A DNA stretch of 48,530 nucleotides from Candidatus Daviesbacteria bacterium (GTDB taxonomy: Bacteria; Patescibacteriota; Microgenomatia; Daviesbacterales; UBA10151), in the NCBI GenBank assembly GCA_016176465.1, contig JACOXD010000009.1:1-48530 (forward strand). The letters are read 5' to 3'. A program made the translations under genes and the position numbers. The notes beneath the pieces are model-generated. The model did no database searches. It saw nothing but the letters and a program-made list of their open reading frames with translations, and had not been told where the DNA came from. The first letter of the stretch is position 1. Every line of letters begins with the position of its first letter. Positions 1 through 48,530 of this stretch are shown here, one piece after another.

Positions 1-2
1 GA

Positions 3-890
3 GAACTTAAAAAAATACTGCCTAAATTTTTGGATGTTGTAGATAATTCTCATGGAATAGGATACCAGGATTTTTTGAGAAAAACAGAAAGGAGTTTGGA
101 GTTAAGAGTTAGGAGTTTGGAGTTGAACAAAATTAGGCCTGAGAAGGTAGAAAGAGTTGAGCTGATAGTACTTCCTAAGGATCCAGAGATAACTATTGCT
201 GCAGCTTTGCTTTATCCATATTCCATACTGCCTTTAGGGCAAATTTTAAAATTAGTTTCCAAAATGAGCAAAAGCAAGGTCGGGGAAATTATTCATGATT
301 CCCTCAAATTTAGAACTAATAGGAGGCATAAACCCCCAAGGGCTTTTGAGTTGCCTGGGTATGATTTAGTGTTTGATATTTTGGGAAATTTTGGAATTTA
401 TAGGGATCTTCACAGGCAAAGAATATTAACCCAGCAAAGACAAAACTATACAACTATCCATGGTTTTGATATGCCTTTGGAGTTTAAGGAAAATAATTTA
501 GATAAGGAATTTGAAAGCTTAATGGGAAGGGTAAATAAAGCATATAAAAAAATCTTTGGTAAATTTCCAAAGGAAGCTCAATATGTAACTACAATGGCCA
601 ACTATACACGTTGGTATATGGGGATGAATTTAAGAGAAGCTTTTTGGTTAACAGAGTTAAGAAGTGTCCCTCAAGGCCATTTTTCTTATAGAACTATAGC
701 TCAAGATATGTTTTTAAAAGCCTCCAAAAGGTATCCTTTCTTAAAAAACCTAAAAGCTAACTTTGTAGATATGTCTGACAGATCTAAAAACTTAGAGAGA
801 ATGGAAGCAATGCAGCGAATCCAAGTAAAACTTTCTCAAATGAGCAAAGCTCCTTTCGATAGCTCTCAAGTAGAAGATAAGTACTCATAA
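3..890 (+). CDS. ThyX-like protein, 5' end outside window
   Basis: The reading frame is open from base 3 of the window, so the true start lies upstream; the TTG at 30 is only the first possible start inside the window. The segment around bases 405-450 reads DLHRQRILTQQRQNYT, which resembles the RHRxxxS-type FAD/dUMP-binding motif of the flavin-dependent thymidylate synthase ThyX. Patescibacteria often carry long ThyX-like proteins with one canonical and one degenerate domain, and this looks like the C-terminal domain. The classical RHR is changed to RQR, so catalysis is not assured. Family assignment is moderately sure; function as a synthase is not. Confidence 0.6.
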   Translation, partial: ELKKILPKFLDVVDNSHGIGYQDFLRKTERSLELRVRSLELNKIRPEKVERVELIVLPKDPEITIAAALLYPYSILPLGQILKLVSKMSKSKVGEIIHDSLKFRTNRRHKPPRAFELPGYDLVFDILGNFGIYRDLHRQRILTQQRQNYTTIHGFDMPLEFKENNLDKEFESLMGRVNKAYKKIFGKFPKEAQYVTTMANYTRWYMGMNLREAFWLTELRSVPQGHFSYRTIAQDMFLKASKRYPFLKNLKANFVDMSDRSKNLERMEAMQRIQVKLSQMSKAPFDSSQVEDKYS

Positions 891-960
891 ATCTTTATTG
901 AATTTTCTATAGATAGAAGTGTGCGAAAGATAAAAGATGTGAGAATATAAATGGAAGAGG

Positions 961-992
961 TGACAAATAAGAGCTATAGCAATATATTGTCA
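961..992. promoter_or_regulatory. 32-bp palindrome before PaaX/Cas2-fold gene
   Basis: Outer arms TGACAA and TTGTCA enclose an 8-bp self-complementary core GCTATAGC with 6-bp spacers on each side (6+6+8+6+6). It lies about 45 bp before the regulator gene at 1036. A related palindrome with the same core lies after that gene. Likely an operator of the PaaX-like protein; the binding claim is inference. Confidence 0.6.
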
Positions 993-1035
993 CCCTATGA
1001 AATTAGTGTTATTTTAAAGGTATGAATTTAAAGTT

Positions 1036-1590
1036 ATGAGCAAACTACTGAATCCAACCGCTAAGGAAACCCTTAAATTGATAGGTCTTGGAAGTTTGGT
1101 CATTGCTTCCTTTGCAGCTCCTGGTTTACCACTTGCCTTTAACTTTGTTTCTAAAGAATGGAAAAAGTATAAGCGAAAGGAATTGGGTAGAATAATAAAA
1201 CGTTTTACTGAACAAGAAGTAGTTAGCTTTAGAGAAGAGAACGGAAAACAAGTTATTGGGTTAACTGAAAAAGGTAGGAGTAGACTATTATCTTATGATT
1301 TTGAGAATCTCCAACTTAAATCTAAAAGAAGAGATGGATTATTTAGAGTGCTGGTTTTTGATATTCCTGAAAATAAGAAAAAGAACAGAGAATTATTTAG
1401 GCAAAAGCTAAAAGAATTAGGTTTTATCAGGATGCAAGATAGTGTGTTTGTATCTGCTTTTCCTTGTAAAGATGAAATAGATTTTATTTGTAACTATCTT
1501 GGAATCTCTCGACACGTCACATTATTTTCCATTAGAAAAATTGAAAGAGGAGAAGAATTAATTTTTAAAAAATCTCATATGAAAGCATAA
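1036..1590 (+). CDS. PaaX-type regulator with Cas2-like C-terminal domain
   Basis: 184 residues. The N-terminal part has a hydrophobic helix (about residues 13-35) and then a winged-helix-like region ending in LTEKGRSRLL. The C-terminal half, from about residue 100, has the Cas2/PaaX ferredoxin-like signature: FRVLVFDIPE, then LKELGFIRMQDSVFVSAFPC. Such proteins are often auto-annotated as Cas2, but there is no cas1, effector or repeat array here, so a transcription factor of the PaaX type is more likely. It is bracketed by palindromes at 961-992 and 1628-1663 that share the core GCTATAGC. A paralogue with the same arrangement lies at 19982-20563. Start is ATG with a weak AAAGG upstream. Confidence 0.75.
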   Translation: MSKLLNPTAKETLKLIGLGSLVIASFAAPGLPLAFNFVSKEWKKYKRKELGRIIKRFTEQEVVSFREENGKQVIGLTEKGRSRLLSYDFENLQLKSKRRDGLFRVLVFDIPENKKKNRELFRQKLKELGFIRMQDSVFVSAFPCKDEIDFICNYLGISRHVTLFSIRKIERGEELIFKKSHMKA

Positions 1591-1627
1591 CTTGTTGGTG
1601 GATAATTTGATTATTTAATTTTTAAAG

Positions 1628-1663
1628 TGATACAAAGATAAGCTATAGCATTTTTGTGTATCA
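1628..1663. promoter_or_regulatory. 36-bp palindrome after PaaX/Cas2-fold gene
   Basis: Outer arms TGATACA and TGTATCA surround the core GCTATAGC, which is shared with the palindrome at 961-992. It lies between the regulator and the urea-transporter-like gene. Its right arm ends 17 bp before the TATAAT at 1681-1686, so it covers the -35 region of the downstream promoter. This fits an operator that lets the regulator control the next gene. Confidence 0.6.
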
Positions 1664-1680
1664 TATAGAAATTAGGATGA

Positions 1681-1723
1681 TATAATAAAAATGCCAAAAG
1701 AAAATATGGGCTTTAAAAACTGA
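1681..1723 (+). promoter_or_regulatory. TATAAT box and 10-residue leader ORF
   Basis: A perfect TATAAT at 1681-1686 is followed four bases later by an ATG at 1691 opening a ten-codon ORF, MPKENMGFKN. Its stop TGA (1721-1723) overlaps the ATG of the next gene as TGATG, the usual arrangement for translational coupling. Whether the peptide is made is not known from sequence. Confidence 0.4.
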
Positions 1724-2130
1724 TGAACTATATTCAAATAATCCTCAATGGTTTTAGCCAAGTTATGTTTCAAAAAAATGCAATGCTTGGAATTTTGATG
1801 ATTTTAGGATTACTAATTGCATCTCCCCAAACCTTCGTCTTAGCTTTACTTGGAAATATTATCACTACATTTACCGGATCTTTATTGGGGGTAGAAAGAA
1901 ATGCTTTGGATGCTGGGTTTGCAGGATATAATGGGGTTTTAATTGGAGCTGGAATATCTTTTTATATTAAAGATTTTAGTATGGCATTTCTACTTACTAT
2001 TTTAGGCTCAATTATCGTCTCTATTTTATTTTATCTACTTTTTAAAAATAATATACCACCTCTTGCAGCCCCCTTTGTTTTAATTACCTGGGGAATTTTA
2101 ATAGCCTTGAAATTTATTAAATTAAATTAA
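1723..2130 (+). CDS. Half-size urea-transporter-like membrane protein
   Basis: 135 residues, highly hydrophobic with about five membrane segments. QVMFQKNAMLGILMILGL near the N-terminus, then LLGVERNALDAGFAGYNGVLIG and APFVLITWGILIAL near the C-terminus match one repeat of the urea transporter (UT/SLC14) fold. Classical bacterial UT proteins have two inverted repeats and about 300 residues, so this covers one repeat only. It would have to dimerise to form a full channel. Substrate is not provable; no urease gene is in the window. It overlaps the leader ORF stop by TGATG. Confidence 0.65.
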   Translation: MNYIQIILNGFSQVMFQKNAMLGILMILGLLIASPQTFVLALLGNIITTFTGSLLGVERNALDAGFAGYNGVLIGAGISFYIKDFSMAFLLTILGSIIVSILFYLLFKNNIPPLAAPFVLITWGILIALKFIKLN

Positions 2131-2132
2131 TT

Positions 2133-2633
2133 ATGTCAGCAATTGAGGGTCAACCAAAATTAATGAAAGATGTCCAAAGAATAGATGGACCTCGGGAACA
2201 AGTTATACAAACTGATGAAGATTTAGACAGAATAGTAGAGGAGCCTTTAAGACCAATAATTAGGGCGCTGTTAGATAAAGGAATAGATGGAGTTATAGAA
2301 ACAAGTGCTAATCCAGAGAGAGCTGATGCTGCCTGGATTTATCTAGACCCAGATAAATTATCACCAGAAAATGATGAAGTCCTAACAGATATACAATATG
2401 ACCCTGACTATGGATTACATGAAGATCAAACAGGAGTGTTGGTTGAACATAAGGAGATGAAAGGACATGATAGTTATTATGGAAGGTTTGTATGGAGCAT
2501 ATACACAGACTTCTTACCTACTGAGCCAGTTGGTGCAGTTACATCCAGAATTGCTAAAGTAACAAACCAACTAAAACCTCAAGGTTCTTCCTTACTTAGC
2601 GCGCCAGCGGCGCCCCACCCCGAACAAACATAG
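2133..2633 (+). CDS. Orphan protein, acidic, unknown function
   Basis: 166 residues, not recognised. It is soluble and acidic, with a central segment rich in D, E and Y (about residues 80-125), no membrane segment and no catalytic motif that I can name. It starts 2 bp after the stop of the urea-transporter-like gene, so it may share its transcript. Its last 38 bases overlap the 3' end of the convergent gene at 2596-3837. The proline- and alanine-rich C-terminus falls in that overlap. Confidence 0.6.
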   Translation: MSAIEGQPKLMKDVQRIDGPREQVIQTDEDLDRIVEEPLRPIIRALLDKGIDGVIETSANPERADAAWIYLDPDKLSPENDEVLTDIQYDPDYGLHEDQTGVLVEHKEMKGHDSYYGRFVWSIYTDFLPTEPVGAVTSRIAKVTNQLKPQGSSLLSAPAAPHPEQT

Positions 2634-3837
2634 TTAATCTTAGATCAGCCATAAGCTTATTTAATAAACCCCTGTATAATTCTTGATCATAGGGAGTAGA
2701 GTACCACCCACTATCAAACTTTCTTACGACTGCAGTTTTTCCAAGTAGCCTCTCTATCCCTTCTCTTTCTACAGGATCATCAGGAAGTTTGGTTGTTATA
2801 ATATTTATTAGAGCAAAAATAGGATATTCCTTTTGCCAACCTGATGAGAGTTGAGCAATATTGTGATATTTTCGCGTAGAATAAGGATCATCCAGCGAAT
2901 GCACTAATACTGAGATGGCATCATCATCAACAGTAACAATGGCTGGAGAATAATTTTCTGAAGGACTAAGTCCGATAATTTCGGGAATATAATGATAAAG
3001 CCTGTACCAATTTGTAGATGGAACAATTTTTAAAACATCTGAATCTGATGGGACCTGCATTTTCTCAAAGATATCCGCTATGGAAGTTGGATGAACTCCC
3101 ACTGGGAAAAATCCGGCAAATCTAGAGGCTTGTGCTGGAATTTCAAATCTATCAGGAGTAGTTATTATCACATTTAGCCTTGCAGTTCTTTCAACATCAA
3201 ACCCTTGCTGTCCTTCAGGAAATGCATTTCTAACTTTATCTGCTACTTCTTTTTTCTTGGCTTTAGCTTTTTGAGAAGTTCTTTTAACAAAAGATTCTAC
3301 GGTCTCACTGGGATCAATAGGTGCCTCATTCAACCAAAGTTGAAGTTGTCCCAGATATATATTCCAAGGAGCAATCTCTTCTTGTTCTCCTTCCTGAGTT
3401 TCTTCTGCTTCTTCAACTACCTCCACAACTGATGGAGGCATATTAAATTCATTAGGACCAACCACTACAGGTGTGTAAGTTCCCATCCTTGAAAACCTTA
3501 CTTCTGAAGTAGATAAAGTAAATTTGGGTTTACCTTCCTCATCAAGCTCCACAATAGAGGCAAATAATCCATACTTATCTGGAGTTTTGCCTTCACCCCT
3601 ATCTTCTCTTTTACTGATACATATTAAACGTCTTGTGTCTGGGTCTAGTATGTAGATTGGATGCTCAGGCATTAAAGTTTCAGGGGGAGTTTCTAATCTT
3701 TCTCTGGTAATTCTTTCAATTGCAGCCCCTGCCACTAATTTTAGTGAGGTTCTGATTGGGGACTGTGCAGCCACAACAAGAGGACCAGGAGTAAACCCTG
3801 GTCTTCTTTGTAAAGCGTTTTCATCATCTCGATTCAT
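2596..3837 (-). CDS. Orphan protein of 413 residues, unknown function
   Basis: Not recognised. The N-terminal third reads like a beta-rich domain, followed by a glutamate-rich stretch at about residues 132-150 and a lysine-rich stretch at about 185-200. The C-terminal half (about 215-400) looks like a second globular domain. No signal peptide or membrane helix is visible. It is the only minus-strand gene in this region and overlaps the convergent upstream gene by 38 bp at the 3' ends. The ATG at 3837 is the first start in a frame open across the whole length, so I judge it real. Confidence 0.6.
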   Translation of the reverse strand: MNRDDENALQRRPGFTPGPLVVAAQSPIRTSLKLVAGAAIERITRERLETPPETLMPEHPIYILDPDTRRLICISKREDRGEGKTPDKYGLFASIVELDEEGKPKFTLSTSEVRFSRMGTYTPVVVGPNEFNMPPSVVEVVEEAEETQEGEQEEIAPWNIYLGQLQLWLNEAPIDPSETVESFVKRTSQKAKAKKKEVADKVRNAFPEGQQGFDVERTARLNVIITTPDRFEIPAQASRFAGFFPVGVHPTSIADIFEKMQVPSDSDVLKIVPSTNWYRLYHYIPEIIGLSPSENYSPAIVTVDDDAISVLVHSLDDPYSTRKYHNIAQLSSGWQKEYPIFALINIITTKLPDDPVEREGIERLLGKTAVVRKFDSGWYSTPYDQELYRGLLNKLMADLRLTMFVRGGAPLAR

Positions 3838-3921
3838 AGAGAACGATCATACCTCAACTATAGGATTAAATCAATAGTTTCTGAATTGATTAATAATTAT
3901 TCTTAAGCTAATCTGTTAAAA

Positions 3922-3999
3922 ATGGATATCCAAATTAGAGAGTATAAAAACTTGGATAAAAAGATTTTACTTAAATTAATTGATGGAAAAACTAAATAG
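3922..3999 (+). CDS. Short ORF before the HNH gene, possible remnant
   Basis: A 25-codon ORF starting MDIQIREYKNLDKKILLKL and ending 2 bp before the HNH gene. The sequence resembles the beginning of a GNAT acetyltransferase, but the rest of such a domain is missing. It may be a leader peptide or a truncated remnant. Low confidence. Confidence 0.25.
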   Translation: MDIQIREYKNLDKKILLKLIDGKTK

Positions 4000-4001
4000 A
4001 G

Positions 4002-4379
4002 ATGGCTATTGAATATTATCTAGGCTTGCCAGAAGGCGAGATATTAGTATTACTTAAGGATGGCAAGCCAGTTTATAGAAGTAGAAAACTTAGGTTATTT
4101 GAAAACTCATGGGGGTGTGAATATCCAGAAGGATGTGGTGTTGTAGATATAAAGAGTTTAACTATTGACCATTTTACTCCAAAAAGTATAGCCAAGTTTT
4201 TGGGATGGAATCGCAAGAAAATAGGAGCAGATGAGAATTGCCAACTACTTTGTGAGGCGCATCATAGGCAAAAAGATGTGGATAGTGCGTGGAGAAAACA
4301 AATAGTAACAGAAAATGGTGGAGCTATTCCAATGGAGGTATTTTTAAACTCCAAGCTTGCTAAAGTTGAGGCAGCCTGA
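4002..4379 (+). CDS. HNH-type nuclease-like protein
   Basis: 125 residues. Cys39 and Cys45 (CEYPEGC), then LTIDHFTPKS (Asp56-His57), Asn79-Cys80 and CEAHHRQKD (Cys84, His87-His88) reproduce the HNH beta-beta-alpha metal site: DH in the first strand, N in the loop, HH in the helix. There is room for no other large domain, so it is a minimal HNH protein. No methylase, recombinase or phage gene is next to it to suggest a role. Nuclease activity is family knowledge; the target is unknown. Confidence 0.7.
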   Translation: MAIEYYLGLPEGEILVLLKDGKPVYRSRKLRLFENSWGCEYPEGCGVVDIKSLTIDHFTPKSIAKFLGWNRKKIGADENCQLLCEAHHRQKDVDSAWRKQIVTENGGAIPMEVFLNSKLAKVEAA

Positions 4380-4412
4380 TAAAATAGGCACATCAAACAT
4401 CTATTAGCTTAG

Positions 4413-4485
4413 TTTTCCTAATGCTTACTTGCTAATAAGCGAAAGCTTGATTCGCTAAAAGCGAATTAGAGGTGGATAAGGAAAA
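4413..4485 (+). ncRNA. Structured leader candidate upstream of rpsB
   Basis: A 7-bp closing stem TTTTCCT (4413-4419) with AGGAAAA (4479-4485) encloses AAGC-GAAA-GCTT (4437-4448, a GNRA tetraloop hairpin) and ATTCGC-taaaa-GCGAAT (4450-4466). The layout is a multi-branch RNA about 115 bases before rpsB. It is not a tRNA because no T-loop sequence is present. An autoregulatory ribosomal protein leader is one possibility; no known family was recognised. Confidence 0.35.
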
Positions 4486-4505
4486 TAGTTGCATTCTTTT
4501 GAAAA

Positions 4506-4590
4506 TGTCATCCTGAGGCTCGGGCCCCTTTAGGGAAGAAGGATCTTTAGATTAGGTCTTTAGATTCTTCACTTTCAGTTCAGAATGACA
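4506..4590. repeat. Dispersed repeat A, copy 1 (intergenic)
   Basis: Begins TGTCATCCTGAG and ends CAGAATGACA, imperfect inverted termini, with GGATCT and AGATTCTTC inside. It lies directly before rpsB. Four other copies occur at 13033, 15563, 25627 and 27501. Confidence 0.85.
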
Positions 4591-4600
4591 AGTTGCACTT

Positions 4601-5482
4601 ATGGCATTAAACGTACCTAGTATGCAAGATTTATTAACTGCAGGTGTTCATTTTGGACACCAAGTTCGCCGTGGACATCCCAGGATGTCTCAATTTGTTT
4701 ATGGAGCTAGGGATGGAGTCCAAATTATTGATTTGGCAAAAACTGAAAGCAAATTAAAAGAGGCTGCTGAGTTTGTTTATAATTTAGGAAAATCTGGTGG
4801 AGTATTACTTGTAGTTGGTACAAAAAAACAATCCAGAGAAATAGTAGAACAATTATCCAAAGAAGCGGATACTCCTTTTATGAATGATCATTGGGTAGGA
4901 GGCTTGCTAACTAATTTTGATGAGATTAAAAAAAATCTAAAGAGATTAAATGATTTAAAGGAGGAACAAGCAACAGGGTCACTTTCCAGGTATACCAAAA
5001 GAGAGCAACTCTTAATTGCCAGAAAATTGCAAAAATATGAGCGTGATTTTGGAGGAGTTGCTAACTTAGTCAAACTTCCAGATGCTTTATTTGTAATAGA
5101 TACTGTTTCAGATAATATTGCTGTTAAGGAGGCATCTGTCTTGGGGATTAAAGTTGTGGGTTTTGCTGATTCTAATTCTAATCCTGATTTGCTAGATTAC
5201 CCTATCCCTGCTAATGATGATGGAATTAAATCAATTAAAATAATTTCTGAAACTATTATTAAATCCTATGGGGAAGGCAAAAAGGTAGGAGGAGTAACTG
5301 TTGCTAAAGTAGAGGAAGCTAAATCTGAGAATGAGGCAACAAAAAAGGAGAAAAGTCCTTCGACTCAAAACGCTCAGGATAAAGAAGAAGCAAAATTAGA
5401 TGAGGCGGTAGCTGAGGAGGCAGCAGCAATAGAGGAAGTGGTGGAGAAAAAAGCAGTAGAGGAATCTGAGAGGAAAGTTTAA
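4601..5482 (+). CDS. rpsB: 30S ribosomal protein S2
   Basis: 293 residues. The S2 signatures are clear: LLTAGVHFGHQVRRGHP near the N-terminus, a GTKKQ segment, HWVGGLLTNF, and PDALFVIDT followed by the conserved ending region PANDDGIKSI. After about residue 225 a charged, alanine- and glutamate-rich tail of some 65 residues extends beyond the usual 225-260-residue core. In this tail KSPSTQNAQDKEE is encoded by bases 5355-5380, which look like a degenerate copy of repeat family B. It heads the rpsB-tsf-frr cluster. Confidence 0.97.
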   Translation: MALNVPSMQDLLTAGVHFGHQVRRGHPRMSQFVYGARDGVQIIDLAKTESKLKEAAEFVYNLGKSGGVLLVVGTKKQSREIVEQLSKEADTPFMNDHWVGGLLTNFDEIKKNLKRLNDLKEEQATGSLSRYTKREQLLIARKLQKYERDFGGVANLVKLPDALFVIDTVSDNIAVKEASVLGIKVVGFADSNSNPDLLDYPIPANDDGIKSIKIISETIIKSYGEGKKVGGVTVAKVEEAKSENEATKKEKSPSTQNAQDKEEAKLDEAVAEEAAAIEEVVEKKAVEESERKV

Positions 5483-5486
5483 GGTA

Positions 5487-5540
5487 AGTTCTCGGCTACG
5501 CTCGAACAAAAAATTATCTTCGACCGAAGTGGAGAAGTAC
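5487..5540. repeat. Family B-like repeat between rpsB and tsf
   Basis: The spacer contains TTCTC (5489) and GAGAA (5532) as inverted ends around CTTCGACCGAAGTGG. It resembles other CTTCGAC-type repeats in the window and forms most of the rpsB-tsf spacer. Confidence 0.45.
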
Positions 5541-5548
5541 AAAATATT

Positions 5549-6007
5549 ATGGCAATAAGTATTGGTGACATTAAAAAATTAAGAGGAGAAACAGGGGCAG
5601 GAATTGCCAACTGTCGGGCTGCACTAAATGATAGTAATGGGGATTTTAATAAAGCAAAAGAGATTTTGAAACAAAAAGGGCTAGATAAAGCAGCAGAAAA
5701 ATTTGATAGGGAAGTCAAAGCAGGAGTGGTGGAAACATATTCTCATGGAGGCAAAGTAGGAGTTATAGTTGAAGTTTTATGCGAGAGCGATTTTGTCGCT
5801 AAAACAGATGAATTTAAAAACTTGGCTCATGAATTAGCGCTCCAGGTAGCTTCTATGAAACCAGAAAGTGTTTCTGATTTATTAGCCCAAGAATATATCA
5901 GGGATAACTCTTTAACTGTAGATGGCCTAATTAAAGGAGTCGTTAGTAAACTGGGAGAAAATATTCAAGTTGGCAGATTTGAAAGAGTAGAATTAGGAGG
6001 AAAATAA
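5549..6007 (+). CDS. tsf: Elongation factor Ts, compact form
   Basis: 152 residues. The N-terminal UBA-like domain carries LRGETGAGIANCRAAL, and the core has GGKVGVIVEVLCESDFVAKTDEF, the conserved EF-Tu-contacting segment. Most EF-Ts proteins have 200-290 residues with two core subdomains. Here only about one core subdomain remains, as in other reduced genomes. It acts as the guanine-nucleotide exchange factor for EF-Tu. The stop codon shares a base with the ATG of the next gene. Confidence 0.95.
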   Translation: MAISIGDIKKLRGETGAGIANCRAALNDSNGDFNKAKEILKQKGLDKAAEKFDREVKAGVVETYSHGGKVGVIVEVLCESDFVAKTDEFKNLAHELALQVASMKPESVSDLLAQEYIRDNSLTVDGLIKGVVSKLGENIQVGRFERVELGGK

Positions 6008-6345
6008 TGCCAGGAAGAATAGAAAGCGCAGAACAATCATTAAGAAATGTTCCTCAAACAGATGGTGTGAGAAGAGTGGCAGAGGTTACAATTGATGGGA
6101 ACGCCCATTGTGTACACTATGAAAATACAGAGCTTGGAAGAGCGATTGTAGTTGATGGTGATGGAGTCTCATTTGCTGGTTGGGATAGAGATAATCCCAG
6201 AGTCTCATTGAATGATTTAAATCGTCAAATTGATCTGAGAGAAGTTATGGCCAGTCAGGAGAAGTTATTTCCTGATTTACTTTCACCTGATATCAGAGCT
6301 AAAGTTGAGGCACTAAAACATGGACCCGGTACTAAACGAAGCTAA
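6007..6345 (+). CDS. Orphan protein at the usual pyrH position
   Basis: 112 residues, unknown function. It overlaps the tsf stop by one base and overlaps frr by 26 bases, so the three genes are tightly coupled. Middle residues form an alternating pattern that suggests a small beta-sheet domain (VTIDGNAHCVHYE, RAIVVDGDGVSFAG), followed by helices. It has no uridylate-kinase motif, so it does not replace pyrH, which is commonly found here. Confidence 0.6.
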   Translation: MPGRIESAEQSLRNVPQTDGVRRVAEVTIDGNAHCVHYENTELGRAIVVDGDGVSFAGWDRDNPRVSLNDLNRQIDLREVMASQEKLFPDLLSPDIRAKVEALKHGPGTKRS

Positions 6346-6874
6346 TCAGCGAATTCAAAATGCTCTTAACCACTTAAAAAAAGAGCTCTCAACTATTAGG
6401 GCGGGAAGAGCTAATCCCACCTTAATTGAAGAGATCCCGGTTAATGCATACGGTGCCAAAATGAAGCTGTTGGAAGTAGGAACAATTACAACTCCCCAAC
6501 CCTCACTTTTAACAGTCCAGGTTTGGGATCCCTCTTTAGTTAAGGATGTAGAAAAAGCTATCTTAGAAGCAAACATTGGTTTGATGCCATCAGTTGATGG
6601 ACAAGTTGTTAGACTGCCTATTCCTCCTTTAACGCAGGAGCGCAGGGAAGAGTATGTTAAGCAAACCCATCAAAAAGGGGAAGTAACCAGAGTGGAGATG
6701 CGCCAAATCAGAGCAGATATAAGAGGAGCTTGGGAAAAAGCTAAAGATGCAGGAGATTTTGGTGAAGATGAACTATTTAGAAGAGAAAAACTGCTCCAAG
6801 AGTTAATAAACAAGATGAGTGTTTTAATAGATGAATTAGTTAAAGCCAAAGAAGAAGAACTTAAGCAAATTTAA
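6320..6874 (+). CDS. frr: Ribosome recycling factor
   Basis: 184 residues, the standard length. STIRAGRANPTLIEEI and VNAYGAKMKLLEVGTI are the classical N-terminal motifs; RLPIPPLTQERREEYVK and VEMRQIRADIR complete the L-shaped three-helix-bundle protein. With EF-G it splits post-termination ribosomes. Its ATG lies inside the end of the preceding orphan gene, and rseP starts 4 bp after its stop. Confidence 0.97.
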   Translation: MDPVLNEANQRIQNALNHLKKELSTIRAGRANPTLIEEIPVNAYGAKMKLLEVGTITTPQPSLLTVQVWDPSLVKDVEKAILEANIGLMPSVDGQVVRLPIPPLTQERREEYVKQTHQKGEVTRVEMRQIRADIRGAWEKAKDAGDFGEDELFRREKLLQELINKMSVLIDELVKAKEEELKQI

Positions 6875-6878
6875 AATC

Positions 6879-8030
6879 ATGTTTTTTTCTATTGCATTTA
6901 CAGTTATTTTAATAATTGTTACTTTACTTATTTTAGTTGTGATCCATGAGATGGGTCACTATTTAGCTGCTAAAAAATTTAATATTAAAGTTTTAGAGTT
7001 TGGGTTTGGAATTCCGCCCAGAGCCTGGGGTAAAAAAATTGGGGAAACAATTTATTCCCTAAATTGGTTACCTTTGGGAGGTTTTGTTAGGTTATTGGGT
7101 GAGGATGAGGTGGATAAAGCGGTTTTGGAAAATGAGAGAAGTTTTGCAGCTGCATCTGTTTCAAAAAGGATAGTGGTTGCGCTAGCAGGTGTAGTAATGA
7201 ATTTATTTTTAGCTTGGGTATTGTTTTATTTGGTACTAGTTTCATCTGGTTTTAAAACGCAATTTCCTAAACTATTTGATCATCAATTTATAGGCGCTAA
7301 GTACTCAACTGAGAAAATGGTGATTATAAATGATGTGGCAAAAAATTCACCCGCTAAGAGCGCAGGATTAAAAGTAGGAGAAAGAATAATTGCAATAAAT
7401 GATAAATTTATAAAAGATGATTTGGATTTTATTAAAAAAGTTAAAGAAAATGCTGGTAAAAAAATTACTTTAACAACTTCCGATATTAAACAAACAAAGT
7501 TTAAAAGATTGGATTTAACCCCCAGAGTAAATCCCCCTAAAGATGAGGGGGCACTGGGAGTAGGCATAGGATATTTAGAAGCATACAATTTGGAATATAG
7601 AGAAGACTGGCAAAAAACTTTGGCAGGTCCAATTCACAGTGTGAATATTGCAACTTATACATTTAATATTTTAAGTAAAACAATTTCCATGTCTTTGGTA
7701 AAAAAAGATATTGCCCCTCTTTCCCAAAGTGTGGGAAGTCCGATTGCCATTGGTTTTATCTCCTATGAAATTTTGCAGGAATCTAACCCCATAATCCCTT
7801 ATTTAGAACTGGTAGCACTCATTTCTTTAAGCTTGGCAATTTTTAATATCTTACCCATTCCTGCTTTGGATGGAGGAAGGTTATTTTTCTTATTTGTAGA
7901 AGCACTAACTAGAAAAAAAATAAATCCTTCTTTTGAGAGAGTGGTTCACAACATTGGTATGATTGTATTACTTATATTATTTTTCCTGGTTATTCAAAAA
8001 GATATCAACCAATTTATCCTCAGGCGCTAG
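6879..8030 (+). CDS. rseP: Site-2 intramembrane zinc metalloprotease
   Basis: 383 residues. HEMGH at residues 23-27 in the first membrane helix gives the zinc-binding HExxH. A single PDZ domain follows (AKNSPAKSAGLKVGERIIAI, roughly residues 147-215). NILPIPALDGGRLFF near residue 335 is the second conserved motif (LDGG), supplying the third ligand. About four membrane helices. It cleaves membrane-bound substrates such as anti-sigma factors, but no partner is visible nearby. It closes the rpsB cluster, as in many bacteria. Confidence 0.93.
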   Translation: MFFSIAFTVILIIVTLLILVVIHEMGHYLAAKKFNIKVLEFGFGIPPRAWGKKIGETIYSLNWLPLGGFVRLLGEDEVDKAVLENERSFAAASVSKRIVVALAGVVMNLFLAWVLFYLVLVSSGFKTQFPKLFDHQFIGAKYSTEKMVIINDVAKNSPAKSAGLKVGERIIAINDKFIKDDLDFIKKVKENAGKKITLTTSDIKQTKFKRLDLTPRVNPPKDEGALGVGIGYLEAYNLEYREDWQKTLAGPIHSVNIATYTFNILSKTISMSLVKKDIAPLSQSVGSPIAIGFISYEILQESNPIIPYLELVALISLSLAIFNILPIPALDGGRLFFLFVEALTRKKINPSFERVVHNIGMIVLLILFFLVIQKDINQFILRR

Positions 8031-8063
8031 ACATTTTGTTTTACTTCTTGTAACAATTAACTA

Positions 8064-8804
8064 ATGGGTAAAATATTAAGCATTATCTTTCTGATAATTG
8101 CTATTTTTCTTTTTCCTCCAGCAGTTTTGGCAGGAATTTCTCAAAATGCTATTCCAGGTGACTCGCTTTATCCCATTAAAAGAGCGATGGAGAAGGGGGT
8201 CCTAACTTTAGTTTCAATCCATCCTACCACTAAAGCTTGGTTTTCCATAGATTATTCAGGTAGAAGATTCTCTGAAGCAACTAGGCTTATTACTAAAGGG
8301 GAAAATATTCAGGCAAAAAAGTCTCTTAATGAGCTTGTTTCTCAAACTAGTGAGGTAGCTAGTGCCATAACAACTATTAAAAACCAAGCTCAAAAAAGAA
8401 AGTTATTAGCAGAGCTTAATAGGTCTATAAATGAGTACCAAGAGGGTTTAACACAAGCAAAACAGCAGGCTATAGTAACAAGTGGTGCTGGTACTACTTC
8501 CACAACAAGTCCACCACTTGCAACCCAACCCACCCAGCCGGATGCTACCCTAGAGCCCGCTTCAACTCCTCAACAATCCCCAACAACCACTTCTAGTTTA
8601 TCAGATCAAAGCATAGGAGATAATATTGAAGAAACGATCAAAGAGTTAGATGAGATAGAAGAAACACTCAAAGAGGAAGAGGGTAATCTGGATTTTTTAG
8701 AGGATGATGAGGGGGATGACAGAGTAAATAGAGGGAGAGGAGATGGAGATGAAAGAGGTAGAGGTGATAAGATTGAGGGTAAAGGTAAAGGAAGAGATGA
8801 TTAA
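8064..8804 (+). CDS. Secreted DUF5667-like protein with charged tail
   Basis: 246 residues. A signal peptide ends near VLAG (residue 24). NAIPGDSLYPIKRAMEKGVL followed by a helical RRFSEATRLI region matches the DUF5667 pattern of exported proteins. After residue 140 come a T/S/P/Q-rich linker and a strongly acidic helix, and the protein ends in a G/R/D/K-rich low-complexity tail. It is probably anchored or wall-associated; function unknown. It follows rseP with a 33-bp gap. Confidence 0.65.
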   Translation: MGKILSIIFLIIAIFLFPPAVLAGISQNAIPGDSLYPIKRAMEKGVLTLVSIHPTTKAWFSIDYSGRRFSEATRLITKGENIQAKKSLNELVSQTSEVASAITTIKNQAQKRKLLAELNRSINEYQEGLTQAKQQAIVTSGAGTTSTTSPPLATQPTQPDATLEPASTPQQSPTTTSSLSDQSIGDNIEETIKELDEIEETLKEEEGNLDFLEDDEGDDRVNRGRGDGDERGRGDKIEGKGKGRDD

Positions 8805-8837
8805 TTTTAGGATTTGTGATATTATATGTTAAAGTCA

Positions 8838-9016
8838 TTGATGGAGTTTCCCGCTCCATCAATCCTCCGAAGCAATGCGTAGGAGGAGGGCTGAGTACGA
8901 AAACCTTTTAAGGATTAAGTACATCCGTTGATAACGTAATAATCTAAAATCAAGAAGCAAGCCAGGTGGTACCACGAAGTTAGACCTTCGTCCTAGCAAA
9001 GGATGGAGGTTTTTTT
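8838..9016 (+). promoter_or_regulatory. T-box riboswitch of proS
   Basis: The T-box core AGGTGGTACCACG is at 8964-8976. It is followed by an intrinsic terminator (8984-9016): ACCTTCGTCC pairs with GGATGGAGGT and seven T residues follow. The TGGT bulge fits a tRNA with discriminator A, as in tRNA-Pro. The 5' part has a short perfect hairpin, TTGATGGAG (8838-8846) with CTCCATCAA (8854-8862), whose loop TTTCCCG contains the proline codon CCC. The specifier assignment is a suggestion only. GGAGG (9005-9009) in the terminator stem is also the ribosome-binding site of proS. Confidence 0.85.
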
Positions 9017-9019
9017 GTG

Positions 9020-10786
9020 ATGAAATACTCGAAACTTTTTCCTAAAACAATAAAGCAAACACCTCAAGATGCAAAGCTAATATCTCATAAGCTACTTTAC
9101 AGAGCAGGCTTTATACGAGAAAGTACTGCGGGTAGGTATTATTTTTTACCCCTTGGAATGAAGGTTCATCAAAAAATCCAAAAAATAGTTAAAGAGGAAA
9201 TGGATAAAGCAGGGGCTCAAGAGATGGTTTCTCCAGTACTTCATCCTAAAGCCTTATGGGAAGAAACCAATAGAACAACCTCAGTGGGGTTTGAATTAAT
9301 GTCTATTAAAGATAGATCTGATATGGAATTTGTACTGGGGGGAACTGCAGAGGAGATGTTTGTAGATTTAGTGAGAAAATTCCAATTAAGTTATAAAGAT
9401 TTACCCTTAAATTTATACCAATTCTCAATGAAGTTTAGGGATGAGATGAGAGCAAGGGGAGGCTTACTACGGGTAAGGGAGTTTGTAATGAAAGATGCAT
9501 ATTCTTTTGACATTAATGAGGAAGAATTTTTAAAAGAATATGAAAATATGAAGCAAACTTATACAAAAATCTTTAAAAGAATGGGTTTGGAAACGATTAT
9601 AGTTGAATCAGATAATGGCTATATTGGCGGAGATTATTGTCATGAGTTTGTGGTGGAATCAGAAATAGGAGAATCTAAATTTTTATTAAATTCAGATGGA
9701 ACTTACGCTGCGCATGAAGATGTAGCTAAATTTATTCCTGATCGCAAAAATTTGGATGAAGGGGAAAAACCCTTGGAAGAAGTTAAAGCTGTCAGGGGGA
9801 CAACTATGGAGGATGGGGTTAAGCTACATGGATTACCTTTGTGGCAGCAAATTAAAGATGTTTTATTTGTAGACGAAAAGGGGAGGTTTATTCTAGCTTT
9901 GATCAGAGGAGATTTTGATGTCAATGAAATTAAATTACTACATATAATAAAAGGGTATCACTTGCGCCATGCAACAGATAAAGAAATAAGGGAAAAAATT
10001 CACTCTGAGCCTGGGTTTATTTCCCCTGTTGGGATTAAGAAAATAATAGATAAAGATGTAAAGCTCCTGGTGGTAGCAGATGAATCACTCAGAACAGTTA
10101 AAAATGCTTATGGTGGAGCTAATAAGAAAAATAAAGACTTACTTAATATGAATATAGATAGGGATTTTACGGTAGATTACGAAGGAGATATTGCTTTAGC
10201 TAAAGAAGAATATCTGTCTCCTGATGGGAGTGGAAAATTAACTACCAAAAAAGGAATTGAAGTGGGGAATATTTTTCAACTTGGGTTTACCTATACTTCT
10301 AAACTAAAAGGAGCAGAGTTTGTAGATAAAGATGGTAAAAAGAAGCCTTATTATATGGGTTGTTATGGAATTGGGATAGGAAGAAGCTTAGCTTCTATTG
10401 TGGAAGTGTATAATGATGAAAAAGGAATAATTTGGCCAGATGTGGTCGCTCCATATCAAGTTCACTTGCTAGGATTAGACTTAGAGGAGGAAAGCGTCAA
10501 AGGTGAAGCGGAAAGGGTATATGAACTGCTTAAGGCAGAGGGAGTAGAGGTATTATTTGATGATAGGGAGGATTTAAGAGCAGGAGAAAAGTTTGCAGAC
10601 GCAGATTTAATAGGTATACCATATCGTGTGGTGATCTCAAAAAAAACCCATTCGGCAGGTTCGGCAAGCCCTTCGGCCACGAGTTCAGGGCAGGCACGAG
10701 GCAAGCTAGAAGTTAAAAGAAGAGATCAAAAGCAAACAGAGTTTTTAAGTTTTGAGGAACTATTAAAAAGGTTAAAGGCAAGCTAA
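9020..10786 (+). CDS. proS: Prolyl-tRNA synthetase
   Basis: 588 residues from the ATG at 9020; the GTG at 9017 is also possible. Class II motifs are present: motif 1 near AQEMVSPVLHP, motif 2 FRDEMRARGGLLRVREFVMKD and motif 3 GIGIGRSLASIVE. A YbaK-like editing insertion lies at about residues 230-385, as in bacterial-type ProRS. The C-terminal anticodon-binding domain is interrupted after VVISKKT by about 20 residues rich in S, A and G, encoded by a family B repeat (10651-10704), before the frame resumes with KLEVKRRDQKQ. Expression is controlled by the T-box leader upstream. Confidence 0.95.
   Translation: MKYSKLFPKTIKQTPQDAKLISHKLLYRAGFIRESTAGRYYFLPLGMKVHQKIQKIVKEEMDKAGAQEMVSPVLHPKALWEETNRTTSVGFELMSIKDRSDMEFVLGGTAEEMFVDLVRKFQLSYKDLPLNLYQFSMKFRDEMRARGGLLRVREFVMKDAYSFDINEEEFLKEYENMKQTYTKIFKRMGLETIIVESDNGYIGGDYCHEFVVESEIGESKFLLNSDGTYAAHEDVAKFIPDRKNLDEGEKPLEEVKAVRGTTMEDGVKLHGLPLWQQIKDVLFVDEKGRFILALIRGDFDVNEIKLLHIIKGYHLRHATDKEIREKIHSEPGFISPVGIKKIIDKDVKLLVVADESLRTVKNAYGGANKKNKDLLNMNIDRDFTVDYEGDIALAKEEYLSPDGSGKLTTKKGIEVGNIFQLGFTYTSKLKGAEFVDKDGKKKPYYMGCYGIGIGRSLASIVEVYNDEKGIIWPDVVAPYQVHLLGLDLEEESVKGEAERVYELLKAEGVEVLFDDREDLRAGEKFADADLIGIPYRVVISKKTHSAGSASPSATSSGQARGKLEVKRRDQKQTEFLSFEELLKRLKAS
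10651..10704. repeat. Family B repeat inside proS
   Basis: TTCGGCAGGTTCGGCAAGCC, then CTTCGGCCACGAGTTCAGGGCAGGC. It is G/C-rich against an AT-rich gene and in frame, adding about 18 residues to a surface loop of the anticodon-binding domain. Confidence 0.7.
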
Positions 10787-10829
10787 GCTATTTACATGTA
10801 ATAACTTACTTGTTATACTATGAGTCTTT

Positions 10830-11135
10830 ATGATTGTTGAAGGAAGACCAGCGGTTATTGAAGCACTTGAGAAGGTTTTATTTGAACTTAATGATGATCC
10901 AATAGAGGTGGCAGTAATTAGAGTTCAACCCATAATAATGGCTAACTTTCCTCTAAAGACAGGTGAACAAGATTTAGTAGATGAAATATTATGGGAAGCA
11001 ATTCAGGTTTCCTCACATAGGCTGCCTGTTCCTCAAGCAGTTCTTAAATGGGCAGAAGAAGGCAGTGATGCGGCCATAAGAGCAAGACAGATTCACCTAA
11101 AGAATAGATTAGTTTTAGAGGAATTAATGAGATAA
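10830..11135 (+). CDS. Orphan protein of 101 residues
   Basis: Function unknown. It begins MIVEGRPAVIEALEKVLF and is mostly helical and soluble. A TATACT box at 10814-10819 ends ten bases before the ATG, with no Shine-Dalgarno sequence, so a leaderless or near-leaderless message is likely. It stands alone between proS and tig. Confidence 0.55.
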   Translation: MIVEGRPAVIEALEKVLFELNDDPIEVAVIRVQPIIMANFPLKTGEQDLVDEILWEAIQVSSHRLPVPQAVLKWAEEGSDAAIRARQIHLKNRLVLEELMR

Positions 11136-11179
11136 TAAGATTGAATTAATATCTTTTTTCTGTTAAATTTGGAGTTTAT

Positions 11180-12304
11180 ATGGTGACAAAAAATATAGTT
11201 AAACTTCCTAAAGCAATGGTTGAGGTACAAATATCGCTGCCTTGGCCTGATATGGAGTCACGCTGGAATGAGGTTTTAAATAAATTAGCTTCAGATGTTG
11301 AGATCCCAGGTTTTAGAAAAGGCCAAGCACCCATGGATATGATTGAGCCCAAAATTGCCCAACAAGCGCAACAAGAGCTCCTACGGGTTTCTATGCCCCA
11401 AGCTTTAATTGAAGCTTTGCAGGGAACCAATATTGTTCCAATAGATTACCCAAGATATGAAGTCCAATCCTTTCAAAAAGGAGTTGGTGTAACTTTTAAA
11501 GCTTTGGTTACAGAACGTCCTCAAGTTAAAGTAGGTAGCTATAAAACTATTAAAGTTACCAGGCCTCCTCTAAAACAAATTACTGATAGCGATATTGATA
11601 AGGTTGTTGAGGATTTATATAGAAGATGGAAGGTGAGGAATCCTTCGACAGGTTCGGCAAGCTCACTGCAAGCAGGCTCAGGACCAGTAGGCCCTCAAGC
11701 TCAAGCATCTACCCAAAGTAGTGGAGCCAGTGGAAGTTTACAATTTGGCAAAACCGATACTCCCCCAACCACTACCTCTAATGTTCCTGATGATATTTTT
11801 GCCAAAGGAGTGGGTGCTACAGATTTAGCTGATCTTAAGAAAAAAATTAGAGGAGATTTAGAAGCTGAGGCTAAATATAATAATGAGTTAGATTATGAGG
11901 AAGCTATATTGCAATCTGTTGAGAAAATGACTGAGGTGGATATTCCGGATATTTTAATTGAGGATGAGTTAAATAGGATGTTGGTTTCACTGCAGCGAAA
12001 TGTAACAGATAGAGGGATGTTGCTTGATGAATATTTAAGAGCTCAAAATAAAACTGTAGATCAGTTAAAAAATGAATGGAGAAGGCAAGCAGAACAAAAT
12101 GTTAGGATGGAACTAGGACTCGCGCAAATAGCCTCAAGTGAAAATGTTGTTATTTCCGATGAAGAACTGCAGGCAGAAATAGATAAGATTCAAGATAAAA
12201 GAATTAAAGCTCAATTTGAAGCCCAAGAACCAAGGTTGCATTTACGCCACGCGCTGCGCCAAACCAAAACTCTCAATATTCTTAAAAACTTAGTTGGCTC
12301 CTAA
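11180..12304 (+). CDS. tig: Trigger factor lacking the PPIase domain
   Basis: 374 residues against about 430 normally. The ribosome-binding domain is intact, with VEIPGFRKGQAP (GFRKG at 44-48). At about residue 152, where the FKBP-type PPIase domain should start, there is instead a roughly 50-residue S/G/T/Q/P linker. Alignment resumes with PDDIFAKGVG and DLKKKIRGDLEAEAKY of the C-terminal chaperone domain. Part of the linker (PSTGSASSLQAGSG) is encoded by a family B repeat. It should bind ribosomes and nascent chains but cannot isomerise prolines. Confidence 0.9.
   Translation: MVTKNIVKLPKAMVEVQISLPWPDMESRWNEVLNKLASDVEIPGFRKGQAPMDMIEPKIAQQAQQELLRVSMPQALIEALQGTNIVPIDYPRYEVQSFQKGVGVTFKALVTERPQVKVGSYKTIKVTRPPLKQITDSDIDKVVEDLYRRWKVRNPSTGSASSLQAGSGPVGPQAQASTQSSGASGSLQFGKTDTPPTTTSNVPDDIFAKGVGATDLADLKKKIRGDLEAEAKYNNELDYEEAILQSVEKMTEVDIPDILIEDELNRMLVSLQRNVTDRGMLLDEYLRAQNKTVDQLKNEWRRQAEQNVRMELGLAQIASSENVVISDEELQAEIDKIQDKRIKAQFEAQEPRLHLRHALRQTKTLNILKNLVGS
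11641..11686. repeat. Family B repeat inside tig
   Basis: CCTTCGACAGGTTCGGCAAG, then GCAAGCAGGCTCAGGACC. It is in frame and sits exactly where the PPIase domain is missing. Confidence 0.7.
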
Positions 12305-12350
12305 AACCTTTTGTAGTACAATAGTTTCTAATTATTTTGAAAAGGAGGTG
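12294..12350 (+). promoter_or_regulatory. rpsU promoter and displaced Shine-Dalgarno
   Basis: TTGGCT (12294-12299) and TACAAT (12317-12322) are 17 bp apart, giving a start near 12329. The transcript would begin just before AAAGGAGGTG (12341-12350), a near-perfect Shine-Dalgarno sequence. That sequence is 44 bases before the first ATG of rpsU, too far for ordinary initiation. An ATT at 12356 with ideal spacing opens an 8-codon ORF. Confidence 0.5.
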
Positions 12351-12409
12351 CAAGCATTACTTTCTTTCTCTATTTAGAATAGACAAAGATTGTAATGATC
12401 AAAAAATAT

Positions 12410-12613
12410 ATGTCAATTATCATTAAAGCTGGGCCAAATGATACATCTGATTCAGTAATTAGAAAATTCCAAAAAAGGGTTGCTTTGGAAGGAGTCATTC
12501 AAGAGTATCGTGAGATGGAGTTCCATAAAAAGAATTCGCTAAAGCGACAAGAACGTTTAGCAGAAAAAAGACGCAAAATTATGCGAGCCAAGCGCTACTT
12601 AGATGCAAAATAA
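12410..12613 (+). CDS. rpsU: 30S ribosomal protein S21
   Basis: 67 residues from the ATG at 12410 (MSIIIKAGPNDTSD); an in-frame ATG at 12395 would add MIKKY. I prefer 12410 because S21 proteins start with a short strand of this type. The middle (FQKRVALEGVIQEYREMEFH) and the basic helical tail match S21. It overlaps yqeY by 11 bases. The protein supports initiation on Shine-Dalgarno messages. Confidence 0.9.
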   Translation: MSIIIKAGPNDTSDSVIRKFQKRVALEGVIQEYREMEFHKKNSLKRQERLAEKRRKIMRAKRYLDAK

Positions 12614-13043
12614 AATCCAAGAAGATCTAAAACAAGCTCAACTAGATAGAAACGAACTTAAGGTTTCTACCTTAAGACTTTTATTATCTGAGGTTAATAA
12701 TGCTAAAATCCAAAAAGGTCAAGAGTTATCTGATGAGGAAATTACAGGAGTTATCCAGAAAGAGATTAAAAAAAGAAAAGAATCTATTGAAAGTTTTAGA
12801 AAAGGAGCAAGGGAAGATTTAGCTTTAAAAGAAGAAGCAGAGGCAAAAGTCTTGGAAAGCTACCTGCCAACTCAATTATCAGATGAGGAGTTGACTAAAA
12901 TAATAGATTTAGCTATAAATGAAGTAGGCGCAAATTCTATAGCAGATATGGGTAAAGTAATAGGCAAGGTCATGAGTCAAGTTTCAGGTAAGGCAGATGG
13001 TGGAAGAGTAAGTAATTTAGTAAAACAGAAGTTGTCATCCTGA
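12603..13043 (+). CDS. YqeY/GatB-like domain protein
   Basis: 146 residues. The all-helical YqeY signature is clear: STLRLLLSEVNNAKI, then EITGVIQKEIKKRKESIESF and ESYLPTQLSDEEL. These proteins share the tail domain of GatB and GatE, which binds tRNA, and often follow rpsU as here. The last residues (KLSS) and the stop codon come from dispersed repeat A, which begins at 13033, so the repeat inserted at the very end of the gene. Confidence 0.9.
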   Translation: MQNKIQEDLKQAQLDRNELKVSTLRLLLSEVNNAKIQKGQELSDEEITGVIQKEIKKRKESIESFRKGAREDLALKEEAEAKVLESYLPTQLSDEELTKIIDLAINEVGANSIADMGKVIGKVMSQVSGKADGGRVSNLVKQKLSS

Positions 13044-13109
13044 ACGCAAGTGAAGGATCTCAAGATCTAGATTCTTCCTCCCCTTTGGGGGCCCGGTTTC
13101 AGAATGACA
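13033..13109. repeat. Dispersed repeat A, copy 2 (end of yqeY)
   Basis: TGTCATCCTGAACGC to CAGAATGACA. It supplies the yqeY stop and carries the upstream ATG (13104) of the ybeY frame. Confidence 0.85.
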
Positions 13110-13124
13110 ATAATATTTATAAAA

Positions 13125-13541
13125 ATGATTAATATTATTGTAAATTGCGATCCAAGATACCCGGTCAATAAATTAGCTATTCAAGCAACTGTTGTTGAGA
13201 TTTTAAACCAGCAGAGAATCTCTGGTAATGTAGAGATTGGGATAAATATTGTGGGTGATCGCAAGATGCATGAGTTTAACAAAAAATATCGTGGCATTGA
13301 TGCAACCACCAATATTTTATCTTTTGCGCTGGAAGATCCAGCCTCCAGCAACCAGCTACAACATATACCCAGGATAGGTTTTGTTAAAGCTCCTGATAAA
13401 GTTTTAAGATTAGGAGATATTTTAATTTCTTACCCTCAAGTTATTAAGGATGCTTCTCAATCAGGTTCTTCAGTAGAGGAGGAAGTTAGATTTTTAGTTG
13501 AGCATGGGATGAAGCATCTTCTAGGAGTGCACCACGATTAA
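13125..13541 (+). CDS. ybeY: Endoribonuclease YbeY
   Basis: 138 residues from the ATG at 13125 (MINIIVN). The earlier ATG at 13104 lies in the repeat and is unlikely. HEFNKKYRGIDATTNILSFAL is the conserved centre, and HGMKHLLGVHHD gives the three-histidine zinc site (HxxxHxxxxxH). The protein stops right after that motif, so the C-terminal helix found in E. coli YbeY is absent. It acts in rRNA maturation and ribosome quality control. Confidence 0.9.
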   Translation: MINIIVNCDPRYPVNKLAIQATVVEILNQQRISGNVEIGINIVGDRKMHEFNKKYRGIDATTNILSFALEDPASSNQLQHIPRIGFVKAPDKVLRLGDILISYPQVIKDASQSGSSVEEEVRFLVEHGMKHLLGVHHD

Positions 13542-13542
13542 G

Positions 13543-14118
13543 TTATTCTTCCAAAAGTTGCTTAACTTTTTGCCTATTGGCTCTATCTTGCTGCAAACGT
13601 GAAATAGCATTGGGAATAACTACTTCTTCAACGCCCCTTTTTAAAAATCTTAACAGGTCACTAATTTCATCTGGTTGGCTTAGTTCTTCTATTGCTTGTG
13701 ATGTAGTAGGTACAACTTCAATGGTTAAATGGACGCCTTGGGCATTCGCATCGATTAATGCAAAGGGTGGATGTAAGAGAAGCATACGTTCTCTCCTAAT
13801 TTCTTTAAACCACTCTGGTGCCCCATCAGAATCTAACATCGCTTGAACATAAAGCGTAGAAATTCCAGGTAAGTTATATAATTTCTCATAAAAGTCTTGC
13901 TCTAAAGGAGGGTTCCTTTGACCACTTTCTAAACGAGCAATTGTAGACTCAGTCATACCAAGTGTAGCAGCTACTTTTCTTTGACTTAAGCCTGCTACTT
14001 CGCGATAAAATCTAAGCATTCCACCAAATGCTTTTGCTCCGGGTGATACAAATTCATATTCTTGAGAAGGTTCTTTTCTTGGTCTCATGCTCTGAATTAT
14101 AGCAGGAGGATTTCCCAT
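13543..14118 (-). CDS. XRE-family transcriptional regulator
   Basis: 191 residues. A Cro/C1-type helix-turn-helix lies at about residues 31-85: LRFYREVAGLSQRKVAATLG, then MTESTIARLESGQRNPP. The C-terminal 100 residues are an unassigned domain with no enzyme motif. It ends 2 bp from ybeY (convergent) and is divergent from dnaX across a 338-bp spacer full of small palindromes, possible operators. Target genes unknown. Confidence 0.8.
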   Translation of the reverse strand: MGNPPAIIQSMRPRKEPSQEYEFVSPGAKAFGGMLRFYREVAGLSQRKVAATLGMTESTIARLESGQRNPPLEQDFYEKLYNLPGISTLYVQAMLDSDGAPEWFKEIRRERMLLLHPPFALIDANAQGVHLTIEVVPTTSQAIEELSQPDEISDLLRFLKRGVEEVVIPNAISRLQQDRANRQKVKQLLEE

Positions 14119-14456
14119 AGTAAACTATGATATTTCAATCTATCCTTCCAATCCCGGATTGTCAAGGTAATTCCAAACCGGGATTGTAGGTTCAGTCGTA
14201 TCTTGCATATTTTGATATCCCGATGTGTCATCTCACTTCCAACTCCGAGTTGTCAAGCTAAAGCAACAAGGTGACGATCCTATTACACCTTCCAGGTGAA
14301 ACAAGCTCGCGACCTGTTTAGCTGTCTAGCTAACCCACACCGGGTGTGTGGTGCCACCGCATAACCACTATCTCTGCGATCATAATTCCTACATAATATA
14401 AGTTGGCATCTTCCCTAACTTTCATAATTTTGTTAATCTAAATTTACATCTTTGTT
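14119..14456. repeat. Spacer with five small palindromes before dnaX
   Basis: Hairpins at 14149-14161 (CAATCC-C-GGATTG), 14174-14186 (one mismatch), 14240-14252 (CAACTC-C-GAGTTG), 14286-14298 (CACCT-tcc-AGGTG) and 14336-14348 (CACAC-cgg-GTGTG). Three are preceded by TTCC, and two are followed by TGTCAAG. Related hairpins occur at 46268, 47115 and 48085. No ORF or tRNA was found here, and no SRP RNA signature although this site precedes dnaX. Confidence 0.6.
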
Positions 14457-16124
14457 ATGGTTTTTTATAGAAAATACCGCCCTCAATCACTTAATGAACT
14501 AATTGGCCAAGAGCAGGTCAAGCTAACCCTCCAAAAAGCCTTTGATTCTCAAAAACTCTCTCATGCTTATTTATTTACTGGTCCTAAAGGAACTGGTAAA
14601 ACTTCTACAGCCAGGATTCTAGCTAAAATGGTTAATTGTGAGGGAGAAAAAATTGTTCCCTGTAATAAATGCTCCAGCTGTATTTCCATAACAGATGGAT
14701 CCAATTTGGACGTAATAGAAATTGATGCGGCTTCAAATAGAGGAATAGATGATATTAGGGACCTAAGAGAAAAAATTAAGCTTGCTCCAAGCTCTGCTAA
14801 TAAAAAAGTTTACATTATAGATGAAGTTCATATGTTATCTCCCGAAGCTTTTAATGCCCTACTTAAGACTTTAGAGGAACCCCCTTCCCATGTATTATTT
14901 ATATTAGCAACTACTGAATTGCATAAAATTCCTCCAACTATTTTATCCCGAGCACAAAAAATAGACTTTAAACAAGCAAGTACTCCAGAGCTTGTTGAAG
15001 CGTTAAAAAAAGTAGCAAATGGAGAAAAACTAAAGATAGAAGATAAAGCTTTGGAGCTTTTAGCTAAAAAAAGCGATGGATCTTTTAGGGATGGATTAAA
15101 ACTGCTAGATCAGCTTGCTTCAGGAGGCACTGATATTACCTCACTACAAGTTGAGGAAACTCTAAAAAGTTCTAATTTTGAAAGTATGGTGGAGCTTTTA
15201 TATGCAATTTCAAACAAGAGAAGCTCCAATGCTTTAAATATATGTTTGGAACAAATTGAGAAAGGAATAAATATTAGAGAATATACACTTGGAATTTTAG
15301 ATTTAATCCATGCCTTATTACTTATTAAAAATGACCTTAAAAATAAAGTATTAGAAGAATTTGGCTCTGAAAAGTTGGAAAAAATTAGTAAACTATCTGA
15401 TGGGTTTGAGATAAGGGATTTAATTAAATTGGCTGATAATTTTCAAAAAAGCTTAGAAAAAATGAAAGCTGTCAGTATCACTTCACTGCCTTTAGAAATT
15501 GCGGTGATTGAGAGCTCTCAAGCAGAAGTAGTAACTCCTGTCACAGTGAACACAGCCCCTCATGTCATTCTGAGCGAAAGCGAAGAATCTAGATTAGATC
15601 CTTCTGGTCCGGTGGACACTCAGGATGACAAAAGAAAGTCCTCCTACGTCAAGGTCATCGACTCTGAGGCCGAGCCTCAGGTCTTCGATTCCGAGGTCTC
15701 TCAGACTCGAGGAGCTCACACCCGAAGGGATTACAAACAAAAACCTTCCATATCCGCTATGAAAGCCTCTTCGGGAGATTTGGCAACTTTATATGATAAG
15801 TGGAATTATATTTTGGAAACAGTTAAACCTTATAATTATTCTTTGGAGGCAATGTTAAGGTTGGTAAAAATTTTAGAATGTAATCAAGAAGAGGTCATAT
15901 TTGAGGTTCCTTATTCTTTTCACCAAAGGATATTAGAAGCACCAAAAAGTAGAACTTTACTTGAATCTGTTCTAACAGAGGTTTTGGGAAGATCTATGAA
16001 GGTATCAACTGTTTTAGGTAAACGCGAAGTTCAAACTGAGGATATTGCCAACATTGAAGTCGCAGCTGATGATGAAATAATTAAAATTGCTGCAGAAATT
16101 TTTAACTCAGAATCGGTTAATTAA
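14457..16124 (+). CDS. dnaX: DNA polymerase III subunits gamma/tau
   Basis: 555 residues. Walker A GPKGTGKTS (42-50), zinc cysteines 61, 69, 72 and 75, DEVH (122-125) and the ILSRAQ arginine-finger motif are intact. Domain III ends near residue 350. The tau-specific linker holds about 23 residues encoded by repeat A (HVILSESEESRL at about 369-380) and then a G/C-rich palindromic stretch up to about 425. A small C-terminal domain follows (about 435-550). Clamp-loader ATPase. The start ATG lacks a Shine-Dalgarno sequence. Confidence 0.96.
   Translation: MVFYRKYRPQSLNELIGQEQVKLTLQKAFDSQKLSHAYLFTGPKGTGKTSTARILAKMVNCEGEKIVPCNKCSSCISITDGSNLDVIEIDAASNRGIDDIRDLREKIKLAPSSANKKVYIIDEVHMLSPEAFNALLKTLEEPPSHVLFILATTELHKIPPTILSRAQKIDFKQASTPELVEALKKVANGEKLKIEDKALELLAKKSDGSFRDGLKLLDQLASGGTDITSLQVEETLKSSNFESMVELLYAISNKRSSNALNICLEQIEKGINIREYTLGILDLIHALLLIKNDLKNKVLEEFGSEKLEKISKLSDGFEIRDLIKLADNFQKSLEKMKAVSITSLPLEIAVIESSQAEVVTPVTVNTAPHVILSESEESRLDPSGPVDTQDDKRKSSYVKVIDSEAEPQVFDSEVSQTRGAHTRRDYKQKPSISAMKASSGDLATLYDKWNYILETVKPYNYSLEAMLRLVKILECNQEEVIFEVPYSFHQRILEAPKSRTLLESVLTEVLGRSMKVSTVLGKREVQTEDIANIEVAADDEIIKIAAEIFNSESVN
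15563..15630. repeat. Dispersed repeat A, copy 3 (inside dnaX)
   Basis: TGTCATTCTGAGCG to CAGGATGACA, in the opposite orientation to the other copies but read in the same HVIL frame. It is followed to about 15735 by G/C-rich sequence with CTGAGGC-cga-GCCTCAG. Confidence 0.85.
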
Positions 16125-16179
16125 CTTTAAAATCCTCCTTGACACAAATTAATCCTTTTAGTTAAAGTGATCTCTGTTT

Positions 16180-17499
16180 ATGGCAGACTTAAAGAAAGTA
16201 GACCCTCAAGTTTTTGAATTAATCAAAGAAGAGGAAAAAAGACAAAGAGAAGTTTTAGAGATGATAGCATCTGAAAACTATGCTTCAAAAGCAGTAATGG
16301 AGGCATTAGGTTCTGTTTTTACCAATAAATACTCAGAAGGCTTCCCTAAAAAAAGATACTACCAAGGCAACGCTGTTGCAGATAAAATAGAAATTTTAGC
16401 TACTGAGAGAGCCCAAAAATTATTTGGGGTTCCATACGTTAATGTTCAACCTCTATCAGGTTCTCCTGCTAACTCAATAGTTTATCTTAGTTTGCTGGAA
16501 TATAAAGATAAATTAATGGGACTATCCAGAGATTTTGGAGGACACATTACTCATGGAGGCCCACTTTCTTTATCAGCTAGATTTTTTACCCCTATCCATT
16601 ATGAATTAGGTAAAGATAATATGTTAGATTTTGAGGCAATTGAAAAATTAGCTATAAAAGAAAAGCCAAAATTAATTATTTGTGGATTTACAGCTTATCC
16701 AAGGATTATAGATTTTAAAAAATTTGCAAGCATAGCTGATAAAGTTGGGGCTTATTTAATGGCTGATATTGCCCATATTGCAGGGTTAATTGTAGCAGGG
16801 GTACATCCATCACCCATTCTTTATGCCCATATTATTACCACTACCACCCATAAAACTTTAAGAGGACCAAGGGGGGCAATGATTATGGTAACTAAAAAAG
16901 GTCTTAAAAAAGATCCTGATTTACCTAAAAAAATAGAAACAGCAGTAATCCCGGGAATGCAAGGAGGCCCTCATGATAACCAAACAGCAGCAATTGCAGT
17001 TGCATTAAAAGAAGCTGCAACCCCTGCGTTTAAAAAATACTCAGCCCAAATTGTTAAAAATGCTAAAAAATTAGCTAGTGAGTTAATAAAATTTAAGTTT
17101 AATTTAGTCTCAGGTGGGACAGACAATCATTTAATATTAATAGATTTAAGAAATAAAAAAGCTAATGGGGCAGCAGCAGCGCTAGCGCTAGAGCTAGCAG
17201 GAATTGTTTTAAATAAAAATGGTGTGCCATTTGACAGCTTACCTCCTTATTGGACATCAGGTATAAGGCTTGGAACTCCTGCAATAACTACTAGAGGAAT
17301 GAAGGAAAAAGAAATGGTAAAAATTGCTAAATGGATTAATGAGGCGGTTGATGAGGTATCAGGTGAAGAGATGCCTGAAGATAAAGAGTCAAGATCTGCT
17401 TATTGGAAAGAGTTTAGAAATAAAATAAAAAGTAATAAAAAATTAGCCAGTATAGCTAAAGAAGTAAAAGCGTTATGCGCTAAATTTCCTGTACCTTAA
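16180..17499 (+). CDS. glyA: Serine hydroxymethyltransferase
   Basis: 439 residues, standard length. EMIASENYASKAVMEALGS at the N-terminus, then NVQPLSGSPAN, and the PLP-lysine motif TTTTHKTLRGPRG. It interconverts serine and glycine while charging tetrahydrofolate with a one-carbon unit. folD follows after one minus-strand gene, so the folate one-carbon pathway is represented locally. Its last four bases overlap the convergent gene at 17496. Confidence 0.96.
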   Translation: MADLKKVDPQVFELIKEEEKRQREVLEMIASENYASKAVMEALGSVFTNKYSEGFPKKRYYQGNAVADKIEILATERAQKLFGVPYVNVQPLSGSPANSIVYLSLLEYKDKLMGLSRDFGGHITHGGPLSLSARFFTPIHYELGKDNMLDFEAIEKLAIKEKPKLIICGFTAYPRIIDFKKFASIADKVGAYLMADIAHIAGLIVAGVHPSPILYAHIITTTTHKTLRGPRGAMIMVTKKGLKKDPDLPKKIETAVIPGMQGGPHDNQTAAIAVALKEAATPAFKKYSAQIVKNAKKLASELIKFKFNLVSGGTDNHLILIDLRNKKANGAAAALALELAGIVLNKNGVPFDSLPPYWTSGIRLGTPAITTRGMKEKEMVKIAKWINEAVDEVSGEEMPEDKESRSAYWKEFRNKIKSNKKLASIAKEVKALCAKFPVP

Positions 17500-17789
17500 A
17501 GTTTTGGAGGATTTGGGGCCGGCAAGACTACATCTACTGTTGAGCCTTCAGGTCTATGATTAACAATAATAGCTGTGGCTGGGATACCTCTTCTTGAAAG
17601 TTCTTGAAGAATAGCTGCATTTCTATCTGCTCTATTAAGAGAATCTTGGGCGTCTCCTTCAGATCTTGCCCCATGAACAATTCCCGTAACTGCATCCCTT
17701 GGTAAGGATTCATCGGATCGAGCTATGTGAACTATTGGTCCAGCGCGCTCTGCTTCTATTCTTTCCATAGATTCGAAGAAGTATAACAT
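17496..17789 (-). CDS. Orphan protein of about 97 residues
   Basis: Function unknown. An internal ATG at 17768 (MERIEAERAG) is an alternative start. The content is unlike a membrane protein: mixed helices with IVHGARSEGDAQDSL and a proline-rich C-terminus. It lies between glyA and folD on the opposite strand and overlaps the glyA stop by four bases. Confidence 0.5.
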   Translation of the reverse strand: MLYFFESMERIEAERAGPIVHIARSDESLPRDAVTGIVHGARSEGDAQDSLNRADRNAAILQELSRRGIPATAIIVNHRPEGSTVDVVLPAPNPPKL

Positions 17790-17842
17790 CTAAATATACT
17801 ATGTCAAATCGATTTAGTTTAGTTGTATTATAAAAACTAGTT

Positions 17843-18724
17843 ATGAAAGTATCAGGTAGAGATTTGGCAGATAAAATTTTAGAAAAATTAAAGCTAGAGA
17901 TTAAAGGTAAAAATCTAACTCTCTGTTTGGCGATAATTTTAGCAAGTAATGATCCAGCTCCTAAAATGTATACCCAAAGAAAAATAAATGTGGCGGGAGA
18001 AATAGGGATTAAAGCAACTTTATATGAATTTTCAGAAAACCAAGGACAAGATTGTTTTGAAACTATCCAACAGTTAAATGAAGATCAAAATATTCATGGG
18101 ATAATTGTTCAGCAACCAATGCATACTGGTTGGGATTTCCAAAAATATATTCAAGTAGTTTCTTCAAAAAAAGATGTAGATGGTTTTAAAGAGGATTCTC
18201 CATATAAGGAAGCAACAGCACTGGGGGTTTGGGAGATGTTATCTGAGTTTGGGAGAATTGAGGGTTTCAAATCAACTGATGAATTTTTAGAGGGGAAAAA
18301 AATAGTAGTTTTAGGAAAGGGTTTAACAGCAGGAAAACCCACAATTAATTTACTAACAGAAAAAGGTTTTCCACCTGAAGTAATAGATTCTAAAACTGAA
18401 AATCCAAATCAGATTATTAAAAATGCAGATGTAGTAATTTCTGCAACAGGCAAAAAAAATATTATTAATGGGGGAAATATAAAAAAGGGAAGCTTTGTAA
18501 TAGGGATAGGAGTTGGGAAGGAAGAAAAAGATGGAGAGGAAAGGATTTTTGGGGATATTAATGAGGAGGAAATAAAAGATATTGCTAAGTTATATTGTCC
18601 GACAATAGGAGGAATTGGACCACTAACTATAGCTTGTTTACTAAAGAACGTAATGGAAGCAAGCTTCACGGCTCAGGGTCCTGTCAGCTCGGTATCTCAA
18701 AGCCGTTCCTCAACTCAAGCTTGA
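17843..18724 (+). CDS. folD: Methylenetetrahydrofolate dehydrogenase/cyclohydrolase
   Basis: 293 residues. The catalytic YxxxK is in PKMYTQRKINVAGEIGI. HGIIVQQPM replaces the usual VQLPLP. KKDVDGF, VVLGKGLTAGKPTINLL (cofactor-binding domain) and PTIGGIGPLTIACLL follow in order. The last 20 residues, after NVMEA, are serine-rich and encoded by G/C-rich repeat-like DNA from about 18665 that continues past the stop. It oxidises methylene-THF and opens methenyl-THF. A TATTAT box ends 11 bases before the ATG. Confidence 0.9.
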   Translation: MKVSGRDLADKILEKLKLEIKGKNLTLCLAIILASNDPAPKMYTQRKINVAGEIGIKATLYEFSENQGQDCFETIQQLNEDQNIHGIIVQQPMHTGWDFQKYIQVVSSKKDVDGFKEDSPYKEATALGVWEMLSEFGRIEGFKSTDEFLEGKKIVVLGKGLTAGKPTINLLTEKGFPPEVIDSKTENPNQIIKNADVVISATGKKNIINGGNIKKGSFVIGIGVGKEEKDGEERIFGDINEEEIKDIAKLYCPTIGGIGPLTIACLLKNVMEASFTAQGPVSSVSQSRSSTQA

Positions 18725-18801
18725 TTTTCTAAAAATCAATGCAAGTCTGTGGTACGTTTTGAGACCTCTCCTCCCTGCCACCCACCTCGCCTACTTGACT
18801 C

Positions 18802-18830
18802 TAGACTCTAGCGACTAGTCACTATATAAT
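18802..18830 (+). promoter_or_regulatory. Leaderless promoter of ybaB
   Basis: TAGACT (18802-18807), 17-bp spacer, perfect TATAAT (18825-18830), then only seven bases to the ATG at 18838. Transcription would start at or next to the start codon. Confidence 0.65.
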
Positions 18831-18837
18831 ACCAACC

Positions 18838-19110
18838 ATGGGTTTAATGGATACATTTAAACAGCTTGGGGATCTCAAAAAGATGAGAGATCAAGCTATG
18901 GAAGTGCAAAAAAAATTATCAGGAATAAAAATAACTGTAGAGCATAGAGGGGTAACAGTTATAATGACTGCAGATCAAAAAGTTGTTTCTATTTCAGGTG
19001 AGTTAGATCATGAGAAAATTGCAGAAGCTGTTAATGAAGGATTAAAACAATCTCAAAAAGTTGCAGCTGAAGAAATGAAATCTTTAATGGGTGGCGTGCC
19101 AGGAATGTAG
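18838..19110 (+). CDS. YbaB/EbfC nucleoid-associated protein
   Basis: 90 residues. The helical N-terminus (FKQLGDLKKMRDQAMEVQKKL), the beta segment ending in VVSISGEL and the C-terminal helix with the final MKSLMGGVPGM match the YbaB/EbfC family. The family forms DNA-binding dimers and is usually placed between dnaX and recR; here all three lie in the same 6-kb stretch but are split by other genes. It is read from a leaderless-type promoter. Confidence 0.9.
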   Translation: MGLMDTFKQLGDLKKMRDQAMEVQKKLSGIKITVEHRGVTVIMTADQKVVSISGELDHEKIAEAVNEGLKQSQKVAAEEMKSLMGGVPGM

Positions 19111-19833
19111 CTACCACTGGCAGTCTGCTGCAAAATTTACATTTCCTAATAAATTATTTAAAGTAGGAGTCCCATTGGTAAATGGTGCTGAGTAAAATCT
19201 CATTTCATAATTTGAGCCTAGTGTGCTACTAAGTTGTAAATTTCCCTGGCCTCTAATTCCTCCAACATGATCATTATATGCTCCTCCCACATCTACTGAG
19301 TTGGGATAATTACCTGACTGATAAAGGAAATAAAATGGTGAAGGATTTCCTCCTGATATGATTCCCCAAACCCCATCATCATATGCTTTAGTTTTAACAG
19401 AACCATGGAATTCAATATCAAAAGTACTTTCTCCGTGATAACAGCTAACGGTTAGGGTCACATGATCTCCGTTATAAGCATAAAAAGGTGCTGAACTTGG
19501 AGTAGGAGTGGGGGTGGGAGAAGGAGAGGGTGCAGGGGTTGAATTAGTCGAGTTATTATTTTGGCTCGTAGAAGAATTATTGTTAGCTGATGGGGAGGGA
19601 CTTGGATTAGACTTAGAAGTTGCGCTGGGTGAAGGGGAAGTTTTTAGAGATAAATTATTTGTAGGTGATGGAGAAGGTGAGGATTTTTGTTTAGTAGATG
19701 AAGTTGCTTGAAAACCTTTGTCAGGAGTTGGCTGCCCTCCATTGAGAGGTATTTTATTTAATATAAAAAACCCACTTCCCAATAGCAATAAGCATAACAA
19801 CAATTGGAGCAACACCCTTTTGATTGTTATCAA
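19111..19833 (-). CDS. Secreted or anchored protein with Pro/Ser/Thr linker
   Basis: 240 residues from TTG at 19833. An N-terminal membrane segment (LLQLLLCLLLLGSGFFIL) is followed by an S/P/T/N-rich linker of about 80 residues with PSPSPT and PTPTPTP tracts. The globular C-terminal domain (about 115-240) is rich in aromatic residues and glycine; one cysteine in SCYHGE and one in ADCQW may form a disulfide. Function unknown; probably a cell-surface protein. It is convergent with, and directly adjacent to, ybaB. No ATG start is available in frame. Confidence 0.65.
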   Translation of the reverse strand: MITIKRVLLQLLLCLLLLGSGFFILNKIPLNGGQPTPDKGFQATSSTKQKSSPSPSPTNNLSLKTSPSPSATSKSNPSPSPSANNNSSTSQNNNSTNSTPAPSPSPTPTPTPSSAPFYAYNGDHVTLTVSCYHGESTFDIEFHGSVKTKAYDDGVWGIISGGNPSPFYFLYQSGNYPNSVDVGGAYNDHVGGIRGQGNLQLSSTLGSNYEMRFYSAPFTNGTPTLNNLLGNVNFAADCQW

Positions 19834-19918
19834 GACTGAGTGTAGTCGAATTGGGCATTAAATTAAGAATAGGTTAGTGTTTAAATAATATCAACAATAA
19901 TAATCGATATTACCCCGG

Positions 19919-19950
19919 TAACAAATTAATCTACGTGGTTTAAATTGTTA
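19919..19950. promoter_or_regulatory. 32-bp palindrome before second PaaX/Cas2-fold gene
   Basis: Arms TAACAA and TTGTTA, core CTACGTGG, the same 6+6+8+6+6 layout as at 961. ACAAATTAATCTACGT is repeated exactly 600 bp downstream at 20521. The right arm overlaps a possible -35 (TTACAT, 19948-19953) placed 17 bp before TACAAA. Confidence 0.6.
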
Positions 19951-19981
19951 CATAGGATGGTAAAATGAATTACAAATAATT

Positions 19982-20563
19982 GTGACTGAGAAACAAAAAG
20001 ATATAGCTAAAAATATTATATTGGCTCTTGGGATAGTTGGAGCAGTATCTATGATAATGATAGCCCCTGGACTAGCTAAAGCGATACCCTTACTTGCAAA
20101 AATTGATGTTAGACGAATCAACCAAGAAATAAAAAGGCTAAATAAACGAGGACTTGTGGAGATTATTAAAAGAAAAAATAAGGTACCTTTAATTAAACTG
20201 ACTAAAGAAGGAGAAAAGAAATTATCAAGATACCAAATCGATAAGTTAGAAATTGAGAGGCCAAAAAAATGGGATGGAAAATGGAGACTGGTGGTGTTTG
20301 ATATCCCTATAACTAAAAACTATTCCAGAGCAGTACTTCGCAAAAAGATGAAAAATCTTGGGTTTTATAAATTACAGTCGAGTGTGTTTGTCCACCCCTT
20401 TCCATGTTTTGAAGTATTGAAATTTATAAGGGATTATTTTGGAGTTAGCAAAGAGGTGGAGTATATGGAAGTTAATAGTTTGGAAAGTCAAGACATGTTA
20501 ATATCTTACTTTTTTACGAAACAAATTAATCTACGTAGAACAAATTGTCACAATTTCAGATAA
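19982..20563 (+). CDS. Second PaaX-type regulator with Cas2-like domain
   Basis: 193 residues, GTG start. It has the same plan as the protein at 1036: hydrophobic N-terminal helix, winged-helix region (INQEIKRLNKRGLVEII and LTKEGEKKLSRY), then the Cas2-like part WRLVVFDIPI, MKNLGFYKLQSSVFVHPFPC. The final 15 residues (KQINLRRTNCHN and following) are encoded by the downstream palindrome, so the operator-like site overlaps the coding end. recR follows after 48 bp. Regulation of itself and of recR is inferred from the palindrome positions. Confidence 0.75.
   Translation: MTEKQKDIAKNIILALGIVGAVSMIMIAPGLAKAIPLLAKIDVRRINQEIKRLNKRGLVEIIKRKNKVPLIKLTKEGEKKLSRYQIDKLEIERPKKWDGKWRLVVFDIPITKNYSRAVLRKKMKNLGFYKLQSSVFVHPFPCFEVLKFIRDYFGVSKEVEYMEVNSLESQDMLISYFFTKQINLRRTNCHNFR
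20519..20550. promoter_or_regulatory. 32-bp palindrome at 3' end of regulator, before recR
   Basis: Arms AAACAA and TTGTCA, core CTACGTAG (fully self-complementary). Shares ACAAATTAATCTACGT with the upstream copy. It ends 61 bp before the recR ATG. Confidence 0.6.
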
Positions 20564-20611
20564 CATATATTTGTATAGTGCATAATAAGAAGAATTTGAT
20601 AGAATGCTACC

Positions 20612-21208
20612 ATGGCCACTATCCCCAAAGTTGTTAGAGATTTAATAGAAAGTTTTGAAAGGTTACCGGGTATAGGGCCTAAAACTGCGCAAAGATTAAC
20701 TTACTATTTACTCCATGCTCCAAAAGAAGAAGCAAAAGCGCTAGCTGAGGCTGCAGTTGCTTTAAAAGAAAAAACTGTGATTTGTTCAATTTGTTTTAAT
20801 ATCTCTGAGAAAGATCCTTGTGAAATAGATACAGATCCAAGTAGGGATAAATCTATTATAGCAGTGGTGGAAGATCCATTAGATGTTTTGGCTTTAGAGA
20901 AAGCAAATTTTAAAGGGCTTTATCATGTATTACACGGTGCAATTTCTCCTTTAGAAAATATTGGGCCAGAAGAATTAAAAATTAGGGAGTTATTACCTAG
21001 GTTAAAAGATAGAGCAGTTAAAGAAATTATTTTAGCAACAAACCCTACAATGGAGGGTGAGGCAACTGCAATGTATATAGATAGATTAATTAGACCCTTA
21101 GGAATAAAAGTAACCAGAATTGCCAGAGGCTTACCTGTTGGGGGAGATTTAGAATATGCGGATGAAACCACTTTATCAAGAGCCCTAGAAGGTCGTAAAG
21201 AATATTAA
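20612..21208 (+). CDS. recR: Recombination protein RecR
   Basis: 198 residues. [17 protein letters not shown] is the helix-hairpin-helix. The zinc site has Cys58, Cys61 and Cys70, but the fourth position reads EIDTDPSRD, so Asp73 replaces the usual cysteine. Toprim motifs [12 protein letters not shown] and [13 protein letters not shown] are intact, as is [14 protein letters not shown]. RecR works with RecF/RecO in gap repair. TAGAAT (20600-20605) ends six bases before the ATG. The Nudix gene starts right after the stop. Confidence 0.93.
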
Positions 21209-21706
21209 ATGGATGAAGAAATTGATATTGTAGATGAGCTGGGAAATATTCTATATTCCATCTCCAAAATAGAGGCTCATAAAAAAGGATTACTTCATAA
21301 AACTGTTATTGCAGAAGTAATAGATTCAAAGGGTAATATTTATTTAGTAAAACAATCCTCAGATAGGCAAGATGCAGGGCAATATGTATCCCCAGTGGGT
21401 GGACATGTTAAAAAGGGAGAAACTGAGGAGGAAGCACTAGTAAGGGAGGTTTTAGAGGAAATAGGTTTAACTGATTTTGAATATGAGTTACTTGGAAGAG
21501 AAATTTTTAATAGGGAAGTTTTAGGTAGAATTGAAAACCACTTTTTTATTGTTTTTAAAATTACAACAGATAAAGAATTTATTTTAGGAGATGAGGCAGA
21601 TGATTTTGAAAAATTTAACAAAGAACAACTAATAAAAGAAGTAATGATAAATCCCAAGAAATTTGGTAATGTCTTTCACTTTGTCTTTGAAAAATTTTAC
21701 AAATAA
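21209..21706 (+). CDS. Nudix hydrolase
   Basis: 165 residues. The Nudix box is complete at residues 65-87: GHVKKGETEEEALVREVLEE followed by IGL. The first 25 residues and the pairing with a short N-terminal beta region resemble the Idi-like subgroup (IPP isomerase-like Nudix), which often acts on unknown diphosphates. The ATG immediately follows the recR stop, so the two are cotranscribed. The substrate cannot be assigned. Confidence 0.85.
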   Translation: MDEEIDIVDELGNILYSISKIEAHKKGLLHKTVIAEVIDSKGNIYLVKQSSDRQDAGQYVSPVGGHVKKGETEEEALVREVLEEIGLTDFEYELLGREIFNREVLGRIENHFFIVFKITTDKEFILGDEADDFEKFNKEQLIKEVMINPKKFGNVFHFVFEKFYK

Positions 21707-21709
21707 TAA

Positions 21710-23005
21710 ATGCTAAAAACTTTTACTCTAAAAAATGGGATCAAGGTTGCTACTTATAACCTTCCTAATGTCAAATCTATTCACATTAGAATAAGTTCTA
21801 AAGGTGGATCTATTGTTGAGAGTAAAGTAAATAATGGTGTTGCTCATTTTATGGAACATATTTTAGTTCAAGGTACTCCTTCTTATCCTACAGTTGAGGA
21901 TTTATCTTTATTTATAGAAAGTTTAGCAGGTAACTATAATGCTCAAACTGAAAAACTTTTAATTAGTTTCTTTATAACAACTCCTGCAACTCATATTGAG
22001 GATGCTATCAAAATAACCAAGGAAGTATTTTTTGATCCTTTATTTGCCAAAGATGCAATTGAGCGGGAGCGGGGAGCGCTACTTAATGAAATAAAACAAA
22101 ACATGGATTCTCACTATTTTGAATTAAATAGATATTTTTGGGAGACAAGAGTCAAGAAGGAACACCCCCTAACGCTTTTTACAGGCGGGGCATTAGATGT
22201 AGTTTCAAAATTAACAAGAGATGACTTAGTAAATTATTGGCAAAAGTATTTTCTATCTAAAAATAGCTATCTTTTAATTTCTGGTAATTTTGAAGAGAAA
22301 AAATTAATCAAACTTTTGGAAAAATACTTTGAAAGTATAGATTCTAAAAAGGTCTTTAGTGGATTTCCTAAAATGTCTGATTTAGATTTATCTGAAAAAG
22401 AAGTTTTTATCAGGTTTGATCAAAAGCTTGGGATTAATTATATAGATATAACTTGGCCCTCCATAAAAATGGAAGACACTTTAAAATTAAGGTTGATTCA
22501 AAATTTGGCTCTAACTATTTTAGGTGGTTTAAGAAACTCCAGATTGTTTAAACTACTACGCTCTCAGAGAGGTTTGGTTTACTCCATTGGATCTAGTGCT
22601 TCAATTTTGCCTGGCTTGGGACTAGGGTATATCTCCTCACAGGTGACTAGTGAGAACTTAGTTGAAGTATTAGATCTTACTTTTAAAGAACTTTTTACTT
22701 TTGTTCATAATGGACCAACTGATGAAGAATTAAGTTTTGCTAAGAATTATTTATCAAACCAATGGTTTATGGCATTTGATCACCCATCAGTTATAGCTGA
22801 GTGGATTGAGAATGATTTGCACTGGAATGACAAAATAAGGTTGCCTGAGCAGTATTTAGAGATACTGAAAGAAATTAAAAAAGAAGATCTACTTAAGTTA
22901 ATGCAAAAATACTGGGATTTTGCTAAGCTCAATTTAGTAATCCAAGGACAAATTGAAGATTCTAAAGAAAATAGAGAAAAATATATGGAGTATTTAAATT
23001 TGTAA
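21710..23005 (+). CDS. M16 zinc peptidase, first copy
   Basis: 431 residues. The inverted zinc motif HFMEH (His46, Glu49, His50) and Glu127, 77 residues later, reproduce the HxxEHx76E active site. RSQRGLVYSIGSS near residue 285 marks the second, inactive half-domain. It is an M16B-type protease (processing peptidase/PqqL group), probably acting on short peptides as a dimer. It follows the Nudix gene by 3 bp. A second copy lies at 28367. Confidence 0.88.
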   Translation: MLKTFTLKNGIKVATYNLPNVKSIHIRISSKGGSIVESKVNNGVAHFMEHILVQGTPSYPTVEDLSLFIESLAGNYNAQTEKLLISFFITTPATHIEDAIKITKEVFFDPLFAKDAIERERGALLNEIKQNMDSHYFELNRYFWETRVKKEHPLTLFTGGALDVVSKLTRDDLVNYWQKYFLSKNSYLLISGNFEEKKLIKLLEKYFESIDSKKVFSGFPKMSDLDLSEKEVFIRFDQKLGINYIDITWPSIKMEDTLKLRLIQNLALTILGGLRNSRLFKLLRSQRGLVYSIGSSASILPGLGLGYISSQVTSENLVEVLDLTFKELFTFVHNGPTDEELSFAKNYLSNQWFMAFDHPSVIAEWIENDLHWNDKIRLPEQYLEILKEIKKEDLLKLMQKYWDFAKLNLVIQGQIEDSKENREKYMEYLNL

Positions 23006-23008
23006 ATT

Positions 23009-23434
23009 ATGGGAGATGGAGCAAAGGGTGCGATAAAAGGAGTAATGAAAGATTTGGGAGAGGCTGTTGTTAAACCTGTGGCTAATGAGGCATCCACCAT
23101 AATTAATGAAACCATCCAGTCAATTTCTGGTGGTGGAAGTACTCAAAATCCTCAGGACGAACATAAGAAAAAAGAGGAAGAACAAAAATTAAAAGTTGAA
23201 GAAGCAAATAAAAAAAGAAACATTGAGATGTTTTTAAGGCAACTGCAAGAACAAGAACAAAAATTAAAAGCTACCCGCCAAAAGGAAGCTCAAGAAAAAC
23301 AAGCAAAAGAACAAGAGGAGCAACAAAAAAAACAAGTTAAACAATTTAAAGTATTTGAACAACAAAAGAAAAAACAAGATATTAATTTAGCAACTAAACA
23401 GCGAAAGACAGAAATAAAAAGAGGAAGTGCCTAA
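23009..23434 (+). CDS. Coiled-coil Gln/Lys/Glu-rich protein
   Basis: 141 residues. A short N-terminal segment, GAIKGVMKDLGEAVVKPVANE, and a glycine patch (ISGGGS) lead into about 90 residues of charged coiled coil rich in Q, K and E. No membrane segment. It resembles uncharacterised small proteins of Patescibacteria; function unknown. It starts 3 bp after the M16 gene stop. Confidence 0.6.
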   Translation: MGDGAKGAIKGVMKDLGEAVVKPVANEASTIINETIQSISGGGSTQNPQDEHKKKEEEQKLKVEEANKKRNIEMFLRQLQEQEQKLKATRQKEAQEKQAKEQEEQQKKQVKQFKVFEQQKKKQDINLATKQRKTEIKRGSA

Positions 23435-23464
23435 TTGGCTTATTAATCCCTTATTTGATAAAAT
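23435..23464 (+). promoter_or_regulatory. Leaderless promoter before the Fic pair
   Basis: TTGGCT (23435-23440), 18-bp spacer, TAAAAT (23459-23464), then six bases to the ATG at 23471. Confidence 0.55.
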
Positions 23465-23470
23465 CCTAAC

Positions 23471-23740
23471 ATGGAAAAGGCAGATGATCCAGAACTTGAA
23501 CTATATAAAGAAATAGGGGCTTTACCTTCAAATCAACAAAGGCTTATTAGTGCTTTATCAAGCCATCTATTAGAACGAGATGTACATGAAAGTTTTGCAA
23601 CTGATCCTTTAAAATATCAGGCATTAAAAAAACTTCTAATTTCCAGAGGGTTTGATGAGAAAGGTTTAGTGCTGGCAATGCGAGTTTTTGGGCTAGAAGA
23701 AATTTCTGCGGAACCACCTGATAGACCAAATTTGCCCTAA
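23471..23740 (+). CDS. Small protein preceding the Fic gene
   Basis: 89 residues, helical and acidic, not recognised. It ends 3 bp before the Fic gene and so shares its transcript, the position of an antitoxin. However, the Fic-inhibitory motif [S/T]xxxE[G/N] is not seen, so an antitoxin role is only suggested by position. Expression starts from a leaderless-type promoter at 23435-23464. Confidence 0.5.
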   Translation: MEKADDPELELYKEIGALPSNQQRLISALSSHLLERDVHESFATDPLKYQALKKLLISRGFDEKGLVLAMRVFGLEEISAEPPDRPNLP

Positions 23741-23743
23741 AAT

Positions 23744-24598
23744 ATGGTTAAAGCTCCTGAAGAAATATTGTCTGGTGCGCTACGAGCAAATGAATTTGAT
23801 CCTGATATATTTCATTCCTTCCAGGAAATAGGCAATGTTTACCGATGTGTTACTATTGAAGACTCTTGGCTAAAAGATAGAGTTACGCCCGGCATCCTTT
23901 ATATTTCCGAACTTCACGCTAAATTATTTGATAGAGTTCCAACCTATTACAAAAAAGGTCTACTCCCCCTTCCTCCGGGAACTTTTAGAAGAGAAGATAT
24001 CTATCTATCCAGCCAACCCCCAAACTTTTACTCTCGGGGACTGGATGTATCTCCGTTAATGGACGAATATGCCCGAGAGCTTGATAAAATAATAGAATCT
24101 CTACCACGAAGCCCCCTGGATAAAATTGAAGATATAATCCATCAAGGTGCTTGGAGTTATTATGTCTTTGAAAGGATCCACCCGTTTTTGGATGGGAATG
24201 GGAGAATTGGCAGAATGATTCTAAGAAGAATTCTAAGGGGAACCGGGTTAAAAGATATTATCTTTAGTGCTGCTTCAACTCCCAAAGGCTCCAAAAGGAG
24301 TGAAGAAGAACGGAACAAACATTTAGATGCAATGAGTAGGGTTAGCTCAACTGGCAATTTAGCTCATTTAGAATTATATATTGCTAGACAACTACTCAAA
24401 GTATATCCAAATTCAGGTGAAAACAAAGGGGTTGTGGCCGAATTACAAGGTTTGATAGATAAAAAAACAATGGAGGTGGAAACTCAGACAGCAAGATTGC
24501 CTTTGGAGAAGATTTGGCCAAAATTTGGAGATATTGATATTCATGGCAGCGAGGATGATTTAAAAACTCCAGCTGAAACAAGCTCTATTAGTAATTAA
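23744..24598 (+). CDS. Fic family protein
   Basis: 284 residues. The active-site motif HPFLDGNGRIGR (residues 146-157) is complete, including the catalytic His and the phosphate-binding GNGR. The upstream part (LKDRVTPGILYISELHAKLF, then LPPGTFRREDIYL) matches the substrate-facing flap of Fic proteins. These transfer AMP or related groups to protein hydroxyls. No obvious inhibitory helix is seen. The C-terminal 60 residues are extra and unassigned. Target unknown; possible two-gene module with the small upstream protein. Confidence 0.85.
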   Translation: MVKAPEEILSGALRANEFDPDIFHSFQEIGNVYRCVTIEDSWLKDRVTPGILYISELHAKLFDRVPTYYKKGLLPLPPGTFRREDIYLSSQPPNFYSRGLDVSPLMDEYARELDKIIESLPRSPLDKIEDIIHQGAWSYYVFERIHPFLDGNGRIGRMILRRILRGTGLKDIIFSAASTPKGSKRSEEERNKHLDAMSRVSSTGNLAHLELYIARQLLKVYPNSGENKGVVAELQGLIDKKTMEVETQTARLPLEKIWPKFGDIDIHGSEDDLKTPAETSSISN

Positions 24599-24607
24599 AC
24601 TTGATTA

Positions 24608-26029
24608 ATGCTCAAATTATTTAACACTCTTTCTAAAAAAATAGAAGACTTTAATCCTCTAACTTCTGAGCAAGTGGGTCTTTATACTTGTGGCCCCACT
24701 GTGTATGATTTTATGCACATTGGCAACTTAAGGACTTTTTTATTTTCTGATACTTTATATCGGGTCTTAAGCGCTAATGGATATAAAGTAAAGTTTATCC
24801 AAAATATTACTGATATTGATGACAAAATTATTAAAAAAGCAAAAGAAGAAAACATACCATTAAGCGAAATAACTAATAAATACACAAAATTTTATTTTGA
24901 AGATTTAAAAAAACTAAATATCACTCCAGCAGATGTTTACCCAAAAGCAACTGAGCACGTTGGGAAGATGGCCAAGTATATTGAGAAATTAGTAGAAAAA
25001 GGGCTAGCTTATGTAGAAGAGGATGGATCAGTTTATTTTGATATTTCTAAATTTGAAGATTATGGAAAACTATCAGGAGTAGAGGGTCGGACCCTCAAAA
25101 CCGGAACAAGGATTTTATCTCGCGCAGCGAGAGAGCTTCGCTCATCTGATGAGTACAATAAAGATAATATTCAAGATTTTGCGCTTTGGAAGGCTGTTGA
25201 AGCAGATGAGAAAGTAGGCTATGATTCTCCGTGGGGAAGAGGAAGACCAGGATGGCATATTGAGTGTTCAGTTATGAGTCAGGAATATTTAGGGGATACT
25301 TTTGATATTCACGCAGGAGGAGTGGATTTAATTTTTCCCCATCATGAAAATGAGATTGCTCAGTCCGAAGGTTATACTGGTAAAAAATTTGTAAATTTCT
25401 TTTTACATGGTGAACATATTTTGGTTAATGGAGCCAAGATGAGCAAATCTTTAAAAAACTTTTACACACTAAAAGATTTAGAAAAGAAAGGGTCGGACCC
25501 TATGGCCTATAGGTACTTAGTTTTAACTGCTCACTATAGAGATAAACTAAATTTTACTTGGGAAAGTTTGCAAGCTGCAAGCAATGCTTTAAATAAACTA
25601 AGGGAGGAGATAAGGGGGTGGCCTAATGTCATCCTGAATGCAAATAAAGGATCTCAAGATTTAGATTCTTCTCCCCTCTGGGGGCCTTCGGCTCAGAATG
25701 ACAATTATTATCAAAGATTCCTAGATGTTTTAAATAATGATTTAAATACACCCCAAGCTTTAGCAGTTCTCCATGAGATGATTTCATCAAATAGTCCAAT
25801 ATCTAACAAAGCTAAATCACTTCTAGAGATGGATAAAGTTTTAGGGTTAAAGTTAGATGAATATTTAGGAAAGAAATTAGAAATCCCTGAGAGGGTTAAA
25901 AAGTTAGTTGAGGAAAGAGAAGATGCAAGAAAGCAAGGCAATTTTGAAAAATCTGATGAACTTAGAAAAAAAATTATAGAGTTGGGTTTTGAAATAAAAG
26001 ATACCCCAAAGGGCCCCAAAATTACATAG
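24608..26029 (+). CDS. cysS: Cysteinyl-tRNA synthetase with two inserts
   Basis: 473 residues. Zinc ligands Cys28, Cys220 and the HHENE segment (245-249) are present, with HIGN (37-40) and KMSKS (277-281). Two foreign stretches interrupt it. At about 169-180, LSRAARELRSS comes from a G/C-rich inverted repeat. At about 340-365, NVILNANKGSQDLDSS and following come from repeat A. Two short palindromes (25082-25096, 25489-25501) encode EGRTL and GSDPM in frame. The catalytic core is intact, so the enzyme is expected to work. Confidence 0.94.
   Translation: MLKLFNTLSKKIEDFNPLTSEQVGLYTCGPTVYDFMHIGNLRTFLFSDTLYRVLSANGYKVKFIQNITDIDDKIIKKAKEENIPLSEITNKYTKFYFEDLKKLNITPADVYPKATEHVGKMAKYIEKLVEKGLAYVEEDGSVYFDISKFEDYGKLSGVEGRTLKTGTRILSRAARELRSSDEYNKDNIQDFALWKAVEADEKVGYDSPWGRGRPGWHIECSVMSQEYLGDTFDIHAGGVDLIFPHHENEIAQSEGYTGKKFVNFFLHGEHILVNGAKMSKSLKNFYTLKDLEKKGSDPMAYRYLVLTAHYRDKLNFTWESLQAASNALNKLREEIRGWPNVILNANKGSQDLDSSPLWGPSAQNDNYYQRFLDVLNNDLNTPQALAVLHEMISSNSPISNKAKSLLEMDKVLGLKLDEYLGKKLEIPERVKKLVEEREDARKQGNFEKSDELRKKIIELGFEIKDTPKGPKIT
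25082..25096. repeat. GGGTCxGACCC palindrome, copy 1 (in cysS)
   Basis: GAGGGTC-G-GACCCTC. Related copies at 25489-25501 (cysS) and 36144-36156 (MerR-type gene). All three sit in coding sequence and in frame. Confidence 0.6.
25489..25501. repeat. GGGTCxGACCC palindrome, copy 2 (in cysS)
   Basis: AGGGTC-G-GACCCT, encoding GSDP just after LEKK in the C-terminal part of the catalytic domain. Confidence 0.6.
25627..25703. repeat. Dispersed repeat A, copy 4 (inside cysS)
   Basis: TGTCATCCTGAATG to CAGAATGACA, read in the NVIL frame, between the stem-contact region and the C-terminal helical domain of CysRS. Confidence 0.85.
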
Positions 26030-26053
26030 GTCCGAGAATTGATTGACTTAGCT

Positions 26054-26773
26054 ATGTCGGATTTGTTATTTGAGATTAAATTCAGAAGTGATTATAGACA
26101 CCCTCGTACACCGGAAGATAATGTTTGGTTGGAAAAAGTAAATAACCAACTGAAAAGAGGTAGGACTTACACATATAGCTCTCCTACAGAAAGAACAGCT
26201 GATCAAGGTGCAATGGTTGCGGCGGCAAAAGCAATGATGTTACATAGGAGAGAATTAAAAATTCCAGAGTGGGCAGCGACCGATGCCCGAAGGTTACTTG
26301 TTGCCGACTATGGCATTACCGGTGCAATTCCTCAGGGAGGAGTAGGCTCGATTATCTTTGATGAGGAATTAGGGAGGTGTGTTGACCTTGAGCATAAAGG
26401 GATCAGCATTCAAGGTACAGTAGAAGAGTATTATTCAAGGAATTGGGATAATGATCTGGCAAAATTTCAACCCCCAAAATTAAAAGGAAAAAGACACATA
26501 AGGTTAGGAGATTTTATTGATATAATCCAAGCTGCAATTATTTATCAATATTCCAATGGGCAGGAAGAGTCAGCAAAGATTGAGGAGATTTGCATGCAAC
26601 CATTACTTTTGGCCGGGTTAGATGTTGAAAAAGTACCTTTAATATTTGGTTTTGTTAGAGAACTTAAAACATGGCAGGCAATAGCTTCCTCTACCGAAGT
26701 GGTTATTCCTCAGACTCGACCACTCTCAATGCTTAGAGTGGAAAATTTTATATTAGCAAAAAGGGTGAGTTGA
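26054..26773 (+). CDS. Orphan protein of about 240 residues
   Basis: Function unknown. I take the ATG at 26054 (MSDLLFEIKFRSDYRHPRTP); a TTG at 26039 would extend it by five residues. It is soluble with mixed secondary structure; no motif was recognised. It lies between cysS and rarA. The end of the gene and the 60-bp spacer after it show degenerate repeat-like DNA (CTCAGACTCGACC and AGATTCTTTGCTAGAATG). Confidence 0.55.
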   Translation: MSDLLFEIKFRSDYRHPRTPEDNVWLEKVNNQLKRGRTYTYSSPTERTADQGAMVAAAKAMMLHRRELKIPEWAATDARRLLVADYGITGAIPQGGVGSIIFDEELGRCVDLEHKGISIQGTVEEYYSRNWDNDLAKFQPPKLKGKRHIRLGDFIDIIQAAIIYQYSNGQEESAKIEEICMQPLLLAGLDVEKVPLIFGFVRELKTWQAIASSTEVVIPQTRPLSMLRVENFILAKRVS

Positions 26774-26832
26774 TCTTCGTCTAAATTTCGGCTAAGATTT
26801 TAATCTAGAGATTCTTTGCTAGAATGCTCAGA

Positions 26833-28143
26833 ATGAAAATGAATAATTCTCCTTTAGCAGATAGGATTAGACCCAAAAGTTTAGATCAATTAGTTGGCCA
26901 AAGACACATTCTTTCTCCTGATAAATTACTTTACAAAGCTATAAAATCAGGCAATATTTTCTCAATGATTTTTTGGGGACCACCAGGGGTTGGAAAGACA
27001 ACTTTGGCAAGAATAATAGCGAACGAGCTAAAAACAGAATTTTATGAATACTCCGCAGTAACAACTGGAATTGTGGAACTTAAAAAATTATTCGAATCTC
27101 TAAAAAATTCCATCCTCTTAAATCCACCCGTAGTTTTTATAGATGAAATCCACAGATTTAATAAAGCACAGCAAGATGCATTTTTGCCGTATGTAGAAAA
27201 CGGGACAATTATTTTAATAGGAGCAACAACAGAAAACCCTTCCTTTGAAGTTATTGGCCCACTCTTATCCAGAACAAGAGTATTTGTTTTAAATCAATTA
27301 TCAAATAAAGAGTTGGAAGAAATAATAAACAAAGCGCTTAAAGATAAGCGAAGCTTTCCTTCACTTAGCAGTGAACGTAAAGAATCTGGTTTAGGAAAAC
27401 TAAAAATAAAACTTAATAAAGATGCAAAAGATTTTTTAATTGAAGGGTCTAATGGAGATTCAAGAATTTTGTTAAATGCTTTGGAGGTAGCAGTTAATTC
27501 TGTCATCCTGAGGGCACGGGCCCCTTTTAGGGAGGAAGGATCTCAAAATTTAGATTCTTCTGGTCCACTGGACCATCAGAATGACAAGGTTGTGGTAATC
27601 AAAGAATTAATTGAAGAAGCTTTGCAGAAGCGCTCATTACTTTATGATAAAGCAGGAGATGAGCACTACAATACAATTTCAGCATTTATAAAATCTATGA
27701 GAGCATCACAAGTAGATTCTGCACTATATTATTTAGCCAGGATGGTAAATGCAGGAGAGGATCCTTTGTTTATTGCCAGAAGAATGGTTATTTTTGCCAG
27801 TGAGGATATTGGACAGGCAGCGCCTACAGCTTTGGTTGTAGCTAATGAAGTTTTTAGAGCTGTAGAGACAATTGGATATCCTGAGTGTCAAATTAATTTA
27901 GCCGCAGGTGTCGTTTATTTATGCAGCGCTAAAAAAGATAGAAGTTCATATGATGCATATTTTAAAGCGCTAGAAGATGTACAAAAATTTGGCAATTTAG
28001 AAATTCCCCTTAATATTAGAAACGCTCCTACAAAATTAATGAAAGATTTGGGTTACGGCAAAGGTTATGAAAAATATTCCAAAGAAGACTTACTTCCTGA
28101 AAAATTAAAAGGGAAAAAATATTATGCAAGCAAAAAGGAATAG
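26833..28143 (+). CDS. rarA: Replication-associated recombination protein A
   Basis: 436 residues from the ATG at 26833; the ATG at 26824 overlaps the likely -10 (TAGAAT, 26820-26825), which ends seven bases before 26833. Walker A GPPGVGKTTLARII, Walker B VVFIDEIHRFNKAQQDAFLP and sensor GATTENPSFEV are intact, and the C-terminal clamp-loader-like helices follow (RASQVDSALYYLARM). About 28 residues in the middle (SVILRARAPFREEGSQNLDS and following) come from repeat A. It works at stalled replication forks as a tetrameric AAA+ ATPase. Confidence 0.93.
   Translation: MKMNNSPLADRIRPKSLDQLVGQRHILSPDKLLYKAIKSGNIFSMIFWGPPGVGKTTLARIIANELKTEFYEYSAVTTGIVELKKLFESLKNSILLNPPVVFIDEIHRFNKAQQDAFLPYVENGTIILIGATTENPSFEVIGPLLSRTRVFVLNQLSNKELEEIINKALKDKRSFPSLSSERKESGLGKLKIKLNKDAKDFLIEGSNGDSRILLNALEVAVNSVILRARAPFREEGSQNLDSSGPLDHQNDKVVVIKELIEEALQKRSLLYDKAGDEHYNTISAFIKSMRASQVDSALYYLARMVNAGEDPLFIARRMVIFASEDIGQAAPTALVVANEVFRAVETIGYPECQINLAAGVVYLCSAKKDRSSYDAYFKALEDVQKFGNLEIPLNIRNAPTKLMKDLGYGKGYEKYSKEDLLPEKLKGKKYYASKKE
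27501..27586. repeat. Dispersed repeat A, copy 5 (inside rarA)
   Basis: TGTCATCCTGAGGG to CAGAATGACA, read in the SVIL frame, between the lid helices and the C-terminal domain. Confidence 0.85.
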
Positions 28144-28366
28144 TTTTAAGCTCAACTTTTAGATATTTTTCTTTATATGAGACAAATCAAGATCTATTAC
28201 TGGACTATTTATTTTGTCTATTTGGTTTGTAATGAGGAGAAGAGGAATTAGTTTAAAAACACTATTTAGAAGGAAGAATAATTTGCAGGAATAAATAATA
28301 AATAAAAACTATTTTTTATAAACTCCTTTACTTTTTTAAAAAAACTTCGTAGACTAGCTAAGCGTT
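28144..28366. other. Spacer between rarA and second M16 gene
   Basis: 223 bases. It contains two very short ORFs: 28176 (24 codons, IYYWTIYFVYL, hydrophobic) and a 20-codon basic one starting MRRRGISLKTLF. Together they resemble a small single-helix membrane protein broken by a frameshift. Nothing else is supported here. Confidence 0.3.
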
Positions 28367-29632
28367 ATGTATCAGACTAAACTTCTAAAAAGTGGTTTAA
28401 CTTTAATTACTATTAATCTCCCCCATTTAGATTCTGTTACCTCCCTAGTATCTGTTGCAGCAGGCTCTAGATATGAAACAAAAAAAGTTAATGGGATTTC
28501 TCACTTTTTAGAGCACATGTTTTTTAAAGGATCCAGAAAATATCCAACTGCTGAGGAAATTGCTAATTTAGTAGATGGAATTGGAGCTATTAATAACGCT
28601 GCCACAGATAAAGAAGTTACTTTTTACTGGATTAAGTCAGCAAGCAAACATCTTAAATTATCTTCAGATATTTTATCCTCAATGCTCAAGGAATCACTTC
28701 TAGGAGAGGAAGAAATTGAGCGGGAAAAAGGGGTAATAGTTGAGGAGCTGCGGATGTATCGGGACAACCCTGCCCGCTATGTTTGGGATCTTTATGAACA
28801 GTTGCAATTTGGCAATCAACCTCTAGGCTGGGATATTGGTGGGGAGGAAAAAATAATAACATCTGTAAACAGAGATGATTTTATTAATTATATGGATTCA
28901 CTATATTCACCCAAAAATATGGCGCTGGTTTATGTGGGAAAATTACCTAGCAATATAGAAAAAATTGCCAATGATTTATTCTTGGATCTGCCGCAAAGAT
29001 CCCACCAGGCTTTTAAATCTTATAAAAAAACTAAACAAACTAAACCAAGGGTAAGGATCCATTATAAGAAAACAGATCAAGCCAATTTGATACTCGGAGT
29101 TGAAGCTTACAAAAGAAAAGACCCCAAAAGATATGCGGCTAGGTTGTTAGGAGTTATTTTGGGTGAGGGAATGTCTTCTCGGCTTTTTATCCAAATTAGA
29201 GAAAGAAGAGGTTTGGCTTACCATGTTAGTGCCTCTCATAATAGTTATATTGATGCCGGAAGTTTTACATCTTATGCAGGTTTAAAATTGGAAAAAGTAT
29301 TGGAAGGGTTGGAAGTAATTAAAGCGGAACTGGAGCGAATGGTAGCGGAGAAAGTTACCCCTGATGAATTAAAAAAAGCAAAGGAAATGGAACGGGGAAG
29401 AATTGCACTAAGGTCTGAATCAACTAATTTTTTAGCAGAACATTTTGGGATTAAATATATTTTAGATAATGAATTGGAAACATTTGAGGAATACTTAAAA
29501 AAGATTGATAGTGTAACGCCGGAGGAAATTCAAGATGTTGCCAGAGATCTATTCAAAAATGAAAAGTATAATTTACAAATTATTGGGCCCTTTAAAGAAA
29601 CACAAAAGTTTGAGAAAATACTAAAAAGTTAA
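28367..29632 (+). CDS. M16 zinc peptidase, second copy
   Basis: 421 residues. HFLEH (His46, Glu49, His50) and Glu127 in VIVEELRMY give the complete HxxEHx76E site. RERRGLAYHVSASH marks the second half. It is closer to classical processing peptidases than the copy at 21710, which lacks the GSRYE-type lead-in. gdhA-type dehydrogenase starts 2 bp after its stop. Bacterial M16B enzymes often work as pairs of an active and a less active subunit, but here both copies have active-site residues. Confidence 0.9.
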   Translation: MYQTKLLKSGLTLITINLPHLDSVTSLVSVAAGSRYETKKVNGISHFLEHMFFKGSRKYPTAEEIANLVDGIGAINNAATDKEVTFYWIKSASKHLKLSSDILSSMLKESLLGEEEIEREKGVIVEELRMYRDNPARYVWDLYEQLQFGNQPLGWDIGGEEKIITSVNRDDFINYMDSLYSPKNMALVYVGKLPSNIEKIANDLFLDLPQRSHQAFKSYKKTKQTKPRVRIHYKKTDQANLILGVEAYKRKDPKRYAARLLGVILGEGMSSRLFIQIRERRGLAYHVSASHNSYIDAGSFTSYAGLKLEKVLEGLEVIKAELERMVAEKVTPDELKKAKEMERGRIALRSESTNFLAEHFGIKYILDNELETFEEYLKKIDSVTPEEIQDVARDLFKNEKYNLQIIGPFKETQKFEKILKS

Positions 29633-29634
29633 AA

Positions 29635-30909
29635 ATGGTTGCCCAAAATCCATTTGATAATGCGCTGATCCAGCTTAAAAATGCATCCAAGTATTTAAAT
29701 TTAGATGAGTCTTTCTGGACTGTAATCTCAACCCCTAAGCGAACTATACAGTTAAGCATTCCTTTAAAAAAAGACACCGGTGATTTAGAAGTTTTTAAAG
29801 GGTATAGAGTTCAATACAATAACTTTTTAGGTCCATATAAAGGTGGGCTTCGCTACCATCCTCAAGTTAATATAGATGAGGTAAAAGCCCTGTCTTTTTG
29901 GATGATGATTAAAAATGCAGTCTTGGATGTACCTTTTGGTGGAGGAAAAGGAGGAATTGAGGTAGATCCAAAAAAATTATCCAAAAAAGAATTAGAGAAC
30001 TTAACAAGGAATTTTGCCAAATTGCTTTCTCCAAATATTGGAGAAGATATAGATGTTCCTGCACCTGATGTTAATACCAACTCACAAATCATGGATTGGT
30101 TTGAAGATGAGTTTTCAAAAGTAGCGGGAAAAGATTCACCGGCAGTTGTTACTGGAAAATCCCTGGAAAATGGTGGTTCAAAAGGTCGTGAAGAAGCTAC
30201 CGGAATGGGGGGATTTTTTGTTCTAGAAAATTTGCTTAATACATTGAATCTTAAAAAACCTTTAAGAGTAGCAATTCAGGGTTTTGGCAACGTAGGATCT
30301 CACATAGCTGAGCTTTTATCCAAAAATGATTATCTAGTTGTTGCTTTGTCTGATTCTAAGGGAGGAATTTTTGATCAATCTGGAAGTGGGTTTAACATAG
30401 ACTTAGTTAAAGATTGTAAAGAAAAAAAGGGGAGAATTTCTGATTGTTATTGTATTGGATCAGTATGTGATTTAGCAGCAAAGCAAAAGGGAGATATAAG
30501 TAATGAAAAGTTATTAGAGTTGGATGTAGATATTTTAATACCTGCTGCTTTGGAAAATGTAATTAATGAAAGAAATGCTAATAATATAAAAGCAAAAATT
30601 ATTTTAGAAATGGCAAATGGCCCAACAACCCCCAAGGCAGATAAAATTTTACAGGAAAAGGAAATATTGGTAGTTCCGGATGTTTTAGCAAATGCAGGTG
30701 GGGTAACTGTATCTTATTTTGAATGGTTGCAAAATAGAAATAAAGAAAGTTGGGAATTAGAAGAGGTAATAAATAAGTTAAAAGAAAAAATGGAGAAGGC
30801 TTTTAATGAAGTTTGGCAAAAATCTCAGGAAAAAAATACTAATTTAAGAACAGCAGCCTATATATTAGCTTTAGAAAGATTAAGCGAGAAGTTTAAACTA
30901 TCCAGTTGA
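29635..30909 (+). CDS. Glu/Leu/Phe/Val dehydrogenase
   Basis: 424 residues. PYKGGLRYHPQVNIDEVKAL with catalytic lysine region NAVLDVPFGGGKGGI, and Rossmann motif AIQGFGNVGSHIAELL. This is the hexameric glutamate dehydrogenase type of about 420 residues, which links 2-oxoglutarate and ammonia to glutamate. Specificity for glutamate versus branched amino acids cannot be settled by eye. It is linked to the M16 gene by a 2-bp gap. In a CPR genome it would be one of few amino-acid metabolic enzymes. Confidence 0.88.
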   Translation: MVAQNPFDNALIQLKNASKYLNLDESFWTVISTPKRTIQLSIPLKKDTGDLEVFKGYRVQYNNFLGPYKGGLRYHPQVNIDEVKALSFWMMIKNAVLDVPFGGGKGGIEVDPKKLSKKELENLTRNFAKLLSPNIGEDIDVPAPDVNTNSQIMDWFEDEFSKVAGKDSPAVVTGKSLENGGSKGREEATGMGGFFVLENLLNTLNLKKPLRVAIQGFGNVGSHIAELLSKNDYLVVALSDSKGGIFDQSGSGFNIDLVKDCKEKKGRISDCYCIGSVCDLAAKQKGDISNEKLLELDVDILIPAALENVINERNANNIKAKIILEMANGPTTPKADKILQEKEILVVPDVLANAGGVTVSYFEWLQNRNKESWELEEVINKLKEKMEKAFNEVWQKSQEKNTNLRTAAYILALERLSEKFKLSS

Positions 30910-30962
30910 CAATTTGCACCCCATAAGAAAAGATGGTTAACTATTTGTGTTAAAATTTTTTG

Positions 30963-31595
30963 ATGAGGGGTAATCTTTTTACTATTTTTGTAATAATTGC
31001 ATTTTTTTTATTTGTAACTTTAGCCATATTCGCCAAACAATATCAATATTTCTGGTTTGATTTGATTTTGACTCGCAATATTCAAGATTTTAATCCCTTT
31101 TGGTTTGATCTTTTAATGAAACTTCTTACAAATTTAGGATTTTTGCCTTGGAGCTTCGCAATTATTGGCTTAGTCTGTTTAATTATTTTCTTTATAGGAA
31201 GAAAAATAGAGTCCTTGATATTAGTATTTTCTGTCTTGGGAGCAAGTATTTTAAGTGAGACTCTTAAAAATATTATTTCTCGTCCGAGGCCCACTCCCGA
31301 TTTAGTAAATCAAATCACAATGCACACTCAATCAGATAGTTTTCCATCAGGCCATGTTCTTATTTTTATTAGTTTTTTTGGAGTACTTGTATATTACACT
31401 TATACTCTATTTAAAAAAAATTTCTACAGAGATTTTTTAATTTTTATTCTATCTATGCTCATTTTATTAATCGGAATATCCCGAATTTATTTGGGGGATC
31501 ACTGGTTTTCTGATGTTTTGGGTTCTTATTTAATTGGTTTTATTTGGTTAAATTTTATTGTCTTTTTATACAAAATTTCAAAAAAAAGATTTTGA
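30963..31595 (+). CDS. PAP2-family membrane phosphatase
   Basis: 210 residues from the ATG at 30963. The three phosphatase motifs are in order: KNIISRPRP, SFPSGH and SRIYLGDHWFSDV. About six membrane helices. Such enzymes hydrolyse lipid phosphates such as undecaprenyl diphosphate or phosphatidic acid on the outer face. TAAAAT (30951-30956) ends six bases before the ATG, a leaderless arrangement. It opens the envelope gene block. Confidence 0.88.
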   Translation: MRGNLFTIFVIIAFFLFVTLAIFAKQYQYFWFDLILTRNIQDFNPFWFDLLMKLLTNLGFLPWSFAIIGLVCLIIFFIGRKIESLILVFSVLGASILSETLKNIISRPRPTPDLVNQITMHTQSDSFPSGHVLIFISFFGVLVYYTYTLFKKNFYRDFLIFILSMLILLIGISRIYLGDHWFSDVLGSYLIGFIWLNFIVFLYKISKKRF

Positions 31596-31639
31596 AACTA
31601 CTACTGGAATCCAAAAGATTAGAATGTTAATATTGCAAA

Positions 31640-32371
31640 ATGCCAAGGAAAAAAAGTACCTCAAGAAAAAAAGAGACTCAAGCAGAGAATCTTTCAGAGC
31701 TAGATTCATCTGAAAAAAATTTTAGTTTTTTTAAAAATAAAAAATTTCTTATTCGTAGAAAAGCTCTGCTTATTCATAGAAAATTCTTTGTTTTAGGATT
31801 TTTGATTCTGATTCTTTTAGTAGTTTTTTATTTTTTGTATAAAGTTTTAGTTTTTGCCTTTGTTGATGGTAAGCCTTTAACTAATATCCAGTACTTTCAA
31901 AAATTAAAAAGCTTAGAAACACAGTCTGGTTTAAATGTACGCGAACAAATGATAGTTGAGAGAATTATTGAAAGTGAAAAGCAAAAACAAAATATATCAA
32001 TAAGCGATGAAGATTTAAATAAAGCTTTGGCTAAAGAAGAAGAGTTAGGTGGCGGAAAAGAAGCATTTGAACAATCGCTGAGTATTCAAGGCATAGATAA
32101 AGATTTATTTAGAGAATATATTTTAAAACCTCAACTTCTTAAAGAGAAATTATTCGGAAAAGATGCTGCTGTTTCTGAAAAGCAAGTTGATGATTACATT
32201 ACATCAATACAAAAACAGCAAGAGGAAGCAGGTCAGGAAGTTAGCGAAGTAGATGAAAAAATGAAGTCTCAAATAAGGATAAGTTTAAGAAAACAAAAAA
32301 TTGATCAAAAATATAATGATTGGTTAAAACAAATTTTAGAAAGTAATAGAATTATTTATCTGTACAAATAA
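31640..32371 (+). CDS. Membrane-anchored SurA-N-like chaperone
   Basis: 243 residues. Basic cytoplasmic start, one membrane helix at about residues 49-72 (FFVLGFLILILLVVFYFLY), then an extracytoplasmic helical domain starting VDGKPLTNIQYFQKL and with EQMIVERIIESEKQKQNISI, matching the SurA/PrsA N-terminal chaperone domain. No parvulin PPIase domain follows. It precedes the DsbA-like gene by 32 bp, so the two probably act together in folding exported proteins. Confidence 0.7.
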   Translation: MPRKKSTSRKKETQAENLSELDSSEKNFSFFKNKKFLIRRKALLIHRKFFVLGFLILILLVVFYFLYKVLVFAFVDGKPLTNIQYFQKLKSLETQSGLNVREQMIVERIIESEKQKQNISISDEDLNKALAKEEELGGGKEAFEQSLSIQGIDKDLFREYILKPQLLKEKLFGKDAAVSEKQVDDYITSIQKQQEEAGQEVSEVDEKMKSQIRISLRKQKIDQKYNDWLKQILESNRIIYLYK

Positions 32372-32403
32372 ATAATTTTTTGATATAAACTAAATGCTAT
32401 TTT

Positions 32404-33246
32404 ATGAATTCAGCTCCAAAGATTAATCTATCCACTCCGGTTGCAATAGTAATAGGAGCCGTTTTAATTTCTATTGCAATTTTATTTAGCAATGGAACTT
32501 TAAAATTTAACTTACTAAGTAATGCTCCTAAAGTTACAACTAATACCACGTCACCTTCTTACTCTGAAAAATTAATAGCTTTGGCTAAGGAAGCTGGGTT
32601 GAATGAATCAAGGTTTGAAAGCTGCTTAGAAGATGGGAAACAAAAAGAAGAGGTAGGAAAAGATCAGCAAGCTGCTTTATCAGCCGGAATAAGTGGTACT
32701 CCTGGGTTTATCGTTGGAGCTACAAACAGTAGTGGAGAAATAGAAGGCGTCAGAATTGGCGGAGCTTTCCCTTATGAAACTTTTCAAATAGTATTTGACT
32801 CGCTCGCTAGTAAAACTTTGGCGGAAAAAATAGTAGAAGATGTCGTGTTGAATTTATACCCTGATGATGAAGTGCAAAGGGAACAAGTTAAAAAAGATAG
32901 CTTAGGGGTTGGTAAGGCAAATGTTGATGATGATCCTGTTTTGGGCAGTAAAGATGCTCCAATCACGATGATTGAATTTTCTGATTATGAGTGTCCATTT
33001 TGTAAGCGACACTTCATCCAAACGTTACCTAATTTAATAAAAAATTATATTGATACAGGTAAAGTAAAATTAGTTTATAGAGATTTTATAGCAGTAGATG
33101 GAGTTTATCCTCAGGGCCATAACCCTGCTGCAACAAATAATGCTGTTGCTGCTAACTGTGCAATGGAACAAGGAGGAGATAGTGCTTACTTTAAAGTTCA
33201 TGATTTAATATTTAACAAAACTCAATCTAATGGAGTTGGAATTTAG
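32404..33246 (+). CDS. DsbA-like thiol oxidoreductase with halves swapped
   Basis: 280 residues. Membrane anchor at about 12-30. Residues 53-135 (YSEKLIALAKEAGL, SCLEDGK, cis-Pro loop SGTPGF with Pro100, IGGAFPYETFQ) match the C-terminal half of a DsbA domain. Residues 175-280 (VLGSKDAPITMIEFSDYECP, CPFC at 197-200, then HNPAATNNAVAANCA, YFKVHDLIFNKTQ) match its N-terminal half. In normal proteins the end of the second part runs directly into the start of the first, so this looks like a true circular permutation. Catalytic Cys pair and cis-Pro are all present. See findings. Confidence 0.8.
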   Translation: MNSAPKINLSTPVAIVIGAVLISIAILFSNGTLKFNLLSNAPKVTTNTTSPSYSEKLIALAKEAGLNESRFESCLEDGKQKEEVGKDQQAALSAGISGTPGFIVGATNSSGEIEGVRIGGAFPYETFQIVFDSLASKTLAEKIVEDVVLNLYPDDEVQREQVKKDSLGVGKANVDDDPVLGSKDAPITMIEFSDYECPFCKRHFIQTLPNLIKNYIDTGKVKLVYRDFIAVDGVYPQGHNPAATNNAVAANCAMEQGGDSAYFKVHDLIFNKTQSNGVGI

Positions 33247-33247
33247 T

Positions 33248-33709
33248 ATGGTTAATCAAGCCTTGGATGATTTTCTAAAAACCTTAGATAAAGGAAACTT
33301 TACTAATGCTCCATACATTAAGAAAGTGGAAAAGCCATGGGGTTATGAGTTGATTTTTACTCCAGATAATCTTCCCTACACTGGCAAAATAATCCATATC
33401 AACAGCGGAAAGAGATTAAGCTTGCAGGTTCATGATAAAAAGCAAGAAAGTTACTTTTTAGCAAATGGTGAGTGTAACTTAATTATTGAGAACTCAAAAG
33501 GGAACTTAGAAACAATTAAAATGGAAAAAGGTGTAGGTTATACTATGTTGGTTGGACAAAAACATCGTCACCAGGCAGTAACAGACTGTGACGTTTTTGA
33601 AGTCTCAACTCCTGAGAGCGGAAATACTTATAGATTGGAAGATGACTTCGCCCGCTCAACTGAAACTGAGGAGATAAGAAAAGATCCAAATAGAGGTTGG
33701 AGTACTTAA
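33248..33709 (+). CDS. Cupin protein, phosphomannose isomerase-like
   Basis: 153 residues from the ATG at 33248, one base after the preceding stop. WGYELIF near the start, then INSGKRLSLQVHDKKQESYF (cupin motif with His and Glu ligands) and LVGQKHRHQAV (second His motif) form one cupin barrel, as in type II mannose-6-phosphate isomerase C-terminal domains. No nucleotidyltransferase domain is attached. A sugar-phosphate substrate is plausible, not shown. An earlier ATG at 33230 overlaps the DsbA-like gene. Confidence 0.78.
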   Translation: MVNQALDDFLKTLDKGNFTNAPYIKKVEKPWGYELIFTPDNLPYTGKIIHINSGKRLSLQVHDKKQESYFLANGECNLIIENSKGNLETIKMEKGVGYTMLVGQKHRHQAVTDCDVFEVSTPESGNTYRLEDDFARSTETEEIRKDPNRGWST

Positions 33710-33733
33710 AGAGTGTGTTAAAATAATTAAGTT

Positions 33734-33988
33734 ATGGCAAAGATTAAAATTTATACTACTACTACGTGTCCTTACTGCAAAATGGAAAAACAGTATTTAG
33801 ATTCTAAAGGAATTAGCTATGATAGTGTTTTTGTTGATGAAGATGAAAATGAAGCAAAAAAAATGATGGAGGAGTCACATCAACTAGGGGTTCCCTTTAC
33901 TGTTATTACTCAAGATGATGGAAGTAAAGTAACCATTTTAGGTTTTGATAGGAATAAATTAAATGAGGTTTTAGGGCTTACCGGTTAG
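33734..33988 (+). CDS. Glutaredoxin-like protein
   Basis: 84 residues. Active site CPYC at residues 12-15, cis-Pro in GVPFTVI (Pro54). The size and the CPYC site match glutaredoxin/NrdH-type proteins. It may reduce ribonucleotide reductase or other thiols. TAAAAT (33719-33724) ends nine bases before the ATG. Partner enzymes are not in the window. Confidence 0.85.
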   Translation: MAKIKIYTTTTCPYCKMEKQYLDSKGISYDSVFVDEDENEAKKMMEESHQLGVPFTVITQDDGSKVTILGFDRNKLNEVLGLTG

Positions 33989-33996
33989 CTTCTCGC

Positions 33997-34545
33997 ATGG
34001 ATGAAGAGTCTAAAAATAAAAAAAAAGAAATAGTAATAGACCTAAATTCGCAGTTTAATTTAGATAAAACTTCAATTTTTAATAAAGAATTTTCTTCAGT
34101 TTTACTTGCACCAATTTTAATAGCTGTTGTTTTATTAATTTATGGTGCTTATTATTATTTTGAAGGAAAACCTTTTAGTAACTCACAACCAACTAATCAG
34201 ACTACTGATTCAGCTCCTTCACCAAGTATCAATATCAGCTTACCAAATGCCAGCTCCTCTGCAGTAAGAAAAGAGGAAATAAAGATTAAGATTTTAAATG
34301 GCTCAGGAGTAGCCGGTCAAGCGGGAAGAGTTAGGAATTCTTTATTAAAGTTAGGATTTAAAAATATTGAAATAGGCAATGATCCAAATGCTGATGGGGA
34401 GAAAACTGTAGTTGAGTATATCTCTCAAGTAAATTCTGATATTTTGGATGAAATATTAAGTGAGTTGAAAAGAAGTTTTAAAAATATATCTACTGAAAAA
34501 TCTAAAATAGATGATTTTGATGTTGTTATAATAACTGGCAAGTAA
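33997..34545 (+). CDS. Membrane-anchored LytR C-terminal domain protein
   Basis: 182 residues. Cytoplasmic start, one membrane helix at about 31-49 (VLLAPILIAVVLLIYGAYYY), S/T/P/N-rich linker, and a C-terminal domain from about residue 90: KIKILNGSGVAGQAGRVRNS then LLKLGF, which matches LytR_C. It lacks the LCP catalytic domain that transfers wall polymers. Role is likely wall or surface-polymer related. Confidence 0.75.
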   Translation: MDEESKNKKKEIVIDLNSQFNLDKTSIFNKEFSSVLLAPILIAVVLLIYGAYYYFEGKPFSNSQPTNQTTDSAPSPSINISLPNASSSAVRKEEIKIKILNGSGVAGQAGRVRNSLLKLGFKNIEIGNDPNADGEKTVVEYISQVNSDILDEILSELKRSFKNISTEKSKIDDFDVVIITGK

Positions 34546-34561
34546 CAGTTGATAGAAATCA

Positions 34562-34876
34562 ATGAAATATATTCTGGTAATTACGACAACTCCCACTAAA
34601 AAAGATGCGCAAAATATTACTCAAGTAATATTAGATAAAAAACTAGCAGCTTGTATTCAATTTTTGGGTCCAATAAGTAGTAGTTATTTCTGGCAGGGAA
34701 AAATCAAGATCACTAAAGAGTGGCTTTGTCTAATTAAAACCAAACAAAGCTTATATACTAGGCTGGAAAGTGCAATCCACGCAAAACATCCTTATAAAAT
34801 ACCTGAAGTTTTGGCACTCCCTATAATAAAAGGTAGTGATAAGTACTTAAGTTGGCTAAATGGCGAGTTGAAATAA
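34562..34876 (+). CDS. cutA: CutA1-family protein
   Basis: 104 residues. LDKKLAACIQFLGPISSSYF, WQGKIKITKEWLCLIKT and HPYKIPEVLALPI are the conserved trimer-forming segments of CutA1. The family is tied to divalent-cation tolerance, but its molecular task is unclear. It sits 16 bp after the LytR_C gene. Confidence 0.9.
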   Translation: MKYILVITTTPTKKDAQNITQVILDKKLAACIQFLGPISSSYFWQGKIKITKEWLCLIKTKQSLYTRLESAIHAKHPYKIPEVLALPIIKGSDKYLSWLNGELK

Positions 34877-34906
34877 ATAGGTAATTATTTTAATATCTAT
34901 TCTCTT

Positions 34907-35236
34907 ATGGCTGAGTCTAAATTCAGGACTGAAGATACCAAAATAGGCGAGGGGAATGAAGTCCAAAGTGGAGACTATATTGTAATTCACTATAATGGGA
35001 CTTTAGAAAATGGGACTAAATTTGACTCATCTTATGATAGAGATACTCCTTTAAGAGTCAGAATTGGAGTTGGGGAAGTTATAGCAGGCTGGGATATGGG
35101 AGTAATCGGGATGAAGGTAGGAGGAAAAAGAAAATTGACTATCCCGCCACAGCTTGGATATGGTGCAAATGCAATTGGCTTAATTCCACCAAATTCTACT
35201 TTAATTTTTGAGGTAGAACTTTTGGAAATAGGGTAA
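34907..35236 (+). CDS. FKBP-type peptidyl-prolyl isomerase
   Basis: 109 residues. A single FKBP domain: HYNGTLENGTKFDSSYDRDT, then GEVIAGWDMGVIGMKVGGKR and LIPPNSTLIFEVELL. No signal peptide, so cytoplasmic. It may partly make up for the PPIase domain missing from the trigger factor, which is inference. Confidence 0.92.
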   Translation: MAESKFRTEDTKIGEGNEVQSGDYIVIHYNGTLENGTKFDSSYDRDTPLRVRIGVGEVIAGWDMGVIGMKVGGKRKLTIPPQLGYGANAIGLIPPNSTLIFEVELLEIG

Positions 35237-35238
35237 AT

Positions 35239-35727
35239 TTAAACTCTTAGGAAATGACCCACAATAACTCCAATTAAAGTGGCCACTCCTCCAATTATAA
35301 ACATCTCAACAGCAGATCTTAGTGGTTTGTGTTCTACCAAATGACCCTTTAAAAAGCCAATAGTAAATAGTCCAAAAAATGCAGCGAAGATGGAAATATA
35401 GGAGGCAGTTGGTAGTGGAAGGAAGATGATAGGAATAATAGGAATTAATCCTGCAAGTAAGTAACTAAAAAACATTATTAAAGCTCCAAAAATTAAATTA
35501 TCAGTATGTTTTCCTTCTTTATCCATTTGGTGAACAGCTTTTTCAGATGAATATTGTCCTGCAGCCATAGAAGTTGCCTCAACACTAACAGCTACAAAAC
35601 TAGCTAAAATAATTATTGCCCTATCTTGCACGCCTGTTGTAATTCCAACAACCACCCCTGTTGTTGAAACTAATCCATCTTGAAGCCCAAATAAAAAAGA
35701 CCTTAGGTAATCCTCATTAATCTTCAT
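35239..35727 (-). CDS. VIT1/CCC1-family metal transporter
   Basis: 162 residues. LRSFLFGLQDGLVSTTGVVVG, then EATSMAAGQYSSEKA are the characteristic metal-binding first helices of VIT1/CCC1 iron/manganese transporters, and five membrane helices are visible. The cytoplasmic metal-binding domain of larger members is reduced to a short loop (VHQMDKEGKHTDN). It is cotranscribed with the MerR-type gene just upstream (9 bp between them). Substrate Fe2+ or Mn2+ is family knowledge. Confidence 0.85.
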   Translation of the reverse strand: MKINEDYLRSFLFGLQDGLVSTTGVVVGITTGVQDRAIIILASFVAVSVEATSMAAGQYSSEKAVHQMDKEGKHTDNLIFGALIMFFSYLLAGLIPIIPIIFLPLPTASYISIFAAFFGLFTIGFLKGHLVEHKPLRSAVEMFIIGGVATLIGVIVGHFLRV

Positions 35728-35736
35728 TAACTTATT

Positions 35737-36561
35737 TTACAATATTGGCAGATTAAGTTCAGAGATCATTCTTTCTTCATCGTAGAATTCATTTAGAGCA
35801 GTCTTTTTGTAAAATTCTAAATCATAAAAAGATAAGCTTCTATGTGCTTTAAATTTATATTTATTTCTATAAAGCCTCATTTGTTTCCAAAGCATTGAAA
35901 TTAAAGAGGGAGAGCCAGTATGGGTATAACTTAATGCCTTAAATCCTGAGACAGTTTTTCTTTTAACTAACTCTTTTGCTTTACTTTTTAACTTCATTCC
36001 TTTATTTATAACAACGCCGATTATTAAGTTATCTTTTTTTGGAAGATATTCATTAGCGCTGAAAATTGTTAAATAAACTGCAGTTTTAGGGATTTTAGAA
36101 AAGTATGATTTTAACTCCAAGCCATACTCATAAATCTTTGCATAGGGTCCGACCCTCTCAATATAGTAGATGTCAAATGGTTTTAAAATCTTAATGGAAG
36201 GTTTTACTAAGATACCTTCTGAATCCAAGTTTGCATAATATTTATTAATATTTTCTAGACTAATTTGTAAATGGGCAATCTCGTCTTTAACAATTTGTTG
36301 TTTTAGTTTAAAAAGTTGTTTTAAAGAAGCTCCATGTTTTAAAAAGCTTTTAATTTCATTTAATGAAAAGTTAAGCCTCCTTAAAAGCATTATTACTTGG
36401 AAATCTATTATTTGTTCGCTCTTATAAAACCTATATCCTTTGGAATTAACTTTAAAAGGCCTTAAAAGACCTTTACCGCTATACCAATGAACAGTCCTTT
36501 TTGTAGACTGAGATAATCTTCCAAATTCTCCAGATGTTAGCAAATTTTGATTGTTTTGCAT
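35737..36561 (-). CDS. MerR-family regulator with effector domain
   Basis: 274 residues. Winged-helix MerR start: SGEFGRLSQSTKRTVHWYSG, then GLLRPFKVNSKGYRFYK. A helical linker leads to a C-terminal GyrI-like ligand-binding domain (about 120-270). ERVGP at about 137-141 is encoded by a GGGTCCGACCC palindrome. It lies upstream of the VIT1-like gene and divergent from the orphan gene at 36639; a MerR-type promoter in between fits its binding site. The effector is unknown; no metal-binding cysteines are seen. Confidence 0.82.
   Translation of the reverse strand: MQNNQNLLTSGEFGRLSQSTKRTVHWYSGKGLLRPFKVNSKGYRFYKSEQIIDFQVIMLLRRLNFSLNEIKSFLKHGASLKQLFKLKQQIVKDEIAHLQISLENINKYYANLDSEGILVKPSIKILKPFDIYYIERVGPYAKIYEYGLELKSYFSKIPKTAVYLTIFSANEYLPKKDNLIIGVVINKGMKLKSKAKELVKRKTVSGFKALSYTHTGSPSLISMLWKQMRLYRNKYKFKAHRSLSFYDLEFYKKTALNEFYDEERMISELNLPIL
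36144..36156. repeat. GGGTCxGACCC palindrome, copy 3 (in MerR gene)
   Basis: AGGGTC-C-GACCCT; see the two copies in cysS. Confidence 0.55.
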
Positions 36562-36565
36562 AAAT

Positions 36566-36596
36566 TTGACAATAACGTAACGTTATAGATTATTAT
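36566..36596 (+). promoter_or_regulatory. MerR-type promoter with 19-bp spacer
   Basis: TTGACA (36566-36571) and TATTAT (36591-36596) are 19 bp apart, the elongated spacing typical of MerR-activated promoters. The spacer holds a perfect palindrome ATAACGT-A-ACGTTAT (36572-36586). It points to the orphan gene at 36639. The same segment contains TATAAT on the minus strand, possibly for the regulator itself. Confidence 0.75.
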
Positions 36597-36638
36597 ACCC
36601 CATAGTTGATTATTATGTCAACAAAGGAGGTGTTAAAT

Positions 36639-37448
36639 ATGGCTACAGCAGAACAAGGACCTAACTATTTTGGTTTGGCACCGTTAGAGAGTTTTAAACT
36701 ATTTAGAGGAAAATATGACTCTCTAGTACCAACAAGAGATATGAGAGAACACTCTAGAGTGATGCGCTTGTATTGGCAAAAAGCTTTCCCTCCTATTAGG
36801 AAAGGAAAGTTCTCTACAGAAGATATAAGAGATTTTTATGCAAAGCAAGATAGAGCTGAAGTTGATGCACTAAGAGTACAAGAGCGGGAACTGCAAGAAT
36901 TAGTTAACAAACAAGAAGATGAAAGAGCTACTTCGCCTGAGAGAGAAGTTTTTTTAGCAGACACCCGAGAGCTACTTTATGCGGCACCAATAAGACACAC
37001 TGATGAGTTTTACCAAGAAGTACTTCAGGTATTAGATGAACAATTTATTAGGAGATGGCGAAGATCAAATCTTTTTTTAACAGAGGAGGCAATTCTTACA
37101 GATCCCTATAGAGTGGGTGGATTTTTTCATACAGCATTTGCTGCAGGAATTGAAAGGGTTGTTTTCTCTTATAACTATATTAGTGCACATAATGAATGTC
37201 CCATGCCAGATTTAGAAAAGCTTGGCAGGCAGGTGAGAGATGAAGTTAGACAAAACCTGGGATTACCTTACAAAGATGAAAAGAAATCTATATGCTCAAT
37301 TTTTGGTCATGATGAAGCACAGTGCCAATTAGATAAACAGGCCCTTCAAAGTAGAGTAGTAGTTTGGAGAGAACAGTTCTTAGGGTTATTTGGAGAGGAA
37401 CCACTTTTGGAAGTCTCACATAATTCTAAATCCTGGAAAGAGAGCTAA
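36639..37448 (+). CDS. Orphan protein under the MerR-type promoter
   Basis: 269 residues from ATG 36639, five bases after AAAGGAGGTG (36624-36633), a near-perfect Shine-Dalgarno. Upstream in-frame TTG and ATG codons are less likely. Mostly helical and charged, with two histidine-containing segments (APIRHTDEFY, GGFFHTAFAAG) and CSIFGHDEAQC near the C-terminus, which has a Cys-His-Cys pattern. Not recognised. Its promoter makes it the best candidate target of the MerR-type regulator. Confidence 0.7.
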   Translation: MATAEQGPNYFGLAPLESFKLFRGKYDSLVPTRDMREHSRVMRLYWQKAFPPIRKGKFSTEDIRDFYAKQDRAEVDALRVQERELQELVNKQEDERATSPEREVFLADTRELLYAAPIRHTDEFYQEVLQVLDEQFIRRWRRSNLFLTEEAILTDPYRVGGFFHTAFAAGIERVVFSYNYISAHNECPMPDLEKLGRQVRDEVRQNLGLPYKDEKKSICSIFGHDEAQCQLDKQALQSRVVVWREQFLGLFGEEPLLEVSHNSKSWKES

Positions 37449-37452
37449 GGGG

Positions 37453-38541
37453 TTATAAGTTTTCTAAGGCAGATCTAGCGGCCTGCAGGTTTTGATTGTA
37501 AAAAACAGCTTTTTCAAATTCTGCCCTGGCTAAATCCTTTTGGTCCATATTTAAGTAACTCTCTCCTCTTAAAAGATAGAGTTCTGAGAAAGCTCTATTG
37601 TGGTAATTTAAGATTTGATCTGTTATTTCAAATACTTTTGTATAATCGCCTACTGCAAAGTAAGCTTGGACTGGTTCTATTTGGTACCAAAGAGTTCTAA
37701 AAGGTAAATCATTTTTTACTTTCTCAAATTCCTGGATAGATCCTTGGTAATCTCCTATGTGATAGAGGGCAATTGATAGATTAAAGCGGGCGTATAGATC
37801 ACTTGGATTATTTTCTAAATCCTTTTGAGAATTTTCAACAGCTTTTTGCCAAGAAATTTTTGGATCAATATCTTCTCCCAATATAGCCTCTGCAATTTCC
37901 ACCATATCACCTGGAACTAAGACTAAATATTCGTAATTAAATTTCTTCCAAAGGGAGTTAAAATTAGTAAAAGAATACCTTAAATTTTTCCCTTGCATGG
38001 AATCATCTTGGATTAATTCATTAGTTAAATCATCATAACCTCTAATAACTCTATAATGTCCAATGTCCTCATTTTCTTTTAGCAGTGTTCTGGTAATTAT
38101 TGGAAGGTCATAAGTTATAAACATTTTCATTAACTCTATATTTCCATTAGGTCGATGAAAGGGGATAAACCCATACTCTTTTGACTTTTCAGCTAATTCT
38201 TCCAAAGTTACTGATTTATCATCATTATCTCCTCCCGGAACTTGAAAAGGCCTTAACTGCAAACCTAATTCTTCTTGAGTAATATTTTTATCATAGTAAG
38301 AAAGCGCCATCGACAGGGCTGCTGGTCCACAATTGTTAAAGGTTTGAAAAACATGAGTTCTCCCTGGGATTACTTTGCTAATTTCTGGTTGTACTAATAT
38401 GATTTTAGGAGAGGGTGAAGGAAGCAGATTGGAAATCTGGGCTGGACTGGGAACTATCTTCTTAACCTGATTAGCCCTCAGATATTGAAAACTAAGAAAA
38501 CTACCCACTAATATAATCACTAAAAGAATTAACCTTATCAT
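37453..38541 (-). CDS. Anchored C39-like peptidase with TPR repeats
   Basis: 362 residues from the ATG at 38541; a further upstream start would overlap the divergent gene. One N-terminal membrane helix (IRLILLVIILVGSFLSF). A papain-like C39_2 domain has Cys in NNCGPAALSMALSYY, His in GHYRVIRGYDD and Asp in IQDDSM. From about residue 230 come tetratricopeptide-like helices (YARFNLSIALYHIGDYQGSI). It probably acts outside the membrane on peptides. TAAAAT on the minus strand (38550-38555) ends eight bases before the ATG. Confidence 0.8.
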   Translation of the reverse strand: MIRLILLVIILVGSFLSFQYLRANQVKKIVPSPAQISNLLPSPSPKIILVQPEISKVIPGRTHVFQTFNNCGPAALSMALSYYDKNITQEELGLQLRPFQVPGGDNDDKSVTLEELAEKSKEYGFIPFHRPNGNIELMKMFITYDLPIITRTLLKENEDIGHYRVIRGYDDLTNELIQDDSMQGKNLRYSFTNFNSLWKKFNYEYLVLVPGDMVEIAEAILGEDIDPKISWQKAVENSQKDLENNPSDLYARFNLSIALYHIGDYQGSIQEFEKVKNDLPFRTLWYQIEPVQAYFAVGDYTKVFEITDQILNYHNRAFSELYLLRGESYLNMDQKDLARAEFEKAVFYNQNLQAARSALENL

Positions 38542-38584
38542 AGGGCCATATTTTAACAAGTTTATGGTATACTGGCGAAACCTC

Positions 38585-39667
38585 ATGCCAAAATCCCTTT
38601 TAATTGTTGGAGTTTTAATATTTTTAGTGTTTGTAGGATTAGTACTTTTTAAAGATCAAATCCCAGTAAAAGAAGTTGTAACAAAACCAGAAAACCAAGG
38701 AGGTCCAGGTTTAACTTCACCTCACCCTTTATCTATAGAATCATTAAGAAAAGGTGAATTTCCTGGTTCAGAGATATTAATTGAGCAAACTTTAGATCCT
38801 GGTTCTAACTATAATCGTTATATTGCTTCCTATAAATCAGATGGATTAAAAATCTATGCTCTTTTAACTATTCCTTTTGGCGATCCTTCGACGGGCTCAG
38901 GACTGGAGAAACCTGAAGGTGGCTGGCCAGTTATTATTTTTAATCACGGGTTTATTCCCCCAAGAGAATATAGAACTACTGAAAGGTATGTTGCTTACAC
39001 AGATGCGTTTTCTCGCAATGGTTATGTTCTTTTTAAACCTGATTATAGGGGCCATGGTAATTCAGAGGGTCAAGTAGCAGGAGGATATGGGTCAAATGCT
39101 TATACTATAGATGTATTAAATGCGCTTGCCTCAATTAAAAAATTGCGAGATCCTTCGATAGACTCAGGACGATTTGTGGTGGACCCAAATCGAATTGGAA
39201 TGTGGGGACATTCAATGGGTGGATATATTACCTTACGAAATATGGTGGTAAATAAAGATATTAAAGCTGGGGTAATTTGGGCGGGCGTAGTGGCTTCTTA
39301 TCCTGATTTAATTAATACATGGAGACGGAGAAGCCCTCTTCCTTCAACAAACCTCCCGGGTGCTATCAGAGGATGGAGGCAGAGCTTAATTGAGCAATTC
39401 GGAACACCAGAGAAAAATCCCACTTTTTGGAATTCAATATCTTCTAATGCATATTTAAAAGACATTTCAGGGCCTTTGCAGTTGCATCATGGAAGCGCAG
39501 ATGTATCTGTCCCAGTGGAATTTTCTCAAAAATTGGAACAACAAATGAAAAGTGTAGGAAAAGAGGTAGAGCTTTTCATTTATCCTGGAGATGATCATAA
39601 TTTAGCTGCTAATTTAGGAGTGGCACTTAACCGATCAGTTGATTTTTTTGATAAATATCTTAAATAA
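38585..39667 (+). CDS. Secreted alpha/beta hydrolase with repeat inserts
   Basis: 360 residues from the ATG at 38585; an in-frame ATG at 38564 is possible. N-terminal membrane helix. The fold is that of dienelactone hydrolase/prolyl oligopeptidase: FNHGFIPP, GHSMGGYITL (nucleophile Ser), HHGSADVSVP (Asp) and GDDHNL (His). GDPSTGSGL and RDPSIDSGRF are encoded by family B repeats at 38883-38906 and 39150-39171, in frame in loops. TATACT (38568-38573) ends 11 bases before the ATG. Confidence 0.85.
   Translation: MPKSLLIVGVLIFLVFVGLVLFKDQIPVKEVVTKPENQGGPGLTSPHPLSIESLRKGEFPGSEILIEQTLDPGSNYNRYIASYKSDGLKIYALLTIPFGDPSTGSGLEKPEGGWPVIIFNHGFIPPREYRTTERYVAYTDAFSRNGYVLFKPDYRGHGNSEGQVAGGYGSNAYTIDVLNALASIKKLRDPSIDSGRFVVDPNRIGMWGHSMGGYITLRNMVVNKDIKAGVIWAGVVASYPDLINTWRRRSPLPSTNLPGAIRGWRQSLIEQFGTPEKNPTFWNSISSNAYLKDISGPLQLHHGSADVSVPVEFSQKLEQQMKSVGKEVELFIYPGDDHNLAANLGVALNRSVDFFDKYLK
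38883..38906. repeat. Family B repeat in hydrolase, copy 1
   Basis: CCTTCGACGGGCTCAGGACT, in frame, coding for PSTGSGL. A second copy, CCTTCGATAGACTCAGGACG, is at 39150-39171. Confidence 0.7.
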
Positions 39668-39676
39668 TTTAAATAT

Positions 39677-39901
39677 ATGTCTAAAGAGCAAGCAAAACTT
39701 TTTAAAGAAGAGATTTTTCAAATAATCTATAATAATTTTGGCGCTAAAATGGCCAGTATCTACAGAGAGTTTTATCAAGATGAGGATCCTAAGGTAGTAG
39801 CATCAATTGCCAAAGATATGCTCGCCGAGTTAATTGGTAATGAAAAAGCTGAAGAAAAAATGAAACAGATAATAAATAAGTTTAATTTGGAAATAAGTTA
39901 A
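39677..39901 (+). CDS. Small helical protein, unknown function
   Basis: 74 residues, all-helical and charged, with no motif recognised. It follows the hydrolase by 9 bp and precedes the membrane protein at 39903 by 1 bp, so the three probably share a transcript. Confidence 0.55.
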   Translation: MSKEQAKLFKEEIFQIIYNNFGAKMASIYREFYQDEDPKVVASIAKDMLAELIGNEKAEEKMKQIINKFNLEIS

Positions 39902-39902
39902 A

Positions 39903-40712
39903 ATGAATAAATGGGCTTTTGTAAACATTATAATTTTTTTATTTTTTGTTGTTATTTATTGGTTTGGAGGGAAGGGAGATTATAATGAACTTGGACAAAA
40001 TATTATTTACCTAGCTACCCCTTTGATGTCTTTAATATCTGGGGTTTATGCTCTTTTTGTTTTGGGTTTAAAGGGGATGCGAGCGAGCTCGATTTTTCTT
40101 ATTATTTTGGGATTAGCCAGTTGGTTTGTAGGTGAGGTAATTTGGGTATTGTATGATTTTATTTTGCAAATTGATCCTTTCCCTTCTCATGCTGACCTTT
40201 TTTATATACTAGGTTATCCATTAATATTTGCCGGATTAATTAAAGAGGTTACTCATGCAAATATTTCCCTTAAGAAATTTAATCTGGGAGTATTATTTTT
40301 ACTGGGATTAGTATCCGTTTTACTGGGATCTCTGGTTTTATATTTCGGTGTTTATTTACCACTTCTAAGACAAATAAGCTTACTGGAGAGCTTGGTTGCG
40401 ATAAGTTATGGAATGGGAGATTTAATATTACTGTTTCTTAGCATATTAGTATTAATTGTAGCTAGGGAATATAAGGAGGGTAAATTATCCTTACCTTGGT
40501 TTTATTTCTTCTTAGGTCTTGTTGCCACCTTAGTCGCTGATATTTCATTTGCCATATTTACAAAGGAATATGAACTAAAGATACCGCTTTTTAAAAATTT
40601 ATTGGATAGCTTATGGGCTCTAGGATATCTATTTTTTGGGTATTCTCTTTATAAAATGGGTTCAGTCGTTAGGGAAACACAAAAAAAATTATTAGAGAGA
40701 GTGAAAAATTAA
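39903..40712 (+). CDS. Eight-helix membrane protein, sensor-like
   Basis: 269 residues with about eight membrane segments. The loop QIDPFPSHADLFYILGYPL resembles the PSxADxFYLxGYP motif of membrane input domains seen in archaeal and bacterial sensors, but no kinase, GGDEF or other output domain is attached. A free-standing input domain, or an unrelated membrane protein. Function unknown. Confidence 0.55.
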   Translation: MNKWAFVNIIIFLFFVVIYWFGGKGDYNELGQNIIYLATPLMSLISGVYALFVLGLKGMRASSIFLIILGLASWFVGEVIWVLYDFILQIDPFPSHADLFYILGYPLIFAGLIKEVTHANISLKKFNLGVLFLLGLVSVLLGSLVLYFGVYLPLLRQISLLESLVAISYGMGDLILLFLSILVLIVAREYKEGKLSLPWFYFFLGLVATLVADISFAIFTKEYELKIPLFKNLLDSLWALGYLFFGYSLYKMGSVVRETQKKLLERVKN

Positions 40713-40716
40713 AAAA

Positions 40717-41070
40717 TTGAGACCTGATGAATTTCAAGAAATTGTTAACGAAACAATAAATAGTCTTCCTTATGAGTTTAAGTCTAAGATGGAAAATGTT
40801 GATATAGTTGTTGAAGATTGGCCAGGGGATGAAGAAGTAAAGGGTAAAGGTTTACTTTATGGTTTATATAGGGGAGTGCCTAAAACCAAAAGGGGAAATT
40901 ATTACTCAGGAGTATTACCAGATAAAATTACTATTTTTGCAGGACCAATACTTACTACCTCTAAAGATTTAAAAGAAGCAAGAGAAAAAATTAAAGATAC
41001 AGTTTTACATGAAATAGGTCATCATTTTGGGTTATCAGATAAACAAATTTATAGGGCAATTAAAAGCTAG
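40717..41070 (+). CDS. Minimal zincin metallopeptidase-like protein
   Basis: 117 residues with a TTG start, no ATG being available. HEIGHHFGLSD near the C-terminus gives HExxHxxGxxD, the extended zincin site, as in the small TTHA0227-like minimal metalloproteases. VDIVVEDWPGDEEVKGKGLL and ITIFAGPI provide the short beta region. It is cytoplasmic. The preceding gene ends 4 bp upstream. Confidence 0.82.
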   Translation: MRPDEFQEIVNETINSLPYEFKSKMENVDIVVEDWPGDEEVKGKGLLYGLYRGVPKTKRGNYYSGVLPDKITIFAGPILTTSKDLKEAREKIKDTVLHEIGHHFGLSDKQIYRAIKS

Positions 41071-41074
41071 ACTT

Positions 41075-41557
41075 TTAACCATTACTTTTAAAGATTACTA
41101 ACAACTTATCCCCATTTTTTATCTCTTTATCCAATAAATCTGGATCTTCTCTATCATTTAAATAAAATTTTAATGAAGAAGCCTCATTCCTACATAATGT
41201 TTCGCCATCTCCGGTTACCAAACAATCCTTAGTTAATTTCATGGGTAAGGTATTAAAAAAGTCCGCCCAAGTTATACCTGTCTTTTTAACATTTACTCTT
41301 GATGGATTATCGGGTGTAATATAAACGTCTTCTGATTGGTTATGGTATTTAGAATTTGTAAAAATTCTGATTATATTATCGGTTTTTATAGTAAAAGATG
41401 CCTGCAAGTTGGTAGTTGTAGGTTGAGCGCTAGGAGAGCTTATTGTATTTGGTAGAGACTCATTATTAAACTTTCTATTTTTTGGGAAGTGGAAAAAGAT
41501 AAGGGCAATTGCAGCAAGCACTAAAATGGATGCTATTGAAATAATTAGTACTTTCAT
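41075..41557 (-). CDS. Membrane-anchored protein, unknown function
   Basis: 160 residues: N-terminal membrane helix (LIISIASILVLAAIALIFF), an S/P/T/N linker, then a domain with two cysteines (DCLVTGDGETLC) that may form a disulfide, and a C-terminal KNGDKLLVIF strand. Such small anchored domains are common in Patescibacteria. It is convergent with the metalloprotease gene. Confidence 0.6.
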   Translation of the reverse strand: MKVLIISIASILVLAAIALIFFHFPKNRKFNNESLPNTISSPSAQPTTTNLQASFTIKTDNIIRIFTNSKYHNQSEDVYITPDNPSRVNVKKTGITWADFFNTLPMKLTKDCLVTGDGETLCRNEASSLKFYLNDREDPDLLDKEIKNGDKLLVIFKSNG

Positions 41558-41586
41558 CTAATTTATACTAACATATAGTTACTGCC

Positions 41587-42081
41587 ATGAATAACTCTAA
41601 ACTAATTTTAGGTTTAGTAGGTTTAATTATATTTTGCTTATTACTAATTGGTGGGGCTATTTACTTTAAAATACAAACAGCTAGTAAATCTCAAAATTTA
41701 GCCACAAGTGCCCCAGCTACTTCTTCTCCTGAAAAGGTTACTCAAGATTTTTATAAGTGGTATATAGAAGAATGTTTATTAATAGATTCAGACTTAAGAA
41801 CTGGAAAAGAGTGGCAAAAATGCAATTTAGAAAAACATGGTGCAATAAGTGAGGAGTTCATTAAGAAATTAAATGATACGCCAGTAAAACCATTTGATCC
41901 TATTTTATGTGGAGTAGAAATTCCAGAGAGTTTTACTGCATCTGTTGATAGTAGACAGGATAAAGGATTGGAAGTTAATGTTTCTAAATTAGGATTAGAG
42001 GAAATCTCAAGTCATAATGTGATTTTAAAAAAATTTAATAATAATTATAAAATTACCAACATAATTTGCTCAGATTTATAA
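41587..42081 (+). CDS. Membrane-anchored protein, DUF3828-like
   Basis: 164 residues. One membrane helix (LGLVGLIIFCLLLIGGAIYF) and an extracytoplasmic domain with EKVTQDFYKWYIEECL, a pattern seen in DUF3828-like proteins, and four cysteines. TATAGT (41574-41579) ends seven bases before the ATG. It is divergent from the gene at 41557 over 29 bp. Confidence 0.55.
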   Translation: MNNSKLILGLVGLIIFCLLLIGGAIYFKIQTASKSQNLATSAPATSSPEKVTQDFYKWYIEECLLIDSDLRTGKEWQKCNLEKHGAISEEFIKKLNDTPVKPFDPILCGVEIPESFTASVDSRQDKGLEVNVSKLGLEEISSHNVILKKFNNNYKITNIICSDL

Positions 42082-42090
42082 CCCCATAGT

Positions 42091-42119
42091 TTGATTTTTA
42101 CCCTCAAAATTTATATAAT
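42091..42119 (+). promoter_or_regulatory. Leaderless promoter of the HELEH protein
   Basis: TTGATT (42091-42096), 17-bp spacer, TATAAT (42114-42119), six bases to the ATG at 42126. Confidence 0.7.
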
Positions 42120-42125
42120 TTCTAG

Positions 42126-42947
42126 ATGGAAATTTTTGAACCCAGACTAGCATCATTACGATTTAGTCCATCAGACGTAGATCCTTCTGCAAATAAAGAA
42201 TTTCTTAGGGCCAGATATGGAGTCATGGTTGAGACCGGAGCTAAAGATGAAGCAGATCAAGAAACTGCTATTTTTGAACCATTGGATTTGATCTCCTCAA
42301 TTGATGCAATCATGTTACTAAGAGAGGAACTGATAAAATATCCACCATCATATGTGTTGGCGTTGGGTGTTGCCAGTATTCGATTAGTTGCAGATTTACA
42401 AATCACCAAGAGTGAATATTATGAGGGTTTGCACAGGGTAGGAGGAGCAGCTTATTCTAACGGTCAATTATATGTAGTGTATTATGAGCGCCACCGCGTC
42501 CATACCAGAGAGACTATCCATCACGAATTAGAGCACTTAGCCCAAGACAGGGATGAGGCGTGGAAGAATAAAATAGCAGTTTTAAGGTGGATTTGCGAAG
42601 AATGGAGAGAGGGTCAGTGGGATGGGTTAAATAGGAGCTCAGGGTTGCCATTTTTGGGAGAAAAATATTGGCGATTATCAAACGCTGAAAGACAAAGACT
42701 AGACCATAGTGGTTTTGTTAAGCCACATAGCAGGTTAAGCAGAAGAGAGGACGGCGCAACTGTTGCAGGTAGATTAATGACAAATCCGCAGAAGTTATTA
42801 ATTCAAAGAAGGTGTGATGACCAAATACTTTATCAAAAAGCACTACATATGGTAGGTATGTTTAATGGTAGAACATCAGGAAAAATGGGAGGAAGATTTT
42901 TCAGAGAATTGGAATTTGGATTTGTCAGGGAAAGTTATTGGAGGTAA
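42126..42947 (+). CDS. Zincin-like protein with HELEH motif
   Basis: 273 residues. TIHHELEHLAQD near residue 137 gives an HExxH motif in a helix, preceded by the strand LYVVYYERHRV, the layout of a gluzincin/metzincin core. The rest is charged and helical with several WR/RW-rich segments and no signal peptide. Third ligand not identified. Probably a metallopeptidase-like protein, function unknown. Starts from a leaderless-type promoter. Confidence 0.6.
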   Translation: MEIFEPRLASLRFSPSDVDPSANKEFLRARYGVMVETGAKDEADQETAIFEPLDLISSIDAIMLLREELIKYPPSYVLALGVASIRLVADLQITKSEYYEGLHRVGGAAYSNGQLYVVYYERHRVHTRETIHHELEHLAQDRDEAWKNKIAVLRWICEEWREGQWDGLNRSSGLPFLGEKYWRLSNAERQRLDHSGFVKPHSRLSRREDGATVAGRLMTNPQKLLIQRRCDDQILYQKALHMVGMFNGRTSGKMGGRFFRELEFGFVRESYWR

Positions 42948-42961
42948 CTAGATTTTTATAT

Positions 42962-43410
42962 TTAACCCGAAAATCCAAAAAACATTTGGGATAAATCTAT
43001 ATTGGCAAAGTGCAAATACCACTCATTCCAGATCTTATAAATAATTACTATAGTCCAAATTAGTAAAAAATTAAAGGCTCTAAAAAGTTTTGAAAGTAAA
43101 AAAATACTAATTCGTTTCCAGTGATAAAGAATAAGACTTGGCCTATGATTCTATAAATAAAAAGTATTACTATAATTTTTTTAATTTGCCATCTTAAACC
43201 TAAAATCAGCATAAAAATATAAGAGATAAAGTCTGCGAACTTATCTATTACTTGGTAAGTTACAGCACTCATCCCTAAAGAAAGCAGAATATCTCCATCA
43301 ACTACATCCAAAAAATAATTTCCCCAAAGAGAGTAAAAGGGAAAGATTAGCATTAAAGGAGGGATTAAAAATTTAAGGGATATAACTATAATTTCTAAAA
43401 TAGTATTCAT
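42962..43410 (-). pseudogene. Membrane protein with frameshift near its end
   Basis: The minus-strand frame from 43410 encodes 116 residues with four hydrophobic segments and stops at 43060. In the -1 frame from about 43084, near a run of five T residues, the reading continues RAFNFLLIWTIVIIYKIWNE and on to a stop at 42962-42964, giving a further membrane segment and a plausible end. Either a one-base error or mutation, or a slippage site, separates the two parts. The N-terminal part (DVVDGDILLSLGMSAVTYQ, VIDKFADFISYI) has no assigned function. Confidence 0.5.
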
Positions 43411-43474
43411 AATTCCACATTAACAAACTATCCTTAGAAAATAAGAGGATAAGGAGACTTTTATTTACTAACTT

Positions 43475-43777
43475 TTAAAGATTTGCTATTCCTTCAAACC
43501 CACCATGTTCTTTGATGGCCCTGAATGTTTCTTTAATTTTATTCTTTACCTTATCTTTCCCTTCTGAAGTAGAAATTTTAGTTAGATGTTTTTTGTAAGT
43601 ATGCCATTCTTTTGGAGTGATTTTATTCTCCGACTTGATAGAAGCTCCATCCATTAATCCTGATTTCCAACTAATAATCTTGGTGACCAGTTTAAAAACT
43701 TTCTCATTTTCCTTTTGAGTCTTCAAAAGCGCAATCTTACGCTCATCTTTGGTTTGTTTAACTTTTAGAGATGGCAT
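43475..43777 (-). CDS. Small basic helical protein
   Basis: 100 residues, lysine-rich, no membrane segment, no motif recognised. Could bind nucleic acid because of its charge; that is a guess. Located alone between the membrane protein gene and the remnant at 43910. Confidence 0.5.
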   Translation of the reverse strand: MPSLKVKQTKDERKIALLKTQKENEKVFKLVTKIISWKSGLMDGASIKSENKITPKEWHTYKKHLTKISTSEGKDKVKNKIKETFRAIKEHGGFEGIANL

Positions 43778-43909
43778 ATAAATTAAGAAATCTCTTTAGT
43801 AATGGGGCAAAAAGCATTCAAAGAGTTAAATATATTATAGCTAATTTGGGGCGCTAAAGCAAGATTTTATTAATTAATTAAAGTGAGTTTTTGAGTTAGA
43901 ATAGAAGGG

Positions 43910-44086
43910 ATGAAAAAAGTTCTTCTTAAAGTTTTTTTACCAACCCTTTTATTATTTGCCTTTCTTTCTTTAACCTCAAAAGTAATTTTTGCAGCAGAAA
44001 TAATCAGGAGTTTTGATGTAAATATAATAGCAAAAAAAGATGGGGTGATGAAGGTGGATGCGGTGGAGGAGGTGGTTGGTAGTTAA
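43910..44086 (+). pseudogene. Truncated DUF2207-like gene
   Basis: 58 codons: signal peptide (VFLPTLLLFAFLSLTSKVIF, cleaved after AA), then EIIRSFDVNIIAKKDGVMKV, the start of a DUF2207-type membrane protein, then a GGT-rich run and stop. The rest of the family (several hundred residues) is absent; the convergent topoisomerase gene follows directly and overlaps by 4 bases. Probably a remnant left by a deletion. Confidence 0.5.
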
Positions 44087-45156
44087 GAATTTTTTTGCAG
44101 TAGTTTAATTAAGGCAAACTCATCCCAGGAAAGATTTGGTTTTTTAATTTCCAAAGTAGAAAATCTTAAAAAGTGAGGGGGTAAAATATTATTTTTGTAG
44201 GTTTTTAAGACAGTTGGATGAATGTAATAATTCCTGCAAACAGCAATTGTATTATTTAGATGAGCTGCTACTTTTTTAACAGTATCAACAATATTTTGCT
44301 TAATAATTTTTGCATCACTTACCCATCCTAATTTATAAAGATGATTAGCTGAAAGGTTTGTTGCACCCCAAGTTCTAAAATCTTTTGCTGTAAAATTTCC
44401 TTTGGTTAAATCTTTTAAAAACTCATTTACATCGGAGGAATCTATAACATGACGCTCATCCTTTTCATCTATAAATTGAAAAAGTTCATACCCAGGTAAT
44501 TCCACACATTTTTTAATAGTTTTTGCAATTAATTTATTAGTAATAACTAAAGTTTGAGGAACCCCACTTTTACCCCTAAATTGAAAATAAATCTCAGAGC
44601 CTTTTACATTAACATGTTTATTTCTTAAAGTAGTTAAACCAAAAGAATTATTTTCTTTAGAATATTCTTCATTGCCAATTCTTATAAATGTATGCTCCAG
44701 TAGCCAAATTACTGTGGCAATAATTTTTCGCTTTTCCATTTTTTTAAGCGCTAAATCATGAGAAATTTGCGATCTTATTTTAGGAAGACTTAATCCAAAA
44801 TCTACCAAACTTAAGAATTTATTTTCCTGGCAAATTTTAGTCCACTCAGAATGATAGATATATTGCTTGCGCCCCTTTTTATCTATCCCAGTTGCCTGAA
44901 GGTGAGCATTGGCTAAAGGAGCGATCCAGACATTTTTCCAGGCGGGAGGAATAATTAATTTATTTATTCTTTCAAGCACATTTTTATCTTTGATTGTTTC
45001 TCCATCTAAATCATAAAACTTAAATTTTTTGCCCAATTTTTGGCGGAAAAGACCCGGAGATTGATCTGAAACATACCTTAAGTTTTCTTCCTTAAGTTGT
45101 TGTTGGATGTAAGGATCAATTGAATAATTCATACCCTTAAATTTAGAGTAGCGCAT
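44083..45156 (-). CDS. DNA topoisomerase IB
   Basis: 357 residues. IPPAWKNVWIAPLANAHLQA in the N-terminal domain, IRIGNEEY with Arg159, the FRGKSG lysine (196), DFRTWGAT with Arg261, and CRNYYIHPTV with the nucleophilic tyrosine at 310 or 311. It matches bacterial/poxvirus-type IB enzymes, which relax DNA through a 3'-phosphotyrosyl intermediate without ATP. Presence in bacteria is patchy and usually accessory. Confidence 0.92.
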   Translation of the reverse strand: MRYSKFKGMNYSIDPYIQQQLKEENLRYVSDQSPGLFRQKLGKKFKFYDLDGETIKDKNVLERINKLIIPPAWKNVWIAPLANAHLQATGIDKKGRKQYIYHSEWTKICQENKFLSLVDFGLSLPKIRSQISHDLALKKMEKRKIIATVIWLLEHTFIRIGNEEYSKENNSFGLTTLRNKHVNVKGSEIYFQFRGKSGVPQTLVITNKLIAKTIKKCVELPGYELFQFIDEKDERHVIDSSDVNEFLKDLTKGNFTAKDFRTWGATNLSANHLYKLGWVSDAKIIKQNIVDTVKKVAAHLNNTIAVCRNYYIHPTVLKTYKNNILPPHFLRFSTLEIKKPNLSWDEFALIKLLQKNS

Positions 45157-45204
45157 TTTAGACCTTCCTACAACTTATAAGGTTGGCTTTGTTATACTCA
45201 AGCT

Positions 45205-46227
45205 ATGGATACAACTAAATTAAAGCTCTTCTTAGATGAGAAAGCCAAAGAGGATAAATTTTCAGGGGTTGTTTTAATTGCCAAAGATTTTGAGCCCATT
45301 TTTGAATATGTAGCTGGTTTTGCCAATCAAGAATTGCAAATTAAAAATAATCTGGATACCAAATTTAATATAGCCTCAATTGGTAAAATGTTTACAGGAG
45401 TGGCTATTGCAAAATTAGTTGAGGAAAAGCTCCTTAATTTTGATGATAAGGTGGGAAAATATTTACCTGATTATCCAAATAAATCCATTAAAGAAAAAGC
45501 AACAATTCATAATCTTTTAACCCATACCTCAGGATTAGGCACAATTTTTAATAAAAAATACATTGAACTTGAAAATAGTTTAAAAGAGGTAAAAGATTAT
45601 TTGGAAGTTTTTCAAGACGAACCATTACTCTTTGAACCGGGGGAGGGTTACCAATATTCTTCGGCAGCTTATATACTGCTGGGAAGAATAATCGAAGTTA
45701 TAACTAATAAAAATTACTTTGATTATATAAAGAAAAATATTTTTAATGTAGCTGGGATGGAAGATATAGGATATTTTGAGATAGATAAAAGTTTACCTAA
45801 TTTAGCAAATCCTTATACTCATAGAAAAGTTTTTTCTAAGGAGATGGATTTAAAATCACCTCGAAGAAATAATTTATCCGAACTGCCTTTTAAAGGAGTG
45901 CCCGGGGGAGGAGAATTTTCCACCGTTTATGATTTATTAAAATTTGCAAAAAGTTTATGGGAATTTAAATTTTTAAGTAAGGATATGACAGAATTTATTA
46001 CCTCCCCAAGACAAGATACACCTAAATCTCAGTTTAAAAATGGATACGGGTTTTATATTTTAGAGATGGAAGGCCATAAAATTATAGGCAGAGAAGGAGG
46101 GCTGGGAGGAATTAGTACTATCTTTCATATGTATCAGGACGTTCCCTTTATAGTGATAGTACTTTGTAATTTTGATGAGCCAATCGCTAAAGATATAGCA
46201 ATTTTTACTGCCAAACTAATTTCTTAA
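45205..46227 (+). CDS. Beta-lactamase-fold serine hydrolase
   Basis: 340 residues. SIGK at 58-61 is the SxxK motif, YSS in GYQYSSAAY is the YxN-type motif, and GREGGLGG near the C-terminus is the third (HxG) motif. No signal peptide, so probably cytoplasmic; class C-like esterase/peptidase family rather than a drug-resistance enzyme. TATACT (45193-45198) ends six bases before the ATG. Confidence 0.88.
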   Translation: MDTTKLKLFLDEKAKEDKFSGVVLIAKDFEPIFEYVAGFANQELQIKNNLDTKFNIASIGKMFTGVAIAKLVEEKLLNFDDKVGKYLPDYPNKSIKEKATIHNLLTHTSGLGTIFNKKYIELENSLKEVKDYLEVFQDEPLLFEPGEGYQYSSAAYILLGRIIEVITNKNYFDYIKKNIFNVAGMEDIGYFEIDKSLPNLANPYTHRKVFSKEMDLKSPRRNNLSELPFKGVPGGGEFSTVYDLLKFAKSLWEFKFLSKDMTEFITSPRQDTPKSQFKNGYGFYILEMEGHKIIGREGGLGGISTIFHMYQDVPFIVIVLCNFDEPIAKDIAIFTAKLIS

Positions 46228-46252
46228 TAATTAAAATCCTAGTAAATCCTGA

Positions 46253-46280
46253 GGTGTCAAGCTATTCCACCTCCCAGGTG
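46253..46280. repeat. TTCC-type palindrome, copy near PCYCGC gene
   Basis: GGTGTCAAGCTATTCC followed by CACCT-ccc-AGGTG. The same 28 bases recur at 47100-47127. The site lies between convergent genes. Confidence 0.7.
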
Positions 46281-46289
46281 GGTAAATTG

Positions 46290-46694
46290 TTATTCACCCT
46301 TGCCCCACCTATTATCCACGTAATCTGAAATTTCTTGAACTGTTTTACCCTCAGCTAACATTTGACTTGAAACAATTGATGTTTTGACACATAACCCGCA
46401 ATTTAGACCCATTAAATTAAAACTTCCATCATCATTTATAAAACAATGTCTATTATTTTTATGACCATTATTTTTAATACACCCACAGTAACATTTTACT
46501 TTTGATAAAACTCCTTGGGGGTTTTGATAAGCTATTTTGTATGCTTCGGCTATCTCTCCTGCAGCCTTATGATCTTTTAAAAATTGTTCTAATTTTTGGT
46601 TATTTGGACTTAAATTTGACTGCTTATAAAGGTATGCAAAACAGATACTTATTAGTAAAATTATAACACCTAAAGTAATTAATATTTTGCGCAT
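46290..46694 (-). CDS. PCYCGC-motif membrane-anchored protein
   Basis: 134 residues from the ATG at 46694 (MRKILITLGVIILLISICF); a longer frame starts at 46745. One N-terminal membrane helix, then a domain with CYCGCIKNNGHKNNRHCF and LNCGLCVKTS, the PCYCGC cysteine-rich fold. It likely binds metal outside the cell membrane. It is divergent from a run of small genes ending in a CopC-cupredoxin gene, which suggests copper handling. Confidence 0.8.
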   Translation of the reverse strand: MRKILITLGVIILLISICFAYLYKQSNLSPNNQKLEQFLKDHKAAGEIAEAYKIAYQNPQGVLSKVKCYCGCIKNNGHKNNRHCFINDDGSFNLMGLNCGLCVKTSIVSSQMLAEGKTVQEISDYVDNRWGKGE

Positions 46695-46794
46695 AGCTTT
46701 TATATTTTTATGTATTGTGATTAAATAAGATGTGATTTCAGTCACATATATTTTTTAACTTAAATAGCTAAGTTAAAAAGGAGGTGGTTTTAAA

Positions 46795-46932
46795 ATGATG
46801 GGTTGGGGATATGGAAATATGGTGGGTGGCTATAGTGTTTTTGGATTAATAGGACTTATATTTTATGCGGTATTATTTATAGATGCTATATTACTGGGGA
46901 TTTGGCTTTGGAAACAAATACAGAAAAAATGA
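46795..46932 (+). CDS. Small single-helix membrane protein
   Basis: 45 residues: MMGWGYGNMVGGYSVFGLIG, then a hydrophobic helix ending WKQIQKK. AAAGGAGGTG (46777-46786) is a strong Shine-Dalgarno eight bases before the ATG, one of three in the window. Its stop overlaps the next ATG as ATGA (46929-46932). M/G/W/Y-rich starts like this accompany metal-handling proteins. Confidence 0.6.
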   Translation: MMGWGYGNMVGGYSVFGLIGLIFYAVLFIDAILLGIWLWKQIQKK

Positions 46933-47168
46933 AAATTAATGCTATTTGGCACAAATCTCATATAATGCCAAAAAATGCAACATTAAAGCAAAGATTAAAA
47001 TGGCACAAAGCACATGCTAAACATTGTGCTTGTAGAGAAATTCCTGAAAACTTAAGAAAACTTCGTCCTAAGTTTGTCGAAGTGGTAAAAAAATCCCTAG
47101 GTGTCAAGCTATTCCACCTCCCAGGTGAAATTAGCTTCACATCTTCCAAAAAATTGGAATTTTGCTAA
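46929..47168 (+). CDS. Small HxxH/C-rich protein with repeat at C-terminus
   Basis: 79 residues from the ATG at 46929, overlapping the preceding stop. WHKSHIMPKNATLKQRLKWH, then KAHAKHCACREIPENLRKL, a pattern of small CPR and archaeal proteins with His and Cys residues that could bind metal. The C-terminal LGVKLFHLPGEI is encoded by the TTCC-type palindrome (47100-47127), which appears to have been inserted at the end of the gene. Confidence 0.65.
   Translation: MKINAIWHKSHIMPKNATLKQRLKWHKAHAKHCACREIPENLRKLRPKFVEVVKKSLGVKLFHLPGEISFTSSKKLEFC
47100..47142. repeat. TTCC-type palindrome, copy in small CPR gene
   Basis: GGTGTCAAGCTATTCC then CACCT-ccc-AGGTG, then TTAGCTTCACA, which pairs with TGTCAAGCTA as an outer stem (one mismatch). 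In frame in the 3' end of the gene at 46929. Confidence 0.65.
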
Positions 47169-47265
47169 CTTTGGTTTCCCTATTTATTTCTTAATAATTA
47201 ATATCGTAGTTTTTGTTATTATTCAGTTTAAACTTGGTAAGCGCGGTTTTAGATTAAGTATATGA
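47125..47265 (+). CDS. Possible small membrane protein ORF
   Basis: 46 codons from a GTG: VKLASHLPKNWNFANFGFPI, then YFLIINIVVFVIIQFKLGKR, one membrane helix with a basic tail. It starts inside the palindrome and its TGA overlaps an ATG at 47262 as ATGA. Could be a gene whose start was replaced by the repeat. Low confidence. Confidence 0.35.
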   Translation: MKLASHLPKNWNFANFGFPIYFLIINIVVFVIIQFKLGKRGFRLSI

Positions 47266-47299
47266 GAAAAATATTTTTGCTTATGTTAATCTTGGGGCA

Positions 47300-48108
47300 A
47301 TGAAAGCAATTTACGTAGCCGTGGCTTAGTAATTATTTTAGCTGCAGGTGTTTATTTTGTCTTTCGCTCTCAGCAACAACCAACTCCTCAGGTTCCTTCT
47401 CCAGCACCCTCTGTTGCTTCCCAAGAGCAAACAAGTCATCTAAACTCTGTTTTTGATAATCCCAAAAAAAGTGCTCATTATGAGACTAATACTCCCTCAC
47501 ATGGTGCAATTCTTGCTGGTGTACCTGTTAATGTAGTAGTAGATTTTAATTTTGATTTAGCCAAACCCTCTAAAATTCAAATTATTAAAGATGGTGTGGG
47601 TGGGTTAGACTTTGGTTTAGGTGAAACAGTTATTGATGCAGGGAAATTATCTATGAGGCGTCAGATGGATCCAGAAGCACTTGATGGGAGATATACAGTT
47701 TTTTATAATGCATGCTGGCCAGATGGAAGTTGCCATGATGGTAGTTTTCAGTTTGCAATAGATAGAAGTTTAAGTGCAGGTTTTACTGATTTGACAAATC
47801 AAAAGGAAATAGAGATTAAAATGTCAGAAATTATGTTTAAACCTAAAAATATAAAAGTTAGCAAAGGAACAAAAATTACATGGGTTAATGACGATAGTAC
47901 TCTGCATTATGTAAATACTGATTCACATCCAGCACACACTTATTATATAGAGCAAAATTCCAAAGCACTTAAAAAAGGAGATAGCTATTCTCTTACTCTT
48001 AATATAGCTGGGATTTATCCCTATCACTCTATAATACTAACAGTAGCTTTGGTACATCTTTTGGCAGTGATGTTTCCACACATTCCCACATCCGATGTGG
48101 GAAGCTAG
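47300..48108 (+). pseudogene. CopC-cupredoxin protein with broken start
   Basis: A long open frame (about 47290-48108) encodes a membrane helix (GLVIILAAGVYFVF), a linker, a CopC-like domain (HYETNTPSHGAILAGVPVNV, DGRYTVFYNACWPDGSCHDG) and a cupredoxin-like domain (SEIMFKPKNIKVSKGTKITW, then GIYPYHS). No normal start codon is in this frame; the ATG at 47300 is in another frame and stops after nine codons (MKAIYVAVA). At the C-terminus the expected HC...M copper motif is replaced by HSIILTV, so the copper site looks lost. Probably frameshifted at the start and altered at the end. Confidence 0.6.
48085..48101. repeat. Palindrome at the end of the cupredoxin gene
   Basis: CCCACATC-C-GATGTGGG, preceded by ATT and followed by AAGCTAGCT. 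No T-run follows, so it is not a standard terminator. Related in form to the TTCC-type palindromes. Confidence 0.5.
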
Positions 48109-48182
48109 CTCATGAGGAGCTTGCAGTATTAACTTAGCTTATTGTAATTGCTAGCTTTGTTTGTTATATTCGCCTCAAAGTT

Positions 48183-48530
48183 ATGGAAGTAGTAGGAACA
48201 CCACCTGCTCAGGAAAAATTTGAGGCAAAGAGAGCTCAAGCAATCGCAGCTTTTAATCAATTTTTCTTAGATCAATACCTAAGAAGTCTGGAGGGGGGAG
48301 AATATCGTAGGAGTTTTAATAAACTTGAATCTGGAGTGAGACTGGCAACAGGCGTAGAAGTTGTAGATCCTGAGGGAGCAATACCAATTTGGTACAAAGG
48401 AGATGGCTCATTTCAGACTACTTTCCCTCTGCAAGCTGGGGGAGAGGTAACTCAAACAGAACATATTCCTTGGATTTTTCCCGATGACTCTGAAGGAAAG
48501 CCTTATTTCTCTGTTTTAATGCTACATAGC
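48183..48530 (+). CDS. Orphan protein, 3' end outside window
   Basis: 116 codons, open to the window end: MEVVGTPPAQEKFEAKRAQA and onward. Soluble, helical N-terminus, then a mixed region with GEVTQTEHIPWIFPDDSEGK. Not recognised. TTGTAA (48142-48147), 17 bp, TATATT (48165-48170) is a promoter candidate, with 12 bases to the ATG. Confidence 0.55.
   Translation, partial: MEVVGTPPAQEKFEAKRAQAIAAFNQFFLDQYLRSLEGGEYRRSFNKLESGVRLATGVEVVDPEGAIPIWYKGDGSFQTTFPLQAGGEVTQTEHIPWIFPDDSEGKPYFSVLMLHS

Follow-up and report, generated by a model that had tools for sequence, protein, structure and literature searches.

The DNA stretch analyzed in this work (hereafter, the window) comprises 48,530 nucleotides of the forward strand of contig JACOXD010000009.1 (positions 1 to 48,530) from the assembly GCA_016176465.1 of a Candidatus Daviesbacteria bacterium. 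An open reading frame located on its plus strand at 32404-33246 (ATG at 32404, stop codon at 33244-33246) encodes a protein of 280 amino acids, in which a membrane anchor is followed by the second half of a DsbA domain, a linker and the first half of the same domain. Upstream, at 31640-32371, lies a gene of a membrane-anchored protein with weak similarity to SurA_N, which was below the curated cut-off (21.5 against 30.8 bits), and to PrsA-type peptidyl-prolyl isomerases, although no isomerase domain was recognized in it. Downstream lies a gene of a small cupin, of which the listed ORF overlaps the end of the DsbA ORF by 17 bases (33230-33246) if its first ATG is used, while a second in-frame ATG is found just after the stop codon (about 33248). 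A glutaredoxin and an FKBP are encoded nearby.

Domain organization of the permuted protein

A Pfam search detected the DSBA profile (PF01323) positions 115-186 at residues 47-127 (E 5e-14; 52.9 bits against the cut-off of 25.6) and the Thioredoxin_4 profile (PF13462) positions 3-92 at residues 175-275 (E 6.5e-26; 91.9 bits against 23.2), i.e., as two separate pieces in swapped order. When Thioredoxin_4 was searched as one family in the genome, the first part of the protein was covered by profile positions 96-150 and the second one by positions 3-92. The halves are therefore complementary, each being present once, with the break between profile positions 92 and 96 and with nothing duplicated or lost at the cut. 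Neither a leftover C-half downstream nor a leftover N-half upstream of the gene was found in the window. These results confirm the swapped order of the halves proposed in the initial annotation and support its interpretation as a clean circular permutation.

The N-terminal membrane anchor (32434-32490, residues 11-29) is predicted as a helix and is followed by a flexible linker up to about residue 50, modeled with low confidence at residues 33-46. The initial annotation considered this anchor to be gained, which is wrong: the ordinary-order paralogue encoded on contig C13 of the same genome matches it at 49% over residues 8-43, and all 105 ordinary relatives examined possess an N-terminal hydrophobic segment, the anchor being present in 147 of 147 relatives. 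The C-terminal half of the DsbA domain, placed first, occupies 32560-32811 (residues 53-136) and contains Cys74 (32623-32625) and the cis-Pro loop SGTPGF with Thr99-Pro100 (32698-32703). The linker joining the old C-terminus to the old N-terminus (32812-32919, residues 137-172) is predicted to form helices at residues 140-151 and 156-165. The N-terminal half, placed second (32920-33243, residues 173-280), harbors the active-site motif CPFC (32992-33003, Cys197 to Cys200), which in the model is located between strand 187-193 and helix 198-216, and Cys252 (33157-33159). The GTPGF sequence (98-102) lies at the start of predicted strand 101-107. Both CPFC and Thr-Pro are invariant in the protein alignment (A1), and they align with Cys30/Cys33 and Pro151 of E. 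coli DsbA, respectively.

Distribution and conservation

A search of 57 relatives, a scan of 84,980 species genomes and a 380-genome sample of the phylum, followed by mapping of N-half and C-half profiles on every ORF of the fetched loci, gave 42 distinct permuted ORFs against 105 ordinary ones. By our counts, at least 28 of the 380 phylum genomes carry a permuted ORF at E<=1e-35, and in the window's own family these are 12 of 34 genomes. One of the genomes (G417) carries two very different permuted DsbAs, L118 and L153, the latter with a 74-residue linker between the halves, far longer than in the other proteins (15-42 residues in most relatives).

The window genome is a draft in 18 contigs, and tandem dsbA genes, which could be mis-joined, do occur in relatives. 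However, even without read data, misassembly is excluded by the same architecture in dozens of other assemblies from many families, including the single-contig genomes G159 and G197. Neither is this a decaying gene fragment, as all 42 permuted proteins keep CPxC and Thr-Pro, and the pairs of closest permuted orthologues show dN/dS of about 0.08, indicative of purifying selection. An artefact can thus be practically ruled out, and we regard these sequences as a functioning gene family.

Outside Patescibacteria, in 194 Nanoarchaeota genomes the only hits that span most of both halves in swapped order are, where examined, tandem two-domain proteins with the N-C-N-C arrangement. In 299 Pseudomonadota genomes none was found at a strict threshold, and of the 80 loci from the species-wide scan only two, both patescibacterial, are permuted. 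Restriction of the permuted form to Patescibacteria is therefore suggested, but not proven. Noteworthily, DsbA-like proteins with three N-C domains in a row in one chain were observed in Myxococcota (loci L105, L106 and L113, the third domain being cut by the locus end in L113), with two such genes side by side in L105 and L106.

Predicted fold and position of the cut

AlphaFold2 modeling based on the 15-sequence permuted alignment gave a mean pLDDT of 86.8 and pTM of 0.77, with blocks of 92-98 over most of the core. The best PDB match of the model is 1un2, the engineered circular permutant CPDSBA_Q100T99 of E. coli DsbA, aligned over 233 columns, while the other DsbAs among the top hits align over about 100-130 columns only. 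The sequence of 1un2 was verified to have the order Q100-K189, GGGTG, A1-T99. Since the Foldseek superposition has rmsd of 7.9 A (TM 0.56 by target length), this match supports shared connectivity more than detailed geometry. A second model, of the permuted protein L123 cut one helix later, has pLDDT of 86.0 and pTM of 0.72; 1un2 is its fourth hit by E-value, but the one aligned over most columns of the top group (186 columns, TM 0.61, rmsd 4.7). A viral structure library gave no match.

It could alternatively be supposed that the permuted chain does not close on itself and works as a domain-swapped oligomer, in which the first half of one chain pairs with the second half of another. Indeed, some linkers are only 15-19 residues long, and ScsC and BcfH, DsbA-like proteins which are probably oligomeric, appear among the fold matches of the second model. 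Yet 1un2 closes with a 5-residue linker, and its title states a preserved global fold, while a confident monomeric fold was predicted for two differently cut proteins. Thus, domain swapping appears very unlikely.

In a joint alignment with E. coli DsbA, which is approximate in this helical region, the natural chain ends fall at E. coli positions 95-104 in 36 of 42 proteins, at 108 in two and at 117-119 in four, whereas the engineered permutant was cut at 99/100. Besides the active-site cysteines, the family has Cys74 in the C-half and Cys252 in the N-half. Over 147 proteins the two are both present (137) or both absent (10), but never single (Fisher p 1e-15), and all 42 permuted proteins have both. 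Related rows share ancestry, so that the p-value overstates their independence, but the absence of any singleton is clear and is the signature of a structural disulfide. In the ordinary order this predicted bond encloses the loop that is cut; in the permuted order it would staple the halves together, which would make cutting there cheap.

Origin of the permuted form

A tree of the re-ordered halves (147 rows) needs 12 changes of order, and a single clade of permuted proteins is rejected (delta lnL 180, AU p=0.00014). A more careful tree of 86 rows needs 13 changes (bootstrap 11-13), at least 7 of which are forced by well-supported branches, and no bootstrap tree shows one clade. The window protein groups with two proteins of another family, from genomes G057 and G157 (96/69), inside a supported clade of 24 proteins, of which 20 are ordinary; no neighborhood shared by the window gene with these nearest permuted relatives was found. 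The permuted proteins L034, L036 and L118 are likewise placed in supported clades of mostly ordinary proteins. Holding the window group, L034, L036 and L118 together is rejected (p=0.001), although the smaller AU tests, including this one, were chosen after seeing the tree and are weaker. Both halves of L034 are nearer to ordinary genes (70% and 62%) than to any permuted one (58% and 46%), and the cut points differ by a helix between lineages.

A single permutation in an early patescibacterium, spread by descent and transfer, with ordinary genes re-acquired by horizontal transfer, would agree with the finding of permuted forms only in Patescibacteria so far and with the many deep branches of the tree that are permuted and unresolved. 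Considering the above results, we find this scenario unlikely. It should be noted that the trees rest on 173 columns with many weak branches, and that a change counted on the tree may be a gain or a loss; because the ordinary order is the ancestral state of DsbA, several gains are the simplest reading, but transfers that blur the count cannot be excluded. The permutation thus probably recurred.

In genomes G024 and G004, of sister genera, an ordinary and a permuted gene, respectively, lie between the same neighbors: inositol monophosphatase, peptidyl-tRNA hydrolase (Pth), DsbA, DUF3105, ZIP transporter, and further shared genes. As these two genes fall in different clades, replacement at the same place is as possible as permutation in place. 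A DUF3105 protein with an N-terminal hydrophobic stretch is encoded directly after dsbA in both an ordinary and a permuted locus (L170 5761-6354 and L180 3582-4304), suggesting a functional partner of unknown role. In genomes G013 and G016 the permuted gene also lies by peptidyl-tRNA hydrolase, whereas the window gene is at another place, the single Pth gene of its genome being on contig C6.

The route through tandem duplication and deletion, also considered in the initial annotation, remains plausible but unshown. Two-domain N-C-N-C proteins exist in Nanoarchaeota (L158, L159 and L160 from genomes G513, G613 and G519; frames of 442-507 aa), frames of similar length recur in that phylum, and they are plausible raw material for permutation. 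However, no C-N-C or N-C-N-C intermediate was found in Patescibacteria, as the 418- and 439-aa frames of genomes G034 and G052 proved to be single N-C domains.

Inferred function

Taken together, these data allow us to propose with high confidence that the gene encodes a membrane-tethered, extracytoplasmic DsbA (Thioredoxin_4) protein circularly permuted in nature, its role as a thiol:disulfide oxidoreductase being inferred without enzymatic data. The chain is cut in the exposed loop of the helical subdomain, equivalent to E. coli DsbA residues 99-104, and the two halves are predicted to fold back on each other into one ordinary DsbA fold, bringing CPFC next to the cis-Pro loop. In several genomes, including G004 (100% complete), the permuted protein is the only Thioredoxin_4 protein detected, which argues that it does the ordinary job. 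In the window genome (93.8% complete), which encodes two DsbA-type proteins, neither VKOR nor DsbB was detected, but one DsbD-type transporter is present (contig C10, 11861-12481), which would equally fit a reductive or isomerase role. The absence of a detectable VKOR or DsbB, together with the FKBP-type and SurA/PrsA-like folding factors among the neighbors, could indicate that the fold is intact but serves as a membrane-tethered chaperone or binding module; conservation of CPxC and cis-Pro in all 42 permuted proteins and the lack of any other detected Thioredoxin_4 protein in several genomes make this improbable.

The one obvious mechanical consequence of the permutation is that the tether attaches to the helical cap instead of the first strand, which, as we suggest by inference, re-orients the active site relative to the membrane and its partners. 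It is somewhat more likely than not that Patescibacteria have permuted their membrane-anchored DsbA many times independently at one pre-adapted loop enclosed by a structural disulfide, and that a selective advantage, most simply the new tethering point, keeps favoring the permuted form. Natural circular permutations are usually thought of as rare, old, single events, whereas here a textbook enzyme fold appears to have been permuted repeatedly in one bacterial group, at the position that protein engineers found tolerable 25 years ago. This offers a natural replicate experiment on how permutation happens, why it is tolerated and what it buys. It is also a practical warning, since order-dependent annotation shows such proteins only as two partial hits. 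The wide distribution, the probable recurrence and the coincidence with the engineered cut were not foreseen in the initial annotation.

Comparison with known systems

In the literature searched, which was mostly open-access, no natural circularly permuted DsbA and nothing on the order of DsbA halves in Patescibacteria was found. Ordinary-order Thioredoxin_4/BdbD/TsdA-type DsbA proteins, e.g., C. diphtheriae DsbA/TsdA (4pwp) and B. subtilis BdbD (3eu3), share the domain, the active site, the cis-Pro loop and, in most relatives examined, the anchor and the second Cys pair with the permuted proteins, whose identity in the N-half to ordinary patescibacterial members is up to 73%, but have the halves in the usual order. 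The tandem two-domain DsbA proteins of Nanoarchaeota contain a C-half followed by an N-half inside the chain, an arrangement which a duplication-and-deletion route would pass through, but they comprise two complete domains with nothing lost. The nearest natural rearrangements of a DsbA-like fold are the TRXL1 and TRXL4 domains of UGGT (PMC7687155, PMC8024514). TRXL1 only moves the helical bundle to the front, leaving the thioredoxin subdomain uninterrupted, and TRXL4 is discontinuous, whereas in the window protein the cis-Pro strand pair and the last helix are also moved; the UGGT domains lack CXXC (PMC4255179), are catalytically inactive and belong to a eukaryotic glucosyltransferase.

The closest system is the engineered permutant CPDSBA_Q100T99 (PDB 1un2; Manjasetty et al., 2004, doi 10.1107/S0907444903028695; random permutation of E. 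coli DsbA: Hennecke et al., 1999, doi 10.1006/jmbi.1998.2531; both cited through PMC12667903, PMC3281007, PMC2213659). It has the same order of halves, the same cut loop and a preserved fold. E. coli DsbA is, however, a remote relative, and 1un2 is a laboratory construct with a GGGTG linker and no anchor, whereas the natural proteins possess a membrane anchor, longer linkers and a second Cys pair.
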